This document shows, in pieces, positions 1 to 64,000 of a stretch of DNA of 64,000 bases. Every line of letters starts with the position of its first letter. Positions within the stretch are counted from its first letter, which is position 1. The notes beneath the pieces are model-generated. The model was not told the DNA's origin. It made no database searches and worked only from the letters and a program-made list of their open reading frames with translations. The translations under genes and the position numbers were made by a program. This stretch comes from Kocuria coralli. Lineage in GTDB: Bacteria; Actinomycetota; Actinomycetes; Actinomycetales; Micrococcaceae. The DNA lies in contig NZ_ML708610.1 in assembly GCF_008831305.1 (NCBI RefSeq), forward strand, positions 1-64,000, read 5' to 3'.

Positions 1-27
1 ATGTTGCGCTGACCGCTTGAATCCGCC
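1..27. mobile_element. IS30-family terminal inverted repeat (element lies left of the window)
   Basis: Read on the minus strand, the bases carry the IS30-type end signature: GATTCAA, then GGTCA, then CGCAACA with conserved spacing, as I remember it from the IS30 terminus. The outer end is at about position 27, so the body of the element lies upstream of base 1. The reading frame of the adjacent IS3 orfA stops resembling its family exactly at this point, which supports an insertion junction. No IS30 transposase is visible inside the window at this end. Confidence 0.6.
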
Positions 28-284
28 ATCTCGTTGTCCTCGCGCAGCCGCTTGTTCTCGGCCTTCAGTCGCTTGACCTCGGCAGACTCTTCGCTCGTGA
101 TGCCAGGGCGGGTTCCGTCATCGACCTCAGCCTGCGCCAGCCAGCGCCGCACGGACTCCCGCGAGACACCTTCCTGCCGAGCGACCGCGGAGACTGCGGC
201 GGTCAGAGTGGGGTACTCCTGCTGGTGCTCTCGCACGAGCCGCACGCACCTCGCGCGCAGCTGGGGATCGATCTTCTTCGGCAT
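28..284 (-). pseudogene. IS3-family transposase orfA, 5' part, interrupted by IS30-type end
   Basis: The protein starts MPKKIDPQLRARCVRLV and has the helix-turn-helix typical of IS3 OrfA (VARQEGVSRESVRRWLAQA), followed by the leucine-zipper stretch VKRLKAENKRLREDNE. About 86 family-like residues are present before the frame runs into the IS30-type repeat. The usual OrfA end and the whole OrfB are missing from this side. An AAGGATGG ribosome-binding site lies just upstream of the ATG at 284. The gene encodes the DNA-binding half of a two-frame transposase and is presumably inactive here. Confidence 0.8.
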
Positions 285-338
285 GCTGTCCATCCTTCCG
301 GACTCAAACAGCAGCGGCATCAAACCTGGGCCGATTCA
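285..338 (-). mobile_element. Probable end of the IS3 element upstream of orfA
   Basis: The 54 bases upstream of orfA contain its ribosome-binding site and, on the minus strand, begin at about 338 with TGAATCGGCCCAGG. This resembles the TGA... ends of actinobacterial IS3 elements. The mate terminal repeat is not in the window, so the boundary is inferred. Confidence 0.4.
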
Positions 339-964
339 GCAGTACGTAGTCAGGTCAGGGGTCTCGAACGTAGGTTGGAGCATCTGGAGGTCATTCGAGA
401 TGGTTCGCGTGAAGAACTTCCACCCTCCGGGAGACGTCGGCCCCTACCTGGCCAGCAACGCCCTCAACCCACTACACTCTGGTCTGAGAAGAGCCGGTTT
501 GTTGACTTTTTGCTATTTCTCAAGCGGTCGTTGACCACAATATTTTATGTGATTTGCCACCGGAGAAGCATTGTAAAGTAGGTAATTCACACAAATGGTA
601 GATGTGTTATACATCTGCTATATCATCGCAAGTCATCCCAACTTCCACTCACTGCGGATTGGATAGAAAACATAAATTTGCATCTCTACTCGCACTTACT
701 TCCAGACGCATTTCGAACGTAGGTAGGATGTGGCACGGCGATCCAGAACAATCGGCTTCGCCTCTATGAAAACCTTGTGCGATGGCGAAACTTGATGATC
801 CCTGATGTAAAGGATTCTCAGTAGTTGGAAACTATGGTTTTCCGGCACGGAGTACATACTTCTCATTGGGTCTGGCCGTCGTGTTGGTGGTGAGGAACCG
901 CATGTTTTTAACCTCAGACGCTTTCCTGGCACTAGTGAATCGCGCTTTCTTACGAAATCATATT
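339..964. other. Gene-poor, partly AT-rich stretch of the accessory island
   Basis: I see no convincing gene here. From about 510 to 960 the base composition is far more AT-rich than the rest of the window. A short inverted repeat, AGATGT-N5-ACATCT, sits at 600-616. A 78-codon minus-strand frame (696-932) just downstream of the 670-residue gene has no ribosome-binding site or recognisable similarity and is not called. Confidence 0.5.
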
Positions 965-2977
965 TTATCGGTGAATTTTCGTTGTGGATGCAGAGGGAAG
1001 ATGTTCGCCGATGTGTCCCACGTAGATGCTGCCATCGCTTGTGACCTGATCGTGGTAGTGAATGCGTAGCTTTCTCTCAGCGGTCCAGCTATAGGGTTTG
1101 AAGTGTGCCCACATGTAAACCGCGCCGCTTTTGTCTACAGTGGTTGGCACAGGTAGAAGTCTCGCCTTCTTGCAGCGACTATCCTGCTTGGTAGCCCCCG
1201 TCTCTCCTCGGGAGTGTTTGTTGGGCGGAACACGATAATTGCCCAATGGGCCAGATTCACAAAACTCATGGATGTCGCTCTCCCAGTTGCCTGCGAGTAT
1301 TGCTTCTCGATACGAGGCCAGCGTTCCGAAGGCCTCCCATGCTGCACTCAGCGCCGAACCGTCGACGTCCATGCTCGCAAGTTCTCTGAGCCTCTTTGTG
1401 TTCGCTGTAATGACAATCTGGTGTTGGAGGAGGTCTTTGCAGGCGACCAGTTGCTCCCAAGTCACCGGGCATTCCCCGAGAGGGTTTTCTGGAGCGTCTT
1501 GGTCGGTGAAAGAATATGCAGCCTCAGGATCTGTTTCTGCGACTTTCGACCGAAGATAAGTGATTTCTCGTGTCGCTCGAGAGTACAAGGCCTCAAGCCG
1601 ACCTAGCTCATGACGCGCGTCGACCTTTTGAATCTCTTCGTTGAGCGCATCGTCTTCCAGACTCTCTATACGCGCCTGGAGGGAATCTGTGGTGTCGAGG
1701 AGGGTGTCGATTGCGTTCTGGTCCGGGATGGTCCGAGTAGCGGCATCCACGAGTTCGAGGAGGGAATTTTTGCTTAGGTCGTCGAGCATAAGCGTCTCCC
1801 GTACAACCCTAAGTTTATGCTCCGCCATGCTCAGGGCGGTTTGGGAATCAGCAAGTTTTCCTTGCAGTAGGGATATCTCAGATGTGGAATCTTTGTGAGG
1901 CGTCGATGGGTCAGTTCTGGGGGGTAGAGGAAGCCTGTCAGGCGAGTCCGATTCGTACGGGTCGACTGTTGAGTGCTTCTCCGTGGCGGGGTCGCGTTGC
2001 CTGTTGGCGTGTTGTTCTCGGATGCTATTTAAAGAGGAAATTGCGGGGGCGACGGATTCACGGAGTTTACCGTTGGCTATTCGAGTGAATGCGCGTGACC
2101 ATTCCTTCGTGGTAGATGGAAGCGGTAACGGTTGTGCGGCAGCGTGCTGGCGAACAAAACTCTCGATCGTCTGCTCGATATCTTTGTCGTTACCGGCCAA
2201 TGATTGGTGGCCGAGCCAGCGTGCTGTCTTCCCGGTCACCGGGTCGGATATATCGATGCCTGGGGGGTAGGTGCGAAGCGTGCCAGATTGAACGGCACGG
2301 TCGCCATGTCGAGATTTGAATTCATCTGCGGCGAGTGGGTCCAGCGAGACAACATGGGCAATGCCGACAGTCTGTTTAGTCCACTTGTTCACGTAGGTGT
2401 TCCAGCGATCGAAAGATGCACCGTTTATCGGAGCTGCGATAATAACAGGAAGCCGGCGGTTCGGGGCATCGATCAGGGATTCAATAGAGTCTAGGTCGCT
2501 GGCGGATGTGTATGAGGCTTCCGGTCTCAGAGGCGCTACGTCATCGAAATCTACGACTTCGAGAAAAAGGTTCGCAAAAGCAGGCTTTTTCACGATTTTT
2601 CGCGAATCATTGCATGTTACCGTAATCTGCAACCATCCACCCCGCGGTGTTTCCACGGCAAGGATTGTCACGATGAAGGTTACTCCATTGTTGGTGTTCC
2701 ATGCGCGGAGGCGCATGCCGTGGTCGCGGCCAGCGACTCGGTGTAGAGTCTGCGCGCGCTTGGACCGATCAGGACTGGAGACATCGTCGTCGACCGAGAG
2801 GTCGAAATCCAGGTCAAGGCGATCGCGCAGCCAGGTCGCCGCCTGATCAATGACGCGATCCATCCAGCCGATAGGCTCTTCGGTTGTCCAAAATGACTGG
2901 TAATCCCGGTGTGACAAGCGAGGTAGGAGCGTCTCGGCTGCCGGGGGGCCAGGAGCGATCTGCGGTGCACTAGCCAT
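965..2977 (-). CDS. Uncharacterised 670-residue coiled-coil protein in IS-flanked island (defence-like candidate)
   Basis: I do not recognise a named family. The ATG at 2977 is chosen because GGAGGT lies 6-7 bases upstream; a frame-open extension to 3028 lacks such a site. Visible parts: an N-terminal alpha/beta region (residues 1-175); a second globular region (about 176-280) with GIAHVVSLDPLAADE and then GTLRTYPPGID; a polar linker rich in Pro/Ser/Asp (about 340-380); a coiled coil (about 385-505); and a C-terminal cap with YMWAHFKPYSW, RKLRIHYHD and IYVGHIGEHLP. There is no signal peptide, membrane segment, Walker motif or obvious nuclease motif. The lower GC content and the IS remnants on both sides indicate transfer. 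An island-borne defence or stress role is inference only. Confidence 0.8.
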   Translation of the reverse strand: MASAPQIAPGPPAAETLLPRLSHRDYQSFWTTEEPIGWMDRVIDQAATWLRDRLDLDFDLSVDDDVSSPDRSKRAQTLHRVAGRDHGMRLRAWNTNNGVTFIVTILAVETPRGGWLQITVTCNDSRKIVKKPAFANLFLEVVDFDDVAPLRPEASYTSASDLDSIESLIDAPNRRLPVIIAAPINGASFDRWNTYVNKWTKQTVGIAHVVSLDPLAADEFKSRHGDRAVQSGTLRTYPPGIDISDPVTGKTARWLGHQSLAGNDKDIEQTIESFVRQHAAAQPLPLPSTTKEWSRAFTRIANGKLRESVAPAISSLNSIREQHANRQRDPATEKHSTVDPYESDSPDRLPLPPRTDPSTPHKDSTSEISLLQGKLADSQTALSMAEHKLRVVRETLMLDDLSKNSLLELVDAATRTIPDQNAIDTLLDTTDSLQARIESLEDDALNEEIQKVDARHELGRLEALYSRATREITYLRSKVAETDPEAAYSFTDQDAPENPLGECPVTWEQLVACKDLLQHQIVITANTKRLRELASMDVDGSALSAAWEAFGTLASYREAILAGNWESDIHEFCESGPLGNYRVPPNKHSRGETGATKQDSRCKKARLLPVPTTVDKSGAVYMWAHFKPYSWTAERKLRIHYHDQVTSDGSIYVGHIGEHLPSASTTKIHR

Positions 2978-3370
2978 ATCAACTACCTCCATGCATAGTC
3001 CTAAACTGGATTGTAATCTAACAGCCATGGTATATGCGAGGTGAAAATGAGTCTAGGCATGATACATTAGCTTGCGGCTCCCGTCGTCGGTGTTAGTTGC
3101 TGAACGGTCCCGGCGAGTGGTGTCACATGGGCGCCGGATGAGTGCAGTCGTCGCAGTCCTCGGTTGCACAGCGTAGGTTGAGTTACAGTTCACTCACAAA
3201 AGCGCCCTGAGTTTCGTTTCGTGGATTAACAGTTGCTGGTATGGCCGTCGTGGTGTCTGTGTAAGACGGGGTTCGACCTCGGGTGGCAGCGCGGTGATCC
3301 AGAGCTTCATGGAGACGTTTTGTTTTCTATTATTTAACCTAATTTAGGGTGGAGATCTCGACCACAGTTA
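2978..3370. other. Upstream region of the island gene; no gene seen
   Basis: This 393-base stretch precedes the minus-strand gene starting at 2977 and should hold its promoter; its GGAGGT ribosome-binding site is at about 2984-2989. No frame here shows protein similarity. The part nearest 3310-3350 is AT-rich and abuts the IS3 orfB remnant. Confidence 0.4.
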
Positions 3371-4225
3371 TCAAGGGTCGATGCGGAGTCGATGGGTGAG
3401 TTTGGCTTTGTAGAGACCATTGAACGTCTCGGATGGGGAGTTGTCGTAGCTGTTAAGACTGTGGCCAGACGCGGGAGATGATCAGTATGTCGGAGTTGGC
3501 CAGCGAGACGTATTTGCTGGGTTCAGTCGACCTTTACAACACCGGAGTGTTGTTGTGAGCGTAACTGCTCTTTGAAGATTTCGGCGGGAGTGTGCCAGCC
3601 GAGGCTCTTGCCGGGACAGGATGAAGAGCCTGCCCGAGAGTGGCAAGGGCAGTGCCTCGGTGTGGAGGCTGCACCTGGGCGTCCAGCCGGCGATCTGTCA
3701 GGTGTAGACGTCCGTGATGAGTGCGGTGTAACAGAACCTAGTCGGGATCAGGGCGTATGTGATTTCCGAGACCCATATATGATTCAGTCTGGCAGCGGTG
3801 CAGCCTCGCTAGACGAGATCGGGACGAAGATCGGGTCCAACAGCAGGAGTCGTCGTGGTACTTTTCGGCCGCGGCGTATCCCGCTGGGATCAGCAGCCCT
3901 CATCAACCTGGGGCTCTGATTGCGGCCGATGTCTCATCCAGCGCGGCGCATCGCATGATGCGTCTTTCGATACCCGTAGACGCCTAGTTCTCGGCATGGG
4001 TCCGTCGTGTCTACCTGATTGGCACTTTGTCACGGATGGTTCGAGCCGAGGCCGGGCGTCCTCTCGTGGCATGGTAGCCACGAGAGGCAATATACCCACG
4101 GTCTGTCGCACCGAAGGCGTGAAGATGGGCGCGGCCCCGAGGCGATCGCGGTATCTGTCAATGAAGGCGATCATTTCGTCTTGGGTGGTTGAGTTCTTTG
4201 GAAAAACGTTGCCGACGCAGCGTAC
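3371..4225 (-). mobile_element. Degenerate IS3-family element (orfA end and orfB), internally interrupted
   Basis: On the minus strand the OrfB start MIAFIDRYRDRLG is at 4174. Frameshifted pieces follow: GVYGYRKTHHAMRRAGW near 3950, then TYALIPTRFCYTALITDVYT near 3720-3770 (DDE-domain region), and finally SYDNSPSETFNGLYKAKL near 3400-3450, ending in a stop at 3371-3373. Just before OrfB the residues AASATFF and PPKTK match the end of an OrfA. Several stops and frameshifts make it inactive. A short IS30 remnant splits the last two pieces. Confidence 0.75.
3519..3615 (-). mobile_element. IS30-family remnant: transposase C-terminus plus terminal repeat
   Basis: Minus-strand translation gives GKSLGWHTPAEIFKEQL, ending GVVKVD and a stop at 3523-3525. 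This matches the C-terminal tail of IS30 transposases (RKxLxWxTPAE pattern). Directly beyond the stop lies an IS30-like terminal repeat (3519-3543, GGGTTCAGTCGACC outermost). Only the last 30 or so codons survive, so the element is a deletion remnant lying inside the IS3 orfB remnant. Confidence 0.65.
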
Positions 4226-4290
4226 GCCATGGTTGTCGCGATTCCGGACAATGTCCCCAGGACGATCACCACTGCATCCTTGAGCCTCAT
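4171..4290 (-). pseudogene. Truncated small membrane-protein gene fused to IS3 remnant
   Basis: A 39-codon frame starts behind a very strong site (GGAGGGAGGAG before ATG at 4290), 14 bases after the stop of the upstream gene, so it is the second gene of a two-gene operon. The first 23 residues (MRLKDAVVIVLGTLSG...) look like the start of a membrane-anchored protein. From about residue 24 the sequence AASATFF...PPKTK is the end of an IS3 OrfA, and the stop overlaps the OrfB ATG. The native 3' end was therefore replaced by the IS. Whether the chimera is translated as a small membrane peptide is unknown. Confidence 0.5.
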
Positions 4291-4304
4291 CTCCTCCCTC
4301 CGCC

Positions 4305-4919
4305 TCAAGGCCGGGCGTTGTCCCACCTGACCGGAATTCCGAGAACCGAAAGCCTCGTCTTCAGCTTCACGAGGTCATTACGAAAGTCGTCACTGTCCAC
4401 ATTGGGCTGCAGTTTTTTGGACTTGCCGTTTCCCCAGGACTCGAACTGGGCCACGATTTCCTCTCGGCGCGCCGCAGCCATGTCGTCGTCGATTGCCAAG
4501 GCTGCGGATAAGAGTTCAGCGTTGCGGATGATCTCGGCAAGGTGCCACTGAAGCTGCGTTGTCCTTGCGTCCTTCACTACCGCTATGTCAAGGCCTTCGA
4601 TGGCGAGGGTCGCGGCCCCGGTGCGCTCGATGGCCCAGATTAGTCGGTAGCACGCTCGCGTCACATCCTGCTCCGTTGGTTCATGCCCGACGGATGACCC
4701 GTAGCGCAGGGTGCCTACGAGATGGCGGGCCTCCTCGACTTCCCCCGATGTCAGATCGCTGAGCATGGCGACGACTGTCCCCCTTGCCTCAGTCGATTGA
4801 TGGAGGGCCTGCCGGCGTTGGTCGGACTTCCGCCAGCGTCGCTCGAGTAAGAAGCCAGCCCCTGCTACACCTGCAGTGGTGATCACGGACAGGGTGGCGA
4901 TAACGGTCTCTGGGCTCAT
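4305..4919 (-). CDS. Uncharacterised single-span membrane protein
   Basis: The 204-residue protein begins with one hydrophobic segment (about residues 5-25, TVIATLSVITTAGVAGAGFL), followed by a basic stop-transfer (ERRWRKSDQRR). The long cytosolic part is largely helical and charged. It has no cysteine clusters, nucleotide-binding motif or other feature I can assign. The gene is transcribed away from the divergent stretch at 4920-5400 and is followed by the truncated small ORF at 4290. It sits in the low-GC accessory island next to IS remnants. A bitopic protein with a helical cytosolic domain could be an effector or anchor, but the sequence does not show which. Confidence 0.75.
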   Translation of the reverse strand: MSPETVIATLSVITTAGVAGAGFLLERRWRKSDQRRQALHQSTEARGTVVAMLSDLTSGEVEEARHLVGTLRYGSSVGHEPTEQDVTRACYRLIWAIERTGAATLAIEGLDIAVVKDARTTQLQWHLAEIIRNAELLSAALAIDDDMAAARREEIVAQFESWGNGKSKKLQPNVDSDDFRNDLVKLKTRLSVLGIPVRWDNARP

Positions 4920-5400
4920 TCACACATTGTTGCCCAACCACTTGTCGGAGAACAGCAAGCCGTGTCAGTCGTCTTCGCAGATAGCGCACCGACCTCGGCC
5001 CGGTGAGCATGCCGCCCTTGGACTTCTGGGCGAGTTCCTGCGTGGACGAAAATGTGCGGCTCCGGCGTCGTTCGACACGGACGAGAGAGGCCGGTGGCCT
5101 CTCGCGTCCGGCAAAGCATGAGAGGCATCGACCCTCAGCACAGAGTTTGTTCTGTGCCGGAACGCGGTCGAGTCCCGCCTCAACATCTCATGGAGTCCCG
5201 ATAACTCAGAGGCCATCCGGAGCCTGCCGGGTACTCTGGCCGTGGTGGTTTGAACCACTGATGGCACTTCCACGTGAAGACCACGTGAATCATCGCGGAG
5301 AGGCCTGAGCAGTTCAGGACATGTCCGGATGGGGTGCGGCGTACGGATGCGCCGACTTCATGCTGCCGATGCCCGGCGTCGGTTGACGAAAGGACATGAC
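4920..5400. other. Divergent intergenic stretch with two unexplained hairpins
   Basis: No gene is seen in these 481 bases, which separate the minus-strand island gene from the plus-strand DUF1801 gene. They contain a 15-bp stem with one mismatch at 5078-5110 and a 7-bp stem (GCACAGA/TCTGTGC) at 5138-5157. GC content rises toward the window average after about 5300, so this is probably the island edge. Confidence 0.5.
5078..5110. terminator. Stem-loop in divergent intergenic region (terminator-like)
   Basis: Arms 5078-5092 and 5096-5110 (CGGACGAGAGAGGCC against its complement) pair with one mismatch around a GGT loop. No U-tract follows. Neither neighbouring gene ends here, so it may be left over from a lost gene. 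Confidence 0.4.
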
Positions 5401-5754
5401 ATGCAGTCGAAGGACGAGAAAAACCTCACCCAGGCGATCGACAAGATCTCGAAGATGGACGAACCGCGACGATCGGTCGTGCGACGCGTGCACGACGTCA
5501 TCCTGGCTGCGGCGCCCACCCTGAAGCCGCGGATCTGGTACGGAATGCCCGCTTACGCGGCGTCGGCGAGCACACCGGCACTGGTGACGTTGCGCAACGA
5601 CGAACGCCTGAACCTCTCGATCACCGAGAAGGCCACCTTCCGGCCCGCTGGTGGCGCGGACGGCGGGCTCATGCCCGCTGCATGGTATTTCGAGACCCTG
5701 GACGAGGACACCGAGAGGCGTATCGCCGAGATCATCCGATCAGTGGTCTCCTGA
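5401..5754 (+). CDS. DUF1801 / YdhG-like protein
   Basis: The 117-residue protein matches the DUF1801 fold: an N-terminal helix pair (LTQAIDKISKMDEPRRSVVRRVHDVI) followed by LKPRIWYGMPAYA, the KPxxxYGMPAY-like signature, and a compact beta domain. The start at 5401 is chosen because GAAAGGA lies 6-8 bases upstream; an in-frame ATG at 5329 lacks a site. Members are small cytosolic proteins of unsettled function, sometimes annotated as iron-chaperone (frataxin-like) folds. It stands alone here, with an oxidoreductase following after 180 bases. Confidence 0.8.
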   Translation: MQSKDEKNLTQAIDKISKMDEPRRSVVRRVHDVILAAAPTLKPRIWYGMPAYAASASTPALVTLRNDERLNLSITEKATFRPAGGADGGLMPAAWYFETLDEDTERRIAEIIRSVVS

Positions 5755-5936
5755 GCACTCCGCGGTCGGGCACTCACTGGTATTCGCATCCGCCGATGCG
5801 ATGAGCGCTGAGAATTCGCAGCGGAGAACGGCTTGGAGCGAGCCCCACGGATGGGGAAGATGACGGTACAGCGTCCCTGCGGGCAATGTCTCGCAGGGAC
5901 GCGTCTCTCCATTCAGTGATCGATAGGAGTTGGGTC

Positions 5937-6950
5937 ATGGGCAGTGAGACGATGCGGGCCGCCGCTATTCGAGGGTTCGGGGGTCCCGAGGTGATCGAGG
6001 TCCTGGAGGTGCCGAAGCCGACTCCGGGGCCGGGGGAGGTGCTCGTCCGAGTGATCGCTGCCGGTGTCAATCCGCCGGATTGGTATATGAGAGAAGGCAT
6101 GCCCGGGCTGCCGCGGGAGATGATGGGTGATATCGATTTCCCGTTGATCCTCGGGACGGATGTCTCAGGCGTCGTCGATGCTCTCGGTCCGGAAGTCGAT
6201 GGGTTCGACGTCGGCGATGAGGTCTTCGGCATGCTTCGGTTCCCCACCACTATGCAGGCCGGGGGCTATGCCGAGTACGTGGCTGCGCCGGTGTCCGATA
6301 TCGCACGCAAACCTGCGGGAGTGAGCCATCGCGAGGCTGCGGCCGCCGGGATGTCGGCTCTTACCGCGTGGCAGTTCCTCATCGATGTGGGCCACGACCT
6401 GGGCTCCCCGTTCCAGGATGCCCCTCACCGGCCGGTTCCGCTCGACGGCGACAGCCGCGTGCTGGTGAACGGCGCGGCAGGCGGTGTCGGTCATATCGCG
6501 ATGCAGTTGGCTGCGTGGAAGGGAGCGCATGTCACGGCTGTCGCCTCCGGCGGGCACGAGGAGTTCCTCCGAGGACTCGGGACGGACGCATTCATCGACT
6601 ACACCACGACCGACCCGGCGGAGGCCGTGCGTGGGCTCGATCTGGTGATGGACACGGTCGGTGGATCCCGCAGCGCGTCCTTCTTGCCGACCATCAAGGA
6701 CGGCGGAGCGCTGTTCTGGGCGTATCTCGCCGAGTTCAGCGACGAGGAGAAGCGACGGTATGACGTGACCACCTCTGCGACGCAGGTGCGGGCCAACGGC
6801 GCGCAGCTCGCCCAGATCGCCGAGCTTCTCGATGACGGCACCATCCGCATCCACGTGGACTCGGTCTATTCGCTGCAGGAGGCGCGTCAGGCGCACGAGC
6901 GGGCGGCCCAAGGGCACATCCGGGGCAAGCTCGTCCTGGACGTCGCGTGA
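5937..6950 (+). CDS. NADP-dependent quinone oxidoreductase-like protein (MDR superfamily)
   Basis: The 337-residue protein has the GroES-like N-domain (MRAAAIRGFGGPEVIEVLEV; VIAAGVNPPDW; GTDVSGVVDALG) and a Rossmann domain with the NADPH motif VNGAAGGVGHIAMQLA at about residues 175-190. The zinc ligands of true alcohol dehydrogenases are absent, so it belongs to the zeta-crystallin/quinone reductase branch and probably reduces quinones or enones. The start at 5937 follows AGGAG; longer in-frame starts lack a site. It is monocistronic and convergent with the CGNR gene. Confidence 0.85.
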   Translation: MGSETMRAAAIRGFGGPEVIEVLEVPKPTPGPGEVLVRVIAAGVNPPDWYMREGMPGLPREMMGDIDFPLILGTDVSGVVDALGPEVDGFDVGDEVFGMLRFPTTMQAGGYAEYVAAPVSDIARKPAGVSHREAAAAGMSALTAWQFLIDVGHDLGSPFQDAPHRPVPLDGDSRVLVNGAAGGVGHIAMQLAAWKGAHVTAVASGGHEEFLRGLGTDAFIDYTTTDPAEAVRGLDLVMDTVGGSRSASFLPTIKDGGALFWAYLAEFSDEEKRRYDVTTSATQVRANGAQLAQIAELLDDGTIRIHVDSVYSLQEARQAHERAAQGHIRGKLVLDVA

Positions 6951-6959
6951 CGGGATGAC

Positions 6960-7466
6960 TCAGGACTGCGCGGAGGCACGGGCGCGGGCTGCATGCGCAC
7001 GTGCTTTCATGCGGTTGCCGCAGGTCGCCATGGAACACCACTTCGCGGTCCCGGGGCGCGTGCGGTCGAGGAGATAGAGGTTGCACTCCTCGTTCGCGCA
7101 CGCCTTGAGCCGGCCGGGCATGCGTTCGTTGACCTCCGACCAGGCGTGCGTGACACGGGCGGCGAGCACCAGATCGTCCGGCGCGTCGAGGTCCCACCGG
7201 ACCCCTTGGGCCGTGACCGTCGGCCTCATGCTCACCTCGTCCATGACCGCCTGCAGCGAGTCGACGGCGCCCTCGCGGCCGTGGACCAGGTCCTGGATCG
7301 CGTCCCGCACCGTCCGCAGCTGGAGCAGCTCCTCGTCGCTACCGGTGCCGCCATGCTGGCGCGCCAGAGCCGCGCCCTGGGCGGCGTCGAGATGCTCTGA
7401 TACCGCTCCCTCGTGCATGGGGGCGGTGTTGAGCACGGCAAGCAGCAGTTCTTCGTCGTCGACCAC
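6960..7466 (-). CDS. CGNR zinc-finger / ABATE-domain protein, probable regulator
   Basis: The 168-residue protein has an ABATE-type helical domain followed by a treble-clef zinc finger (CANEEC...WCSMATCGNRMKARAH) in its last 45 residues, the hallmark of CGNR proteins. These are predicted DNA-binding stress or ligand-responsive regulators, widespread in actinobacteria. The start is GTG at 7466, preceded by AAAGGGG. It is divergent from the dehalogenase-like hydrolase with only 69 bases between starts, so it may regulate that gene. The ligand is unknown. Confidence 0.85.
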   Translation of the reverse strand: MVDDEELLLAVLNTAPMHEGAVSEHLDAAQGAALARQHGGTGSDEELLQLRTVRDAIQDLVHGREGAVDSLQAVMDEVSMRPTVTAQGVRWDLDAPDDLVLAARVTHAWSEVNERMPGRLKACANEECNLYLLDRTRPGTAKWCSMATCGNRMKARAHAARARASAQS

Positions 7467-7535
7467 GTTCGAACCCCTTTCGTCCCTTCATGCTATCGTC
7501 GGGCCAACCGGTAAATCACCATTAGAAGGTTAGTC

Positions 7536-8396
7536 ATGGTCGTGGTCCACCACAGGACGGTCGCAGTCGACGGCTGGGAGGTCTTCTATCGAGAAGCAGG
7601 GCCGAAGGACGGGCCGGTGATGCTGTTGCTCCACGGATATCCGACCAGCTCGCACATGTTCCGTCACCTCATCCCCGCGCTCGCGGATCGGTACCGCGTG
7701 ATCGCCCCCGATCACATCGGCTTCGGGCGCTCCTCCGCTCCGTCCGTGGATGAGTTCGAGTACACCTTCGACGCGCTGGCTCGTGTCACGCGCGGGTTCC
7801 TTGAGGCCGTCGGAGTGGAGAAGTACACCGTCTACACCCAGGACTACGGCGCCCCCATCGCATGGCGTCTGGCCCTCGGCACCCCGGATGCGGTCGAGGG
7901 AGTGATCTCGCAGAACGGCAACGCCTACGAGGAAGGATTCGTGCCCGAGTTCTGGGAGCCCATCTGGGCCTACGGCGAGAACAACTCGCCGGAGAACGAG
8001 GCGGCCCTCCGGCCTGCCCTGGAGAGGGAGGCGGTCCAGTGGCAGTACCTCCACGGCGTCCCGGAGCCGTCGAGGGTCGATCCTGATGCCTGGGAACACG
8101 ACCTCGCGCTTCTCGCCCGGCCGGGCAATGATCGCGTTCAGCTCGCGCTCTTCGCCGACTACCGCACCAACCGCGAGCTCTACCCACAGGTCCATGAGTG
8201 GTTGCGCAGCTCGCAGGTGCCGGTCCTCGCCATCTGGGGGCGCAATGACGAGATCTTCGGCCCGGCGGGGGCCGAAGCGTTCCGCAGAGATTCCCCTGAT
8301 GCCCGGATCGAACTCATCGACGGAGGGCATTTCCTCCTTGAGTCGAACCTCGACGATGTGGTGAGCGCCATCCGAGACTGGAGAGCCTCCTTCTGA
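7536..8396 (+). CDS. Alpha/beta hydrolase, haloalkane-dehalogenase-like (Asp nucleophile)
   Basis: The 286-residue protein has the alpha/beta hydrolase core with oxyanion segment LLLHGYPTSSHMFRHLIP, then APDHIGFGRS and the nucleophile elbow YTQDYGAPIAWRLA. Asp, not Ser, sits at the elbow, as in haloalkane dehalogenases, fluoroacetate dehalogenases and epoxide hydrolases. The catalytic His lies in IDGGHFLLES near residue 268. WEPIWAYGENN falls in the cap. It probably cleaves a C-X or epoxide bond in the cytosol; the substrate is not evident. It is divergent from the CGNR regulator, and AGAAGG precedes ATG 7536. Confidence 0.85.
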   Translation: MVVVHHRTVAVDGWEVFYREAGPKDGPVMLLLHGYPTSSHMFRHLIPALADRYRVIAPDHIGFGRSSAPSVDEFEYTFDALARVTRGFLEAVGVEKYTVYTQDYGAPIAWRLALGTPDAVEGVISQNGNAYEEGFVPEFWEPIWAYGENNSPENEAALRPALEREAVQWQYLHGVPEPSRVDPDAWEHDLALLARPGNDRVQLALFADYRTNRELYPQVHEWLRSSQVPVLAIWGRNDEIFGPAGAEAFRRDSPDARIELIDGGHFLLESNLDDVVSAIRDWRASF

Positions 8397-8577
8397 CTCA
8401 CGTGCGGCGCGCGACGGTGCACCGCGCCCCAGAGGGGTCGGTCTGGTTGCCGATGAAGATGGTGTTGCGGCCTCGGGTGAATTAGCCTCCCTCGAGGCCT
8501 CAACCATGAAGAGCTAGATGAGGTCTTGTCTGCGGCGCGGTGCGCGCTTATATCCGGGGAAGCGAGGAGGGGTGGCA

Positions 8578-9759
8578 TTGGCTGGTGACTTGGCTACTGA
8601 ACTCCTGCCGATTCTTGGTAGGTCACTAGACCCAGGATTCAACGTGTTCGATGTCATGCATCACGGAACTCATGAGAAGCAACTCTCCAATGTTTTCGGA
8701 TGGTTGCTTGATATCGGTGGATCCCATGATCTGCACGACCGTTTCCTGCGGATCTTCATCGATGAGGTGAACGTCGCGAGTGCAGATCTCGCCCCGTTCC
8801 CGCATGGGAATTACAGGGTGCGGCAAGAGGTGAATACTGCCACGGTGATCGGCAGGGATGACATCGCAGACCTGGTGCTCGAGACCGACTACGCATCGCT
8901 CGTCGTCGAGAACTACTTCACGTCGGATGGCCATGGCCATGGTTATGAGCGCTATCTGGAGTTCAGCAGACGTGATGGCAGACGGGGTGCCGTGGTCCTG
9001 CTGTGCCGGGAAGAGGACCGATCCCGGCAATCCCATGGATGGGAGAATGCACGGGTCGTGACGTACAGCAGATTGATCGACCGACTGCACGACGTGCTAG
9101 ATGCCGACGTGCACTATCAACAGACGAACCCGGACTCGTACTCCTTCATCAACCAGATGCATCGGAAGTTCGTGAGCGAAAGAGGGCTTGTGGGAGATCG
9201 AGAATTGCTCCGCTTCATGACAGCCATGTGCGATACCGGAGAAGCCGAGAGATATCGGATACGCAGGCAGGACGAGGCGGCAGAGCAGTTTGCCAGTGAC
9301 CTGGCTGTGCAAGCGCGGGAGCGGTATGTAGAAGGACGTGAGCTTCTGCAGCGGGTCAAGAGCCGCCTTCGGACCTTCGTCGATGGCCCCCTGGTCGATC
9401 AGCTCAGGGACACCCTTGGTGACGACTGCATCCGCAAGGTCAGTGCAACCTACGCCGGGATCTACCAGTGGACCATCAACTTCGATATTGCTGGAACCAC
9501 AGCCGACTCCGGTGGATCTCATATTCAGCTCAAGTTCGGTCCTACGGCATGGTTCGCCAATGAACGGACTCCAGCCTGGAGGAGCACGGTCGATCCAGAA
9601 GTCGCAGACTACTCGCATGTCTTCATTACCCATGTCGATGCCTTGATGATCCGTCAGACGACAGTGACTCTCGAGGAAGTGCTCGATGGCCTCGACTCCA
9701 GCGACCGACGTCTTCATGACGAGATCATCGGGCTTCTCAACCCGTGCCTCAGGGGGTGA
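8578..9759 (+). CDS. PD-(D/E)XK nuclease superfamily protein (orphan)
   Basis: The 393-residue protein (TTG 8578, eight bases after AGGAGG; the in-frame ATG at 8518 has no comparable site) has the order of PD-(D/E)XK_4 proteins: HEKQLSNVFGWLLD, then VRQEV, then IADLVLE and LVVENYFTSDGHGHGYERYL. Thus E, D and E are kept, but the usual catalytic Lys of ENK is Tyr. The C-terminal half contains a helical stretch and a beta-rich domain of unknown role. Relatives occur as single genes in accessory DNA and have been guessed to be defence nucleases. No methylase or ATPase partner is adjacent. Activity is unproven. Confidence 0.7.
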   Translation: MAGDLATELLPILGRSLDPGFNVFDVMHHGTHEKQLSNVFGWLLDIGGSHDLHDRFLRIFIDEVNVASADLAPFPHGNYRVRQEVNTATVIGRDDIADLVLETDYASLVVENYFTSDGHGHGYERYLEFSRRDGRRGAVVLLCREEDRSRQSHGWENARVVTYSRLIDRLHDVLDADVHYQQTNPDSYSFINQMHRKFVSERGLVGDRELLRFMTAMCDTGEAERYRIRRQDEAAEQFASDLAVQARERYVEGRELLQRVKSRLRTFVDGPLVDQLRDTLGDDCIRKVSATYAGIYQWTINFDIAGTTADSGGSHIQLKFGPTAWFANERTPAWRSTVDPEVADYSHVFITHVDALMIRQTTVTLEEVLDGLDSSDRRLHDEIIGLLNPCLRG

Positions 9760-9857
9760 ACTCAACAGCGACATCGGCAGACAGCACGCCGTAGGCTCGT
9801 CAAAGAAGCGCGGACGGTGATTTCCGTTGAGATCGGAAAACAGGAAGAGGTCGGGAC

Positions 9858-10460
9858 GTGGTGACCATCCCCGAGATCGTCACGTTTGATGACGAGGCCC
9901 CTCCGGTTGGAGTATCACCCTGGGTCGTCCCTCCATCGACGAGTCGCATCGACGTGGTAGCCGCGGACCCGTCCTGGCCTTCGGTGTTCGACGCTCTTGC
10001 GAACAGCCTGCGATCGCACCTTGCCGGGAGGGCTCTCGACATCATCCACGTCGGCTCAACGTCGGTGCCGGGTCTTGACGCCAAACCGGTGATCGACATC
10101 GATCTCATCGTCGCCGATCCCGCCGCCGAGGGGGAGTGGCTGCCCGCTCTCGAGCAGGCCGGCTTCGTGCTCACCGTGCGGGAACCGTGGTGGCACGAGC
10201 ACCGGATGCTCGAGCACGACAACCCCAGAGCGAACGTTCACGTCTTCGGCCCGAATGCTGCCGAGCCCTGGAAGCACCGCATCTTCCGGGACCATCTGAG
10301 GCGCGACGGCCACGATCGGTCCCTGTATGCCGCAGCCAAGAAGACGGCGTCCGAGGAATCGCACGTCCGCGGCGAGACGGTGATGGACTACAACCGGCGT
10401 AAGCAGGAAGTGATCCGGGAGATATACGCCAGGGCCTTCGCATCGGCCGGCCTGACCTGA
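9858..10460 (+). CDS. GrpB family (UPF0157) nucleotidyltransferase-fold protein
   Basis: The 200-residue protein carries the GrpB signature: WPSVFDALANSL, then IIHVGSTSVPGLDAKPVIDI, with the GS and DxD pair of the nucleotidyltransferase fold, and late WKHRIFRDHLRR. GrpB proteins are common and sometimes fused to dephospho-CoA kinase; their reaction is unproven. The start is the GTG at 9858, with AGGAAGAGG upstream. The first 30 residues (up to STSRIDVV) are an extension before the usual domain start. It stands alone between the orphan nuclease and a reductase-like gene. Confidence 0.8.
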   Translation: MVTIPEIVTFDDEAPPVGVSPWVVPPSTSRIDVVAADPSWPSVFDALANSLRSHLAGRALDIIHVGSTSVPGLDAKPVIDIDLIVADPAAEGEWLPALEQAGFVLTVREPWWHEHRMLEHDNPRANVHVFGPNAAEPWKHRIFRDHLRRDGHDRSLYAAAKKTASEESHVRGETVMDYNRRKQEVIREIYARAFASAGLT

Positions 10461-10579
10461 TTCGCAGTACAGGCGAGCAAGCCTAAGCACAGCAGATCCA
10501 GGCCGAACGGTCAGAGGCGTCACGTGGCAATCCCACGCCGAAAGGCTCGATACCCGTTGCGCCGGGGCCATAATGGCGC

Positions 10580-11143
10580 ATGGGAACTCTCAGTTACACC
10601 ACGGCTATGTCGGTCGACGGATACGTCGCCGATGCAAGCGGCGATTTCCAGTGGAGCGCCCCGGATGAGGAGGTGTTCCAGTTCCATATCGACCGTATGG
10701 CTGCGGTCTCGACCGAGGTCCTGGGGCGCAACACCTACCGGCTCATGAGCTACTGGGAGTCCGAGCCGGAGGACGACCCCTGGGGCCCGCTCGAGCGGGA
10801 GTTCGCCAGGCGTTGGCAGAACCTGACGCACATCGTGGCGTCGTCGACGCTGACACAAGAGGATCTCACCTCGGACCGGGTCCGGCTGGTCGCCGATCTC
10901 GGGCTGGACGACCTGGAGCGGATCGTGGAGGAAGCCTCCGGTGAGGTCGAGATCTTCGGGCCGACGACGGCGAGTGCGGCGATCCGCGCCGGCATGGTGA
11001 AGGACTTCCGGTTCTTCATCGTCCCGAAAGTCGTGGGCGGCGGTTTGCGTGCCCTACCTGACGATGCGGACCTCGACTTGAGCCTCGCCGACCACCGCGT
11101 CTTCGGCAACGGCACCGCCTATCTCCACTACCAGGCCCGCTGA
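10580..11143 (+). CDS. Dihydrofolate-reductase-fold protein (RibD C-terminal-like)
   Basis: The 187-residue protein begins MGTLSYTTAMSVDGYVADASG, the nucleotide-binding start of the RibD C-terminal/DHFR superfamily. It then has VLGRNTYRLM and a late GGGLRALPDD turn followed by VFGNGTAYLHYQAR. It probably uses NADPH to reduce a small heterocycle, but the substrate is not predictable. The residues that make true DHFR bind folate are not evident. The gene is followed after 37 bases by the cyclase-fold gene in the same direction, so the two may be cotranscribed. Confidence 0.8.
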   Translation: MGTLSYTTAMSVDGYVADASGDFQWSAPDEEVFQFHIDRMAAVSTEVLGRNTYRLMSYWESEPEDDPWGPLEREFARRWQNLTHIVASSTLTQEDLTSDRVRLVADLGLDDLERIVEEASGEVEIFGPTTASAAIRAGMVKDFRFFIVPKVVGGGLRALPDDADLDLSLADHRVFGNGTAYLHYQAR

Positions 11144-11180
11144 GCGGAAGCCCCCGAGGGTCGTAAGCGAGGATCGTCGT

Positions 11181-12065
11181 ATGAGTATCGACATCGAGCA
11201 GGCACGAGCCTTCATGACCGCGCACGCACGTGTGCTTGACCGGAGGCGGTTCGAGGCCACCCTCCAGGACAGCGATATCGCCCGGCAGGCGATCGCCGGC
11301 GGGCTCGAGGCCTACCGGAACGCCGACGGCGGCTACGGCTGGGGGCTCGAGCCGGACCTCAGGGCTCCCGAGAGCCAGCCGGCTGCGGCTCTGCATGCCT
11401 TCGAGGCGCTCGCCGCCGCGGGGCCGCGAACCTCGCCTCACGCCGTCGGGCTCCTGGAGTGGCTTGCGGAGGTCTCGCTCGACGACGGCGGGCTGCCCTT
11501 CGCCCTTCCGATGGCGGAGCCGGCCGCCTGTGCGCCGTTCTGGGCCGAGGCCGATCCCACGGAGTCGTCGCTGCAGATCACGGCGGCGGTGGCGGCGCAG
11601 GCGCATCGGGCCGCGCGATGGGACGACACGATCCGGTCGCATCCGTGGCTGGACAGAGCGACCGGCTACTGCTTCGAGCAGATACGCCGTATCGAGGAGC
11701 CGCCGTTCGCCTACGTGCTGTCGTTCTCGCTCCAGCTCCTCGACATCACGGCCGGAACGGATCCCGAGGCGCAGGAGCTGCTGGAGCACCTCATGCAGTT
11801 CGTCCCCAGCGACGGCGCGCTCCCCGTCGTCGGAGGGGCGCCGGGGGAGACCGTCCACGTGTCCTCCGAGCCGGGGCTGCCGCTCTTCGAGCTCCTCGAT
11901 CCCCGAGCCATCGACGACGGACTGGACCGGCTCGAATCCGCCCAGCTGCCCGACGGCGGGTGGCCGGTTGACTTCACCAGCTACTCCGAAGCCGCGGCTC
12001 TGGAATGGCGGGGTTACACGACCGCCAACGCCGTCGCTTCCCTCCTGCTGAACGGCCGCCTGTAG
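11181..12065 (+). CDS. Terpene-cyclase/prenyltransferase-fold (alpha-alpha barrel) hypothetical protein
   Basis: The 294-residue protein has the repeat pattern of the squalene-cyclase/prenyltransferase alpha-alpha barrel: YRNADGGYGWGLEPDL near residue 48, SLDDGGLPFALP near 100, and LPDGGWPVDFTSYSEAAALE near 258, each resembling a QW-type turn (DGGxxW). There is no DxDD motif of squalene-hopene cyclases and no membrane anchor, so catalytic cyclisation is doubtful. Similar actinobacterial proteins are listed as hypothetical. A strong hairpin lies 55 bases downstream. It is probably cotranscribed with the DHFR-fold gene upstream. Confidence 0.65.
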   Translation: MSIDIEQARAFMTAHARVLDRRRFEATLQDSDIARQAIAGGLEAYRNADGGYGWGLEPDLRAPESQPAAALHAFEALAAAGPRTSPHAVGLLEWLAEVSLDDGGLPFALPMAEPAACAPFWAEADPTESSLQITAAVAAQAHRAARWDDTIRSHPWLDRATGYCFEQIRRIEEPPFAYVLSFSLQLLDITAGTDPEAQELLEHLMQFVPSDGALPVVGGAPGETVHVSSEPGLPLFELLDPRAIDDGLDRLESAQLPDGGWPVDFTSYSEAAALEWRGYTTANAVASLLLNGRL

Positions 12066-12120
12066 GCGTGAGGCCGTGACAATCCGGGGCGATCGGAGCG
12101 GACCAGGGAAGTCGGCACCC

Positions 12121-12159
12121 GGCGCCCCTCGTGCCGGAGAGCCCGGTGCGAGGGGCGCC
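12121..12159 (+). terminator. Rho-independent-like terminator after the cyclase-fold gene
   Basis: Arms 12121-12131 and 12149-12159 (GGCGCCCCTCG and its complement) form a perfect 11-bp GC stem with further pairing inside the loop. There is no clear U-tract, as is usual in high-GC actinobacteria. Confidence 0.6.
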
Positions 12160-12172
12160 GTCGTCAGGTCAC

Positions 12173-12208
12173 TTGCCATGATGGAAAGACTTCCATAGAC
12201 TTTCCGGT
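12173..12208 (+). promoter_or_regulatory. Sigma70-type promoter for a leaderless transcript
   Basis: TTGCCA (12173-12178) and TAGACT (12196-12201) are separated by exactly 17 bases. The predicted start site falls at about 12208-12209, on the ATG of the next gene, which has no ribosome-binding site. The spacer and 5' end carry overlapping TTCC/GGAA inverted repeats that could be an operator. Confidence 0.6.
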
Positions 12209-12397
12209 ATGGAAAATAACTATGGCGACGCTTCACATGACGAAGCCACCCAGGCGCTGGGCGCGCTGGCCACCGACAGTCAGCGCTTAGCGCAACGGGT
12301 CCAGGTCCCGTGGGCGCTGATGGCGGCGTTCGGGATCACCACGTGGCTCGCCGGCGCCGCCTGCCGGTCCGCCGTGGAAAACCTGCGCCGTGGGTGA
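12209..12397 (+). pseudogene. Truncated membrane-protein gene upstream of a winged-helix regulator
   Basis: The 62-residue product looks like the cytosolic N-terminus and first span (VPWALMAAFGITTWLAGAA) of the roughly 200-residue multi-span membrane proteins that usually precede small winged-helix regulators in actinobacteria. It stops just after the first span. An internal deletion is likely, because the stop overlaps the regulator's GTG by 8 bases, as an intact pair would. It is leaderless. A functional single-span peptide cannot be excluded. Confidence 0.5.
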
Positions 12398-12689
12398 GGC
12401 GCGTTTCGACGAGACCATCCACGCCCCTCTGCGGCTCCGCATCTGCGGGCTCCTGCGGCAGGCCGACGGCCTCGACTTCGCACTGGTGAGGGATTCCCTG
12501 GGCGTCTCGGACGCCACCCTGTCCAAGCACGTCAAGACGCTCACCGCCGCGGGTTATGTCTCCTCGAGCAAAGCCGCGGCGGCCGGCCGCGGCGACGCGC
12601 GGCGTGTGACCTGGCTGTCCCTGACCAGGGACGGGCGGGCGGCGTTCGACGCTCATGTGCGGGCCCTGCAGGAGATCGCCGGCTCATGA
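12390..12689 (+). CDS. Winged-helix transcriptional regulator (MarR/ArsR-like, HTH_34 type)
   Basis: The 99-residue protein is a single winged helix: LRLRICGLLRQADGLDFALV, recognition region GVSDATLSKHVKTLTAAGYV, and a wing ending RVTWLSLTRDG. It probably binds DNA as a dimer and controls its own operon with the neighbouring membrane gene. The GTG start lies inside the end of that gene (8-base overlap), showing translational coupling. Its 3' end overlaps the convergent MmyB-type gene by six bases (TCATGA). Confidence 0.85.
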   Translation: MGEARFDETIHAPLRLRICGLLRQADGLDFALVRDSLGVSDATLSKHVKTLTAAGYVSSSKAAAAGRGDARRVTWLSLTRDGRAAFDAHVRALQEIAGS

Positions 12690-13541
12690 CACCGCCAGCT
12701 CCCGCAGCCGTAAGAGCCGCTTCTGGGTCTCGGACCCGTTCTCGACCACATTGACCACCAGCTGCTGTTCCGGCGCGCTCGCATAGCGGAACATCTCCCA
12801 GTGGAGCACCAGCTCGCCGGCTTCCGGGTGGCGCATCGTCTTGGTCCCGAAGTCCTGACGCGCGACGTTGCGCGCCGCCCACCACCTGCCGAAGTCCCGG
12901 TCGGCGATCGTCAGCTCGCCCACCAGGGCGGCCAGCTCGGGATCCGCGGGATTGGCCGCTGCCTCACGGCGCAGGATCGCCACGCAGGAGCGAGCCACCG
13001 AGGCCCAGTCGGCGAAGAGCTCCCGCATCCTGGGGTCGGTGAAGATCAGCCGGACGTAGTTGAGCTCGTTCTTGGGCAGCTGACTGAAAGGTGCGTAGAC
13101 CAGCTCTGCCAGGGCATTCCACGCCAGAACCTCCATGCGGGGCCCCAGCACCATGGCCGGGCTCTCGGTGAACTGGTCAAGCAGAGTCTGCAGCTGGGGG
13201 CGCACCCTGAGTTTTTCCCCGCGTGCCCGTGAGGCGGTCACATGCGGCGCCATCTGCACCTGAGCCGCATGGTCGACCAGGCTCAAGACATAGTCGGCCT
13301 GGTCCTCGTCCAGCCGCAGCACCCCGATCAGGGACTCCAGGACCGGACCGGAGGGGACCAGCCGGCCCTGCTCGATGCGGGTGTAGTAGTCCGTGCTGAT
13401 GGCCACCATGTCCGCGACCTCTTCACGTCGCAGCCCGGTGACCCTGCGACGGCCCCCATGGGAGGGGAGATCGAACGTCTCCGGGTCCAGGGCTCCGCGC
13501 TGGGTCCGCAGAAAGTCACCCAGCTCGCGCAGGTGGGGCAT
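12684..13541 (-). CDS. XRE/MmyB-type transcriptional regulator
   Basis: The 285-residue protein has an N-terminal XRE helix-turn-helix (LGDFLRTQRGALDPE...RVTGLRREEVADMVAISTDYYTRIEQG) and a C-terminal PAS-like MmyB ligand-binding domain (PAMVLGPRMEVLAWNALAELVY; HPEAGELVLHWEMFRY). MmyB proteins bind fatty-acid-like ligands and often control a neighbouring dehydrogenase or reductase; none is adjacent here. The ATG at 13541 has GGAA upstream and gives the usual family length. A 33-residue upstream extension is open but unlikely. It is convergent with the winged-helix gene. Confidence 0.9.
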   Translation of the reverse strand: MPHLRELGDFLRTQRGALDPETFDLPSHGGRRRVTGLRREEVADMVAISTDYYTRIEQGRLVPSGPVLESLIGVLRLDEDQADYVLSLVDHAAQVQMAPHVTASRARGEKLRVRPQLQTLLDQFTESPAMVLGPRMEVLAWNALAELVYAPFSQLPKNELNYVRLIFTDPRMRELFADWASVARSCVAILRREAAANPADPELAALVGELTIADRDFGRWWAARNVARQDFGTKTMRHPEAGELVLHWEMFRYASAPEQQLVVNVVENGSETQKRLLRLRELAVS

Positions 13542-13636
13542 ACGTTCCGCAGTCTTCCTAGGCACGGGCACACGATAACAGCCGGCCTGGAGGCGGCCCG
13601 GTGCCCGGAGGTCCGATCGACACGAGGCCCGGCACG

Positions 13637-14116
13637 TCACTCTCTGCCGCCGACCGAGTCCTTTCGACGTCGAAGCGCACGGATCAGCAGCACCACGAAA
13701 CCGCCGCCGAACAGCACTGTGCCCACCAGGCTCGCGATGAGTGCCTGGCCGGGCGTATAGCGGAACGCTGTCCCCTCGTAGATCCGCGCTGGGTCGGCGA
13801 GCGTGGTGATCAGGAGTGCGAAGGAACCGAGGCCCATGAGAAGGGCGGCCGCCGTCATCAGCAGTGCGAAGAACCTGTCCATCGCCCTGCCTCCGCGGGA
13901 ACCTCCGCGATGCGTGGTGCTCTCAGCGGCCCACAGGGCGATTCCGACGATGAGACAGGCCGAGAAGAAGAGGGTCGTGACCAGGCCGAAGCCGGTATCG
14001 CCGTCGACAAGAAGCCACACGCCAGCCGCCACGAACAGCGCGGAGGCCAGGGTGAGCAGGCGTGCCTCGCGAAGTTGCTTCCGGCCGCCACGCGTCCTCT
14101 TCGGCCGGGGCTTCAT
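13637..14116 (-). CDS. Small multi-span membrane protein, unknown function
   Basis: The 159-residue protein has a basic start (MKPRPKRTRGGRKQLREARL) and four hydrophobic segments: about residues 23-40, 46-63, 85-106 and 120-145. It ends with a basic tail (RALRRRKDSVGGRE). The pattern suggests a four-span inner-membrane protein with both ends in the cytosol. I recognise no family signature. The gene lies 20 bases after the amidohydrolase stop in the same direction and may be cotranscribed. An alternative in-frame start at 14149 would overlap that stop. Confidence 0.6.
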   Translation of the reverse strand: MKPRPKRTRGGRKQLREARLLTLASALFVAAGVWLLVDGDTGFGLVTTLFFSACLIVGIALWAAESTTHRGGSRGGRAMDRFFALLMTAAALLMGLGSFALLITTLADPARIYEGTAFRYTPGQALIASLVGTVLFGGGFVVLLIRALRRRKDSVGGRE

Positions 14117-14136
14117 AACCACCACAGTAACAACCG

Positions 14137-15219
14137 CTATGCCGGGCAACCCGTCCCGTACTCCTCGCCGCCGATCCAGACACCCTCGATATTGCGGGTA
14201 GCCGTGATGTCGACGGTCGGATCGCCGTCGACGAGGAGCAGATCCGCGCGTTTGCCCGTCGTGATGGATCCTCGGTCCTCGAGTCCGAACATCTCCGCGG
14301 GCACGGCGGTCGCGGCCTGAAGCGCCTCGGAGGGGGAGAGCCCTGCGCCGACCAGGAGCTCGAGTTCGTGGTGCAGGGTGGAGCCGATCGCGATGCTGAA
14401 CGGGACGTTCGGAGCGTTCACGGCATCAGTACCCGACGCGATGGTGATTCCCGCCCGGCGCAGGGCGACGACGGATTCACGGGCGGCCTCATAGCTCGTG
14501 CCCGGCCGTGGCATCGCCGTCGTCAGGGCATCGGCGACGGTGAGGGTGGGGATCGCAGCTGGGGTACGGGCAGCGAGGCCGTCGTCGACCGGGGTTCCCA
14601 TGGGGACGTGGGTGATGACGTCGGCACCCAGCTCCACGCACATCCTGAACGAGTCGATGTGGCTGGCGTGGGTGACGACTCGCAGTCCCGCTTCATGAGC
14701 GGCCGCGATCACGGCCTCCACCACCTCCGGCGACGGGCCTCCGCCTCCCTCCGGCTCGGTGACGACCTTGATGAAGTCCGAGCCATCCGAGGCGCGCCGG
14801 GCGACACCGTCCGCGGCCTCATTCGGGTCGGTCACGATCGCGTAGGACGGCATGCCGAAGCCCGCATGGGTCCCCGTCGGTCCGATGAAGGGCACCCCTG
14901 CGCTGATGATCCTGGCGGTGCCGGTCTCGGTGCGCAGGGCCGCCGTCGTCTCAGTCGGCCAGGACGCCATGTCGAAGCCGGTGGTCACCCCGTGCGCGGC
15001 GAGGGCGTCCAGATCGGCCCGCTCGGCGACATGCATGTGGGCGTCAATGAGTCCCGGAAGCAGAGTGCGGCCTTCACCACGAACCAGCTCGGCGCTGGCC
15101 GGGGCCTCGCTCTCCTTGCCGACCTCGGTGATGACGCCGTCCCGGACGGTCACTGCGACGAGGTCGCTGACCGAGTCGCCTTCGAGTATCCGGACATCGG
15201 AGAAGAAAGTGGCGGTCAT
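14137..15219 (-). CDS. Metal-dependent amidohydrolase
   Basis: The 360-residue protein is an imidazolonepropionase/cytosine-deaminase-like amidohydrolase: LLPGLIDAHMHV carries the metal-binding HxH, DFIKVV supplies the region of the bridging Lys, VVTHASH the later His ligand and ASGTDAV the catalytic Asp. The C-terminus returns to the composite beta-sandwich (GSITTGKRADLLLVDGDP). It probably hydrolyses a cyclic amide, imide or related bond in the cytosol; the substrate is unknown. AAGGAA precedes ATG 15219. No transporter neighbours it. Confidence 0.85.
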   Translation of the reverse strand: MTATFFSDVRILEGDSVSDLVAVTVRDGVITEVGKESEAPASAELVRGEGRTLLPGLIDAHMHVAERADLDALAAHGVTTGFDMASWPTETTAALRTETGTARIISAGVPFIGPTGTHAGFGMPSYAIVTDPNEAADGVARRASDGSDFIKVVTEPEGGGGPSPEVVEAVIAAAHEAGLRVVTHASHIDSFRMCVELGADVITHVPMGTPVDDGLAARTPAAIPTLTVADALTTAMPRPGTSYEAARESVVALRRAGITIASGTDAVNAPNVPFSIAIGSTLHHELELLVGAGLSPSEALQAATAVPAEMFGLEDRGSITTGKRADLLLVDGDPTVDITATRNIEGVWIGGEEYGTGCPA

Positions 15220-15479
15220 GGGTGTTCCTTCGTTTCGCTGTTCCTCACCCCATGCTGCCAGCGCGTCGACACCTCGGCCGCCCCCGCCGGTGCCCCAGGA
15301 CCTATGCCGCGCAGGATGATGTTGTTTCAGGGCATTCGCCGGGACCCGTGGCAGCTGCGGTCAAGCAGCGGCTTCGCCTCGGTCAGCGGTCTTCCGTTGC
15401 GCCTCAGTACGCGAACGACCTCTGTGCGCAGCAGGCGGACGACAGGTGTGGGAAGGAATGCCCCGTGGGCCGGAGCCGG

Positions 15480-15857
15480 TCACAGCATCGTCCCGACCCA
15501 CAGGCCGAGTCCCGCGAGCGCAGTGGCGGACAGCAGCGTTCCCAGGCCGTTGACCAGACCCGCGAACCATTTGCGTTCCTGGATCAGGCGGATGGTCTCG
15601 AAGCTGGCGGTGGAGAATGTGGTGTAGCCCCCCAGGAACCCGGTGCCGATCACCAGATGCCAGGCCTCGGGCACCAGCTGGGCGGCTGCGAGCCCGGTGA
15701 GCAGGCCGAGTAGCAGGGAGCCGGTGAGGTTGATGGTGATCGTCCCCCACGGGAGGGTCTCCTTGACCCGGGCGCGGATGACGCCGTCCAGCATCAGCCT
15801 CAGCGTGGCGCCGATTCCTCCGGCAACGGCGATCAGGACGAACAGGGGCAGGGTCAT
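15480..15857 (-). CDS. crcB: Fluoride exporter CrcB (second of the pair)
   Basis: The 125-residue protein has four spans and the Fluc/CrcB signature: GGIGATLRLMLDG, PWGTITINLTGSLLLGLL with the conserved Asn, and GFLGGYTTFSTASFE with the Phe-box and Thr/Ser track. Fluc channels are antiparallel dimers that expel fluoride passively across the inner membrane. The start ATG at 15857 lies 1 base after the stop of the upstream crcB, so translation is coupled. Gene pairs may form heterodimers. Confidence 0.93.
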   Translation of the reverse strand: MTLPLFVLIAVAGGIGATLRLMLDGVIRARVKETLPWGTITINLTGSLLLGLLTGLAAAQLVPEAWHLVIGTGFLGGYTTFSTASFETIRLIQERKWFAGLVNGLGTLLSATALAGLGLWVGTML

Positions 15858-15858
15858 C

Positions 15859-16386
15859 TCAACGCTCCTCACCGTGGGTATCGACCGGTTGGCGGATGGC
15901 CGCGGCGACGGCGATGCCCGTCCACGTCGCGATGGCACCGACGAGGACCGTGCCGAGGGCATAGCCGATCCCGGCTCCCGGAGCCTCGGTGCCGAGGAGG
16001 CCGGCGGTGTCCGTCGCCAGCGCGCTGTAGGTGGTGAAACCGCCCATGAAACCGGTGCCGAGCAGCAGCCTGAGAGCTCGTCTGCGGCCGCGGTCGGGTC
16101 CTCGGCGTGCCAGGGCGTCCAGTAGGAACCCGAGCAGAAAGGCTCCCGCGACGTTGATGCCGAAGATGGCGTAGGGAACCCCGTTCACCGGTGGGAAGGC
16201 CAGGCTGAGGCCTTCCCGCGCGGCGGTGCCCAGGGTTCCGCCGATGAAGACGAGTACCAGGAAGACCGGGCGCAGGTGGACCGGGCGGGCCGTTCCGCTG
16301 CATGTCTGCTCCGCGTCGAGATCGGGGTCACGTGGTAGCCGCGCGTCGTCTGCGGTGGACTCTGTGGCGGGCGTGGGATCAGTCAT
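15859..16386 (-). CDS. crcB: Fluoride exporter CrcB (first of the pair)
   Basis: The 175-residue protein has a roughly 40-residue polar N-terminal extension and then the CrcB core: GGTLGTAAREGL, YAIFGINVAGAFLLGFLLDAL, and GTGFMGGFTTYSALATD. It works with the downstream paralogue as an antiparallel fluoride channel. The start ATG at 16386 was chosen over the frame-open 16425. It follows the universal stress gene by 10 bases in a usp-crcB-crcB operon. I found no fluoride riboswitch upstream of the operon. Confidence 0.92.
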   Translation of the reverse strand: MTDPTPATESTADDARLPRDPDLDAEQTCSGTARPVHLRPVFLVLVFIGGTLGTAAREGLSLAFPPVNGVPYAIFGINVAGAFLLGFLLDALARRGPDRGRRRALRLLLGTGFMGGFTTYSALATDTAGLLGTEAPGAGIGYALGTVLVGAIATWTGIAVAAAIRQPVDTHGEER

Positions 16387-16396
16387 GTGGTGACGC

Positions 16397-16933
16397 CTAC
16401 GCCTTCCGCCGCCAGGGCAGCTCATGCTCGGTGGTGACCGGATTCAGGGGGACGACGACGAGCGGCCGGTGCTGGCGGTGGGCCAGCTGCACGGCCACGG
16501 AGCCGTTGAGGAACTCGCGCAACGACTCCCTGAGGCCCGATTCGCGGGTGCCGACGACGATCATCGCCGCGTCCAGCTCCTCCGCCAGCCTGGCGAGTTC
16601 CGGCGCCACTCCGCCCGCCAGTGCCCTCACGGACCAGCGAACGTCCCGTTTCTCCAGGATCTGCGCGAGAGAGTCCCGCAGAGCGGGGTCGAACGCCGCG
16701 ACCTGCTCGTCGCCGAGGTCTGGGTCGATCGGCATGGTCACGGCGGCGCCGTCCGGGCGCTGCTCGACCGTGTACCGGGAGCTGTCGACGGAGGCGCAGA
16801 CCAGGTCCGCGGCGAACCGTTCCGCGAACACCGCGGCCTGTTCGACGACGACGGCGGGCTGGCCCGGCACCACCCCGACGAGAATGGGCCGGGATCCGTG
16901 GTGGGCCTGATGGCCGTTGGGGAAATCAATCAT
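16397..16933 (-). CDS. Universal stress protein (UspA family)
   Basis: The 178-residue protein has the UspA fold: N-terminal strand PILVGVVPGQPAVVVEQAA, AAMIVVGTRESGLRESL, then LNGSVAVQLAHRQHRPLVVVPL, which matches the ATP-binding G-x2-G-x9-G(S/T) signature (GTRESGL...NGSVA). A Pro/Glu-rich insertion around residues 55-75 lengthens it. The gene leads the crcB pair with a TAGGAG site before ATG 16933. Usp genes recur beside crcB in actinobacteria, so a link to fluoride stress is plausible but inferred. Confidence 0.88.
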   Translation of the reverse strand: MIDFPNGHQAHHGSRPILVGVVPGQPAVVVEQAAVFAERFAADLVCASVDSSRYTVEQRPDGAAVTMPIDPDLGDEQVAAFDPALRDSLAQILEKRDVRWSVRALAGGVAPELARLAEELDAAMIVVGTRESGLRESLREFLNGSVAVQLAHRQHRPLVVVPLNPVTTEHELPWRRKA

Positions 16934-17102
16934 CGAGTCTCCTACCTTCGGGCGCGCGTGCGCTGTTGAGGTAGGGACTGTTGTCGGGAATCCCGAGGTT
17001 GGGTACGGCGAGCCCCACCGCCGTGACGCTTGAGCGCCTGTTCTCGATTATGTCACTGCGGGTACGCATGTGCGAGGGGTCCGTGCGCAGGAATGCGCCC
17101 GC

Positions 17103-17495
17103 TCACTCCTGGCAGAGGCAGAACGGATGGCCCACGGGATCGAGGAACACCATGAACATGCCGTCCTCACTGGGCTGGTGCGGGTGCCGGGTAGCGCCGG
17201 CCGCCTCCGCGAGAGGTGCGGCGTCCGCTATGGAGTCGACGTAGAAGTCGAGATGCTCCTGCTGAGGGACGGGGCCCTCCGGCCAGTCCGGGGCACGGTA
17301 GTTCTCGATCTGCTGGCAGGCGATCGCCATGGCGCCGTCTCCGTCGCCGGGCGGGAGGACGTCCACCCAGTCGGGATAGTCGCCCGAGGAGTGAACCCGC
17401 CAACCCAGCAGTCGTGCGTAGAAGTCGGCCAGGGCTTCGGCGTCGGGGCAGTCGAGGGCGATCACGGATCTCTTCGCCTGAATCGAAGCGCTCAT
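17103..17495 (-). CDS. VOC-superfamily (glyoxalase-like) protein
   Basis: The 130-residue protein is one VOC unit pair: IALDCPDAEALADFYARLLGW at the start, QEHLDFYVDSIADAAPLAEAAGA, and the end VFLDPVGHPFCLCQE. His and Glu positions typical of metal ligands (EHLDF, FCLCQE) are present. It matches the common actinobacterial glyoxalase/bleomycin-resistance-like group and probably acts as a cytosolic dimer. Substrate unknown. No obvious ribosome-binding site precedes ATG 17495, so it may be leaderless. It stands alone. Confidence 0.85.
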   Translation of the reverse strand: MSASIQAKRSVIALDCPDAEALADFYARLLGWRVHSSGDYPDWVDVLPPGDGDGAMAIACQQIENYRAPDWPEGPVPQQEHLDFYVDSIADAAPLAEAAGATRHPHQPSEDGMFMVFLDPVGHPFCLCQE

Positions 17496-17558
17496 GTCAG
17501 GGATGGTATGCCAGTCGACCCGACAGCCAATACCCCGCGGCCGCTCTTTGAGGAACGG

Positions 17559-18029
17559 TCAGGCCTGGTGGTCTCCGAGAGGCGGCCCCAGGCTCAGGAG
17601 GGCCAGGAACACCACGGCGACGCCGACCGCCACGATCGCGCAGCTGATCAGCGGACGATTGATCGCGGAACGGAACAACCGGTCGTGCCACCGGCGGTCG
17701 CGCGGATCCCCGGTGGCGTTGCGGCGCCAGCCTCCGGCGAGCCGCCCCGTGCGGGTCAGCCAGATATCTGCGGGGATGGTGGCATAGGGGACGACGGAGC
17801 TGATCAGGGCGACTGTGGTGGCACCGCCGCCAAGCCGCTGGTTCTTGGCCACGAGCAATGCCGTGGCCACATAGGCCAGGAAGACGAACCCGTGGACTCC
17901 TCCGCCGATGGACACCGCGACATCGAGGCCGGCGGTGGCTCTCAGGACCATCCCCCCGATCAGCAGCGTCCAGGACACGGCCTCGGCGACTGCCACGGTA
18001 CGAAACAGCAGGTGCGGGGTCTTCGGCAC
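17559..18029 (-). CDS. DUF3817 membrane protein
   Basis: The 156-residue protein matches DUF3817: LLFRTVAVAEAVSWTLLIGGM, IGGGVHGFVFLAYVATALLVA and AIVAVGVAVVFLALLSL, giving three to four spans. The function is unknown. I prefer the GTG at 18029, preceded by AAGGAG at an ideal distance, over the ATG at 18047, which has only pyrimidines upstream. It is divergent from the secreted GDSL hydrolase. Confidence 0.85.
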   Translation of the reverse strand: MPKTPHLLFRTVAVAEAVSWTLLIGGMVLRATAGLDVAVSIGGGVHGFVFLAYVATALLVAKNQRLGGGATTVALISSVVPYATIPADIWLTRTGRLAGGWRRNATGDPRDRRWHDRLFRSAINRPLISCAIVAVGVAVVFLALLSLGPPLGDHQA

Positions 18030-18187
18030 GAGACTCCTTGAGCTCATCGATGGGGGAGGTGAACGGTTCCCAGGTGAGGTGACAGCTTATCGGGTGGTGC
18101 CCCTACCCCCGGGTGACTGTGACCTCGGTTACAGTTGCCATCGAGCCTAGTGAAAGCCATGTTCGGGGTATACGAAGGGGACAGTCG

Positions 18188-19456
18188 ATGAAGAAGTCCA
18201 AAGCTGGATTCGCTCTTTTGCTCAGCACCGTGCTCGCGGCGGGTGCAGTACCACCGGCCGCCGCCTCCGTCCCGGAGTCCTCACCCGCGTCCGCATGCTG
18301 CTCGGGTGGAGCGCCGGAACAGCACGAGGACACCATCAGGTGGCTCGGCAGCTGGTACGCCTCCATGACGCCGGCGGACGATCCTGGAACGATCTCCGGT
18401 GACGGCTTCACCGATACCACCGTGCGGCAGTCGGTGCACCTGTCGGTCGGCGGGGACAGTCTGCGGCTGCGGATCAGCAATGCCTACGGCACCACCCCGC
18501 TGGAGGTCGGTGCGGTCACCGTGGCTCCGGGCAACGCCTCCGCGGAGGTCGAAGCCGACCAGCTCACCCCGGTGACCTTCAACGGCTCCGGCTCCACCAC
18601 GATCCCGGCGGGCGCGGACTGGATCTCCGATCCCGTCCCGCTCGCGGTCGAGGCGAATTCGGATCTGGTCGTCAGCATGCACCTGCCCGGTCCGACAGGG
18701 CCTGCCACCACCCATCCGCTGGGAATGTCCACCTCGTACCGCGCCGACGGCGATCGCACCTCCGCCGGGACCGACGAATTCACCCCGCTGGATGAGGGCC
18801 GCTATTTCCTGGGCGGGGTGGATGTCACCTCACCCGCCAAGGGCTCCGTGATCTTCTTCGGCGACTCCATCACCGACGGGCACTCCTCCACCGTGGACGC
18901 CAACCTGCGCTATCCGGACCAGGTGGCCGACCGGCTCCTGGAACGTCCCGTCCTCGAGCAGTGCGGGGTGGTCAACTCCGGTATCAGCGGCAACCGCCTG
19001 CTCGAAGACGCCGGTCCCGAGGGAGTCTCGGCCATGGCCCGTTTCGATTCCGATGTCCTGGCCCGCCAGAACGTGGACACCGTCGTCCTGCTCGAGGGCA
19101 TCAACGACATCGGGCAGACCGACGGGGAGGTGCCGGCCGAGGAGCTGATCGGGGTCTACCGGCAGTTCATCGACAGGTCCCGGGACCACGGCCTGCGAGT
19201 CGTCGGTGCGACCCTCACCCCGTACACCGGCGCCGATTACGCCACGGAGATGGGGGAGGAGACCCGCCAGGAGGTCAACGACTGGATCAGGAACTCCGGG
19301 GAGTTCGACGACGTCGTCGACTTCGATGCCACGCTGCGCGACCCGGCCGACCCGGAGCGGATCCTCCCCGACTTCGACCCGGGAGATCACCTGCACCCCA
19401 ACGACCAGGGATACGCGGCGATGGCCGAGGCCGTGGACCTGGACTCCGTCTGCTGA
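18188..19456 (+). CDS. Secreted SGNH/GDSL-family hydrolase
   Basis: The 422-residue protein has a Sec signal peptide (MKKSKAGFALLLSTVLAAG..., cleavage near AAAS) and a beta-rich domain (about residues 40-210). It ends with an SGNH hydrolase domain: block I FFGDSITDG with the nucleophile Ser, block II VNSGISGN, block III LLEGINDIG and block V DHLHPNDQGYAAMAE with the catalytic Asp-x2-His. It should deacetylate or de-esterify an extracellular polymer such as xylan or another acetylated glycan; the substrate is inferred. GAAGGGG precedes ATG 18188. A 22-bp perfect palindrome lies 9 bases after the stop. Confidence 0.9.
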   Translation: MKKSKAGFALLLSTVLAAGAVPPAAASVPESSPASACCSGGAPEQHEDTIRWLGSWYASMTPADDPGTISGDGFTDTTVRQSVHLSVGGDSLRLRISNAYGTTPLEVGAVTVAPGNASAEVEADQLTPVTFNGSGSTTIPAGADWISDPVPLAVEANSDLVVSMHLPGPTGPATTHPLGMSTSYRADGDRTSAGTDEFTPLDEGRYFLGGVDVTSPAKGSVIFFGDSITDGHSSTVDANLRYPDQVADRLLERPVLEQCGVVNSGISGNRLLEDAGPEGVSAMARFDSDVLARQNVDTVVLLEGINDIGQTDGEVPAEELIGVYRQFIDRSRDHGLRVVGATLTPYTGADYATEMGEETRQEVNDWIRNSGEFDDVVDFDATLRDPADPERILPDFDPGDHLHPNDQGYAAMAEAVDLDSVC

Positions 19457-19465
19457 TCCCCTGAC

Positions 19466-19525
19466 GCCGAAACCGGAGTCCGGTCGCTCCTCAGAGCTGA
19501 TGGGCGACCGGACTCCGGTTTCGGC
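19466..19525. repeat. Long palindromic repeat, copy 1 (possible terminator)
   Basis: Arms 19466-19487 and 19504-19525 are perfect 22-base complements starting GCCGAAACCGGAGTCC, with a 16-base loop ending CTGATGG. The arm sequence recurs at 20330-20389 in the opposite orientation, loop included, which marks an interspersed repeat rather than a chance terminator. It could still end transcription of the GDSL gene. Confidence 0.75.
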
Positions 19526-19552
19526 ACATCGGCCCGCTGATAACGTTCCGGC

Positions 19553-20311
19553 ATGCCCGCAGCCGGACCACCGCCCGAGTCGACAGCCGTCCCCGGGGGC
19601 GTGGTGACGGCGCTCGCCAGGTGCGGGCTGGCTCGTGCCTCGTTGCATCCGGTGTGGCTCAATTCCGCGGGCGGCCTGACGTTCTCCGTCGTCGTCGGAA
19701 CGACCAGCGGTCCGGCGGACTTCTACGTCAAATGGAACCCGCGGGAATCCGGGGAGTCGCTGGCGGACGAGGCCGGGAGACTGAGATGGCTGAAAGGGCG
19801 CCACCCGGTCCCGGAGATCGTCGCGTATACCTCGGATGAGGACCAGGAGGTCCTGATCACCCGGGCGCTACCGGGCCGTTCCGCCGTCGCCCCGGTGTGG
19901 AAGTCCGCTCCGGAGCGGGCCCTGCGCGCCCTGGGGAAGGGATTGCGACGCCTGCACGCAGTGCCGGTCGACGACTGCCCGTTCGACTGGGGCATCGAAC
20001 ATCGTCTTCGAGTCGAGGGGATACCACGGTCGGAGATCGGGCCGGCTCCGGCCACCGACCGGCTCGTCGTGTGCCACGGCGATCCGTGCGCACCGAACAC
20101 CTTGATCGACGACGACGGCCTCTTCCTGGCGCACGTGGATCTCGCGCGGCTGGGCGTGGCCGACAGATGGGCGGACCTGGCCGTGCTGAGCATGTCGTTC
20201 GAATGGAACTACGCCGACTACGACGAGGCCGTGTTCTGGCAGGCGTACGGTATCGAGCCCGATCCGGAGCGCATCGCGTTCTACCGGGGTCTCTGGAACG
20301 TCATCGTCTGA
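19553..20311 (+). CDS. Aminoglycoside 3'-phosphotransferase-like kinase
   Basis: The 252-residue protein is an APH-family kinase of typical length. The Brenner box is VVCHGDPCAPNTLIDDDG (catalytic Asp in HGD), followed by LAHVDLARLGVADRWADLA, close to the DCGRLGVADRxxD metal-binding box of APH(3'). The Gly-rich N-lobe and YVKWNP (the ATP-binding Lys) precede it. HVDL replaces the usual FIDC, and overall divergence leaves resistance unproven; it may phosphorylate another small molecule. The gene is isolated between two inverted copies of a palindromic repeat, as a mobile cassette might be. Confidence 0.8.
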   Translation: MPAAGPPPESTAVPGGVVTALARCGLARASLHPVWLNSAGGLTFSVVVGTTSGPADFYVKWNPRESGESLADEAGRLRWLKGRHPVPEIVAYTSDEDQEVLITRALPGRSAVAPVWKSAPERALRALGKGLRRLHAVPVDDCPFDWGIEHRLRVEGIPRSEIGPAPATDRLVVCHGDPCAPNTLIDDDGLFLAHVDLARLGVADRWADLAVLSMSFEWNYADYDEAVFWQAYGIEPDPERIAFYRGLWNVIV

Positions 20312-20329
20312 TCCCCGCCGTCCCTCTGG

Positions 20330-20389
20330 GTCGAAACCGGAGTCCAGTCGCCCATCAGCGCTGACGAGCGACCGGACTCCGGTTTCGGC
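20330..20389. repeat. Long palindromic repeat, copy 2 (inverted relative to copy 1)
   Basis: Arms 20330-20351 and 20368-20389 pair over 22 positions with two non-Watson-Crick pairs. The right arm is identical to the right arm of copy 1. The loop read on the minus strand (TCGTCAGCGCTGATGG) matches the copy 1 loop, so this copy is inverted. It lies 18 bases after the kinase stop. Confidence 0.75.
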
Positions 20390-20435
20390 GGAGGCGGGCC
20401 TTCCGGGAACGGCGGACGGGTGTAATCTCCGGGGA

Positions 20436-21704
20436 ATGGCAGAGGCGGTCCAGGCGACCCTGGCGATCATCGCGCTGGCCGGGGTGATCTGGTTCGCCGT
20501 GAGGCGCCCGAAAGGTCTCCCCGAGGCCGTGGCGGCGGTTCCCGCGGCACTGCTGCTGTGCCTGTGCGGCGTCATCGGCTGGGGCGAGGCGGCCGCGCAG
20601 ATCCGCGAGATGGCCCCGACGGTGGTCTTCCTGGCCGCCATTCTGGCGCTCTCCCATCTGTGCCAGCGGGAGGGCCTGTTCCGGGCGCTGGGGGAGCTGA
20701 TCGCGCAGGGCTCCGGCGGAAGGCCGAGACGCCTGCTCCTCCTGGTGTTCGTGATCGCGGCCCTGGTCACCGCCGTCCTGAGCCTCGACGCCACGGCCGT
20801 GCTGCTCACCCCGGTCGTGTTCGCCACGGCCTCCCGCCTCGGGGTCCGCCCGAAACCCCATGTCTATGCCACGGCGCATCTGGCGAATTCCGCATCGCTC
20901 CTGCTGCCCGTCTCCAATCTCACCAACCTGCTCGCGATGAGTGCCGCGGGACTGTCCTTCACCACCTTCGCCGGGGTCATGGCCGTGCCGTGGCTGCTGG
21001 CGATCGGCATCGAGTACGCCGTCTTCCGGCGGTACTTCCGCGCCGACCTTTCCGTGCCCATGAGTCCACCGGAATCCGCGCGCCCCGTGCGCCTGCCCCT
21101 CTTCGCACTCGGCGTCGTGGCCGCGACGCTTGCGGGATTCGTGGCCAGCGGGTCGCTGCACCTCGAACCGTTCTGGGCCGCCATCGCCGGGGCCGCGGTG
21201 CTCGCGGGCAAGAGGTTGCTCACCAGACGCCGCCGGTTCCAGCAGGTCAAGGATCTCGCCGGCTCGGTCAACCCGTGGTTCGCGGCCTTCGTGTTCGCCC
21301 TGGCGATCGTGGTGAAGGGGGTGACCGATCACGGCCTGACGGACGCCCTGAGGGCCGTCCTGCCGCACGGGACCGGCTGGCCGGAGCTGCTCTGGATGGC
21401 CGCCGTCGCAGCCCTGCTGGCGAACGTCGTCAACAACCTGCCCGCCGTGCTGGTGCTGCTGCCCCTGGCCGCGCCGATGGGCCCGCTGGCGGTGCTCGCG
21501 GTCCTGATCGGCGTCAACGTGGGCCCCAACCTCACCTACGTCGGGTCGCTCGCGACGCTGCTGTGGCGGCGGATCATGGCCGACCACGAGTATGAGGCCG
21601 AGCTCAAGGAGTTCACCCGGCTGGGGCTGCTCACGGTGCCTCTCAGCCTGGTGCTGTGCTCCCTGGGCCTGTGGGCCGGCGGCGTGGTCTTCGGCCTCTC
21701 ATGA
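20436..21704 (+). CDS. ArsB/NhaD-superfamily permease
   Basis: The 422-residue membrane protein has about 10-11 spans and the ion-transporter superfamily pattern: VVFLAAILALSHLCQREGLFRALG, then SLDATAVLLTPVVF, the SxDxTAVxxTP signature of ArsB/NhaD-like proteins, then LPVSNLTNLLAMSAAG and NVGPNLTYVGSLATLLW in the second half, giving the usual inverted-repeat architecture. Likely substrates are an anion (arsenite, dicarboxylate) or Na+/H+ exchange. No arsenate reductase or regulator is adjacent, so arsenic export is not supported by context. Confidence 0.85.
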   Translation: MAEAVQATLAIIALAGVIWFAVRRPKGLPEAVAAVPAALLLCLCGVIGWGEAAAQIREMAPTVVFLAAILALSHLCQREGLFRALGELIAQGSGGRPRRLLLLVFVIAALVTAVLSLDATAVLLTPVVFATASRLGVRPKPHVYATAHLANSASLLLPVSNLTNLLAMSAAGLSFTTFAGVMAVPWLLAIGIEYAVFRRYFRADLSVPMSPPESARPVRLPLFALGVVAATLAGFVASGSLHLEPFWAAIAGAAVLAGKRLLTRRRRFQQVKDLAGSVNPWFAAFVFALAIVVKGVTDHGLTDALRAVLPHGTGWPELLWMAAVAALLANVVNNLPAVLVLLPLAAPMGPLAVLAVLIGVNVGPNLTYVGSLATLLWRRIMADHEYEAELKEFTRLGLLTVPLSLVLCSLGLWAGGVVFGLS

Positions 21705-21897
21705 TTTCCAGCTGGAATTCCGTCAACGGATAACCGGCTCTTCAACGGCGGCTATTCGCCCGAATTCGCGGAGAAGGCGCTTAACAATTCCGGTCCTGCC
21801 CTGTAGCCGATGATCGGGGTCACCTCCGGTATGCCAATACTGGTGTCACGTCCCGCGTGCATTCGAAGACATGCACGCCATAGGTGGAGGAGCAGGC

Positions 21898-23700
21898 ATG
21901 ACCGGAGTCGTATTCCATGACGGATTGGCCGAAACCGAGACACCGGACGGATCGGTGGTCGAGACCGACGTACTGATCGTCGGATCGGGGCCGGCAGGGG
22001 CCTCCGCTGCGCTGTTCCTGTCCTCGCTGGGCGTGCCGAACATCATGATCACCAAATACCGGTGGACGGCGAATACCCCTCGCGCTCATTTCACCAATCA
22101 GCGGACCATGGAGATCTTCCGCGAGCAGGGCATCGAGGAGCAGGTGCTGGCCGATGCCACGCCGCACCACATGATCGGCGACACCGTCTTCTGCAACTCC
22201 CTGGCCGGCGAGGAGATCGGACGCATCCTCGCGTGGGGTAACCACCCCTCGCGGCACGCGGACTACCGGCTGTCCTCGCCGTCCTGGAACTGCGACATCC
22301 CCCAGACCTATCTCGAGCCGATCCTGGTCAAGAACGCTACGGTCCGCGGTACGCAGACCCAGTTCTCCACCGAGTACCTCTCGCACACCCAGGACGACGA
22401 CGGCGTCACCGTCATCGTCCTGAACCGCCTGACCAACCAGCGCTACACCATCCGCGCGAAGTACCTGATCGGCGCCGACGGAGCGCGCTCCAAGGTCGCC
22501 CGGGACATCGACCTGCCGTTGGAGGGCGAGATGGACATCGCGGGGTCGATGAACATCACCTTCACCGCGGATCTCACGGACCTGGTCAGCCACCGGCCGT
22601 CGATCCTCTACTGGGTGATCCAGCCCGGCTCCTCGACCGGGGGCATCGGGGCTGGCCTGGTGCGTATGGTCCGGCCCTGGGACGAGTGGCTGATCGTGTG
22701 GGGCTTCGACATCTCCCAGGGCGCCCCGGAGGTCTCGGAGGAGGACGCGCTCGAGGTCGTGCGCAACCTGACCGGCGTGCCCGACCTGGACGCGAAGATC
22801 ACCGGGATCTCCCTGTGGGGCAACAACGAGCAGTACGCGACCCACATGCAGTCCGGGAGGGTCTTCTGCGCCGGGGACGCCACGCACAAGCATCCGCCGT
22901 CGAACGGGCTGGGCTCCAACACCTCGGTCCAGGACTCCTACAACCTGGCGTGGAAGCTGGCGGCGGTGCTGGCGGGCCAGGCGGACGCATCGCTGCTGGA
23001 GACCTACAGCGTGGAACGCGCCCCGATCGCCCGGCAGATCGTACAGCGGGCCAACCAATCGGGCCGCGAGTTCGCGCAGCTCATCCAGGCCCTCGGCATC
23101 GATCCGGCCGACGACGCCCAGACGATGACCGCGGCCATGGAGGCCCGCAAGGACGCCACCGCCGAGGGGGCGGCCAAGAGGGCGGCCGTCCGGAAGGCGA
23201 TGGAGATCAAGCACTACGAGTTCAACGCCCATGGCGTGGAGATGGGCCAGCGGTATGAATCCTCCGCCGTCATCGGAGACGGCACACCCGTTCCCGAACC
23301 CGTGCGGGACCCCGAGCTCTACTACGAGCCCTCCACCTATCCCGGCGTGCGGCTGCCCCATGTATGGGTCGGCGATGCCATGCACAAGCTGTCCACGCAC
23401 GACGCCGCCCCGTACACCCAGTTCACGGTGTTCACCGGCATCAACGGCACGGCATGGGCCGACGCCGCGGAGGCCGCGGGAAGGACGCTGGGCGTGAATG
23501 TCCGGGCCGTGGTCATCGGGCCCGGGCAGGAACTCACCGATCTGTACTTCGAGTGGGAGGGCGTGCGCGGAGTGGAGGAGGACGGCGCGATCCTGGTGCG
23601 TCCCGACAAGCACATCGCCTGGCGCAGCCCGTCCATGGCCGAGGACCCCGCGGGAGTGCTGGAGGGCGTGCTGCGAACGATCCTGGGCAGGCAGCGCTGA
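21898..23700 (+). CDS. FAD-dependent phenol hydroxylase, TfdB-like
   Basis: The 600-residue protein is a class A flavin monooxygenase. The FAD Rossmann motif is VLIVGSGPAGASAALFLSS, the DG motif is YLIGADGARSKVAR and the GD motif is VFCAGDATHKHPPSNGLGSN; a C-terminal thioredoxin-like domain follows. The segments TKYRWTANTPRAHFTNQR and RTMEIFRE closely resemble 2,4-dichlorophenol 6-monooxygenases. It should add one hydroxyl ortho to a phenol OH, using NADPH and O2. No ring-cleavage dioxygenase is nearby, so the pathway is incomplete here. Start 21898 has GGAGGAG upstream; an ATG at 21871 is less likely. Confidence 0.88.
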   Translation: MTGVVFHDGLAETETPDGSVVETDVLIVGSGPAGASAALFLSSLGVPNIMITKYRWTANTPRAHFTNQRTMEIFREQGIEEQVLADATPHHMIGDTVFCNSLAGEEIGRILAWGNHPSRHADYRLSSPSWNCDIPQTYLEPILVKNATVRGTQTQFSTEYLSHTQDDDGVTVIVLNRLTNQRYTIRAKYLIGADGARSKVARDIDLPLEGEMDIAGSMNITFTADLTDLVSHRPSILYWVIQPGSSTGGIGAGLVRMVRPWDEWLIVWGFDISQGAPEVSEEDALEVVRNLTGVPDLDAKITGISLWGNNEQYATHMQSGRVFCAGDATHKHPPSNGLGSNTSVQDSYNLAWKLAAVLAGQADASLLETYSVERAPIARQIVQRANQSGREFAQLIQALGIDPADDAQTMTAAMEARKDATAEGAAKRAAVRKAMEIKHYEFNAHGVEMGQRYESSAVIGDGTPVPEPVRDPELYYEPSTYPGVRLPHVWVGDAMHKLSTHDAAPYTQFTVFTGINGTAWADAAEAAGRTLGVNVRAVVIGPGQELTDLYFEWEGVRGVEEDGAILVRPDKHIAWRSPSMAEDPAGVLEGVLRTILGRQR

Positions 23701-23758
23701 GAGCACCGGGGCACCAGTCGAAGGAAGCAGGCCTCCAACCCCTCTGACACGCATTGGT

Positions 23759-23787
23759 ACCCGGGCAGGTCTGGCACCTGCCCGGGT
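23759..23787. terminator. Bidirectional terminator between phenol hydroxylase and methyltransferase
   Basis: Arms 23759-23770 and 23776-23787 (ACCCGGGCAGGT and its perfect complement) form a 12-bp stem around a 5-base loop, between convergent genes. Confidence 0.75.
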
Positions 23788-23797
23788 CACGTCTCGA

Positions 23798-24379
23798 TCA
23801 CGTCTCGATCAGCGGGACGAAGGCGACGGGCCCGTGCCGGGTGGTCGTGGTCCGCCCGGCCCTCCTGACCACCCGCAGCAGGGTTCCGTCGACGGGGATC
23901 ACCATCACGCCGTCGTCGTCCAGCTGACCGACGAGTGCGCCGGGGAGCCGGGTGGCCCCCGCTGAGACCAGGATCCGCTCGAACGGGGCGTCCTCGGGAG
24001 CCCCGAGCACACCGGGTGCGGCGAGGCGGAGCTCGGCCTGAGCACCGGCATGCTCGGCGACGGCGACGCGCGCGGTCTCCAGTAGACCGTCATGCCGTTC
24101 CACGCCGATGACGCGGCCACCGGAGCCCACCAGATGGGCGAGCAGTGCGGTGGTCCACCCGGAGCCCGCCCCGACGTCGAGGACGCGCTGCCCCGGCTTC
24201 ACATCGAGGAGCCGGAGCATGACCGCGACCAGTGCCGGCTGCGAGTTCGTCTGCCCATGGCCGATGGGCAGTGGGGCGTCATCCGAGGCCTGAGGCCGTA
24301 CCTCCGGCGGCAGGAAGCCGGCCCGGGGGACGGCCGCCATCGCCCGGGCGACCGGGTCGTGCTGCCTCCATGGCGGCAT
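23798..24379 (-). CDS. Protein-L-isoaspartate O-methyltransferase-like protein
   Basis: The 193-residue protein matches the PCMT fold: IGHGQTNSQPALVAVMLRLL is the isoaspartyl-binding SQP segment, LDVGAGSGWTTALLAHLVG is SAM motif I, and ILVSAGATRLPGALVGQLDDDG is the later core. It methylates isoaspartyl or another carboxyl group using SAM. AGGAGAAG precedes the ATG at 24379; the long frame upstream to 25282 is not coding. Actinobacterial relatives often have narrower or unknown targets. Confidence 0.85.
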   Translation of the reverse strand: MPPWRQHDPVARAMAAVPRAGFLPPEVRPQASDDAPLPIGHGQTNSQPALVAVMLRLLDVKPGQRVLDVGAGSGWTTALLAHLVGSGGRVIGVERHDGLLETARVAVAEHAGAQAELRLAAPGVLGAPEDAPFERILVSAGATRLPGALVGQLDDDGVMVIPVDGTLLRVVRRAGRTTTTRHGPVAFVPLIET

Positions 24380-24398
24380 GTCTTCTCCTCTTCTCCTT

Positions 24399-24452
24399 GT
24401 CGTTCCTCGGTGTTGTTCCTTCGGTGTTGTTCCTTCGGTGTCGTTCCTCGGT
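24399..24452. repeat. Four short tandem repeats, 13-14 bp
   Basis: Units 24399-24411 (GTCGTTCCTCGGT), 24412-24425 and 24426-24439 (both GTTGTTCCTTCGGT) and 24440-24452 (GTCGTTCCTCGGT) are arranged as A-B-B-A. They lie directly upstream of the methyltransferase start and could affect its leader. Confidence 0.75.
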
Positions 24453-24572
24453 CCTTCCGGATCTCGCATCGGGGTCATACGGCCGCGGCGTCTCGCCCCA
24501 CGTCTCCGAGCCCTTGCGGCACCATCATCCCCTGCGCCGGTGGGCCTTTCCAGCCTTCCGCCACTGAGCACC

Positions 24573-24608
24573 TTGACCCATTTTGTGAGTACATGCTTAT
24601 ATTGTGAG
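24573..24608 (+). promoter_or_regulatory. Promoter/operator region of the GntP cassette
   Basis: A TTGACC -35-like hexamer (24573-24578) precedes TATATT (24598-24603) at a long 19-base spacing. Two direct TTGTGAG repeats start at 24583 and 24602, about two helical turns apart. They are candidate sites for the IclR regulator encoded downstream; this is inference. Confidence 0.35.
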
Positions 24609-24674
24609 CAACATAGAGGTGACGCAGAGCACAGATGAAGGTGCGGGGCGTCCTGAGGGAAGAGGTAGCAGCCG

Positions 24675-26117
24675 ATGGAAGACTGGCTGATTCTGACGGT
24701 CACGGGCGTGGCGATCCTCGCCATCGTGCTGATGATCGTGAAGCTCCGTATCAATCCTGTCGTGGCGCTGGTGGTCGGCGCGGCGGGCCTGGGACTGGCC
24801 ACCGGGATGGGCGCAGGGGGTACCACCGAGACCCTGATGCAGGGCTTCGGCGACATCATGCTCGAGGTGGGCCTGCTGATCGCCTGGGGCGTCCTGATGG
24901 GCTCGATCCTCAATGAGACCGGCGCGATCCGCAGGCTCGTGGACCACCTGCTCCGGGTCTTCGGCCCCCGCGGGGTGCCGTACGCCCTGGGCCTGACCCT
25001 GGGGGCGGGGTTGCAGTCGATCTTCCTGGACGTGCTGCTGGTCATGAGCGCACCACTGGCGCGGCGGATCGCTCCCCACCTCGGCAAGTACGGCACCGCC
25101 AAGATCGCCACCACCATGGCGATCAGCCTCGAGTGCGGCATCGTGCTCATGGTCCCCGGTGTGGCCACCCTGGCACTGGCCGGGCTGCTGAGCGTGCCAC
25201 TGGGCAAGATGCTCATCTTCGGGCTGACCGTCATCGTCCCGACCATCATCATCTCCATCACGATCATGAACTTCCTGCTCACTCACGGACTCTGGAAGGC
25301 CGATCAGGACGAGCAGCCGGTGGCCGACGACGACGGCACCGCCGTCGCAGCCGAAGAGGCCCCGAGCGAGCCCGTGCAGGCTGCAGCCGTCGGCGAGAAG
25401 GCCACGAGCCAGGGCACCAAGGTGGGCCTGCTTCCCCACCCGGTCGGCCAGGGCAAGCGCAGCCCTGGCAAAGAACCCCCTCTGCTCCTGCTCTTCGCCC
25501 CGATGCTCCTGGCACTGGTCCTGATCGCCGCCGGAGCCATCCTCGAGATGGTCGGGCTGGCCAGCCCCGTGACGGACTTTCTGGCCGCCCCGGTCATCGC
25601 CCTGCTCATCGGCCTGCTGGGCACCAGCGCCGTCGCCCGCTACACCATCGGCCGGGCGCGGGTCGAGCAGGCCGTCGTCAGCGGGTTCCGCGAATCCGGG
25701 CAGATCCTCATCCTCACCGGCGCCGGCGGCTCACTGGCAGCGGTGGTGGCCGCGAGCGGAATGGGCGACATCCTGGGCAAGTACTTCACCGCGGGTTCCT
25801 TCGCCCCGCTGCTGACCGTGTGGTTCATCGCCGCGGTACTGCACATCGCCGTAGGCTCGGTGTCGATCTCGGCGATCACCGCAGCCGGACTACTGGCCCC
25901 CGTGGCCCCTCAGATCGGGCTGGACCCGGTGCTCATCGCCCTGGCCGCGGGTGCCGGTTCGCTGTTCCTGGTCCACGTCACCTCCAACACCTTCTGGCTC
26001 CTGCAGTCCATGCTGGGGCAGACCACCAAGGGGACATTGAAGACGTGTTCCCTGGGCGTCTCGGTGGCCTCCGTGGTGGCCCTGGGCTGCACCCTGGTGC
26101 TGGGCCTGTTCATCTGA
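24675..26117 (+). CDS. GntP-family organic acid:H+ symporter
   Basis: The 480-residue protein has 12 or more spans typical of GntP. The N-half is MEDWLILTVTGVAILAIVLM with INPVVALVVGAAGLGLATG, then a conserved GAGLQSIFLDVLLVM and ISLECGIVLMVPG. A cytosolic loop of about 60 residues (positions 215-270) follows, then the second half, VGSVSISAITAAGLLAP. GntP members import gluconate and related hydroxy-acids with protons. It is followed at 55 bases by the CoA-transferase and then the lyase, so it probably imports the acid those enzymes degrade. Confidence 0.87.
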   Translation: MEDWLILTVTGVAILAIVLMIVKLRINPVVALVVGAAGLGLATGMGAGGTTETLMQGFGDIMLEVGLLIAWGVLMGSILNETGAIRRLVDHLLRVFGPRGVPYALGLTLGAGLQSIFLDVLLVMSAPLARRIAPHLGKYGTAKIATTMAISLECGIVLMVPGVATLALAGLLSVPLGKMLIFGLTVIVPTIIISITIMNFLLTHGLWKADQDEQPVADDDGTAVAAEEAPSEPVQAAAVGEKATSQGTKVGLLPHPVGQGKRSPGKEPPLLLLFAPMLLALVLIAAGAILEMVGLASPVTDFLAAPVIALLIGLLGTSAVARYTIGRARVEQAVVSGFRESGQILILTGAGGSLAAVVAASGMGDILGKYFTAGSFAPLLTVWFIAAVLHIAVGSVSISAITAAGLLAPVAPQIGLDPVLIALAAGAGSLFLVHVTSNTFWLLQSMLGQTTKGTLKTCSLGVSVASVVALGCTLVLGLFI

Positions 26118-26172
26118 CCGTCCGGCACGACACTCCTCCGCTCCCGCGAGCACGAAAGAAGAAAAGAACCCT

Positions 26173-27423
26173 ATGACCGACACCGATATCAAACCCCTGG
26201 AGGGGATCCGCGTCCTGGAACTGGGCAACTACATCGCGGCCCCCACTGCCGGCCGCCTGCTGGCGGATTTCGGCGCCGAGGTCATCAAGGTCGAGCGCCC
26301 GGGCACCGGTGACGAGCTGCGCAACTGGCGCCTGTACAAGGGCACCACGTCGATGCTCTTCCGGACCCTCAACCGCAACAAGAAGTCGGTCGTCCTCGAC
26401 CTGCGCTCCGCAGCGGGCAAGGAGGCGGTCAAAGCCCTGGTCGCGGAGTCCGACGTGCTGCTGGAGAACTTCCGCCCCGGGACGCTGGAGAAATGGGGGC
26501 TCGGTCCCGAGGTGCTCGACGAGATCAACCCGGAACTCGTGATCAGCCGCATCTCCGCCTTCGGGCAGACCGGTCCGCTGTCGCCCAGGCCCGGTTTCGC
26601 CGCCGTCGCCGAGGCCTACAGCGGCTTCCGCAACCTCGTCGGGGACCCGGACCGGGCACCGGTGCGGGTCGGGGTCTCGATCGGGGACTCCATCGCCGGG
26701 CTCTATGCCGCGTTCGGCGTGGTGATGAGCCTCTATCAGCGTGAGGTGCACAGGAGCGCCGCTCAGGGGGGCGTGCCGATGCGGGAGCGCGTCATCGACG
26801 TCGCCCTGCACGAGGCCATGTTCTCGATGATGGAGTCCCTGGTGCCGGACTTCCAGGCCTACGACATCGAGCGCCAGCGCGTGGGGGGCCGCATGGAGGG
26901 CATCGCCCCGTCCAACGCCTACATCTGCGGAGACGGCGCCAGCATCGTGGTCGCGGGCAACGGGGACTCGATCTTCCAGCGCTACATGGAGACCATCGAG
27001 CGTCCCGACCTCGGCTCGGACCCCGCGCTGCAGACCAACGCCGCCCGATGGGCCCGCCGCGAGGAGCTCGACGAGGCCATCGGCGCCTGGGCCGCGGGTC
27101 GCACCGCAGCCCAGGCGCTGGAGGCGCTCGACGCCGCCGGCGTACCTGCCGGCCCGATCTACACGGCAGCCGACATCAGCGGCGATCCCCAGTACGCCGC
27201 GCGGCGCATGGTCCAGAAGTTCGACGTCTCGACCGGTGAGGAGACGCTCACCGACGTCGGGTTCCCCGGGATCGTGCCGGTCATCGGCGACCATTCCCTG
27301 CCCATCCGTCACCTCGGCCCCGACCTGGGCGAGCACACCGACGACGTCCTGTCGGGGCTGCTCGGCATGAGCCCGGCTCAGATCGCGGAGGCCACCGCAG
27401 CCAAGGAGAACCTGCGCGCATGA
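26173..27423 (+). CDS. Family III acyl-CoA transferase (CaiB/BaiF)
   Basis: The 416-residue protein is a class III CoA-transferase: start LEGIRVLELGNYIAAPTAGR, LLADFGAEVIKVERPGTGDE, LNRNKKSVVLDLRS, and the catalytic Asp in VGVSIGDSIAGLYAAFG. It moves CoA from a donor such as succinyl-CoA or acetyl-CoA to an organic acid. The ATG at 26173 follows a purine-rich site. Its stop overlaps the lyase start by 4 bases (ATGA), so the pair is coupled. Context suggests activation of a 3-hydroxy acid taken up by GntP. Confidence 0.9.
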   Translation: MTDTDIKPLEGIRVLELGNYIAAPTAGRLLADFGAEVIKVERPGTGDELRNWRLYKGTTSMLFRTLNRNKKSVVLDLRSAAGKEAVKALVAESDVLLENFRPGTLEKWGLGPEVLDEINPELVISRISAFGQTGPLSPRPGFAAVAEAYSGFRNLVGDPDRAPVRVGVSIGDSIAGLYAAFGVVMSLYQREVHRSAAQGGVPMRERVIDVALHEAMFSMMESLVPDFQAYDIERQRVGGRMEGIAPSNAYICGDGASIVVAGNGDSIFQRYMETIERPDLGSDPALQTNAARWARREELDEAIGAWAAGRTAAQALEALDAAGVPAGPIYTAADISGDPQYAARRMVQKFDVSTGEETLTDVGFPGIVPVIGDHSLPIRHLGPDLGEHTDDVLSGLLGMSPAQIAEATAAKENLRA

Positions 27424-28388
27424 ACCACACCCTTGAACCGCGAGCCGAACTGCGCGACGTCACCCTGCGCGACGGGCTGCAGCTGACCGGCAAGGTCCTG
27501 CCGACCGAACGCAAGGTGGAGATCGTCCGGGAGCTGCTGCGGCTCGGCGTCCCGGCCATCGAACTGGGGTCCATGGCCCGCCCGGATCTGGTACCGCCCA
27601 TGGCCAATACCCTGGACGTGGTGGCAGCGCTGTCGCCCGACGAACTGGAGAGGTGCTGGATCTGGGTGGCCACGCCACGGCACGTCGCACGAGCCGCCGA
27701 GGCGGGCGTGCGGAACTTCCAGTACTGCTTCTCCGTCACCGACGCGCACAACCGGGCCAATATCGGCCGCACCACCGAGGTCAGCATGGCCGCCCTCCCG
27801 GAGGCCGTGGACATCGCCCGAGGCGTGGACGGCAGGATCCAGCTGTGCCTGGCCACCTCCTTCACCTGCCCCTTCGAGGGCCCCGTGGACCCCGAGCGGG
27901 TCCTGGCCCTCGCCGGTGACCCCCGCGCCGCGGGCACCGAGGACATCGTCATCTGCGACACCCTGGGCCAGGCGGTCCCGGCCCAGGTCACCGAGCTCAT
28001 CAGCCGTGTGGGCGCCGAGACGCCGCCGCGCCGGATCGTCTACCACGGCCACGACACCTGGGGCCTGGGAGTGGCCAACACGCTCGCCGCGATCGCGGCC
28101 GGCGCCACCATGGTCGACGGCGCCCTGGGCGGGCTCGGCGGCTGCCCGTTCGCCCCCGGCGCCAGCGGTAACACCTCCAGCGAGGACCTGCTCTTCGCCA
28201 CCCAGCCCGAGTGGCTCAGCCCGAGGGGACTCTCCGACCTGGTGACACTGTCCGAGGAGCTTCTGGACGAGCTGAAGGAACCCAACCGTTCCAAGGCGGC
28301 GCAGGGAGCCCGCTCCAAGGCGACGGCCTTCGACTGGGTGGTTCCGGACACGTCGACCCCGGTCTGCGACCGGACTGGCCGGGACTGA
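27420..28388 (+). CDS. Hydroxymethylglutaryl-CoA lyase-like protein
   Basis: The 322-residue protein has the HMGL TIM barrel: LRDVTLRDGLQ with the catalytic Arg-Asp, HxH metal ligands in YHGHDTWGLG, and the catalytic Cys loop GGLGGCPFAPGASGN. It should split a 3-hydroxy-acyl-CoA, classically HMG-CoA to acetyl-CoA and acetoacetate, with a divalent metal. Coupled to the CoA-transferase (4-base overlap), it fits a route transporter, CoA-activation, retro-aldol cleavage. The exact substrate (3-hydroxy-3-methylglutarate, citramalate-like or another) is inferred. A hairpin follows at 28412. Confidence 0.9.
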   Translation: MNHTLEPRAELRDVTLRDGLQLTGKVLPTERKVEIVRELLRLGVPAIELGSMARPDLVPPMANTLDVVAALSPDELERCWIWVATPRHVARAAEAGVRNFQYCFSVTDAHNRANIGRTTEVSMAALPEAVDIARGVDGRIQLCLATSFTCPFEGPVDPERVLALAGDPRAAGTEDIVICDTLGQAVPAQVTELISRVGAETPPRRIVYHGHDTWGLGVANTLAAIAAGATMVDGALGGLGGCPFAPGASGNTSSEDLLFATQPEWLSPRGLSDLVTLSEELLDELKEPNRSKAAQGARSKATAFDWVVPDTSTPVCDRTGRD

Positions 28389-28411
28389 CCGCCCGCCGCT
28401 GAGCTGTGCGT

Positions 28412-28439
28412 CGTTCCGCCCGGCCATCCGGGCGGAACG
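28412..28439. terminator. Bidirectional terminator between lyase and IclR genes
   Basis: Arms 28412-28423 and 28428-28439 (CGTTCCGCCCGG and its complement) form a perfect 12-bp stem around CCAT between convergent stops. Confidence 0.8.
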
Positions 28440-28442
28440 CGC

Positions 28443-29246
28443 TCACGTCCGCGCTTCGTCCGGGAACCGCCCGCCGATCAGCCGCGTCATCCGCTCGGCG
28501 GTGGACAGCAGCTCCTCGACCCAGCCCTCGCAGACGGAATACGGCATCCTCAGCGTCGGCCCGCTGATGGTCACGGCGCCGACGGCGCCCCCCGTGGCGT
28601 CGAAGACGGGCGCCGAGAGACCCGAGGCGGCGTCGTCGCGATGCCCGGCGGTGATCGAGAAGCCATTGCGGCGGGTCCGTGCCACGGCCTCCTCCAGGTC
28701 CTCGGGGCGGGTCGGGGTCTGCTCCGTCAGCGTTTCCAGCGGGGTCTCGAGGGTCCGTCGGAGCAGATCCGGATCCCAGGCCAGCAGGACCTGGCCCGCC
28801 GAGCCCGCGTGCAGGGGAAGGATCTTGCCCACGTGCATCTCCCGGCGCAGGGCGTGCCGCGTCTCCGCCAGGGCCACGCAGACCCGGTAACCCTGCTCGG
28901 CGTGGAAGAACGCAGCCGTCTCCCCGGTACGGTCGCGAAGCTCCTTCAGCAGGGGCGTGAAGAGGTCCAGGATCGCCACGCCCCTCGTGGCGGGAGCGGC
29001 CCAGTACGCCATTTTCATACCCACCCGGAACGAGTCCTCCTCGCGGTCCAGGAAACCCTGGGAGACGAGATTCGTCACCAGCCGTTGCACCGTCGAGGTC
29101 GGCATCCCCGTGGCCTCCCGGATCTCTCCCAGGGTCAGCGTCGGTCGGGCCAGGGTGAAGGCGTCCAGGATGGCGGTGATCTTGCCCAGCACCAGCAGGG
29201 GGTTGTTGGGGGCCCGGTGGGAGCTTTCCGATGACGCCATGGCCAT
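28443..29246 (-). CDS. IclR-family transcriptional regulator
   Basis: The 267-residue protein has an N-terminal winged helix (ILDAFTLARPTLTLGEIREATGMPTSTVQRLV) and the C-terminal IclR effector domain (TAAFFHAEQGYRVCVALAET, LHAGSAGQVLLAW, GFSITAGHRDDAASGLSAPVFD). IclR members bind small organic acids and usually repress or activate adjacent catabolic operons. It is convergent with the GntP-CoA-transferase-lyase cassette and is its likely regulator. No strong ribosome-binding site precedes ATG 29246. Confidence 0.9.
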   Translation of the reverse strand: MAMASSESSHRAPNNPLLVLGKITAILDAFTLARPTLTLGEIREATGMPTSTVQRLVTNLVSQGFLDREEDSFRVGMKMAYWAAPATRGVAILDLFTPLLKELRDRTGETAAFFHAEQGYRVCVALAETRHALRREMHVGKILPLHAGSAGQVLLAWDPDLLRRTLETPLETLTEQTPTRPEDLEEAVARTRRNGFSITAGHRDDAASGLSAPVFDATGGAVGAVTISGPTLRMPYSVCEGWVEELLSTAERMTRLIGGRFPDEART

Positions 29247-29362
29247 GACGTTATCTCACCGGCGCCGGCCGCAAGGAGCGAGGCCGCGGCCATGGCAGGG
29301 ACGGCGCGGTTCGGGTTCAATGAGAAGCGGACCTGTTCCCTGCGGGAAGACGAGGTAGGACC

Positions 29363-29908
29363 ATGCTCACCGAGTTCGCCCGCGATCATGTCTTCACCAT
29401 CGCCTGGTTCGGCCTGATGGCCATGGTGTGGTTCGGCTGGGGGCAGGAGGACCCGCCGCGGCAATGGCGCTGGCGACTCGGCGCGGGTTCCGTGCTCGGC
29501 GTCGTGCTCGCCGGGGCCTTCGGCTACGCGCTGGTGACCAGATGGGGCGAGGCGACCGCGCTCGACGGCCGGTATGCCTGGTTCGGCGTGCTGGTGCTCG
29601 CGGAGGTCGTGCTGGCGGCGGCGGGCTGCCTGGTACTGCGGGGCAGGCGGCAGGGCCGCTGGATGGCCTGGTGGGTCGCCGTGGTGGTCGCCCTGCACTT
29701 CGTTCCCCTGGCCGTCCTGCTCGGGGACTGGTCGCTGACGGTCCTGGGCCTGCTCCAGGTCATCGGCCTTCTCGCGCTGGTGCCCCGGCTGAGATCCTCC
29801 GACGAGCCCACCAGCCGGTGGGTCGGACCCGGTATGGGGGCCTCGTTCCTGGCCTTCGCCGTCGTCTCCCTCGTGATCTTCGTGGCGAGGACGGGCTCTC
29901 CCTGGTGA
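29363..29908 (+). CDS. Multi-span membrane protein, unknown function
   Basis: The 181-residue protein has about six hydrophobic segments: near residues 10-25, 38-57, 70-90, 98-115, 118-140 and 155-175. It has short loops and a Trp-rich first loop (WFGWGQEDPPRQWRWRL). AGGTAGGA precedes the ATG. I see no signature of a named family. The gene is alone between the divergent IclR gene and a convergent LysR gene, so context adds nothing firm. Confidence 0.7.
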   Translation: MLTEFARDHVFTIAWFGLMAMVWFGWGQEDPPRQWRWRLGAGSVLGVVLAGAFGYALVTRWGEATALDGRYAWFGVLVLAEVVLAAAGCLVLRGRRQGRWMAWWVAVVVALHFVPLAVLLGDWSLTVLGLLQVIGLLALVPRLRSSDEPTSRWVGPGMGASFLAFAVVSLVIFVARTGSPW

Positions 29909-29957
29909 GCGGCGGCGGGTCTTCCGGACACGGCGGTCACGGTGAGACGACGGCGGC

Positions 29958-30899
29958 TCACCCGTCGGCCACCAGCGCGGTGGGCGTGATGGCCGACAGG
30001 CGCTCCATGAGCCCGTGAGCGATGCGCATGAACTCGGAGGTGGCAGGGGAGATGGCGCCGCCCTTCTTACTGATGAAGGCGTAGTGCTCGAAGTACGGCG
30101 GTGTGAGGGGCGCCCAGTGCAGCCCTCGCTGCTCGATCAGCTCCCGTCCCACGTGGTACGAGACGAGCGTGTCCCCGAGCCCTTCCGCGGCGAGGTGGAG
30201 GGCGTGCGTCTGGAACTCGACCTCGATGACGGGGTCCAGCCGGAGTCCGGCGCGCTGCGACCGTTCCAGCAGCGAGGTCCGCAGGGGGTCGCCGAGGGCC
30301 CAGCTGGACTCCGAGAGGATCAGGGGCCGCTGCATGAGGGCTTCGACGTCGAGCGGGCCCGGCTCCGTCATCGGGTCGGCCGAGACGTAGACGACCTGGT
30401 CCGTGAAGACGCTCGGGCTGACCTCCAGGCCCCGGTCGTCCACGGGGAGCTGGATCAGCCCCGCCTCGAGGTCGCCCTCGCGCACGGCGGTGGCGACCTC
30501 CGACGAGTTGAGGCCGATGATCTGGACCCGGACCTCCGGGTGCAGGGCCCGGAACTCGCGGATGAGGTCCGTCAGCAGGTAGAGGTGCGCGCTGCTGAAG
30601 GTCCCGAACGAGAGCCTGCCTACCTCGACCGCGCTCAGACGCCGGCTCCATTCCGCGACGTCGCGGATGCCGCGCAGCGCCTCTTCGGCGAGCTGCAGGG
30701 TCTGCTTCCCGGCGTCGGTCAGCTGCAAACCGCGGGAGGTGCGCGTGAACAGCTTCACCTGGAGGAGTTTCTCCAGGTTGCCGATCTGCTCGGAGAGGCT
30801 CGGCTGCGCGATGTGGTTCTCAGCCGCTGCGCCGGCGAAGGTGCCCACCCGGGCCGCCGAGATGAAGTACTCCAGCTGGCGTACTGATGGCAGTGGCAT
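29958..30899 (-). CDS. LysR-type transcriptional regulator
   Basis: The 313-residue protein has the LysR N-terminal winged helix (RQLEYFISAARVGTFAGAAA...IAQPSLSEQIGNLEKLL) and a periplasmic-binding-protein-like effector domain (residues about 95-300). The start ATG at 30899 gives the standard spacing; an upstream extension to 30923 is open. It is divergent from the SDR-SDR-NhaC-FMO genes with a 280-base shared region that holds T-N11-A palindromes, so it probably controls them. Confidence 0.92.
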   Translation of the reverse strand: MPLPSVRQLEYFISAARVGTFAGAAAENHIAQPSLSEQIGNLEKLLQVKLFTRTSRGLQLTDAGKQTLQLAEEALRGIRDVAEWSRRLSAVEVGRLSFGTFSSAHLYLLTDLIREFRALHPEVRVQIIGLNSSEVATAVREGDLEAGLIQLPVDDRGLEVSPSVFTDQVVYVSADPMTEPGPLDVEALMQRPLILSESSWALGDPLRTSLLERSQRAGLRLDPVIEVEFQTHALHLAAEGLGDTLVSYHVGRELIEQRGLHWAPLTPPYFEHYAFISKKGGAISPATSEFMRIAHGLMERLSAITPTALVADG

Positions 30900-31027
30900 G
30901 AGCCCCTCCGCTCTCCCGGGCACCGTGAACCGGCCCCCGGTTGTATTTCCGCACGGTAAAAGTTCGGTCGTCCCGTGTCCGGGTCAGAAGTGCTGTCCCG
31001 CACCATGACGCAGTCACTCCTTTGACA

Positions 31028-31075
31028 TAGGGAAAACCTAGAGCAGTCATCTGTCAATGAGCATTGTCCTAGGAC
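31028..31075. promoter_or_regulatory. LysR-type operator candidates in divergent promoter region
   Basis: TAGGGAAAACCTA (31028-31040) is a dyad fitting the T-N11-A rule of LysR sites. A perfect palindrome GTCCTAGGAC lies at 31066-31075. A TTGACA hexamer (31022-31027) abuts the first. Together they look like the shared control region of the LysR gene and the SDR operon. Confidence 0.45.
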
Positions 31076-31179
31076 TACCCGCCTGGTCGAATGTTGCGCA
31101 ACGTGATCCCACCGCCGTTGCCGGTCTCACGTCCGATGTCACCGACCGAGATGTCACCGACCCAGGAGGACAGGCACAG

Positions 31180-31899
31180 ATGAGGCAGACACCGCCGACG
31201 ATCCTCGTGACCGGGGCGGCCTCCGGCATGGGGCTGGCCACCACCGAGCTGTTCGTGACCGAAGGGTGGACGGTCCTCGCCCTGGACCTGGCCCCCCTCG
31301 AACGGACCGTCGAGGGGCCGGGGGAGCTGCGGAGCACGACGGCGGACGTCCGGTCGCGTGCCTCGGTCGAGCGGGCCATCGGGTCCCTGCTGCCCCCTGA
31401 GGGAAGGATCGACGCGGTCGCGAATATCGCCGGCGTCTACCCGCCCACCAATCTGAGTTCCTATGACGAACAGACCTACCGGTGCATCTTCGACGTCAAC
31501 GTGCTGGGCGTCGTCAACGTGATCGCGGCGGCACGCCCCTACATGGGCAGGGGATCCACGGTGGTGAACTTCGCCTCGGTGGATGCCTTCGAGGTCTCAC
31601 CCGGGCAGCTGTTCTACGGGGCCTCCAAGGCGGCGGTCGTGATACTGACCAAATCGCTCGCGCTGGAGCTCGCCCCGGAGGGAATCCGAGTCAACGGGGT
31701 CGCCCCAGGCTGGGTCGAGACCCCGGGCAACGCCGTCACCGGACGAATGGCGGAGGCCGCCAAGGGTATCCCGCTGGGCCGGGTCGCCCAGCCGGCCGAG
31801 ATCGCGGACTGGGTGCTGCTGCTCGCAGGGCAGCGCCACACCAGTTTCATGACCGGCGAGACGATCACCCTCTCGGGCGGCACGGTGATCCGGCAGTAA
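31180..31899 (+). CDS. Short-chain dehydrogenase/reductase (first of two)
   Basis: The 239-residue protein has the classical SDR cofactor motif TGAASGMG at the start, ADVRS, NIAGV, catalytic Ser in FASVDAFE and catalytic YGASK. The C-terminus MTGETITLSGG is typical. It uses NAD(P) to oxidise or reduce an alcohol/carbonyl in the cytosol. AGGAGGA precedes ATG 31180; 41 upstream codons are open but unlikely. It heads an operon with a second SDR, an NhaC antiporter and a flavin monooxygenase. Confidence 0.9.
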   Translation: MRQTPPTILVTGAASGMGLATTELFVTEGWTVLALDLAPLERTVEGPGELRSTTADVRSRASVERAIGSLLPPEGRIDAVANIAGVYPPTNLSSYDEQTYRCIFDVNVLGVVNVIAAARPYMGRGSTVVNFASVDAFEVSPGQLFYGASKAAVVILTKSLALELAPEGIRVNGVAPGWVETPGNAVTGRMAEAAKGIPLGRVAQPAEIADWVLLLAGQRHTSFMTGETITLSGGTVIRQ

Positions 31900-31941
31900 C
31901 GCCGGGGAGCCGAGAGACCGGGACAGGACTGAGGAGACGAG

Positions 31942-32679
31942 ATGGGCACGGCAAACACCTCGCAGCGGACCGTGGTGGTCACGGGCGCGGCCCGCGGACA
32001 GGGCGCCGCGCACGCGTCCCTGCTCGGGCGGACGGGAACCCGGGTGATCCTCACGGACGTCCTCCGGGAGGAGGGCGAGCGCACGGTGGCCGGATTGCGC
32101 ACCTCGGGCGTCGATGCCCGCTACCGTCAGCTCGATGTCTCGGACCCTGAGGCATGGCGCGCCCTGGCCACCGAGCTCCGTGAGGCGGAGGCACCGGTGA
32201 CGGGACTGGTCAACAACGCCGGGATACTGCGCTATTCAGCGATCGAGGAGACCGATCTGCAGACGTGGATGCTGCACGAACGGGTGAATGTCCACGGCAC
32301 CTTCCTCGGCATCCAGGCGCTGGCGCCGATCATGGCGGAACGCGGTTACGGGGCGATCGTGAACGTCTCGTCGACCGCAGCGCTTGCCGGCGCGAAGGGG
32401 TACGCGGCCTACTCCGCCTCCAAGGCGGCCGTGATCGCCCTGACGAAGGTGGCGGCGCTGGAGTACGCACCGGAGGTGCGGGTCAACGTCATCTGCCCCG
32501 GAGGCGTCGCGACCCCCATGAACGACTTCGAGCCCACGGGTGGTTCGAGCAGCGCGGCACCCGCCGGCCGCCGGGCGAGCCCCGATGAGATCTCGCCTCT
32601 CGTGGAGTTCCTGCTGGATCAGCGAGCGTCCTTCGTGACGGGGGCCACCTACACCATCGACGGCGGGCTGACCGCATAA
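31942..32679 (+). CDS. Short-chain dehydrogenase/reductase (second of two)
   Basis: The 245-residue protein has the SDR motif VTGAARGQGAAHAS, NNAGI, VNVSSTAALAGAKGYAAYSASKAA with the Ser-Tyr-Lys triad, and the ending GATYTIDGGLTA. It resembles hydroxysteroid/levodione-type SDRs more than ketoacyl reductases, but the substrate is unknown. GAGGAGACGAG lies before the ATG. It follows the first SDR by 42 bases. The two are only distantly similar, suggesting successive steps rather than duplication. Confidence 0.9.
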   Translation: MGTANTSQRTVVVTGAARGQGAAHASLLGRTGTRVILTDVLREEGERTVAGLRTSGVDARYRQLDVSDPEAWRALATELREAEAPVTGLVNNAGILRYSAIEETDLQTWMLHERVNVHGTFLGIQALAPIMAERGYGAIVNVSSTAALAGAKGYAAYSASKAAVIALTKVAALEYAPEVRVNVICPGGVATPMNDFEPTGGSSSAAPAGRRASPDEISPLVEFLLDQRASFVTGATYTIDGGLTA

Positions 32680-32751
32680 GAGGCGGGGGAGCCGCCGTCT
32701 GCTCCCCGAGACCTGCATATCCGATTCTGGAAGCTGAGGAAGACAAACACC

Positions 32752-32865
32752 ATGAAACTCCCAAAGAACCTCTCCGGGGGAGTGTCCACGCCGGCCACGG
32801 CCGGACCCGCTCCAGCCGGATCGATTGCTACGACCCCGACCGGGACTGACCGTCATGGGTGCTGA
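32752..32865 (+). CDS. Possible 37-residue leader ORF overlapping nhaC start
   Basis: MKLPKNLSGGVSTPATAG... starts behind GAGGA at a good distance. It stops at 32863-32865, eight bases inside the NhaC-family gene, which itself has a poor ribosome-binding site. This arrangement suits translational coupling by a leader peptide. The product is Pro/Ala/Thr-rich and unlike any protein I know. It might instead be a remnant of a frameshifted 5' end. Confidence 0.35.
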   Translation: MKLPKNLSGGVSTPATAGPAPAGSIATTPTGTDRHGC

Positions 32866-34336
32866 CAGCGCAGCTGCCCCGGAGGTGGCCGACCATACGG
32901 AACCCGGTTACGACTACAACCCGTCGATGCTGACTTCGGTCGGGGTGGTCGTCCTGCTCGCGACGATGCTCTTGGTGGGCACGGCGATCCTGGCCCTGCC
33001 GATCGAGATGGTCATGTTCTTCTCGATGGTGGTGATCATGATCCTCCTGCGCATCGTCGGATTCTCATTCCGCGATGTCCAGGATGCCGCCTTCGATTCG
33101 GTGCGGCAGGTGATCGAGCTGCTGCTGATCCTGCTCTCGGTCGGCATGCTCTTGAGCGCGTGGGCGATGTCCGGCACGATCCCGACGATCATCAACTACG
33201 GTCTCGAACTGATCTCCCCGACCTGGTTCCTGCCGACGGCGGTGCTCCTGTGCTCGGTCGTCTCCCTGTTCACGGGCACCTCCTGGGGCACCATGGGCTC
33301 GGTCGGCGTGGCGCTCATGGCCGTCGGCGGCGGTCTGGGGCTGTCCCTGCCGATAGTCGCCGGTGCCGTCATCTCCGGCGCCTACTTCGGGGACAAGCTC
33401 TCCCTGCTCTCGGACTCGACCAACCTGAACGCGGCGATCACCAAGACGCCCCTTCTGACGCACATCCGGTACATGCTCTGGACCACGGGCCCCGCGTACG
33501 TCGTGACGCTCGTCCTGTTCAGCGTGATCGGCTTCGCCATGCCCAGGAGGCAGAACATCGGCTCCGAGATCGAGGAGATCACCCAGGGCCTGGCATCGAG
33601 CTACCAGCTCGGCCTGGTGACCCTGATCCCGCTCGTGGTCACCCTCGCGATGCTGCTGCTGCGCCTGCCGCCTTTCATCGCCATCGTGGCCGGAGCCCTG
33701 AGCGGCGGAGCGGTCGCCATCCTCTGGCAGGGGATGAGTTTCGCCGACGTCATGACCGGCCTGCATTCCGGCTACGAGTCGACGATCGGTATCGAGGAAG
33801 TGGACGGCCTGGTCTCCGGTGGCGGGATGCTTTCCATGGCCGGGGTGGTGCTGCTCTTCATGTTCGCCGTGGCGATCTCCGGGCTGCTGCAGTTGGGCGG
33901 CTATGTCCAGAAGATCCTCACGGCGATCCTGCAGAAGGCCGACACCCGGCGCAAGCTGATGGTCACCACCTCGCCGGCCATGTTCCTGTCGGTCGGCCTC
34001 GGCGCCTCGTTCTCCTTCGGAGCCGTGATGGTGGGAACCCTGTTCACCCCCGCCTACCGGCGCCTGGGCCTCAGACCGCAGAACCTGTCCAGGACTCTCG
34101 AGGATTCGGGCACCGTGTACGACGCCTTCTTCCCGTGGGCCGGCGGCGGTGTCTTCGCCGCGGGGGTGCTCGGCGTAGCCACCGTGGAGTACATGCCGTT
34201 CATGTTCTTCGCCTACTCCTCGACGATCTTCGGCCTCATCCTGGCGATCACCCAGTTCAAGGTGGCGACCAAGCAGACCCAGCCCGTGACAGAGACCATC
34301 GGCATTCCCGACCCGGAGAGGTACCGGCCGAGATGA
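32855..34336 (+). CDS. NhaC-family Na+/H+ antiporter
   Basis: The 493-residue protein has about 12 spans and NhaC landmarks: TGTSWGTMGSVGVALMAVG, SGAYFGDKLSLLSDSTNLNA, and repeat-half GASFSFGAVMVGTLFTPAYR with LEDSGTVYDAFFPW. NhaC exchangers swap Na+ for H+ or, in relatives, Na+-malate for H+-lactate. Within an SDR/FMO catabolic operon it may carry an organic acid instead; this is inference. The start 32855 gives a normal N-terminus but has little Shine-Dalgarno match, and an upstream small ORF overlaps it. Confidence 0.88.
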   Translation: MGADSAAAPEVADHTEPGYDYNPSMLTSVGVVVLLATMLLVGTAILALPIEMVMFFSMVVIMILLRIVGFSFRDVQDAAFDSVRQVIELLLILLSVGMLLSAWAMSGTIPTIINYGLELISPTWFLPTAVLLCSVVSLFTGTSWGTMGSVGVALMAVGGGLGLSLPIVAGAVISGAYFGDKLSLLSDSTNLNAAITKTPLLTHIRYMLWTTGPAYVVTLVLFSVIGFAMPRRQNIGSEIEEITQGLASSYQLGLVTLIPLVVTLAMLLLRLPPFIAIVAGALSGGAVAILWQGMSFADVMTGLHSGYESTIGIEEVDGLVSGGGMLSMAGVVLLFMFAVAISGLLQLGGYVQKILTAILQKADTRRKLMVTTSPAMFLSVGLGASFSFGAVMVGTLFTPAYRRLGLRPQNLSRTLEDSGTVYDAFFPWAGGGVFAAGVLGVATVEYMPFMFFAYSSTIFGLILAITQFKVATKQTQPVTETIGIPDPERYRPR

Positions 34337-34370
34337 CCGCACCGGCCCAGCACACCACGTGAGGAGAACC

Positions 34371-35684
34371 ATGACTCGTTACTGCGTCATCGGCGGCGGC
34401 GCCGCAGGGATGTCCGCGCTGCAGCAGCTGCGGCAGTCGGGCTACGACGTCGACTGCTACGAGAAGACCGACCGGGTCGGCGGTCACTGGCATACCGACT
34501 ACGACGCGCTGCATCTGATCACGTCGCGCGACATGACCCATTTCGAGGGCTTCCCGATGCCCCGGGACTACCCGCACTTCCCCCGCCGCACCCAGGTGGT
34601 CGACTACCTGCAGTCCTACGCACGGGAGAAGGGGCTCTACGACCTCATCACGTTCAATACCGCCGTGGACTCCGTTGAGCCCGTGCCGTCGGACGGGCCC
34701 CCCGGATCGGCCGGCTGGGTCGTCACCCTCGGCACCGGCGAGTCGGTCGAATACGACGGCGTGCTGGTGGCCAACGGTCACCTGTGGGATCAGCGGATCC
34801 CGGAGATCGCCGGAGGATTCACCGGTACGCAGGTCCACTCGGGGTCGTACAAGAACACCGGCGACATCCAGGGGGAACGGGTGCTCGTGGTCGGCGTCGG
34901 CAACTCCGGATGCGACCTGGCGGTCGATGCTGCGCAGCATCGATATGAAGTGGACATCGTGATGCGCGAAGGGACCTACTTCCAGCCCAAGGCGTATTTC
35001 GGGGTCCCGCGCCAGGAGATCCCCTGGCTGGCCGAGTTCTCGCCCGAGGAGGTCGACCTGATCTCGCGTCTGCTGGCGCGGGTCTCGGTCGGGGAGTGGA
35101 AGAACTACCCGAACATGCCGGAACCGCCCCACCGCACCCTGGCCGAGGGGCGCACGGTCGTCAACGACCTGCTGCTCTACTGGGTGCATCACGGGCGGAT
35201 CGGCATCGTGCCCGGCGTCTCCCGTTTCGAGGACAGGATCGCGCATTTCACGGACGGCTCCGCGAAGGAGTACGACACCGTCCTGTGGGCGACCGGATTC
35301 CATGCGAGCCTGCCCTTCCTCCCGGAGGACCTGGTGGCACGGAGCAGGGGAGTGCCGCTGCGCTACGCCGCCGGGATGGTCCCGCAGGGTCTCGAGAAGC
35401 TCTACTACATCGGTCTGGCAGCTCCGCGCGGCCCGCAGATCCCCATCTACGGCGTGCAGGCGAAACGGGTGATCGAGATGATCAAGCTGCACGAGGCGAC
35501 GGCAGACGGCTTCACCCCAGTGCAGGCCTATCTCTCGCGGTTGCAGGAGGCCGACGACCGGATCGACATCGTCCGCGCCACCTGGGAGGAGCAGCTCGCC
35601 GATACGGATCGTCTCCTGGCCGCCTACTCGACGGCCAGGGATGCCGCTGGGGGACCGGTCGCCTCCGCCGCTGCGTCGTCCTAG
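34371..35684 (+). CDS. Flavin-containing monooxygenase (FMO/BVMO type)
   Basis: The 437-residue protein has an FAD motif CVIGGGAAGMSALQQL, the FMO fingerprint FTGTQVHSGSY (FxGxxxHxxxY) at about residues 150-160, and the NADPH motif VVGVGNSGCDLAVDAA. LWATGFHASLPF is the conserved ATG box. It belongs to class B monooxygenases that oxygenate soft nucleophiles (amine N, thioether S) or ketones. GAGGAG precedes ATG 34371. It closes the LysR-linked operon and may oxygenate an amine or a ketone made by the SDRs. A long terminator follows. Confidence 0.88.
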   Translation: MTRYCVIGGGAAGMSALQQLRQSGYDVDCYEKTDRVGGHWHTDYDALHLITSRDMTHFEGFPMPRDYPHFPRRTQVVDYLQSYAREKGLYDLITFNTAVDSVEPVPSDGPPGSAGWVVTLGTGESVEYDGVLVANGHLWDQRIPEIAGGFTGTQVHSGSYKNTGDIQGERVLVVGVGNSGCDLAVDAAQHRYEVDIVMREGTYFQPKAYFGVPRQEIPWLAEFSPEEVDLISRLLARVSVGEWKNYPNMPEPPHRTLAEGRTVVNDLLLYWVHHGRIGIVPGVSRFEDRIAHFTDGSAKEYDTVLWATGFHASLPFLPEDLVARSRGVPLRYAAGMVPQGLEKLYYIGLAAPRGPQIPIYGVQAKRVIEMIKLHEATADGFTPVQAYLSRLQEADDRIDIVRATWEEQLADTDRLLAAYSTARDAAGGPVASAAASS

Positions 35685-35705
35685 AAGGCAGGACTGGCCC
35701 ACGGC

Positions 35706-35768
35706 GCGAAGAGGGCCCGCGTCGTCGTCGCGCTCGAACCGCACGACGACGAGGCGGGCCCTCTTCGC
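35706..35768. terminator. Strong bidirectional terminator
   Basis: Arms 35706-35730 and 35744-35768 pair over 25 positions with a single mismatch (core GCGAAGAGGGCCCGC) and a 13-base loop, between convergent genes. Confidence 0.85.
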
Positions 35769-35779
35769 CCGTCGACTCG

Positions 35780-37171
35780 CTACTGACCGGTGTAGTACCC
35801 GTCGGCGACATCCAGTGCCGCATCGATGATGTCGAGACCCTTGACCAGATCCTCTTCGGCGATGACCAGCGGCGGGGCGATCTGCAGGCGGTTGAAGTGG
35901 GTGAACGGCCACAGGCCGGCATCCTTGCACGCTCCGGTCACGGCGTTCATCGGAGCCGCGGCGTCGCCCGCGGCGTTGAACGGCACGAGCGGCTCCCGGG
36001 TCTCACGGTCCACCACGAGGTCCAGCGACCAGAAGAGGCCGGTGCCGCGGAACTCTCCCACGGAGGGATGCTTCTCCGCGAACTGCGCGAGACGCGGGGC
36101 CACGACGCGCTCCCCGAGGTCGCGCACCCGCTCGAGGATGCCTTCCTCCTCGAAGATGTCGAACGTGGCGACACCCGATGCGCAGGCCAGCGGATGGCCC
36201 GAGTAGGTCAGGCCGCCGGGGAACGGGCGGTCCGCGAAGGTGTCGTGGATCTGCTCGGAGATCACCACGCCGCCGAGCGGGACGTAGCCGGAGTTGACAC
36301 CCTTCGCGAACGTGACCAGATCGGGGCGGACGTCGAATCCCTGGTAGGCGAACCACTGGCCGGTCCGCCCGAAGCCCACCATGACCTCGTCGAGGATCAT
36401 CACGATCCCGTACTTGTCGCAGAGGGCGCGCACGCCGGGCAGGTACCCGGGCGGCGGGACGAGTACGCCGTTGGTTCCGGTGACCGTCTCCAGGATGATC
36501 GCGGCGATCGTGTTCGGGCCCTCGAACTGGATGGTCTGCTCGAGGTGGGCGAGTGCCCGCTCGGTCTCCTGCTCGGGGGTCTCGGCGTAGAACGCCGACC
36601 GGTACTGGTAGGGACCGGAGAAGTGGACCACCCCGGAGTCGAGCGTCCCGTTGGTCCAGCGCCGGGGCTCACCCGTGAGGGTGATCGCCGTCGCGGTCGA
36701 GCCGTGGTAGGAGCGGTAGCGCGCGAGCACCTTCTGGCGGCCGGTGTGGTGGCGGGCCATGCGCACCGCGTACTCGTTGGCGTCGGCGCCTCCGTTGGTG
36801 AAGAACACCGACCGGGCGCCGTCGAAGGAGTGCTCGACGACGCGCTTGGCCAGCTCGCCGCGGACGTCGTTGGCGAACGAGGGCTGGATGGTCGCGAGGC
36901 GACCGGCCTGCTCCTGGATCGCCTTGACCAGCCCGGGGTGCTGGTGGCCCAGGTTCAGGTTGACCAGCTGCGAGGAGAAGTCGAGGTACTCCTTGCCGTC
37001 GTAGTCCCAGAACCGAGCGCCCTCGCCCTTGGCGACCGGCAGCGGGTTGATCTGCCCCTGGGCTGACCAGGAGTGGAAGACATGGTTGCGGTCGTTCTCA
37101 CGCACTTCGCGCTGCGCTTCGGTGTCGCCGAAGCTCTGCTCGGCGCCCTTCAGATCGATGAAGTCTGACAT
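35780..37171 (-). CDS. Class III (omega) aminotransferase
   Basis: The 463-residue protein has class III transaminase landmarks: VFFTNGGADANEYAVRMAR, YHGSTATAITLTG, ILDEVMVGFGRTGQWFA, and the PLP Lys in VTFAKGVNSGYVPLGGV. The start region HVFHSWSAQGQINPLPVAKG is that of the beta-alanine/taurine:pyruvate group. It probably converts beta-alanine or 3-aminoisobutyrate to the semialdehyde that the adjacent mmsA product oxidises. The mmsA gene lies 36 bases upstream in the same operon. Confidence 0.9.
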   Translation of the reverse strand: MSDFIDLKGAEQSFGDTEAQREVRENDRNHVFHSWSAQGQINPLPVAKGEGARFWDYDGKEYLDFSSQLVNLNLGHQHPGLVKAIQEQAGRLATIQPSFANDVRGELAKRVVEHSFDGARSVFFTNGGADANEYAVRMARHHTGRQKVLARYRSYHGSTATAITLTGEPRRWTNGTLDSGVVHFSGPYQYRSAFYAETPEQETERALAHLEQTIQFEGPNTIAAIILETVTGTNGVLVPPPGYLPGVRALCDKYGIVMILDEVMVGFGRTGQWFAYQGFDVRPDLVTFAKGVNSGYVPLGGVVISEQIHDTFADRPFPGGLTYSGHPLACASGVATFDIFEEEGILERVRDLGERVVAPRLAQFAEKHPSVGEFRGTGLFWSLDLVVDRETREPLVPFNAAGDAAAPMNAVTGACKDAGLWPFTHFNRLQIAPPLVIAEEDLVKGLDIIDAALDVADGYYTGQ

Positions 37172-37207
37172 CTTCTCAATCCTCTCTGTTGACTTGAACG
37201 TCGTCCG

Positions 37208-38692
37208 TCAGCTGTTGCCGGGGAAGCCGAGGTCGACCTTCGACTGCTCGGGGCTGGGCCAGCGGGTGGTGATGACCTTGGAGCGAGTGTAGAAGTGAAT
37301 CGACTCGGGGCCGTAGATGTGCGAGTCGCCGAAGAGCGAGTCCTTCCAACCGCCGAAGGAGAAGGAGCCCACGGGCACCGGGATGGGGACGTTGATGCCG
37401 ACCATTCCGGCTTCGACCTCGAACTCGAACTGACGGGCGAGCCCGCCGTCGCGGGTGAAGATGGCGGTGCCGTTGCCGAACTGGTGATCGTTGATCAGCT
37501 GCACGCCGTCGTCGTAGCTGTCGACGCGGACGACTGCCAGGACGGGGCCGAAGATCTCGTCACGGTAGACCTTGCTGTCCGTGCTCACATTGTCGATCAG
37601 CGAGACGCCCGTGAAGAAGCCGTCGTTGTCGAACCGCTGCTCGCGGCCGTCGATGACCACGGTGCCGCCCTCGTCGGCAGCGCCGGCCACGTACGATTCG
37701 ACGCGCGCCTTCGCCTCCGCGGTGATGAGAGGGCCCATCTCGCTGGCAGGGTCGGTCCCGTCGCCGATCTTGAGCTCCTTGACGCGCTCGGCGATCTTCG
37801 ACACCAGCTCATCGCCCACGCCGCCCACCGCGACGACGACGGAGACGGCCATGCAGCGCTCGCCCGCCGAGCCGTAGGCGGCCGAGACCGCGGCATCGGC
37901 GGCCATGTTGAGATCGGCGTCGGGCATCACGATCATGTGGTTCTTCGCCCCGCCGAGGGCCTGGACGCGCTTGCCGTTGGCGGCGGCACGCTCGTAGATG
38001 GACTTCGCGATGGGCGTGGAGCCCACGAAGCTCACGGCCTTGACGTCGTCGCTGCCCAGCAGGGTGTCGACGGCGACCTTGTCACCGTGCACCACGTTGA
38101 GTACACCGTCAGGCAGGCCGGCCTCGCGGAAGAGGTCGGCGATGAACACGGAGGCGGAGGGGTCCCGCTCGGAGGGCTTGAGCACCACGGTGTTGCCGCA
38201 GGCGATCGCGCTGGCAACCATCCACAGGGGCACCATGACCGGGAAGTTGAAGGGGGTGATCGCCGCGACCACGCCCACCGGCTGCTTGACCGAGTGAACG
38301 TCGACGCCGGTCGAGACCTGCTCGTCCCGTTCACCCTTGAGCAGGTGCAGCAGGCCCGAGGCGAACTCGACGTTCTCGAGGCCCCGGGAGATCTCGCCGG
38401 CGGCATCCGAGAGGACCTTGCCGTGCTCGCTCGTGACGATGGCCGAGAGCTCGGGGGTGCGCTGCTTCAGGAGCTGACGCAGGTTGAAGAACACGTCCGC
38501 GCGCTTGGTGAGGCTCGTCCTGCGCCATGCGGGGAGGGCGGCCTTCGCCGCGGCGATCGCTTGCTCGACGGTCTCGACCGAGGCGATCGCAAGCTGGTGC
38601 TGCTGCTCGCCGGTGGCCGGGTTGAAGACGGGCTGGGTGCGCTCTGCCGCATCGATCTTCTCGCCGCCGATGACGTGGGGGATGAGTGCCAT
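37208..38692 (-). CDS. mmsA: CoA-acylating methylmalonate-semialdehyde dehydrogenase
   Basis: The 494-residue protein is an aldehyde dehydrogenase of the MmsA/IolA group: HVIGGEKIDAAERTQPVFNPATG at the start, AITPFNFPVMVPLWM, VGSTPIAKSIYERA, and the catalytic Cys in GSAGERCMAVS. These enzymes turn methylmalonate or malonate semialdehyde into propionyl- or acetyl-CoA with NAD and CoA. GAGAGG precedes ATG 38692. It is first in an operon with the transaminase and divergent from a PucR regulator. Confidence 0.93.
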   Translation of the reverse strand: MALIPHVIGGEKIDAAERTQPVFNPATGEQQHQLAIASVETVEQAIAAAKAALPAWRRTSLTKRADVFFNLRQLLKQRTPELSAIVTSEHGKVLSDAAGEISRGLENVEFASGLLHLLKGERDEQVSTGVDVHSVKQPVGVVAAITPFNFPVMVPLWMVASAIACGNTVVLKPSERDPSASVFIADLFREAGLPDGVLNVVHGDKVAVDTLLGSDDVKAVSFVGSTPIAKSIYERAAANGKRVQALGGAKNHMIVMPDADLNMAADAAVSAAYGSAGERCMAVSVVVAVGGVGDELVSKIAERVKELKIGDGTDPASEMGPLITAEAKARVESYVAGAADEGGTVVIDGREQRFDNDGFFTGVSLIDNVSTDSKVYRDEIFGPVLAVVRVDSYDDGVQLINDHQFGNGTAIFTRDGGLARQFEFEVEAGMVGINVPIPVPVGSFSFGGWKDSLFGDSHIYGPESIHFYTRSKVITTRWPSPEQSKVDLGFPGNS

Positions 38693-38932
38693 GCTGGTTC
38701 CTCTCGCTTCGATCAATATGTCCGGGACCGCGATCCTCATTTAATCGCAGTGTTTCCGCGGCCTTACAGGGCAAAGCAGGCGCATTCCATCCGCATCTCC
38801 AGCATTTCCCGTACAGTCTGTCTGAGGCTCCCGAGCCCGGGTCATCCGCCGACCGCTCCATCCCGACGACGGCGCGTGCAGGTGGATCGGCACGTCCCGG
38901 AAGGGCGCCATCAGAGCGGACAGGAACGGCAT

Positions 38933-40762
38933 ATGCAGCAGCAGATCACCGTGCGCGATGCGCTCGCCTTCCCGGAGGTCGTGGCGGGCGCTCCCGAACT
39001 CATCGCGGGAGGGGACGGGCTGGACCGTCCCATCCGCTGGGCGCATGTGGTCGCCGGTACCGGTGCGATCGCCCTGCTCGAGGGCGGGGAGATCGTGCTC
39101 ACCACAGGTGCCGGCTGGCCACGCTCCACACGCGGCCTGGAAGCACTCGCACGGCAGATCGCCGCATCCGATACCGCGGCGGTGCTGCTCGAACTCGGCA
39201 CCTCCTTCACGGCTGCCCCCTCCGCCTTCGTCTCCGCGTGCGAGGATCACGCCATCCCGCTGGTCGTCCTGCATCGCGAAGTCCGCTTCGTGCAGATCAC
39301 CCAGCGCATCCACCAGCGCATCCTCGCCGCGCAGACGGAGGCGCTGGTCGCCCGGACCGAGGTGCACTCCATGCTCACCGAGCTGGGCCTCAACCGGAGC
39401 CCCGTGGACTACGTGATCGAACGCCTCGCGGACACCCTGCGTGCCCCGGTGGTGCTGGAGGACTCGGCTCATCGTGTGGTGGCTTGGGCGGACCGAGGCC
39501 AGTCGCCCCGCGACCCGGGGCGCGAACCCGTGCCTCCGCCCGGTCCGCCGGAGAACGAGGTCGGCCCCGCTACCGAGGAGGGGGAACGACTCCCGCGATC
39601 CTCAGCGGAGGTGGAGGCCGGGCATCCCCTCGACAGCTGGGCGCGGGCGGAAGGACGGGGTTTCGAGCTGCCAGCGGGCTGGGAACGGGTTCCGGTCGAA
39701 GCGCAGGGCCGCCGCTGGGGTCACCTCACCGCCCTGCGCGGTCCAGCGCATCCCGCCGGGCGCCGGACGGTGCTCGAGCTCGGGGCATTCGCGCTGGCCC
39801 TCGGGCAATTCGCCGATCGCGAGGACGAGCAGTGGCTGCAGCTGGGCTCCAAGCGCATGTTCGACGTCATGCTCGGCGGACGCTACAGCCGCCGGGGAGA
39901 GCTCGCGGTACAGCTCGCTGCCGCCGGGCTCCCGGTGAGGGGCAGGATGACGCTCGGGGCGACTCTGCGCGGAGTCGGCGCGTTCGGCACGGACGGACCC
40001 CTGGAACGCGCCATGCTGGAGACGGCGTTGCGCCGGGCAGTGGCTCCGGAGGGCCGCGTCATCATCACGGCGGAGACCGACGATACGATCCCAAGCGCCT
40101 CGATCGCCGAAGGGAGGCGAGGTGCGGCCGCCCGCGGCGGTGCCAGGCGTTCGCAGCGATCAGGCACGGTGCTGCTGGTCCTGCTCTCCTTCCCGCCCGG
40201 TGATCCCCGGATCCCGGGTGCCGCTGCGCTCAATGCGCCGGCCCCTTCGCTCGCGGCGCGGCTTGCCCGCGAACTCGACATGCTCCTGCCGAGCACCACC
40301 CCGGGAGGGTGGCGCGCCCACCTCGGCCTGGGTACAGCCGGCACGCAGGTGCGGGCGCTCATCACCTCGCTCGAGCGGGTCCGGACCGCGGGGATGCTCT
40401 CACCGGTCGCAGGTGTCGGCCGGGTGACGGTGCAGCAGGCCGAACGGCAGCCCCTGGCCTACCTGGTCCGGGGCCTCGCGGCCTCGCCCGAGATGCAGGA
40501 GTTCGTGGCGGAGGTGCTCGACCCGATCATCGCCCACGACACCGCGGGCGGCCCGGGACACAGCGGCGACCTCCTCTCGGTGCTGAGCGCCTATCTGGAG
40601 CATCCCACCAACCGCTCGCTCGCGGCCGCGCACGCGCAGCTCTCGCGGTCGGTGTTCTATCAGCGGCTCGCGCTCATCGAAGAGCTGCTGGGGGTCGATC
40701 TCGCCGACGGCACCGTGATCGCGACCCTCACGGTCGCGCTGCTGGCCCGTGGCGCACGGTGA
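38933..40762 (+). CDS. PucR-family transcriptional regulator
   Basis: The 609-residue protein starts with the PucR ligand domain (ITVRDALAFPEVVAGAPELI, DRPIRWAHVV, GGEIVLTTG). It has a middle GGDEF-like/GAF region and ends with the PucR C-terminal helix-turn-helix (YLEHPTNRSLAAAHAQLSRSVFYQRLALIEELLG). Relatives activate purine, gamma-aminobutyrate or beta-alanine catabolism. It is divergent from mmsA and the transaminase, its likely targets. The ATG at 38933 follows AGGAAC; the long frame upstream from 37295 is not coding. Confidence 0.9.
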   Translation: MQQQITVRDALAFPEVVAGAPELIAGGDGLDRPIRWAHVVAGTGAIALLEGGEIVLTTGAGWPRSTRGLEALARQIAASDTAAVLLELGTSFTAAPSAFVSACEDHAIPLVVLHREVRFVQITQRIHQRILAAQTEALVARTEVHSMLTELGLNRSPVDYVIERLADTLRAPVVLEDSAHRVVAWADRGQSPRDPGREPVPPPGPPENEVGPATEEGERLPRSSAEVEAGHPLDSWARAEGRGFELPAGWERVPVEAQGRRWGHLTALRGPAHPAGRRTVLELGAFALALGQFADREDEQWLQLGSKRMFDVMLGGRYSRRGELAVQLAAAGLPVRGRMTLGATLRGVGAFGTDGPLERAMLETALRRAVAPEGRVIITAETDDTIPSASIAEGRRGAAARGGARRSQRSGTVLLVLLSFPPGDPRIPGAAALNAPAPSLAARLARELDMLLPSTTPGGWRAHLGLGTAGTQVRALITSLERVRTAGMLSPVAGVGRVTVQQAERQPLAYLVRGLAASPEMQEFVAEVLDPIIAHDTAGGPGHSGDLLSVLSAYLEHPTNRSLAAAHAQLSRSVFYQRLALIEELLGVDLADGTVIATLTVALLARGAR

Positions 40763-40791
40763 CTGTCCGAGCCGCGTGTCACAGTGACGGT

Positions 40792-41988
40792 ATGAACCCC
40801 GGCCATCTCAGTCATTCCCCGGCTCACACCCCGCCGCGCATCTCGTTGCCCGCTGCGCGGCGCGTCGCCCTGGCCGCGCAGGGCTTCCTGGACCCCCGGC
40901 CGGCACCCGGCCGGGCGACGGCGCGGCAGCTGAACCGGGTCATCGACCGGGTGGGCGTGGTCCAGATCGACTCCGTCAACGTCCTGACCCGAAGTCACTA
41001 CCTCCCGTTCTTCTCCCGGCTGGGTCCGTATGACCGCTCCACGCTCGACCGGCTCAGGGACCGGGCTCCCCGGCGGCTGGTGGAGTACTGGGCCCACGAG
41101 GCCAGTCTGATACCGCCTGAGACGTGGCCGCTGATGGGGTTCCGCATGGAGCGCGCCAGGCACGAGGCGTGGGGCGGGATGCGGCGGATCCAGCAGGAGC
41201 GGCCGGAGCTCGTCGCCGTGGTCCTGGAGGAGGTCCGGCGGCGCGGCCCGATCACCGCTCGTGCCTGCGATGCGGCGCTCGCCGTCGACATCCCCAGGAG
41301 GGACGGCAACTGGGGCTGGAACTGGAGCGTGGTCAAGACCGCGTTGGAGTACCTGTTCTGGGCCGGTGAGATCACGAGCTCCGGACGGACGGCGCAGTTC
41401 GAGCGGCTCTACACCGTGCCGGAGAGGATCCTGGCCGCCCCGGAGCCCGTGGACGCCGAGACCGCCCATGAGCAATTGGTCCGGATCGCCGCCCGCGCCC
41501 ACGGCATCGGCACGGCGCGCTGCCTGCGCGACTACTTCCGGCTCGGAGCCGCGGAGACCGGCCGCGCCATCGACGCGCTGGTGGCCACCGGAGAACTCGA
41601 GATCGTGCAGGTTCCCGGCTGGTCGTCCCAGGTGTACCTGCACGCCGAGGCCAGGCGGCCGCGCAAGGCGCACGTCGAGGCCCTGGTCAGCCCCTTCGAC
41701 TCCCTGATATGGCAGCGCGAGCGGACCGAGGCGCTGTTCGGGATGCGGTTCCGCCTGGAGATCTACACCCCCGCGGCGCAGCGGGTCCACGGGTACTACG
41801 TGCTGCCGTTCGTCTACGGCGACACCCTGGTGGCGCGCGTCGACCTCAAGGCCGACCGCGTGGCGGGAGCGTTGCGCGTCCAGCGGTGCACCTGGGAGGA
41901 GGACGCCCCGCCTGAGGCCAGGGCGGCCCTGCAGCGCCAGCTGCGGGCGATGACCGACTGGCTCGGGCTCGACGACGTGCTGGCCTGA
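40792..41988 (+). CDS. YcaQ/AlkZ-like winged-helix DNA glycosylase (HTH_42)
   Basis: The 398-residue protein matches the HTH_42 family. VVQIDSVNVLTRSHYLPFFSRLG carries the catalytic QxD motif (QID); RRLVEYWAHEASLIP and GNWGWNWSVVKTALEYLFWAGEI follow. E. coli YcaQ (AlkX) and Streptomyces AlkZ unhook DNA interstrand cross-links by base excision. The ATG at 40792 gives the standard N-terminus. The gene is followed after 21 bases by an Fpg/Nei glycosylase, so the two form a repair pair. Confidence 0.85.
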   Translation: MNPGHLSHSPAHTPPRISLPAARRVALAAQGFLDPRPAPGRATARQLNRVIDRVGVVQIDSVNVLTRSHYLPFFSRLGPYDRSTLDRLRDRAPRRLVEYWAHEASLIPPETWPLMGFRMERARHEAWGGMRRIQQERPELVAVVLEEVRRRGPITARACDAALAVDIPRRDGNWGWNWSVVKTALEYLFWAGEITSSGRTAQFERLYTVPERILAAPEPVDAETAHEQLVRIAARAHGIGTARCLRDYFRLGAAETGRAIDALVATGELEIVQVPGWSSQVYLHAEARRPRKAHVEALVSPFDSLIWQRERTEALFGMRFRLEIYTPAAQRVHGYYVLPFVYGDTLVARVDLKADRVAGALRVQRCTWEEDAPPEARAALQRQLRAMTDWLGLDDVLA

Positions 41989-42009
41989 GTTCTGCGTCAT
42001 ACTGAATCC

Positions 42010-42861
42010 ATGCCGGAGCTGCCCGAACTCGATGCCGCAGTGGACCAGCTGCGGGCGCATCTTCTGGGTCATCGTCTCGAACGTTTCGATGTCACCGCAT
42101 TCAGCGTGCTCAAGACGGCTCAGCCGGATCACGCCTCCATGGTGGGGCGCGAGATCACCGAGATCGGGCGTCGCGGAAAGTTCCTCCTGGTCGGGGCCGA
42201 AGGGCGGTTCGCGGTCGTTCATCTGGCCCTGGCGGGATGGCTGCGGCTCGGACAGGCGCCCGCTGGCACGCCCGCGCCGACGGCCGGGCCCCTGGCCGTA
42301 CGGATGGTCATCGGCGACGGCACGGCCCTGGACATCACCGAGCAGGGCCGCAGGAAAAGCGTGGCGCTGTGGATCAGCGACCGGCCGGATGAGCTGGAGA
42401 AGATCCAGCGCCTGGGTCCCGAGAGCGATTCGATCGCCCTGGAGGAGTTCACGGACCTGCTGGACGGCACCTCGTCCCGCCTGAAGACCGTGCTCACCGA
42501 CCAGACCGTGATGGCGGGGGTGGGCAACGCGTGGTCGGACGAGATCCTGCACAGGGCTCGCCTCTCCCCGTTCGCGACCGCCAGCCGCCTGGACCCGGAA
42601 CAAGTCCAGGCGTTGTTCACCGCGTTGCAGGGCGTCCTGGGCGACGTTCGTACGGCGTTGGAGGGCGTGCCCCTGGACCGCGTCAAGCGGACCAAGAAGT
42701 CTTTGTTCGCCGTCCACGGCCGTACCGGCCAGCCGTGCCCGGTCTGCGGCGGGACGGTGGCGGAAGTCTCCTACGCGGACCGGTCTTTGCAGTACTGTCC
42801 TGCGTGCCAGACCGGCGGGAAGCGGCTCAGCGATCGCCGGATGGACCGTTTCCTCAGATAG
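42010..42861 (+). CDS. Fpg/Nei-family DNA glycosylase/AP lyase
   Basis: The 283-residue protein begins MPELPELDAAVDQL, giving the catalytic Pro2 and Glu3. RRGKFLLVG contains the conserved Lys, TVMAGVGNAWSDEILHRARLSPF is the helix-two-turn-helix, and the C-terminus is a four-Cys zinc finger (CPVCGG...CPACQTGGK). It excises oxidised bases and nicks the abasic site. Length and motifs fit either Fpg or Nei2-type enzymes. It lies directly behind the YcaQ-like gene; in E. coli, Nei and YcaQ are both linked to cross-link repair. Confidence 0.92.
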   Translation: MPELPELDAAVDQLRAHLLGHRLERFDVTAFSVLKTAQPDHASMVGREITEIGRRGKFLLVGAEGRFAVVHLALAGWLRLGQAPAGTPAPTAGPLAVRMVIGDGTALDITEQGRRKSVALWISDRPDELEKIQRLGPESDSIALEEFTDLLDGTSSRLKTVLTDQTVMAGVGNAWSDEILHRARLSPFATASRLDPEQVQALFTALQGVLGDVRTALEGVPLDRVKRTKKSLFAVHGRTGQPCPVCGGTVAEVSYADRSLQYCPACQTGGKRLSDRRMDRFLR

Positions 42862-42913
42862 CCGACCGGTCCCTCGCAAGCCCCGCCCTCCCCTGGAAAG
42901 GACTCGGTCACCC

Positions 42914-43843
42914 ATGCGCACCGAACAGCAAGCCCTCAAGACCTCCCTGGTGGGTGTTCTGCTGCTGTCGGCCCTGGGCATCGGGTTCGGCATCGCCTCG
43001 GGGTCGTACGCGATCATCTTCGACGGCGTCTTCTCGCTGATCGACGCGGTGATGTCCATCGTGTCCATCACCCTGGCCGGGCTGATCGCGCGGTCGGCGT
43101 CGAACACCCTGTCCCGGCGGACCCGCGAGCGTTTCAACATGGGCTTCTGGCATTTCGAGCCGATGCTCCTGGCGGTCAACGCGCTGCTCATGATCTCCGT
43201 GGCCTCCTACGCACTGTTCCAGGCGATCACCGCCCTGCTCTCGGGAGGACGCGAGGTCGAGTTCGGACCGGCGATCGTCTATACGGTGGTGGTCGTCGTC
43301 CTGACCTCGGCGATCGGCATCGTGGAGCATCGGGCCAACCGCAGGATCGGGTCCGCGCTGGTGGCCATGGACGTCAAGGGCTGGCTCATGGGAGGAGGGA
43401 TCACCGCCGCGCTGCTCATCGCCTTCGTGATCGGCATGTTCCTGAGCGGGACGGGGTACGAATGGCTCATGCCGTACGTGGACCCGGCCGTTCTCACCAT
43501 CGTGGCGCTCGTGCTGCTGCCCGTGCCGTTCTCCACCTTGCGGAAGTCGCTGGGCGAGATCGCCTTGGTCACCCCGAAGGAGCTGAAGGATCACGCCGAC
43601 CGGATCGCCGAGCGCACGGTGACCGAGCAGGGCTGGAACGACGCCCGGGTGTACGCCGCGCAGGTGGGCCGCTCCCGGACCGTCGACATCGTCTTCTACG
43701 TGCCCGAGGACGAGCCCGCTCGCCCCCTCGCGGAGTGGGACCGCATCCGGGACGGCGTCCGTCACGAACTCGACGGCGGTGATCCGCACAGCTGGATCAA
43801 TGTGCTGTTCACCACCAAACCGGTGCCTCACAAGGTGCGATGA
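42914..43843 (+). CDS. Cation diffusion facilitator transporter
   Basis: The 309-residue protein has six spans and the CDF pattern: SYAIIFDGVFSLIDAVMSIVS is TM2 with metal-site Asp residues, FNMGFWHFEPMLLAVNALLM follows, and VAMDVKGWLMGGG is TM5. A cytosolic ferredoxin-like tail of about 95 residues comes last. CDF proteins export Zn2+, Fe2+, Mn2+ or Co2+ against protons; the metal is not evident. GGAAAGGA lies before the ATG. Confidence 0.87.
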   Translation: MRTEQQALKTSLVGVLLLSALGIGFGIASGSYAIIFDGVFSLIDAVMSIVSITLAGLIARSASNTLSRRTRERFNMGFWHFEPMLLAVNALLMISVASYALFQAITALLSGGREVEFGPAIVYTVVVVVLTSAIGIVEHRANRRIGSALVAMDVKGWLMGGGITAALLIAFVIGMFLSGTGYEWLMPYVDPAVLTIVALVLLPVPFSTLRKSLGEIALVTPKELKDHADRIAERTVTEQGWNDARVYAAQVGRSRTVDIVFYVPEDEPARPLAEWDRIRDGVRHELDGGDPHSWINVLFTTKPVPHKVR

Positions 43844-43965
43844 CGCCGCTGCAGACCCAGGTTCCCGTGACCGGGCTCCGATTCTGAGCCTTTTCCCAGT
43901 CTTCACGCCCGCTCTCGTCCCGGCTCGGCACGGATCGCCGCCCTGATGCCGATCCGTTGATGTGA

Positions 43966-43993
43966 GCGTTTACCAAGGTAACGCTAAGGTAAC
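43966..43993 (+). promoter_or_regulatory. Inverted/direct repeat upstream of the CAP gene
   Basis: GCGTTTACCAAGGTAACGC (43966-43984) is a near-palindrome. Its half AAGGTAAC recurs 11 bases later (43986-43993), one helical turn on. It lies about 130 bases before the CAP start and looks like a regulator-binding site. Confidence 0.4.
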
Positions 43994-44120
43994 AAAATCA
44001 TCACGGTTCCATAACTCCTGGAGTGATCCACTTGCTTGATCCGGGAAAGGGGACTCCGTACCTTCGTCTGCGGTTCGGCGCTTCGCCGGGCCGACCGCGA
44101 CCCCGTATGGAGGATCTCCC

Positions 44121-44639
44121 TTGAAGAAGACCCTGATCACCACGGCTGCTGTCCTGGCTCTGGCCGGTGCGGCCGCCGCCCCGGCGTCCGCCGACGAGCT
44201 CGGCGGTGAGGCTCCCGCCTCGGTCTCGGCAGCCTCGTCGCAGTCGTTCTCCGACGCCGTTGCTCAGGAGATGCTGGGCATGCTCAACGACGCCCGCGGC
44301 CAGCAGGGCCTGGCCCCTCTGAGCACCAACGCCGACCTTACCGGTATCGCCAGCGGCTGGTCCCAGCACATGGCCTCCGAGCAGGCCGCGAGCCACAGCC
44401 CCACGTTCATCGACGAGACCCTGGCCACCGGTTCGTCGAACATGGCTGAGAACGTGGCCTATGACGTCCAGTCGGGTAAGTCTGCCGAGGAGACCGCCCA
44501 GTACTTCTACGACTTCTGGATGAACAGCCCCGGCCACCACGCCAACATCATGAACCCGGATCTCAACGCCATCGGGTTCAGCCTGGCGGAGGGCTCCAAC
44601 GGCTATGTCTACGCGACCCAGAACTTCGGCACCTACTGA
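44121..44639 (+). CDS. Secreted CAP (SCP/PR1)-domain protein
   Basis: The 172-residue protein has a Sec signal peptide (MKKTLITTAAVLALAGAAAAPASA) and a CAP domain: MLGMLNDARGQQGLAPLSTN, WSQHMASEQAASHSPTF, MAENVAYDV, WMNSPGHHANIMNPDLNAIG. The two His and two Glu of the CAP cavity are recognisable. Bacterial CAP proteins are extracellular, with proposed lipid-binding or protease roles. The start is TTG at 44121, behind GGAGGA. A strong terminator follows. Confidence 0.9.
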   Translation: MKKTLITTAAVLALAGAAAAPASADELGGEAPASVSAASSQSFSDAVAQEMLGMLNDARGQQGLAPLSTNADLTGIASGWSQHMASEQAASHSPTFIDETLATGSSNMAENVAYDVQSGKSAEETAQYFYDFWMNSPGHHANIMNPDLNAIGFSLAEGSNGYVYATQNFGTY

Positions 44640-44690
44640 GGTCCCGGGACCCGCTGAAGCCCCGGTAGCGCGGCTTCAGCCATGCGTGGA

Positions 44691-44728
44691 GACGAAGACC
44701 GAGCGGGAACACCCGCTCGGTCCTCGTC
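44691..44728 (+). terminator. Terminator after the CAP gene
   Basis: Arms 44691-44707 and 44712-44728 pair around AACA (ACCGAGCGGG against CCCGCTCGGT is perfect; the outer part has two mismatches). Confidence 0.75.
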
Positions 44729-44857
44729 GCTGTCCCCGCATCGTGCAGCTGTCACCGCGTTCGGGGAGAGCCCGGCTCTTCCTCCCTAGTGCCCTTTCCT
44801 GAGCCGGTGGAGCATCTGGGTGCGCGGTACCCTCGATGCCGAAGGAGGTGCTGACCC

Positions 44858-45397
44858 GTGCAGATCATGGGCTGGGTTCTGGCGATCGGTGCGACGATGC
44901 TGGTGGCGCTGGTCCTCGCGCTCGCCGCCGTCTCCATCTATCTGGCCTTCGCCCGGATCAACCGGGCCGGGGACCAGCCGCGTCTGATCCCGCACCCGGG
45001 CGGCCGAGCGGTCGAGTTCCCCGTGATGACGGCCAGTCGTGGCAACCGGACCCTGCCGTTCCACCTCAGGCACGGTTCCCCGCTGCCCGGCCTGGTCAGG
45101 GTCACGCCCGATGGCCTCGACTACCGCCCCCTGCGGTGGGTCCACGTCCCGGCGGACAGGATCCTGTGCGTGGACGTCCCCTATCCCTCCGCAACGGCTT
45201 TCTTCACCGTCTGGGTGCGCGACGAACCGGTCGTGAGCGTCATGGCCATCTCCAGGCTCGCAGCCGAGCAGTGCGTCGTCGAGCTGGCGCTGCATCACCC
45301 GCTGACACCCCGGGCATGGGAGCTGGTGGCCCACCGATATCAAGGCGGCGGATACGTCCCCAGGGTGGTCTCGCCAGACGTTGCCCGCTTCTCTTGA
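44858..45397 (+). CDS. Membrane-anchored protein of unknown function
   Basis: The 179-residue protein has one N-terminal span (MGWVLAIGATMLVALVLALAA and a few residues more) and a cytosolic or outer beta-rich domain (PRLIPHPGGRAVEFPV, LVRVTPDGLDYRPLRW). It could be a PH-like or DUF fold, but I cannot assign it. GTG 44858 lies eight bases after GAAGGAGGT, a strong site. The next gene starts 91 bases on. Confidence 0.7.
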   Translation: MQIMGWVLAIGATMLVALVLALAAVSIYLAFARINRAGDQPRLIPHPGGRAVEFPVMTASRGNRTLPFHLRHGSPLPGLVRVTPDGLDYRPLRWVHVPADRILCVDVPYPSATAFFTVWVRDEPVVSVMAISRLAAEQCVVELALHHPLTPRAWELVAHRYQGGGYVPRVVSPDVARFS

Positions 45398-45488
45398 CCG
45401 GTGTGATCCACGTCATGGAGCATTGGAGGACTGCGGCCATGAGTGCCGACCCTGGCGCCATCGGAGCCGCCGTGACAAGGAGGTCACG

Positions 45489-46709
45489 ATGTCCAGCAAC
45501 CGTGCCGTCGCGTACAAGGGTCCAGGGAAGGTGGAGGTCGTCGACATCGACTACCCCACCTTCGAGCTCAAGGACGGCCCCGGCGTCAACCCGGCCAACG
45601 TAGGGCGGCAATTGCCGCACGCAGCCATCCTCAAGGTTGCCACCACCAATATCTGCGGCTCGGATCAGCACATGGTCCGGGGCCGTACCACCGCCCCGGA
45701 GGGCCTGATCCTGGGGCACGAGATCACCGGGGAGGTGGTGGAAACCGGCCCCGGCGTCGAGTTCATCAAGGAAGGCGACCTGTGCTCGGTGCCGTTCAAT
45801 ATCTCGTGCGGGCGATGCGCTAACTGCAAGAAGGGGCGGACGGAGATCTGCCTCAACGTGAACCCCGACCGCCCCGGAAGCGCTTACGGGTACGTCGACA
45901 TGGGCGGCTGGGTCGGCGGCCAGGCGGAATACGTCCTGGTGCCGTACGCCGACTGGAACCTGCTGCGGTTCCCGGACAAGGACCAGGCCCTGGAGAAGAT
46001 CCTCGACCTGACCATGCTCTCGGACATCTTCCCCACCGGCTACCACGGCGCGGTCTCGGCGGGCGTGGGGCCGGGGTCCTCGGTGTACATCGCCGGCGCG
46101 GGACCGGTGGGACTCGCCGCGGCCGTCGGAGCCCAGCTGCTGGGGGCGGCCGTCGTGATCGTGGCCGACATGGTCGCGGAGCGCCTGGGGGCTGCGCAAG
46201 CATTCGGATGCGAGACCATCGACGTCTCCCAGGAGGACCCGCGGGAGGGGATCGCCAGGATCCTGGGAACCGAGGAGGTGGACTGCGGCGTGGATGCCGT
46301 GGGCTTCGAGGCCCGCGGCCACGGCCAGGGGGCGGGGGAGGCGCCCGCGACCGTGCTCAACTCCCTGATGTCCATCACCAAGGCGGGTGGAGCGCTCGGC
46401 ATCCCGGGCCTCTACGTGACGGGCGACCCGGGTGGCATCGACGACGCCGCCAAGGAGGGATCGCTCTCGCTGCGACTCGGACTGGGCTGGGCGAAGTCGT
46501 TGTCCTTCACCACGGGTCAGTGCCCTGTCATGCGTTATCACCGTCAGCTCATGGAGGCGATCCTGCATGACAAGGTGCAGATCGCCAGTGCCGTCAATGC
46601 CACGTCCATCAGCCTCGACGACGCGCCGGAAGGCTATGCCGAATTCGATTCGGGAGTGGCCAAGAAGTTCGTGATCGACCCGCACGGGGTCACGAAGCTC
46701 ACGGCCTGA
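45489..46709 (+). CDS. fdhA: Glutathione-independent formaldehyde dehydrogenase-like zinc enzyme
   Basis: The 406-residue protein is a zinc alcohol dehydrogenase of the P. putida FdhA type: start SSNRAVAYKGPGKVEVVDID, catalytic zinc site ICGSDQHMVRGR and GHEITGEV, structural zinc CGRCANCKKGRTEIC, and NAD motif YIAGAGPVGLAAAVGA. FdhA-type enzymes oxidise formaldehyde, or dismutate aldehydes, with tightly bound NAD. AGGAGGT precedes ATG 45489. A quinone-reductase-like gene follows in the same direction; no C1 pathway genes adjoin. Confidence 0.88.
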   Translation: MSSNRAVAYKGPGKVEVVDIDYPTFELKDGPGVNPANVGRQLPHAAILKVATTNICGSDQHMVRGRTTAPEGLILGHEITGEVVETGPGVEFIKEGDLCSVPFNISCGRCANCKKGRTEICLNVNPDRPGSAYGYVDMGGWVGGQAEYVLVPYADWNLLRFPDKDQALEKILDLTMLSDIFPTGYHGAVSAGVGPGSSVYIAGAGPVGLAAAVGAQLLGAAVVIVADMVAERLGAAQAFGCETIDVSQEDPREGIARILGTEEVDCGVDAVGFEARGHGQGAGEAPATVLNSLMSITKAGGALGIPGLYVTGDPGGIDDAAKEGSLSLRLGLGWAKSLSFTTGQCPVMRYHRQLMEAILHDKVQIASAVNATSISLDDAPEGYAEFDSGVAKKFVIDPHGVTKLTA

Positions 46710-46782
46710 CCGGCGCCGCTGCCGGGGGGCCGCGGTCCACGGCAGCACGGGGGGCTCATCTCCCGCGGAGGGACGGAATCTG

Positions 46783-47733
46783 ATGAGCCCTCGTGCTGTT
46801 GTGCCAGACATGCGAGCGATGACATACAGCCAGTACGGAAGCACGGATGTCCTGGAGCTCACCGAGCAGCCGGTGCCCAAGGTCGGACCGGGGGAGGTGC
46901 GCATCAGGGTCACCCGGGCGGCCGTGAACCCCGTGGACTGGAAGCTCATGGGAGGCGGTCTCGACGCCCTCATGGACTCCCGTTTCCCGGTGATCACGGG
47001 ATGGGACGTCGCCGGCGTCGTCGAATCGGTGGGGCCCGACGTCCCCGAGTTCGCGGAGGGCGACCGGGTCGCCGCCTACGCGCGCAAGCAGATCAACCAG
47101 GCCGGGACCTTCGCCGAGTTCGTCACCGTGTGGGCCGACCACGTCGCTAAGGTCCCGGACGGTGTGTCCGACGACGTCGCGGCGGCGCTGCCGCTGACCG
47201 GACTGACGGCGCTGCGGACCCTGGAGACACTGGAGGTCGGCGACGGCGATCGTCTCCTGATCCATGCCGCCTCCGGGGGAGTAGGTTACCTGGCGGCCCA
47301 GTTGGCGCTCTCCCTCGGGGCCTCCGTGGTGGGTACGGCATCGCCGGGCAACCACGACAAACTGCGCGACCTGGGGGTAACGCCGGTGGCCTACGGCCCG
47401 GGTCTCGAGAAGTCGCTCCGGGAGATAGCTCCCGAGGGTTTTGATGCAGTGGCCGACTTCGCCGGCGGCACCTTGGAGGTCTCGCGCGCGGTGAGCAGAG
47501 ATGCCCGGCGGATCGCCTCGATCGCCGACCCGGAGTTCGCCCGCTCCGGGGGCTCCTGGGTGTGGGTGCGGCCTGATGGGACGCGCCTGACCCAACTGCT
47601 GGGCAAGGTGGCCGACGGATCGCTGGAGGTGGCCATCGACCGCACCTACGAGCTCGAGGACGCCACTGCCGCCTTCGTCCGCAACCAGGAGGGTGGGGGA
47701 TCGGGGAAGATCGTGATCAGGGTGGCCGACTGA
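46783..47733 (+). CDS. NADP-dependent oxidoreductase (zinc-free MDR)
   Basis: The 316-residue protein has the GroES-like domain (YSQYGSTDVLELTEQPVPKVG, VNPVDWKLMGGG, GWDVAGVVESVG) and the NADPH motif LIHAASGGVGYLAAQLA. As in other quinone/enone reductases, zinc ligands are missing. It is related to, but not a close copy of, the gene at 5937. GGACGG lies before the ATG at 46783; MRAMTYSQYG a few codons on is an alternative start. Confidence 0.87.
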   Translation: MSPRAVVPDMRAMTYSQYGSTDVLELTEQPVPKVGPGEVRIRVTRAAVNPVDWKLMGGGLDALMDSRFPVITGWDVAGVVESVGPDVPEFAEGDRVAAYARKQINQAGTFAEFVTVWADHVAKVPDGVSDDVAAALPLTGLTALRTLETLEVGDGDRLLIHAASGGVGYLAAQLALSLGASVVGTASPGNHDKLRDLGVTPVAYGPGLEKSLREIAPEGFDAVADFAGGTLEVSRAVSRDARRIASIADPEFARSGGSWVWVRPDGTRLTQLLGKVADGSLEVAIDRTYELEDATAAFVRNQEGGGSGKIVIRVAD

Positions 47734-47743
47734 ACGGACGATG

Positions 47744-48699
47744 TCACGAGCCGGTGCCCGTATCCCGGGAGTCCCCGAAGCCCCCTCGGGGTGCAGCGCG
47801 GCCGGACTGATGCGGGGCCGGGCCGGGCACGGTGTCCAGGATGCGTTCGACCTCGTCCACGATGATCCCCGGGTCGGTGAACATCACGGAATGCGTCGAA
47901 CGCGGAGCCTCCACGTACCGGCCATGGGCCGCCGAGGCCGCCGCTCGCCGGTGTGCCTCGTTGAGGCTCCGGCGCTCTTTGCGCAAGAAGGGGATACGGC
48001 TGCGCCTGGTCCCGGAGATCACCGTGACCGGCCAGTCTCCGGGCTCCGGCGGACGAGCGTGCAGGCGCTGCATCTGCCGGGTGTAGGGCATGTCCTCGGC
48101 GATCATCGAGCGCACCGCCCGGCTCGTGAAGTCCTCGCGCGCATGATCCTCGGCCACGGCCCCGGGCTGGGCCCGCCCTGGGCTCAGGCGCGCCCCGGCC
48201 ACGGCGTACAGGCCCGTCCGGGCGACGACCGGCAGCAGGACGTGCAGGAGCGCTCGCTGCCAGCCGGGGTCCGGCGGATATCGGTGGCCCAGTGCTCGTC
48301 GCTGGGATCGACCAGGACCAGCCCGAGGATGGAGTGATCGTGTCGTGCCGCCAGCGTGCGGACGATGGGGCCTCCCCAGCTGTGGCCCACGAGGATGAAG
48401 GGCCCCGCACCCAAGGCGTCCAGGAGGTCGGAGAGATCGTCCGCCAGCTGCGGCAGGGTGCGCCGCCTCGGGCTGTCATCACTGCGGCCGAAGCCGGCCC
48501 GGTCGTACACGACGGCCCGCGTGCGCTGAGCCACCACCGGTTGCACCAGCCCCCACAGTGAGCGGGAGAAACCCATGCCGGACTCGAAAACCACCGTGGG
48601 TTCCCCGGAGCCCCGCTGCATGTAGTGCAGCATGCGGCCGTCCCGGGTGCGGGCGAAGCGACTGACGCCGAACGGATGACCGGCGGTCGATGAGGTCAT
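47744..48699 (-). pseudogene. Alpha/beta hydrolase interrupted by a frameshift
   Basis: The first frame (ATG 48699) carries FESGMGFSRSLWG, VYDRAGFGRSDD and the Ser nucleophile GHSWGGPIVRTLAARH, then DEHWATDIRRTP, after which it runs off. The next frame picks up at once with WQRALLHVLLPVVARTGLYA and continues to the catalytic-His region STHSVMFTDP, ending at 47744. Restoring the frame near 48259-48270 yields a normal-length hydrolase of about 318 residues. Either a recent one-base change or a base-calling error in a GC run explains it. Confidence 0.75.
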
Positions 48700-48854
48700 G
48701 GGGTCAGGGTGCGCCCGTCGTGGGGTGCCGTCAACCCGGTGGAACCCGCGGTGTGCCCGTCGCATGGGGGTGCGGACGTGCGGAGCCTTCCTTGTCAGAC
48801 CTGGTCCGACCTGGTCAGGGTGGGGTCCGAGGGCAAAAGACCTCTTAGGGCATC

Positions 48855-48871
48855 AAGATATCTGATATCTT
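48855..48871 (+). promoter_or_regulatory. Perfect palindromic operator upstream of the secreted esterase
   Basis: AAGATATC-T-GATATCTT is a perfect 8+8 palindrome, AT-rich in a GC-rich setting, 36 bases before the esterase start. The shape suits a dimeric regulator such as a GntR/FadR-type repressor; no such gene is nearby. Confidence 0.6.
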
Positions 48872-48907
48872 ACATGTGTGTTGCATCACTCTTCAGAGAG
48901 GACGAAG

Positions 48908-50314
48908 ATGTTCCCTGATCGACGAACCGTGTTCAAGACGGGTGCGGCAGGTGCTGCCGCCTCGTTGTTCTTCACCGGCACCGCCAGCGCAGCGGGAGGG
49001 CAGAGACCTGGGCCTTCCGTGAACGCTCCGCGGACCCACCCCGAAACGACGGCCCAGGGCTCCCGCCTACTGGCGCACGTGACACCCGTCGGTGCGCGCG
49101 TCACCGCCGTCTGCATCGACGTGGGGCAACCTCTGCTCGGCTGCCGCGACCTCGTCCGGTCCTTCGCGCTGACGCTGCATGTCGACGGGGAGGAGAGGCC
49201 CCTTCCGGTCGCCCGCGCCTATACGCGCTCGACCGCTTCGGCGGGAGAGGCGGAAGGCGGCCGGTACGTCGTCTTCGAGCTGGCCGGACGCGACGACGAG
49301 CTCCCCGAGCCCTATCGCTTCTCCCAGACCAATACCGAACCCGTCCTGTTCCGGGAGTACGCGGATGACGGGGAGGTCGTGCAGAGTCCTCGGGCGCAGG
49401 CCACCACGGTGCCGGCGCCGCTGGACGACGACCTCCTGGTGAGCGTGGCGCGCACCCATGACGTCGTCCTGGCCGACGGGACCGCGCTGGCCGACGACTC
49501 ATGGCAGGTGACCGGCAGCGCTCTCGAGAACCTCGATCTGAAGGGATTCGACACCGGCACCGTCTCCGGAAGCGACCCGGCGAACACTCTCGACTACCGC
49601 CTGTACCGCCCGAGTGCGGGGGAGGCCGCCGCCCCGCTCGTCGTCTACCTGCACGGTTCCGGCCAGGTCGGCACCGACAACCTCGCCCACGTGCTCTCCA
49701 GCCGCGGCGCCACGGGCGTCCTGGACCATGAGGACGCCTTCGTGGTGGCTCCCCAGCTGCCCGGCGTGTTCGATCCGTTCGACGTCTACGACGAAGGGAG
49801 CCATACGGGCGGCGGTATCCACTGGCAATCCCGCAATCGCCGCGAGCTGGTGATCAGCCTGGTGCAGGACCTGCTGCGCAAGGAACCGGGCATCGACCCG
49901 CAGCGCGTCTATCTCGTCGGCCTCTCGCGCGGGGCCGAAGGAGCCCTGGCCCTCCTCCTGGACGAACCAGACCTCTTCGCCGCGGCGGTGCTCGCCAGCG
50001 GCCGGGAAGCCGGAACCGTCGAGTGGATGGACGGGCATGCGACGCACTCGATGCTGCGTCCGGCCCTGAGCACGCCCCTCTGGTTCTTCCACGCCACGCA
50101 GGACACCGTCTCACCCGTGGCGGGTTCGCGTATCAACGTGGAGATCCTGCGGGAGCTGAACCACCCCGACCTGAGCTACACCGAGGTGAGTTTCACGGAG
50201 CCCGGTGACAGCGGGTATCTCAATGAGTCCGCCCACAACAGCTGGGATCTGGCGTTCAACAGCCCGAACGTGTGGAGATGGATGCTGGACAAGCGCCGGG
50301 GCGAGGCCCGCTGA
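48908..50314 (+). CDS. Tat-exported esterase/peptidase-like hydrolase
   Basis: The 468-residue protein starts MFPDRRTVFKTGAAGAAASL, a twin-arginine signal (RRTVFK) with cleavage near ASAAG. A beta-sandwich of about 190 residues is followed by an alpha/beta-hydrolase domain (LVVYLHGSGQVGTDNL; nucleophile GLSRGAEGALALL; FHATQDTVSPVAGS supplying Asp; late His in ESAHNSWDLAF). This layout matches secreted phospholipase/carboxylesterase-like or PHB-depolymerase-like enzymes. AGAGAGGA precedes the ATG at 48908. A palindromic operator lies at 48855. Confidence 0.85.
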   Translation: MFPDRRTVFKTGAAGAAASLFFTGTASAAGGQRPGPSVNAPRTHPETTAQGSRLLAHVTPVGARVTAVCIDVGQPLLGCRDLVRSFALTLHVDGEERPLPVARAYTRSTASAGEAEGGRYVVFELAGRDDELPEPYRFSQTNTEPVLFREYADDGEVVQSPRAQATTVPAPLDDDLLVSVARTHDVVLADGTALADDSWQVTGSALENLDLKGFDTGTVSGSDPANTLDYRLYRPSAGEAAAPLVVYLHGSGQVGTDNLAHVLSSRGATGVLDHEDAFVVAPQLPGVFDPFDVYDEGSHTGGGIHWQSRNRRELVISLVQDLLRKEPGIDPQRVYLVGLSRGAEGALALLLDEPDLFAAAVLASGREAGTVEWMDGHATHSMLRPALSTPLWFFHATQDTVSPVAGSRINVEILRELNHPDLSYTEVSFTEPGDSGYLNESAHNSWDLAFNSPNVWRWMLDKRRGEAR

Positions 50315-50369
50315 CCGGGCCGTTCCTGCGGGCGCGGGAGTGCCACGGCCAGGCGGGGGAGGGCCTCCG

Positions 50370-51494
50370 TCAGTCGTTGCAGCCTCGGGCCGCGATCTCC
50401 CAGGAGCCGATGACCTGGTCGTCCTGGACGACCTGGATGCGGTCGACCAGGTTCATCGTGAGGCAGACGTGATTGGGGATGAGCCGGAGCTGCGCGCCCA
50501 ATTGCGGCAGGGGCTCGTCGTCGGGAAAGACGATGGTGCCGTGGTGCTCCGAGAGGGCCGTGACCCGGGCGCGGGGGTGCTGCGGGAGCCGGCCGAAACC
50601 GGTGGCCCATGCCGGCCGGTCGCTGCCCAGCACCTTGCTGCCCGCGTTGACCACGATCCGGCGCTCATCGGATCCTGCGCGGTCGTGCCTGCTGACCACG
50701 GTGGCGACGACGTGGAGAGCCACGTCCTCGATGGTGCAGGACCCCAGCTCGAGCTGCTGGGCGTCGAAGAAGACGTAGACGCCGGGGCGGATCTCCGTGG
50801 CGGGCGAGTCCACACCGGTCACGGCCGTCGGCGTCGAGCCGCCGCTGACATGGGAGACCATGAACCCCGCTTCGCGCAACATCGCCGTCGTCTCGCCCAG
50901 CACCTCGGCCTCCTGCTCGGCGACCGCCGCGGGCCTGCCCGGTGCGTAGCTGTGCCCCGGGAACGTGAAGACGCCGTCCAGGGCGACGCCCGTGCGCCGG
51001 GCATGCGCGAAGATCCCGGGCGCCTCAGCGGGCAGGACTCCGCTGCGGTGATGCCCGGCATCGAGCTCAAGGCTCACCCGGATGCCGCTTCCGTGCAGTT
51101 CGGAGGCGATGCGGTCGAGCGCGGCGGTGGAGTCCACCCCGATACGCACCGTGCAGTGCCCGGCCAGGGTGCGCAGCCGGGCCGCATTACGGGCGTCGAG
51201 CCACAGAGGATAGGCGATGAAGACGTCCTCAACGCCGGCGTCGGCGAAGACCTCGGCCTCGCTGATGGTCGCCACGGTCAGCCCGACGGCGCCCGCGGCG
51301 AGCTGCCGCTGGGCGATCTCTACCACCTTGTGGGTCTTGGCATGCGGCCGCAGCTCCACCCCGCGCTCGCGGAAGGTCTGCGCCGTACGGGTGATATTGC
51401 GCTCGAGGACATCGACGTCCACCACGACGGCGGGGGTGGAGACATCGATCGGCGGTGACGGCTGCGCGCTGTAGGTGACATCGGTGGTCGGCAT
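50370..51494 (-). CDS. D-threonine aldolase / D-serine dehydratase-like PLP enzyme
   Basis: The 374-residue protein has the alanine-racemase-like N-barrel: STPAVVVDVDVLERNI, then LRPHAKTHKVVEIAQRQL with the PLP Lys, VSHVSGGSTPT phosphate loop. A C-terminal beta domain has LIPNHVCLTMNLVD, whose His and Cys bind metal in D-threonine aldolases and eukaryotic-type D-serine dehydratases. It would split or deaminate a D-beta-hydroxy amino acid. It is convergent with the esterase and divergent from the AI-2E-type permease. Confidence 0.87.
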   Translation of the reverse strand: MPTTDVTYSAQPSPPIDVSTPAVVVDVDVLERNITRTAQTFRERGVELRPHAKTHKVVEIAQRQLAAGAVGLTVATISEAEVFADAGVEDVFIAYPLWLDARNAARLRTLAGHCTVRIGVDSTAALDRIASELHGSGIRVSLELDAGHHRSGVLPAEAPGIFAHARRTGVALDGVFTFPGHSYAPGRPAAVAEQEAEVLGETTAMLREAGFMVSHVSGGSTPTAVTGVDSPATEIRPGVYVFFDAQQLELGSCTIEDVALHVVATVVSRHDRAGSDERRIVVNAGSKVLGSDRPAWATGFGRLPQHPRARVTALSEHHGTIVFPDDEPLPQLGAQLRLIPNHVCLTMNLVDRIQVVQDDQVIGSWEIAARGCND

Positions 51495-51668
51495 CTCGTC
51501 AGCTTAAGCTCAGTCACTGAGCGTGCATGCTCCCGCGGTGCGGGTGGGGTGCGGCTCCATAGGCGGGCGCCGTGCCGGATATCCGGTCCCGTTGTCCATA
51601 GCGCCGGATGGAGCCTTAGGATCAGCTTGCGGATCCCATCGCGACGGGCCGCGGAAGGGACTGACCCG

Positions 51669-53114
51669 ATGGCCTCGTCCAAAGAATCTGTACCAGGGGG
51701 CTCGAAAGCACCTGGTGAGCCTGTGTCGAGCCTCGCTGCCGCCGGTGCGAACACGACCGGCTCCGCGGCTCCGGCCGACCCGGCCACCGTGGTGCCGGAA
51801 CCCGGCGGGCACGAGCCGGTCCCGTCAGCCGAGGCCCCGCTCAGCCGAGGCGGGCTCCACCTGGTCGTCGCCCTGGTGGGCGTGGCCGCGGCCCTCCTGG
51901 CGCTGCAGGGCATCTCGAGCTACGCCGCGCTGATCGCCCCCCTCTTCTTCGCGATCAACATGGTCATCATCGTGCACCCCTTGCACGCCTGGCTGGTGCG
52001 TTCGTACGGCTGGCCGCGGTGGGCGGCCGCTTCCGTCTCCCTGGTCACCGTCCTGGTGGCTCTGTTCTCGTTCTTCTACTCGATCGGCTGGGCGATCTTC
52101 GCGTTGATCCGCGAGCTGCCGTCCTACTCGACGCAGTTCGAGGTGATGTGGGGCGGGCTGCTGAACTGGCTGGGCGAGTTCGGCGTGACCACGGAGGGCA
52201 TCGCGGTCAACCTGCAGGACAACGTGGGCAATATCGTCAGCTTCTCCACGGACTGGCTCGTGGGCGTCGCCTCCAATATCTCGGGGATCGCCGCGATGAT
52301 CGCGATCATCGTGACCGTGCTGTTCTTCCTGACGCTGGACTCCATGACCGTCACGCGCCGGATGCGCGTGATCATCCGCCAGAAGCCCGCCACGGCACGG
52401 GCCCTGCTGAACTTCACTGCGGGGGTGCGCCGCTACTGGGTGGTGACCACGGTGTTCGGCCTCATCGTCGCGTTCATGGACCTGGGCTACCTCATCATCC
52501 TGGGGGTCCCGCTGGCGGGCGTCTGGGCCGTCCTGGCCTTCGTCTCCAACTACATCCCCAACGTCGGCTTCATCATCGGCCTGGTGCCCCCGGCGCTGAT
52601 GGCCACCCTGGACGGCGGCTGGATGGACGCCCTGCTGGTGGTGGTGGGGTTCAGCGTGATCAACGTGGTGATGCAGTCGTTCATCCAGCCCAAGTTCACC
52701 GGTGACGCCATCGGCGTCACCCCCACCGTCTCCTTCGTCTCCGTGCTGCTGTGGGCCGCCGTACTGGGGCCGCTCGGGGCGCTGCTGGCGCTTCCCGCCA
52801 CCCTGTTCGTCAAGGCCCTGCTCATCGATCCGAACCCGCAGGCGCGGTTCGTCAACGCCCTCATCGCGGCGACCCCCGAGGACGGCCTGCCCTCGCAGCA
52901 GGCCAACGAGGCCCGGGCGGCCCAGGGCCGGCTGGCCAGATGGATCAGCGGAACACGGCGGAAGACCGCCGTCGAGGACTCGCAGGAGCTCTCCGCGGAC
53001 GGCGTCCCCGCAGACACTCTCCCGCCGCAGGACGGAGAGCCTGCCATCCCCGGCGACCATGGCGCCGGGGAGAGCGGGGGCGGCCATCGCGGCTCGAACG
53101 GCGAGTCCGGCTGA
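51669..53114 (+). CDS. AI-2E family transporter (TqsA/PerM-like)
   Basis: The 481-residue protein has about eight spans: a pair at the N-terminus (residues 60-110), a long soluble middle part, and the conserved end block GVWAVLAFVSNYIPNVGFII with VPPALMATLDGG and VMQSFIQPKFTGDAIGV. Disordered Ser/Pro-rich tails flank both ends. The family includes quorum-signal AI-2 exporters and Na+/H+ exchangers; the substrate here is unknown. GGAAGGGA precedes ATG 51669. It is convergent with the SMC-like gene with only 5 bases between. Confidence 0.87.
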   Translation: MASSKESVPGGSKAPGEPVSSLAAAGANTTGSAAPADPATVVPEPGGHEPVPSAEAPLSRGGLHLVVALVGVAAALLALQGISSYAALIAPLFFAINMVIIVHPLHAWLVRSYGWPRWAAASVSLVTVLVALFSFFYSIGWAIFALIRELPSYSTQFEVMWGGLLNWLGEFGVTTEGIAVNLQDNVGNIVSFSTDWLVGVASNISGIAAMIAIIVTVLFFLTLDSMTVTRRMRVIIRQKPATARALLNFTAGVRRYWVVTTVFGLIVAFMDLGYLIILGVPLAGVWAVLAFVSNYIPNVGFIIGLVPPALMATLDGGWMDALLVVVGFSVINVVMQSFIQPKFTGDAIGVTPTVSFVSVLLWAAVLGPLGALLALPATLFVKALLIDPNPQARFVNALIAATPEDGLPSQQANEARAAQGRLARWISGTRRKTAVEDSQELSADGVPADTLPPQDGEPAIPGDHGAGESGGGHRGSNGESG

Positions 53115-53119
53115 TGGGC

Positions 53120-55831
53120 TCAGCCCCGGGCCGGATCGTCCACCCGGATGGTGGTGGCTCCGGGCACGGAGGCGAAGCGGTCCGGGGTGGCGGTCAGCAG
53201 GATCACCTGCGCCCTCGTGCCCGCGGCTTCAAGCGCTGAAGACAGGCTGACCAGCCGGTTGGGGTCGGAATGGCCCAGGGTGTCGTCGAGGATCACGGGC
53301 ACGCCGTCGTCGGGGTCGACCAGTGTGGCGACCGCCAGCCGGATCAGCACATCGAGCTGCTCCCGTGCCCCCGTGGAGAGGGCGGAGACCTCCAGCCAGG
53401 TGCCCTTGAGCCCCCGCCGGGTGATGGTCAGATCATCTGCCAGCTCGACTTCGAAGGTGGAGCCGAAGACCGTCCGGCCCAGTGACTCGAGCTGACGGCG
53501 GAATGGGGCGTTGTACCGCCGGTGCGCCTGGGCCTGGTAGTCCTCCAGGGTGTCGGCGAGCAGTCCGGCGGCCGCCGCCCGGCGCAGGTGGGCCGTCAGC
53601 TCCCTGGCCACGGCGCGAGCCTCCGTGAGCGCAGCGTCGTACTCCCGCTGCCGGGCATCCCGGTCCAGGCCATCCAGGGCGCCCTCCGCCCGGGACCGTT
53701 CCGCCTGGGCGGTCTCCAGCATGGCGAGCGCATGGTCCAGCCGCGTCTGATGGCCGCGGGCCAGGCCGAGCACCTGCTCGGCGTTGGCCTCCGCCCACCG
53801 GGTCTCCAGGTCGGTCACGGTGGCCTGCGCCGCCGCCTGCGCCGCGGCCGTTTCCTCGACGGCCGCCGTCAGCGACGCGTCACTGGCCTTGGACCGTGCT
53901 TCCTGGAGCTGCTCCGAGTGATCCGCGAGGACCCGCTGGCCGGACTCCACCTCGGTGATCGCCCGGGCGAGAACCGTCCGCGCCTCGCCCGCCGCGGTGT
54001 CCGCGCGCTGAAGAGCCTGTTCGCACCGCAGAGAGCTCTCACGCGCCTCCTCGGCCAGGGCGGCTGCTTCCTCGACGGCCACGCGCAGAGCCGGCAGATC
54101 CGCCGATCCGGTAGCGCCGGTCCCGGGGGCGTCCGGAGGAAGGGCCGGATCCGGCCCGTTGCCCGGGCCTGCGCCGTCTCCGCTCTTCTCCGCGTTCTCA
54201 CCTCCAAGGGCTGCGGCCAGCGTCCTGTGCTCCTCGCGCAGTGCGGTCTCGTCCCGGCGTTGCAGTACCAGCCGGCGGCGCTCCTTCAGAGCCCCGACCC
54301 GGCGTTCGTTCTCCCGGTCCCGCTCCAGAGCCTCACGTGCCTCACGGACCGTGGCCACCCCGGCGGCGGCCAGCGCAGACTCCAGCGCGTCCGCTGCCCG
54401 CCGGAGAACGGCCTGCCGGCTGGACAGACCGTCCTCCGGCTCGACCACCACCCGGATGCTGCGGGGGACCTCCACCGTGACGGTCTCGGTGACGGCCCGC
54501 CTGAGGGCTTCGCCCGTCTCCAGTCCGAGTGCGATGCCGTCGACCGTGGCGGAGGGCTGCTGCCCCAGCGCCGTGACGGTGACCTGGGCGGAGCCCGCCT
54601 GCAGCTGCATCTCGGCGAGTTCCACGGCTCGCAGAGCGTGTTCCAGGCTCTCCAGGGTGCTGGAGGTGATCCCGGATGGCTCATGCCGGCCGAGAGTACG
54701 GGCCTCCTGGGCCAGTGCGTCCAGGTCTGCCAGGAGGGTTTCCAGCTCCGCGAGACGCTCGGCATCGCGCGTCCTCTGCTCGGCTGCGCGTGCCCGCTGC
54801 TCGGCCGCCCGGGCGGTGCGCTCGGCCTCTCGCGCTTCACCCAGGGCGCCGCGCGCCGTCGCAGCTGCCTCCTCCTGCTGCGCCGCGGTCTCGCGCAGTT
54901 CCGACAGGTCCTCGCCCAGCTGCTCGAGGTCCCGGGCGGAGCGGTCGAGTCTTTCCACCAGGGACGCGCGCGCGTTCTGATCCTGGACGGCGCGTCCGGC
55001 GTGATCGGTGGCCACCTCGAGGGCGACGCCGGCTGCGTCGCGCCGTCGTTTGAGCTCCTCGACCTCGGCGGCCGCCTGCCCGGCGGTCTCCAGGTCCGCT
55101 CGGGCGGAGGTCACGGCCTCCTTGGCCCTCCGTGCCTCGGAGGTCTTCCGGTCGTAGGTGTCGACCGCCGCCGCGATCTCCCGCAGGCGCTGTTCGGCCT
55201 CCTCATGCCGCTCCGTGCAGTCCCGGTACCGACGGCGGAGAGCGAGCGTCTCGGCCTTCTCCCGGCCGTGGTCGGTGAAGTAGCGGGCGCGCTCCGCGCG
55301 GGCGGCCGCCAGGACCGTGGTGCCGACCGCAGCATCGTCCGCCTCGTGGCCACCGCCGGCTTCGAGGGCCTGCCTCAGGGCGGTGGAGCCCGAGAAGTCG
55401 TCGCTCCGGGCACCTGACTGCAGGAGCCGCAGGGCGTTCCACAGCGTCCGGTCACTGCCGTCGAGCAGCTCCTGGACGGCGTCGTGGGCCTGCCGTCCCG
55501 TGGCCGTGCGTCCCGCAGAGGGCCCGGCGACGTACTCCAGCTCGGCCCCGGTGCTCTTCAGCCACCGCTTCCGATAGCGCAGCCGGTGCTCGTTCACGGT
55601 GAACTCCGCCTCGACGCAGACGCCGACGTCGCGGCCCTCGGGACGGGCGCTGAGCACCGCTTTGCTCTTGGACGTGGGTACCGTCTCGAGGAGGAGGTCC
55701 AGGGCCTCGATGATCGAGGACTTTCCGGCCTCGTTGGGGCCGATCAGCACCGCGATGCCGGTATCGGGGAACGTCACCTCCCGGTGGGTGACGCCCTTGA
55801 AGTTCTCGAGCTGGATGCGGTGGAGCCTCAT
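53120..55831 (-). CDS. SbcC/YhaN-like SMC-type ATPase
   Basis: The 903-residue protein has an N-terminal ATPase half with MRLHRIQLENFKGVTHREV and Walker A LIGPNEAGKSSIIEAL, followed by long coiled coils (about residues 180-800). The C-terminal half has ABC signature ALSTGAREQLDVLIRLA and Walker B VPVILDDTLGHSD. I see no CxxC zinc hook at the coiled-coil apex, unlike E. coli SbcC or Rad50, so it is nearer the YhaN type. It overlaps its nuclease partner by 4 bases (ATGA) and should gate that nuclease on DNA ends. Confidence 0.88.
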   Translation of the reverse strand: MRLHRIQLENFKGVTHREVTFPDTGIAVLIGPNEAGKSSIIEALDLLLETVPTSKSKAVLSARPEGRDVGVCVEAEFTVNEHRLRYRKRWLKSTGAELEYVAGPSAGRTATGRQAHDAVQELLDGSDRTLWNALRLLQSGARSDDFSGSTALRQALEAGGGHEADDAAVGTTVLAAARAERARYFTDHGREKAETLALRRRYRDCTERHEEAEQRLREIAAAVDTYDRKTSEARRAKEAVTSARADLETAGQAAAEVEELKRRRDAAGVALEVATDHAGRAVQDQNARASLVERLDRSARDLEQLGEDLSELRETAAQQEEAAATARGALGEAREAERTARAAEQRARAAEQRTRDAERLAELETLLADLDALAQEARTLGRHEPSGITSSTLESLEHALRAVELAEMQLQAGSAQVTVTALGQQPSATVDGIALGLETGEALRRAVTETVTVEVPRSIRVVVEPEDGLSSRQAVLRRAADALESALAAAGVATVREAREALERDRENERRVGALKERRRLVLQRRDETALREEHRTLAAALGGENAEKSGDGAGPGNGPDPALPPDAPGTGATGSADLPALRVAVEEAAALAEEARESSLRCEQALQRADTAAGEARTVLARAITEVESGQRVLADHSEQLQEARSKASDASLTAAVEETAAAQAAAQATVTDLETRWAEANAEQVLGLARGHQTRLDHALAMLETAQAERSRAEGALDGLDRDARQREYDAALTEARAVARELTAHLRRAAAAGLLADTLEDYQAQAHRRYNAPFRRQLESLGRTVFGSTFEVELADDLTITRRGLKGTWLEVSALSTGAREQLDVLIRLAVATLVDPDDGVPVILDDTLGHSDPNRLVSLSSALEAAGTRAQVILLTATPDRFASVPGATTIRVDDPARG

Positions 55832-57042
55832 CGTGCCGCCCCTCCCGTGAGGCGCACCAGGAGCCGCACGGCGTCCTGCGCCACCTCGTGCTGCGGAGGG
55901 GCCGTGGGCTCGGGCGGCAGGCGGTCGTCGTCGGGCTCCGGGCTCCCACCAGGAGCCACGGCGTCGTCGGCGGCCCGGCCTGCCCGTGCCATGGAGAGCA
56001 GATGGTCGAGGGACTGCTGCACGTAACCGCCGAGGTCCAGCTGGGCCAGTTCCCCGTCGTCGGGCACCACCACCACGTCCGTGCGGCGATCCCACTCCTC
56101 GAGGGAGGCGAAGAGCGGCAGGCGATCGGCGATGACCCGATCCAGCTCAGCGCGCTCGGCGATCGTCAGAGAACCCGTGAGAGCGGTCTTGACGACGCTG
56201 CGTTCCTTGGGAGACAGGGCGTCGAGGGCCGCGGCCAGGGCGGCGACGTCGGCCCGGGTGGCGAGCTCGCGGGCGATCACGACGTGCTGCCACGAACCCA
56301 CCTCGTGCCCGGTCACCCGAGGCGGAGACCCCGGCCCGAGCTCCACCTCGAGCACCTGCCCGCACCCCGGCTCACGGAAACCGGTGCTCTCGTGGGCCCC
56401 GGAGTACTGGATCGCGCCGGAGCCGTCGCGGGGCCACCTGATGTGGCGATCGCCCAGGGCGATGTAGTGGATGCTCCCGGCCTCCAGGGCAGCCTCGAGC
56501 GGAGCGCGCCGGACCACGACGGGCGAGGAGACGTCCGGCTCCAGGTCCTCCAGCATCCCGTGTCCCACCAGGAGGCGGACGGTGCCGTCCGCCTCGAGCC
56601 CCCGGAGGCTGCCCGCGACGGGGTCGGCATCCGGCCTCTTGCTGGTCCAGGGCGCTGCGACGATCTCCACGCCCTGGGCCACGGGCCACGGCCCCACCGA
56701 GTCCAGCACCGTGACGTTGGCCGGAAGCCGGTCCCGGATCCAGGTGGAGGACCACAGCGATCCAGTGCCGAGGGGGTCGTGGTTGCCGGGCAGAAGGTAG
56801 AGGGGCACCTCCTGGGACCCCATGGCTTCCAGGGCCCGGCCCATGTCCTGCGCGCCCAGGTTGGGGTGCTCGAAGACGTCGCCGGCGACCACCACGAAAG
56901 CGCATCCGCGGTCGACGGCCAGCCGGAGGATCCTGCGGACCGTCTGAATCCGGTCGCCCGTGAACCGGGGCTGGGCATCGGCGTCCAGGTAGTGCCGGGT
57001 CATGCCCAGCTGCCAATCGCTGGTGTGGAGGAACCGAACCAT
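55828..57042 (-). CDS. SbcD/Mre11/YhaO-like DNA exonuclease subunit
   Basis: The 404-residue protein is a calcineurin-like phosphoesterase: MVRFLHTSDWQLGMTRHYL (motif I, here D-W-Q instead of DxH), VVVAGDVFEHPNLG, YLLPGNHDP, LVGHGML and ALGDRHIRWP (usually GHxH). The C-terminal 130 residues are a capping/ATPase-binding region. It should cut DNA ends with Mn2+ under control of the downstream SMC-type ATPase. GAAAGG precedes ATG 57042. The altered metal ligands appear common in the actinobacterial branch as I recall. Confidence 0.88.
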   Translation of the reverse strand: MVRFLHTSDWQLGMTRHYLDADAQPRFTGDRIQTVRRILRLAVDRGCAFVVVAGDVFEHPNLGAQDMGRALEAMGSQEVPLYLLPGNHDPLGTGSLWSSTWIRDRLPANVTVLDSVGPWPVAQGVEIVAAPWTSKRPDADPVAGSLRGLEADGTVRLLVGHGMLEDLEPDVSSPVVVRRAPLEAALEAGSIHYIALGDRHIRWPRDGSGAIQYSGAHESTGFREPGCGQVLEVELGPGSPPRVTGHEVGSWQHVVIARELATRADVAALAAALDALSPKERSVVKTALTGSLTIAERAELDRVIADRLPLFASLEEWDRRTDVVVVPDDGELAQLDLGGYVQQSLDHLLSMARAGRAADDAVAPGGSPEPDDDRLPPEPTAPPQHEVAQDAVRLLVRLTGGAAR

Positions 57043-57219
57043 CGCGGGCCTTTCGCTGCGCGTCACGGGATGACACCCCGACCCTACGGGGGCGGTCGGA
57101 CAGCTCAAGGGCACCCCGCCGCGGGATTGAGTTGTCGGCCGGTAGTGACACACTGAAAGCGACCGACCGACTCGTAACCGACTCGTACAGGACCGACTCG
57201 CGCATGGAGGAGCCACCCG

Positions 57220-58434
57220 ATGAAGATCGCACTGGTTCTGGGCTCGGGTGGCGCCCGTGGATACGCGCACCTGGGGGTGATCGACGAGCTCCTGGCCCGC
57301 GGCCATGAGATCGTCTCGATCTCGGGCTGCTCCATGGGCGCGCTCGTGGGCGGGTTCTACGCGGCGGGTGCGCTCGAGGAGTTCAGGGACTTCGTGCTGC
57401 CCCTGCGTCGCAGCGACGTCTTCCGGTACGCCGATCTCACGGTCAGCGGCCCCGGGCTGTTCAAGGCGGACAAGCTCATGGACCGGCTCCACGCCATCGT
57501 GGGGGACGTTCACATCGAGGACCTGCCCATTCCGTACACGGCGGTGGCGACCGATCTGACCAACCGGCGCGAGGTCTGGTTCCACGAGGGGCCGCTGCTG
57601 ACCGCCATCCGGGCCTCGGTGGCCATCCCCACCGCCATCACCCCCGTGGTGTATCGCGGCCGGCTTCTGGCCGACGGCGGCATCCTCAACCCCCTGCCCG
57701 TGGACGCCTCCTCGCATTTCATCTCCGAGGCCACGGTGGCCGTGTCCCTGTTCGGCCGGGACCGGCCCCAGCTCGGGCAGCAGGCGGTCGACCCGGGTCT
57801 GCACGCGGAGCAGGGACCCGAACCGGGGGACAGCCCGCCGTCCGAGGCTGCGGAGGCCGCCCTCTCGAACGCCTCCCACGATCATGACGCCGACCGCGGC
57901 AGCCACCATGACAGCGACCATGACGGCGGCGAGGGCGGGCCGGACGAACAACCGGCACCTACCCGGGGCGATGCTCAGGCGGGCTCCGCGGAGAGCGATC
58001 CCGCGACGCTGACTGCACGGTGGCGCGATCTCTTCGCCCAGCCGTGGCGGGGGCCGGCAGCCCGGGGTTACGGCATGAGCAGGGCGTCGGGCCAGGGACG
58101 CCGTTCGCGCCACACCGGGGCCGACGGCGCGTCACCCCATGCGGGCGGTGACGGACGCCGCGGTGGCGGCAGGGGAGCCGGCAAGATCCCCGCGGAATGG
58201 GCCGCCGGTTTCACCGGCCTGCCCAAGGACCTCTCCACCGTGGACATGATGGTCTCCGCGCTCGAAGTCATGCAGACGGCCATCGAACTGCCCCGCCTGG
58301 CGGTGCAGCCCCCCGACGTCCTGATCTCCGTTCCCTCGGACACGTGCGCGACCTTCGACTTCGACCGCGCGGAGGAGGTCATCGGGGTGGGGAGGAAGCT
58401 GGCGGTGACCGCACTCGACCGGGCTGGACTGTGA
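57220..58434 (+). CDS. Patatin-like phospholipase (RssA type) with long insert
   Basis: The 404-residue protein has the bacterial patatin core: oxyanion loop LGSGGARGYAHLGVI, nucleophile elbow ISGCSMGALVGGFYAAG, and catalytic Asp in LLADGGILNPLPVD. After residue 185 a disordered insert of about 145 residues (His/Asp-rich SHDHDADRGSHHDSDHDGG, then Arg/Gly-rich) interrupts the fold. It resumes at AEWAAGFTGLPKDLS. It is probably a cytosolic lipid acyl hydrolase. The insert is unusual and might bind metal. Confidence 0.88.
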   Translation: MKIALVLGSGGARGYAHLGVIDELLARGHEIVSISGCSMGALVGGFYAAGALEEFRDFVLPLRRSDVFRYADLTVSGPGLFKADKLMDRLHAIVGDVHIEDLPIPYTAVATDLTNRREVWFHEGPLLTAIRASVAIPTAITPVVYRGRLLADGGILNPLPVDASSHFISEATVAVSLFGRDRPQLGQQAVDPGLHAEQGPEPGDSPPSEAAEAALSNASHDHDADRGSHHDSDHDGGEGGPDEQPAPTRGDAQAGSAESDPATLTARWRDLFAQPWRGPAARGYGMSRASGQGRRSRHTGADGASPHAGGDGRRGGGRGAGKIPAEWAAGFTGLPKDLSTVDMMVSALEVMQTAIELPRLAVQPPDVLISVPSDTCATFDFDRAEEVIGVGRKLAVTALDRAGL

Positions 58435-58538
58435 CCTGCCTGAATGTAGGGTGAACTCAGCAAGGATCGCCGGCCGGCAGGACCGGACGGCGCTGCTGAA
58501 CAGCACTACTGGTCGCTACTACTAGCTCGGAGGTCTTG

Positions 58539-59039
58539 ATGTCGTACAACCCCCCGCAGACCCCGTCCGACGGCACGCCCTGGAACGAGCCCTCGGGCGC
58601 TGATGACCGGGCCGGCGATGCAGGCAACCAGCCCGGGCAGCAGCCCCGTGCCCGGGACGCGGCCGTCCCGGGTGAGCAGAACGCCCGCCAGCCCGGACCC
58701 GCATCGGGTGCACCGGAGAAGGGCACCGCCACCGAACTCGACCCGAACCTCGATGGCCGGGCCAAGGGCGGGATCAGCGGCGCCACCTGGGTGGCGCTGA
58801 TCGTCGGCCTGATCATCCTGATCCTCCTGCTCGTGTTCATCCTCCAGAACCTCAACGACGTCCTGATCACCTACATGTCCTGGCAGTTCACGCTCCCGTT
58901 GGGGGTCGCCATGCTGCTGTCCGCGATCGCCGGGGCGCTGATCATGGCCATGGTCGGGTCCATCCGCCTGATCGTCGTCACCCGCCGGCTGCACCGGCTG
59001 GAGAAGGAGAGGGAGTCGATCAAGCGCACCCTGCGCTGA
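58539..59039 (+). CDS. LapA (DUF1049) family membrane protein
   Basis: The 166-residue protein has a disordered Pro/Gly/Gln-rich N-terminus (about 75 residues), two spans (ALIVGLIILILLLVFILQN and LPLGVAMLLSAIAGALIMAM) and a basic coiled tail (RLHRLEKERESIKRTLR). This is the LapA domain, linked in E. coli to lipopolysaccharide assembly; in actinobacteria its role is unknown. GGAGGT lies before ATG 58539. Confidence 0.87.
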   Translation: MSYNPPQTPSDGTPWNEPSGADDRAGDAGNQPGQQPRARDAAVPGEQNARQPGPASGAPEKGTATELDPNLDGRAKGGISGATWVALIVGLIILILLLVFILQNLNDVLITYMSWQFTLPLGVAMLLSAIAGALIMAMVGSIRLIVVTRRLHRLEKERESIKRTLR

Positions 59040-59100
59040 CGACCCGACGTGGTGATACCACCCCGCTGACCTGAGCAGCGCCGCCCCGGAGCATCCGGCC

Positions 59101-60084
59101 ATGATCGTCGGCATCATCAATCCCGCTCGCCGCAACGCCGCGGCCGTCGAGTACGCCCTGCTGGACGTCTGCCGCGACAGGGGCCTGCCCGTCCCCACCT
59201 TCCTCTACACCACGGCCGACCAGCCCGGTGCGGAGCAGGCGCGGCGGGCCGTGCGCGCAGGCGCCTCCCGGGTGATCGTGGCCGGCGGTGACGGCACGGT
59301 GCGCCACGTCGCCTCGTCTCTCGCCGGCACGCAGACGGCACTGGCGATCGTCCCGACGGGGACGGCCAACCTGTTCGCCCTGAACCTGGGTCTCCGCCGC
59401 CGTGGCCGAGGTGACAGGGCCGCCCTCTACCGGGATCTCCTGGCCGCCGTCGATGGCGCGGCGACCCTCCACGACATCGGCTACGTGCGATGGACCCCGG
59501 CTGCGCGGTCTGCGGGGAACGCGGCGGAGGACTGGAGACAGGAGACCTTCCTGGCCGCGGCCGGGATGGGCGCGGATGCGACAACCGTGACGGAGACCAG
59601 CGAGACGGCGAAGGACCGCCTGGGCTGGCTCGCCTACATCGCCGCCGGGGCCCGTCATCTGCGCCGGCCTCCGGCGCATCTCGCGGTCAGCGTCGACGGG
59701 GGAGCTCCCGTCGACCTGCGGGCCTGGTCGATCCTGCTCGGCAACACGCCGGCCATTCCCGCCGGGATCACCGTGTTCCCATCGGTGCGCTCGGACTCAG
59801 GCACCCTCGAGCTCCTCCGCGTTCTCCCGGATCGCCCTCTGGCCTGGGCGGGGGTGGCCTTCCACGGGCTGCGTCGCCGGCCTCAGAGCGCCACGGCCCT
59901 GGAATACCGGCTCGTGCACGGCGTGAAGATCTCCAGCTCCGAGCCGGTGGACCTGCAGCTCGACGGCGATGCCATGGGGTCCGCCCGAGAGGCCGAGTTC
60001 TGGGTCAGCCACGCCTGTCTGCGCGTGGTGCTCCCGGCACCGCGCCGTCCCTCGCCAGAACCAGGACCGGCGCCGGAGCCGTGA
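59101..60084 (+). CDS. Diacylglycerol-kinase-family lipid kinase
   Basis: The 327-residue protein has MIVGIINPARRNAA, the ATP-binding VIVAGGDGTVRHVASSL, and IVPTGTANLFALNLGL, the hallmarks of the DagK/sphingosine-kinase fold; ILLGNTPAIPAGITVFPSV lies in the C-domain. It phosphorylates diacylglycerol or a related lipid at the membrane surface. GGAG precedes the ATG. The C-terminus is Pro-rich. A long terminator follows. Confidence 0.88.
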   Translation: MIVGIINPARRNAAAVEYALLDVCRDRGLPVPTFLYTTADQPGAEQARRAVRAGASRVIVAGGDGTVRHVASSLAGTQTALAIVPTGTANLFALNLGLRRRGRGDRAALYRDLLAAVDGAATLHDIGYVRWTPAARSAGNAAEDWRQETFLAAAGMGADATTVTETSETAKDRLGWLAYIAAGARHLRRPPAHLAVSVDGGAPVDLRAWSILLGNTPAIPAGITVFPSVRSDSGTLELLRVLPDRPLAWAGVAFHGLRRRPQSATALEYRLVHGVKISSSEPVDLQLDGDAMGSAREAEFWVSHACLRVVLPAPRRPSPEPGPAPEP

Positions 60085-60094
60085 AGCCGGAAAA

Positions 60095-60138
60095 ACGAGG
60101 TGCCCGCCCCGTACCTCGGTACGGAGCGGGCACCTCGT
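60095..60138. terminator. Strong bidirectional terminator between lipid kinase and icd
   Basis: Arms 60095-60115 and 60118-60138 pair over 21 positions with one mismatch (core ACGAGGTGCCCGC), with a minimal loop, between convergent genes. Confidence 0.85.
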
Positions 60139-60177
60139 GGCGCGTCCGGGGTCAGCCCGGACGCCGGGTGGGGACGA

Positions 60178-62466
<2,289 letters not shown>

Positions 62467-62625
62467 TTACCCGATCCCCGTTGCCGGCCGCCCGCATCGC
62501 CAGGTCGTGACCAGCCCGTTCCCGCCGGTTTCGGAGCCGATTGGGGCATAGTGGGATCGACGAGACCTCGGCCCTTCCACCGAGCGGTGGCCTGGAGCCC
62601 GTGTCCCCGAGCATTGGAGATCCTC

Positions 62626-63030
62626 TTGATTTGGCGTTGGCTGGTGAACGCGCTCGCCGTGGCGGCCGCGACCTTCCTGGTACCCGGCATCTACATCACG
62701 AACAGCAGCACGGGCGCCCAGGTGCTCGCGGTCATCGCCGTGGCCGCTGTTCTCGGTGCGCTGAACGCCGTGGTGAAACCGATCTTCACGATCCTCACCG
62801 GGTGCCTGGTGATCCTGACCTTCGGGCTCTTCCTGATCGTGATCAACGCGATCATGCTCCTGGCCGCCTCATGGATCATGAGCTGGTTCGGGGGAGCGTG
62901 GCACGTGGAGGGCTTCTGGCCGGCCGCCGTCCTGGGCTCCCTGGTGATCTCGGTGGTGAGCCTGGTCCTCGGCATGTTCGAGCCGCAGGGCCGCAGGAAC
63001 TACGGGAACTCCCCGGAGAGATACCGCTGA
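62626..63030 (+). CDS. YvlD-like / phage-holin-superfamily-IV membrane protein
   Basis: The 134-residue protein has four spans: WLVNALAVAAATFLVPGIYI, VLAVIAVAAVLGALNAVVKP, FTILTGCLVILTFGLFLIVI and AAVLGSLVISVVSLVLGM. The NAVVKP...TxxxxxLTxGLF pattern marks the YvlD/holin_4_2 family, which despite its name is chromosomal and of unknown function. The start is taken as TTG 62626 behind GGAG; a much longer open frame to 60100 is antisense to icd and not coding. Confidence 0.85.
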   Translation: MIWRWLVNALAVAAATFLVPGIYITNSSTGAQVLAVIAVAAVLGALNAVVKPIFTILTGCLVILTFGLFLIVINAIMLLAASWIMSWFGGAWHVEGFWPAAVLGSLVISVVSLVLGMFEPQGRRNYGNSPERYR

Positions 63031-63054
63031 GCGAGATACCGCTGAGGTCGATGG

Positions 63055-63930
63055 TCAGATGAGCATGACCAGGCTGACGGCCATGACCGCCATGCCCGCC
63101 ACCAGGCCGTAGACGGAGAGGTGGTGGCCGCCGTACTTCTCGGAGGTCGGCAGCAGCTTGTCCAGGGAGATGAACACCATGATCCCCGCGACGGCGGCGA
63201 ACACGACGCCGAACAGGGTGTCCGTCAGCCACGGCCGGAGCACCGCGAAACCGAGCACGGCGCCCACCGGCTCCGCCAGTCCGGAGACGAAGGCCAAGCC
63301 CAGCGCCTTCATCTTGGAGCCGGTGGCCTGGTAGACGGGCACGGCCACGGCGATGCCCTCCGGGACGTTGTGCAGCGCGATGGCCACCGTGACGGGGATG
63401 GCCAGCTCAGGGTCGGCCAGTGCCGTCATGAAGGTGGCGAACCCCTCGGGGAAGTTGTGGATCGCGATCGCCACCGCCGTCAGCAGCCCCATGCGCAGCA
63501 GGGCCGAGTCCCGGGCGCTGCGCACCGGCTCCGACGGCTGGAGGGGTCGTGCAGGACCCAGCGGGCCGCGGGGGATGTCCTGGGGCTCGTGGGTGAACTC
63601 ATGCGGGTTGGAATGGGCCGGGACCAGCCGGTCGATCACCGCGATCACGGCGATGCCGCCGAAGAATCCGCCCACCATGGCCCATGCGCCGGCGCGCTCG
63701 CCCCCCTCGGCCGCGAGGAACTCGTGCGCCTTGGGCAGGATCTCCACGAAAGAGACGTAGAGCATCACCCCGGCCGAGAACCCCAGGCTGATCGCCAGGA
63801 ACCGTGCATTGGCGCGGTCGGCCATGAACGCGGTCAGGCCGCCCAGGCCCGTGGCCAGCCCGGCCAGTAGCGTCAGGGTGAAGGCGATCCCCACACCGCC
63901 CGCGACTCCGCCGTCTAACAGACCGCCCAC
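63055..63930 (-). CDS. ZIP-family metal transporter (ZupT-like)
   Basis: The 291-residue protein has eight spans with two metal-site helices, AIAIHNFPEGFATFM and AIALHNVPEGIAVAVP (HNxPEG twice), as in ZupT. A cytosolic loop (about residues 105-145) is Pro-rich. It imports Zn2+ and possibly Fe2+ or Mn2+. The start is GTG 63930, five bases after the stop of the upstream gene, so translation is probably coupled. Confidence 0.92.
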   Translation of the reverse strand: MGGLLDGGVAGGVGIAFTLTLLAGLATGLGGLTAFMADRANARFLAISLGFSAGVMLYVSFVEILPKAHEFLAAEGGERAGAWAMVGGFFGGIAVIAVIDRLVPAHSNPHEFTHEPQDIPRGPLGPARPLQPSEPVRSARDSALLRMGLLTAVAIAIHNFPEGFATFMTALADPELAIPVTVAIALHNVPEGIAVAVPVYQATGSKMKALGLAFVSGLAEPVGAVLGFAVLRPWLTDTLFGVVFAAVAGIMVFISLDKLLPTSEKYGGHHLSVYGLVAGMAVMAVSLVMLI

Positions 63931-63935
63931 CAGCG

Positions 63936-64000
63936 TTACAGGTAACGGGCCGGGTCGAAGGAATCCAGCTCGATGATCCGCAGTCGCGGCAGGGGAGCGT
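63936..64000 (-). CDS. C-terminal end of an unidentified gene (runs off the window)
   Basis: The last 20 codons read APLPRLRIIELDSFDPARYL before a TAA at 63936-63938. It is placed just upstream of the ZIP gene in the same direction, so it is probably its operon partner. Too little is present to assign a family. Confidence 0.5.
   Translation of the reverse strand, partial: APLPRLRIIELDSFDPARYL

What the first reader, a model, noticed from the sequence alone, without database searches (positions are those of the whole stretch)
965..2977. Large coiled-coil protein of unknown family in an IS-flanked island
A 670-residue protein with two globular N-domains, a coiled coil and a compact C-cap lies in lower-GC DNA between IS remnants. 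It has no recognised catalytic motif. Size, architecture and setting resemble single-gene or partner-requiring defence proteins, but function is not shown by the sequence.
Basis: partly seen in the sequence, partly recalled or inferred. Interest (0 to 1): 0.65.

Follow-up and report, generated by a model that had tools for sequence, protein, structure and literature searches.

The report
Defence protein with RelE-like toxin tail
A large coiled-coil protein on a small mobile island looks like a divergent member of a little-studied anti-phage candidate family, and its end is predicted to resemble the bacterial RNA-cutting toxin RelE, suggesting it shuts down translation in infected cells.

Summary
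The protein is real: window 965-2977, minus strand, 670 aa, intact, good ribosome-binding site, IS3 sequence on both sides. 'Unknown family' does not hold. It is a divergent relative of PADLOC's candidate defence family HEC-07 (direct match to the middle domain; full length only through intermediates). Its C-terminal domain is shared by sequence with NsnC, whose operon has the composition of the published ptuXYZ, where PtuZ ends in a RelE-type (BECR) domain. AlphaFold2 gives a confident C-terminal domain (pLDDT 88.7); 14 of the 15 structural neighbours listed are toxin-antitoxin toxins, nine titled RelE, YoeB, YafQ or HigB (best Z 6.4, modest). H625, R638 and H659 are conserved in 32, 32 and 31 of 32 diverged sequences, as expected of an active site. 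The middle domain predicts a thioredoxin fold without cysteines. Relatives are rare and patchy; 6 of 23 loci have DISARM, BREX-type or McrBC genes nearby, 0 of 20 control regions do, and neither does this window. No antitoxin-like neighbour recurs. Best reading: a single-gene, antitoxin-less defence toxin (sensor, coiled coil, RelE-fold RNase). Fold and context are computed; trigger, RNase activity and phage protection are inferred.

The parts
965..2977 (-). Gene for the 670-aa HEC-07-like protein (P0001)
   Evidence: intact frame; PADLOC HEC-07 1e-10 and NsnC 1.2e-8; Subtercola relative 51%
2985..2990 (-). Shine-Dalgarno GGAGGT, 7 bases before the ATG
   Evidence: printed
2555..2905 (-). N-terminal beta-rich domain, residues ~25-141 (low-confidence model)
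   Evidence: AlphaFold2
2120..2542 (-). Middle domain, residues ~146-286: thioredoxin-like fold without cysteines; the part matched by HEC-07
   Evidence: VIA Z 11.0, 108 residues, 2.6 A; Foldseek rows mostly thioredoxins from E about 1e-3, none below 0.001; cysteines only at 122, 503, 513, 573, 602; HEC-07 match 155-291
1532..1891 (-). Coiled-coil region, residues ~363-482
   Evidence: long helices (pLDDT mostly 45-75); weak match to LmuB (0.0026)
983..1480 (-). C-terminal domain with predicted RelE/YoeB/YafQ fold, residues ~500-665
   Evidence: AlphaFold2 pLDDT 88.7, pTM 0.86; VIA Z up to 6.4, 14 of 15 listed rows toxin-antitoxin toxins; NsnC match 590-664
1103..1105 (-). Codon of H625, proposed active-site residue
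   Evidence: H in 32 of 32 rows
1064..1066 (-). Codon of R638, proposed active-site residue
   Evidence: R in 32 of 32 rows
1001..1003 (-). Codon of H659 (GxHL motif), proposed active-site residue
   Evidence: H in 31 of 32 rows, K in L072
28..339 (-). IS3-family transposase OrfA region at the contig end
   Evidence: 86.2% to an annotated IS3 transposase; HTH_Tnp_1 in ORF 3-323 minus
3683..4196 (.). Decayed IS3-family sequence on the other side of the gene
   Evidence: 66.6% to an annotated IS3 transposase

Best explanation
The gene encodes a HEC-07-like, single-gene defence toxin. The N-terminal part, including a thioredoxin-fold domain without redox cysteines, acts as a sensor or docking module. 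The coiled coil makes the protein oligomerise and transmits the signal. The C-terminal domain is a RelE/YoeB/YafQ-fold (BECR) ribonuclease using H625, R638 and H659. In the resting protein the toxin domain is held inactive in cis, since no antitoxin-like neighbour recurs. A phage-derived signal, or tampering with a resident restriction system, releases it; it cuts mRNA, probably on the ribosome, and stops growth before phage release. Shown by computation: gene, homology, predicted folds, conserved residues, genomic associations of relatives. Inferred: autoinhibition, trigger, RNase activity, ribosome dependence, protection.
For: Sequence links to HEC-07 (1e-10, residues 155-291) and NsnC (1.2e-8, residues 590-664); relatives match HEC-07 over profile 16-401 (L018, 4e-26) and at its C-terminus 344-551 (L023, 1.2e-13). 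NsnC lies in an operon with GmrSD_N (DUF262) and AAA/DUF3696 ATPase genes (L072 and L073; NsnA, NsnB, NsnC models for L072), the composition of ptuXYZ in Gerdes 2025 (PMC11980606, section 26 read), where PtuZ ends in a YoeB-related BECR domain. AlphaFold2 of the C-domain: pLDDT 88.7; of 15 VIA rows, 9 are titled RelE, YoeB, YafQ or HigB, one PfiAT, four are other toxins or toxin-antitoxin proteins (their RelE kinship recalled), one is Txp40; best Z 6.4 over 86 residues at 2.7 A. H625 32/32, R638 32/32, H659 31/32 with median pairwise identity 25%. Middle domain thioredoxin fold Z 11.0. Defence genes near relatives: DISARM in L018 and L022, PglX and BrxL in L019, DrmD and DrmMI/type IIG in L054, BrxC and PglX in L049, McrC with an AAA ATPase beside the same-genus homologue L047; 6 of 23 loci against 0 of 20 controls (one-sided Fisher 0.017, with the circularity told below). 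Patchy: 2 of 27 genus genomes, 8 of 396 phylum genomes, own included. No recurring antitoxin-like neighbour.
Against: No Pfam or NCBIfam toxin model matches. Foldseek alone listed no RelE-type toxin among its 33 PDB matches nor a named one among the 50 shown of 83 viral ones, and VIA Z 6.4 is below the level 8 that the tool treats as telling by itself. hhalign against small YoeB and YafQ sets (5 and 2 sequences) found nothing. A PDB profile search with the C-domain gave CP12 at 0.00075 over its helical part, judged chance. The window's 144 ORFs of 150 aa or more match none of 17 DISARM, BREX, McrBC and Nsn queries at 1e-3, and one side is cut by the contig end. 17 of 23 homologue loci showed no such gene. 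The PADLOC library did not recognise the McrBC-like pair of L047 at 1e-20. No activity data.
Confidence: 0.55

Rival explanations
1. Accessory subunit rather than killer: the RelE-fold domain has become an RNA- or ribosome-binding or protein-docking module that helps a resident restriction system (BREX, DISARM, McrBC) recognise its target.
For: The L019 gene lies between brxL and a HEC-06/Orf5-like gene, all in one orientation; the L047 homologue lies head-to-head with an AAA ATPase-mcrC pair (coordinates).
Against: The proposed active-site residues are invariant or nearly so; the neighbouring systems differ and 17 of 23 loci lack those tested, as does the window.
Confidence: 0.15
2. Mobile-element function: a plasmid or phage gene for maintenance or exclusion of competing elements, built on the same toxin domain.
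For: Members on 4 of 72,556 plasmid records and on 10 IMG/VR contigs, one with a phage portal gene; IS3 on both sides of the window gene.
Against: In 4 of the 7 other genomes the gene is on a contig over 1 Mb; several relatives lie beside restriction genes; no match in 50,697 phage records and none in viral contigs for P0001 itself as query. Phage-borne copies may equally act against rival phages.
Confidence: 0.13
3. ParE-like action: the C-domain shares the fold but inhibits DNA gyrase or another target instead of cutting RNA.
For: One structural neighbour is titled YoeB/ParE; the fold does not decide the target (PMC11980606, abstract and introduction).
Against: ParE toxins lack the catalytic residues of RNase members (same paper), whereas here H/R/H is conserved.
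Confidence: 0.1
4. Decaying island cargo with no present function.
For: IS remnants, low GC, contig edge, only 2 of 27 genus genomes carry a relative, own included.
Against: Intact 670-aa frame, good ribosome-binding site, the three most conserved C-domain residues kept.
Confidence: 0.07

Closest known systems
HEC-07 (Hma-embedded candidate, PADLOC-DB 2.0.0)
   Same: Middle domain by direct match; whole architecture through intermediates; relatives lie in defence loci
   Different: Direct match covers only profile 169-304 of 553; no restriction neighbour found in the window; diverged N-domain and a few extra C-terminal residues
NsnC / PtuZ of NsnABC, which looks like ptuXYZ
   Same: C-terminal domain by sequence (1.2e-8), assigned in print to the BECR fold for PtuZ
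   Different: About 310 aa, described for PtuZ as PIN-like domain plus helical linker plus BECR domain, and comes with NsnA and NsnB, which are absent here
RelE/YoeB/YafQ type II toxins
   Same: Predicted fold of the C-domain
   Different: Not a small toxin with an antitoxin gene, but the end of a 670-aa sensor/coiled-coil protein; no Pfam match and no profile similarity detected
ARMADA type II ArmD and CoCoNuT CnuH (RelE-like domains fused to helicases; PMC12458937 and PMC11090510, passages seen)
   Same: A RelE-like domain built into a multidomain protein of a defence locus
   Different: Those are fused to helicases; no helicase here

Membership tests
HEC-07 | Match to the PADLOC HEC-07 profiles | tested here: met
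   1e-10, 39 bits, residues 155-291; the tool shows no PADLOC cut-off
HEC-07 | Homology over the full length | tested here: met
   Not direct; through L018 (profile 16-401) and L023 (344-551), both alignable with P0001
HEC-07 | Embedded in an Hma system | tested here: inconclusive
   Not scanned with Hma models; 17 DISARM, BREX, McrBC and Nsn queries found nothing in the window, and the contig ends 0.97 kb downstream of the gene
HEC-07 | Antiviral activity | not testable with these tools
   A passage of PMC12988326 says several HECs were active, naming HEC-06; the primary preprint was not seen
RelE/ParE (BECR-fold) superfamily | beta-alpha-alpha-beta-sheet fold | tested here: met
   Predicted model only: order E23 H30 H43 ... 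E109 E121 E126 E138 E153; VIA Z 6.4, 14 of 15 listed rows toxin-antitoxin toxins
RelE/ParE (BECR-fold) superfamily | Conserved catalytic residues of the RNase branch | tested here: inconclusive
   H625, R638, H659 conserved; their equivalence to YafQ/YoeB residues is by eye and recall, not by a residue-level structural alignment
RelE/ParE (BECR-fold) superfamily | RNase or gyrase-poison activity | not testable with these tools
   needs an assay
Pfam YoeB, YafQ, RelE or ParE families | Match to the Pfam model | tested here: not met
   The only Pfam row is Glyco_transf_18 at 0.018, below its cut-off; not filed there
Type II toxin-antitoxin module | Cognate antitoxin gene next to it | tested here: not met
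   No neighbour recurs in most loci (ORFs of 70 aa or more). Among 122 same-strand ORFs of 30-250 aa within 500 bp in 22 loci, the only clear match is a ~220-aa protein in three viral contigs; two marginal pairs at E 0.007-0.008
NsnABC / ptuXYZ | NsnA and NsnB genes in the operon | tested here: not met
   NsnA and NsnB queries have no match in the window at 1e-3; the contig end leaves the downstream side open beyond 0.97 kb

The most novel reading that the evidence does not exclude
A widespread class of antitoxin-less 'embedded toxins' in which one RelE-fold RNase tail is combined with swappable heads: thioredoxin-like (this protein), ATP-cone with a nucleoside-deoxyribosyltransferase/SLOG-like region (L054, L056), and PIN-like plus ATPase partner (NsnC). 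They would act as guards inside BREX, DISARM and McrBC islands, blocking translation when the first line fails.
Probability: 0.35. Interest if true: 0.72.

Novelty: new variant of a known kind. Interest (0 to 1): 0.5.

Why it matters
In the libraries used here HEC-07 carries a name but no description. Naming its relative's tail as a RelE-fold toxin, with three residues to mutate, and its middle as a cysteine-free thioredoxin fold turns 'unknown coiled-coil protein' into a testable mechanism. It would connect NsnC/PtuZ, HEC-07 and nucleotide-binding variants into one modular toxin class, and would explain why such genes sit beside very different restriction systems.

Tried and rejected
Housekeeping or structural protein: rejected, no Pfam/NCBIfam match above cut-off and patchy distribution. 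Glycosyltransferase: the Glyco_transf_18 hit (0.018) is far below its cut-off. PDB sequence searches: the 60 of 93 matches shown for the family profile lie in the coiled-coil region; the C-domain profile gave 8, best CP12 at 0.00075, not followed. Foldseek on the C-domain had no match at 0.001 in PDB or in viral models; only the VIA second look showed the toxin fold. hhalign against YoeB/YafQ sets failed. Viral-contig scans with P0001 alone and with the L054/L056 pair found no relative; the genome-contig scan found one.

Papers, listings with titles and starts of abstracts unless said otherwise: 'NsnC' or 'defence' (5 of 126,355 listed, none on the protein), 'HEC-07' (one unrelated paper), HEC names with PADLOC (9), RelE/coiled-coil/DISARM/BREX terms (15 of 50), RelE-like/thioredoxin-like/anti-phage (4), guilt-by-embedding (5 of 141,166), HEC-07 again (10 of 12), ptuXYZ/NsnABC (2 listed), BECR/thioredoxin/coiled-coil (10 of 27). 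None listed describes the domains of HEC-07 or this combination; bioRxiv is not held as a collection, so absence from print is not shown beyond these searches.

Caveats on counts. Neighbourhood: the query proteins came from the homologue loci themselves, so those loci match by construction; the control shows only that such genes were not met at 20 positions that I chose at round numbers in 12 genomes holding relatives. The raw script count is 7 of 23 (4 of 14 and 3 of 9); I dropped L057 because its match looks like a general DEAD-box helicase by eye. An earlier run with other queries gave 8 of 36 regions, including NsnC loci matched by NsnB and L057. Most loci were not scanned gene by gene with PADLOC. 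Conservation: the 32 C-domains were chosen from loci fetched as homologues; left out were L049, L052 and L053 and the second L012 protein (they end differently), L051 (split frame), members that I did not extract (G121, G145, G272, G291), and duplicates (L076, L079, L083, L085, L086).

Full report
Observation. The ORF at 965-2977 lies on the minus strand and encodes 670 residues without internal stops. The ATG at 2977 follows GGAGGT by seven bases. The window starts at base 1 of a 379-kb contig. Its first four kilobases have GC 0.535-0.557, against 0.649-0.736 (median 0.69) beyond 10 kb. IS3-family sequence lies at 28-339, next to the contig end, and a decayed copy at 3683-4196.

Family. Pfam and NCBIfam give nothing above a cut-off, but PADLOC gives HEC-07 at 1e-10 (residues 155-291) and NsnC at 1.2e-8 (residues 590-664). 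The closest relative found is in Subtercola vilae (51%). More distant relatives (18-33% over the full alignments) occur in 8 of 396 sampled genomes of the phylum and 2 of 27 of the genus, both counts including the window's own genome, in 4 of 72,556 plasmid records, in none of 50,697 phage records, and on 10 IMG/VR contigs, one of which carries a phage portal gene. The HEC-07 model itself rings in 18 of 296 and the NsnC model in 11 of 198 genomes of the phylum, own included, and in none of 14 control genomes. Relatives of intermediate divergence match HEC-07 over most of its length: L018 over profile 16-401 at 4e-26, L023 at the C-terminus 344-551 at 1.2e-13. P0001 is thus a divergent HEC-07-like protein, by a chain of homology rather than by one full-length match.

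Anatomy. The middle domain, 146-286, has a thioredoxin fold (VIA Z 11.0 over 108 residues at 2.6 A; Foldseek rows mostly thioredoxins from E about 1e-3, none below 0.001) and holds none of the five cysteines of the protein, so it is not a redox enzyme of the usual kind. Long helices follow (363-395, 420-482). The C-terminal domain predicted alone has pLDDT 88.7 and pTM 0.86, with a short strand, helices, then antiparallel strands. I had written down a RelE/ParE-like fold as the hypothesis before the result of the search was collected. Of the 15 rows listed by VIA, nine are titled RelE, YoeB, YafQ or HigB, one PfiAT, four are other toxins or toxin-antitoxin proteins whose RelE kinship I recall, and one is Txp40; best Z 6.4 over 86 residues at 2.7 A. 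Foldseek itself listed no RelE-type toxin among its 33 matches and Z is below 8, so the fold call rests on the uniform identity of the VIA rows together with the next argument.

Second link. The NsnC match leads to loci L072 and L073, where NsnC follows GmrSD_N (DUF262) and AAA/DUF3696 ATPase genes; for L072 these are the PADLOC NsnA, NsnB and NsnC models. This is the composition of ptuXYZ described by Gerdes (PMC11980606; abstract, introduction and section 26 read), whose third protein PtuZ has a PIN-like domain lacking catalytic residues and a C-terminal YoeB-related BECR domain. That NsnC and PtuZ are the same family is my inference from operon composition and architecture. It gives the same fold for the C-terminal domain by a route that does not use my structure model.

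Active site. In an alignment of 32 C-domains (23 close-family, 7 more distant, 2 NsnC; median pairwise identity 25%), H625 and R638 are invariant and H659 is kept in 31 (K in L072); these are the three most conserved columns. By eye they fall where YafQ and YoeB have conserved histidines and an arginine (their sequences printed; the catalytic roles are recalled). hhalign between this family and small YoeB and YafQ sets found no similarity, so residue equivalence is not proven.

Context. Neighbours vary. L018 and L022 carry DISARM drmA and drmB (L018 also a DrmMI-type methylase); L019 has pglX, brxL, the family gene, a HEC-06/Orf5-like gene and a drmD-type helicase in one orientation; L054 has drmD and a type IIG/DrmMI gene. 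L049 has brxC and pglX next to a strong HEC-07. In the same-genus genome the homologue is divergent from an AAA ATPase-mcrC pair (Pfam; not recognised by PADLOC at 1e-20). That is 6 of 23 cellular or plasmid loci, against 0 of 20 control regions scanned with the same queries (one-sided Fisher 0.017); the circularity of this count is told under Tried and rejected. The window itself gives no match to 17 such queries over all 64 kb, and its downstream side is lost at the contig end. No antitoxin-like neighbour recurs. A survey of BREX neighbourhoods describes 'backup suicidal effectors', with HEPN, PIN and Schlafen RNases (PMC12839542, passages); the passages shown name no RelE-fold one.

Modularity. 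Two distant members keep the toxin-like tail but replace the head: L054 and L056 have an ATP-cone (2.2e-7 and 7e-7), preceded in L054 by a region with weak DUF4406, SLOG and nucleoside-deoxyribosyltransferase matches (0.0015-0.0033, below cut-offs) and in L056 by a similar stretch seen only in their alignment. Conversely L012:5550-6929, L052 and L053 keep the HEC-07-like middle part but end in another short motif (by eye). This supports a sensor-coiled coil-effector plan.

Mechanism. I commit to a cis-inhibited RelE-fold RNase released upon infection, with the thioredoxin-like and N-terminal domains as sensor and the coiled coil for assembly (0.55 overall; the RelE fold itself I would put near 0.85). 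The trigger is unknown. The location of relatives beside different restriction systems suggests a guard role, as known for PrrC in type I restriction loci (recalled). ARMADA ArmD and CoCoNuT CnuH are published examples of RelE-like domains in other multidomain defence proteins (PMC12458937 and PMC11090510, passages).

Novelty. HEC-07 exists as a named PADLOC candidate; the HEC class is mentioned in PMC12988326 (passages), while its primary preprint was not available, and the 2021 PADLOC paper, of which I saw passages, does not use the name (PMC8565338). None of the searches of the held library listed a description of its domains or of this combination (most of them capped lists). I rate it a new variant of a known kind.

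Noticed in passing
window 8518-9759 (+): PD-(D/E)XK nuclease-superfamily protein (PF14281, 4.4e-7) in a second local low-GC patch; a possible further defence gene.
   Followed up: partly
window 4305-4919 (-): 204-aa protein with a hydrophobic N-terminus upstream of the gene; weak PADLOC PD-Lambda-6 match (0.0028), no Pfam match.
   Followed up: partly
L012:5550-6929 (-): In Subtercola a second HEC-07-type protein (PADLOC 2e-12) lies convergent to the relative of the window gene and ends in a different motif, also seen by eye in L052 and L053.
   Followed up: partly
L054:9345-10742 and L056:8651-10342: Relatives with an ATP-cone instead of the thioredoxin-like domain; L054 also shows weak nucleoside-deoxyribosyltransferase/SLOG matches and lies beside DrmD and DrmMI/type IIG genes.
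   Followed up: partly
L060:6813-8585 and L060:13504-15663: A family member on a 156-kb viral contig that also encodes a phage portal protein (phrog_2833, 6.9e-136).
   Followed up: partly
L078, L080, L081 (viral contigs): A shared protein of about 220 aa follows the family gene in these three contigs (46-63% identical); function unknown.
   Followed up: no
L019:3980-4318: Reading frame similar to the window's IS3 OrfA (29.6% over 98 aa, 7e-6) overlaps the start of a pglX frame that matches the PglX profile only from about position 485: the pglX may be interrupted by an insertion sequence.
   Followed up: no
L072:9903-10841 and L073:8927-9916: NsnABC operons match the composition of the published ptuXYZ; the two names appear to describe one system.
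   Followed up: partly
A12 profile against PDB: The C-domain profile matches the small protein CP12 at 0.00075 over its helical part; probably chance, not followed.
   Followed up: no
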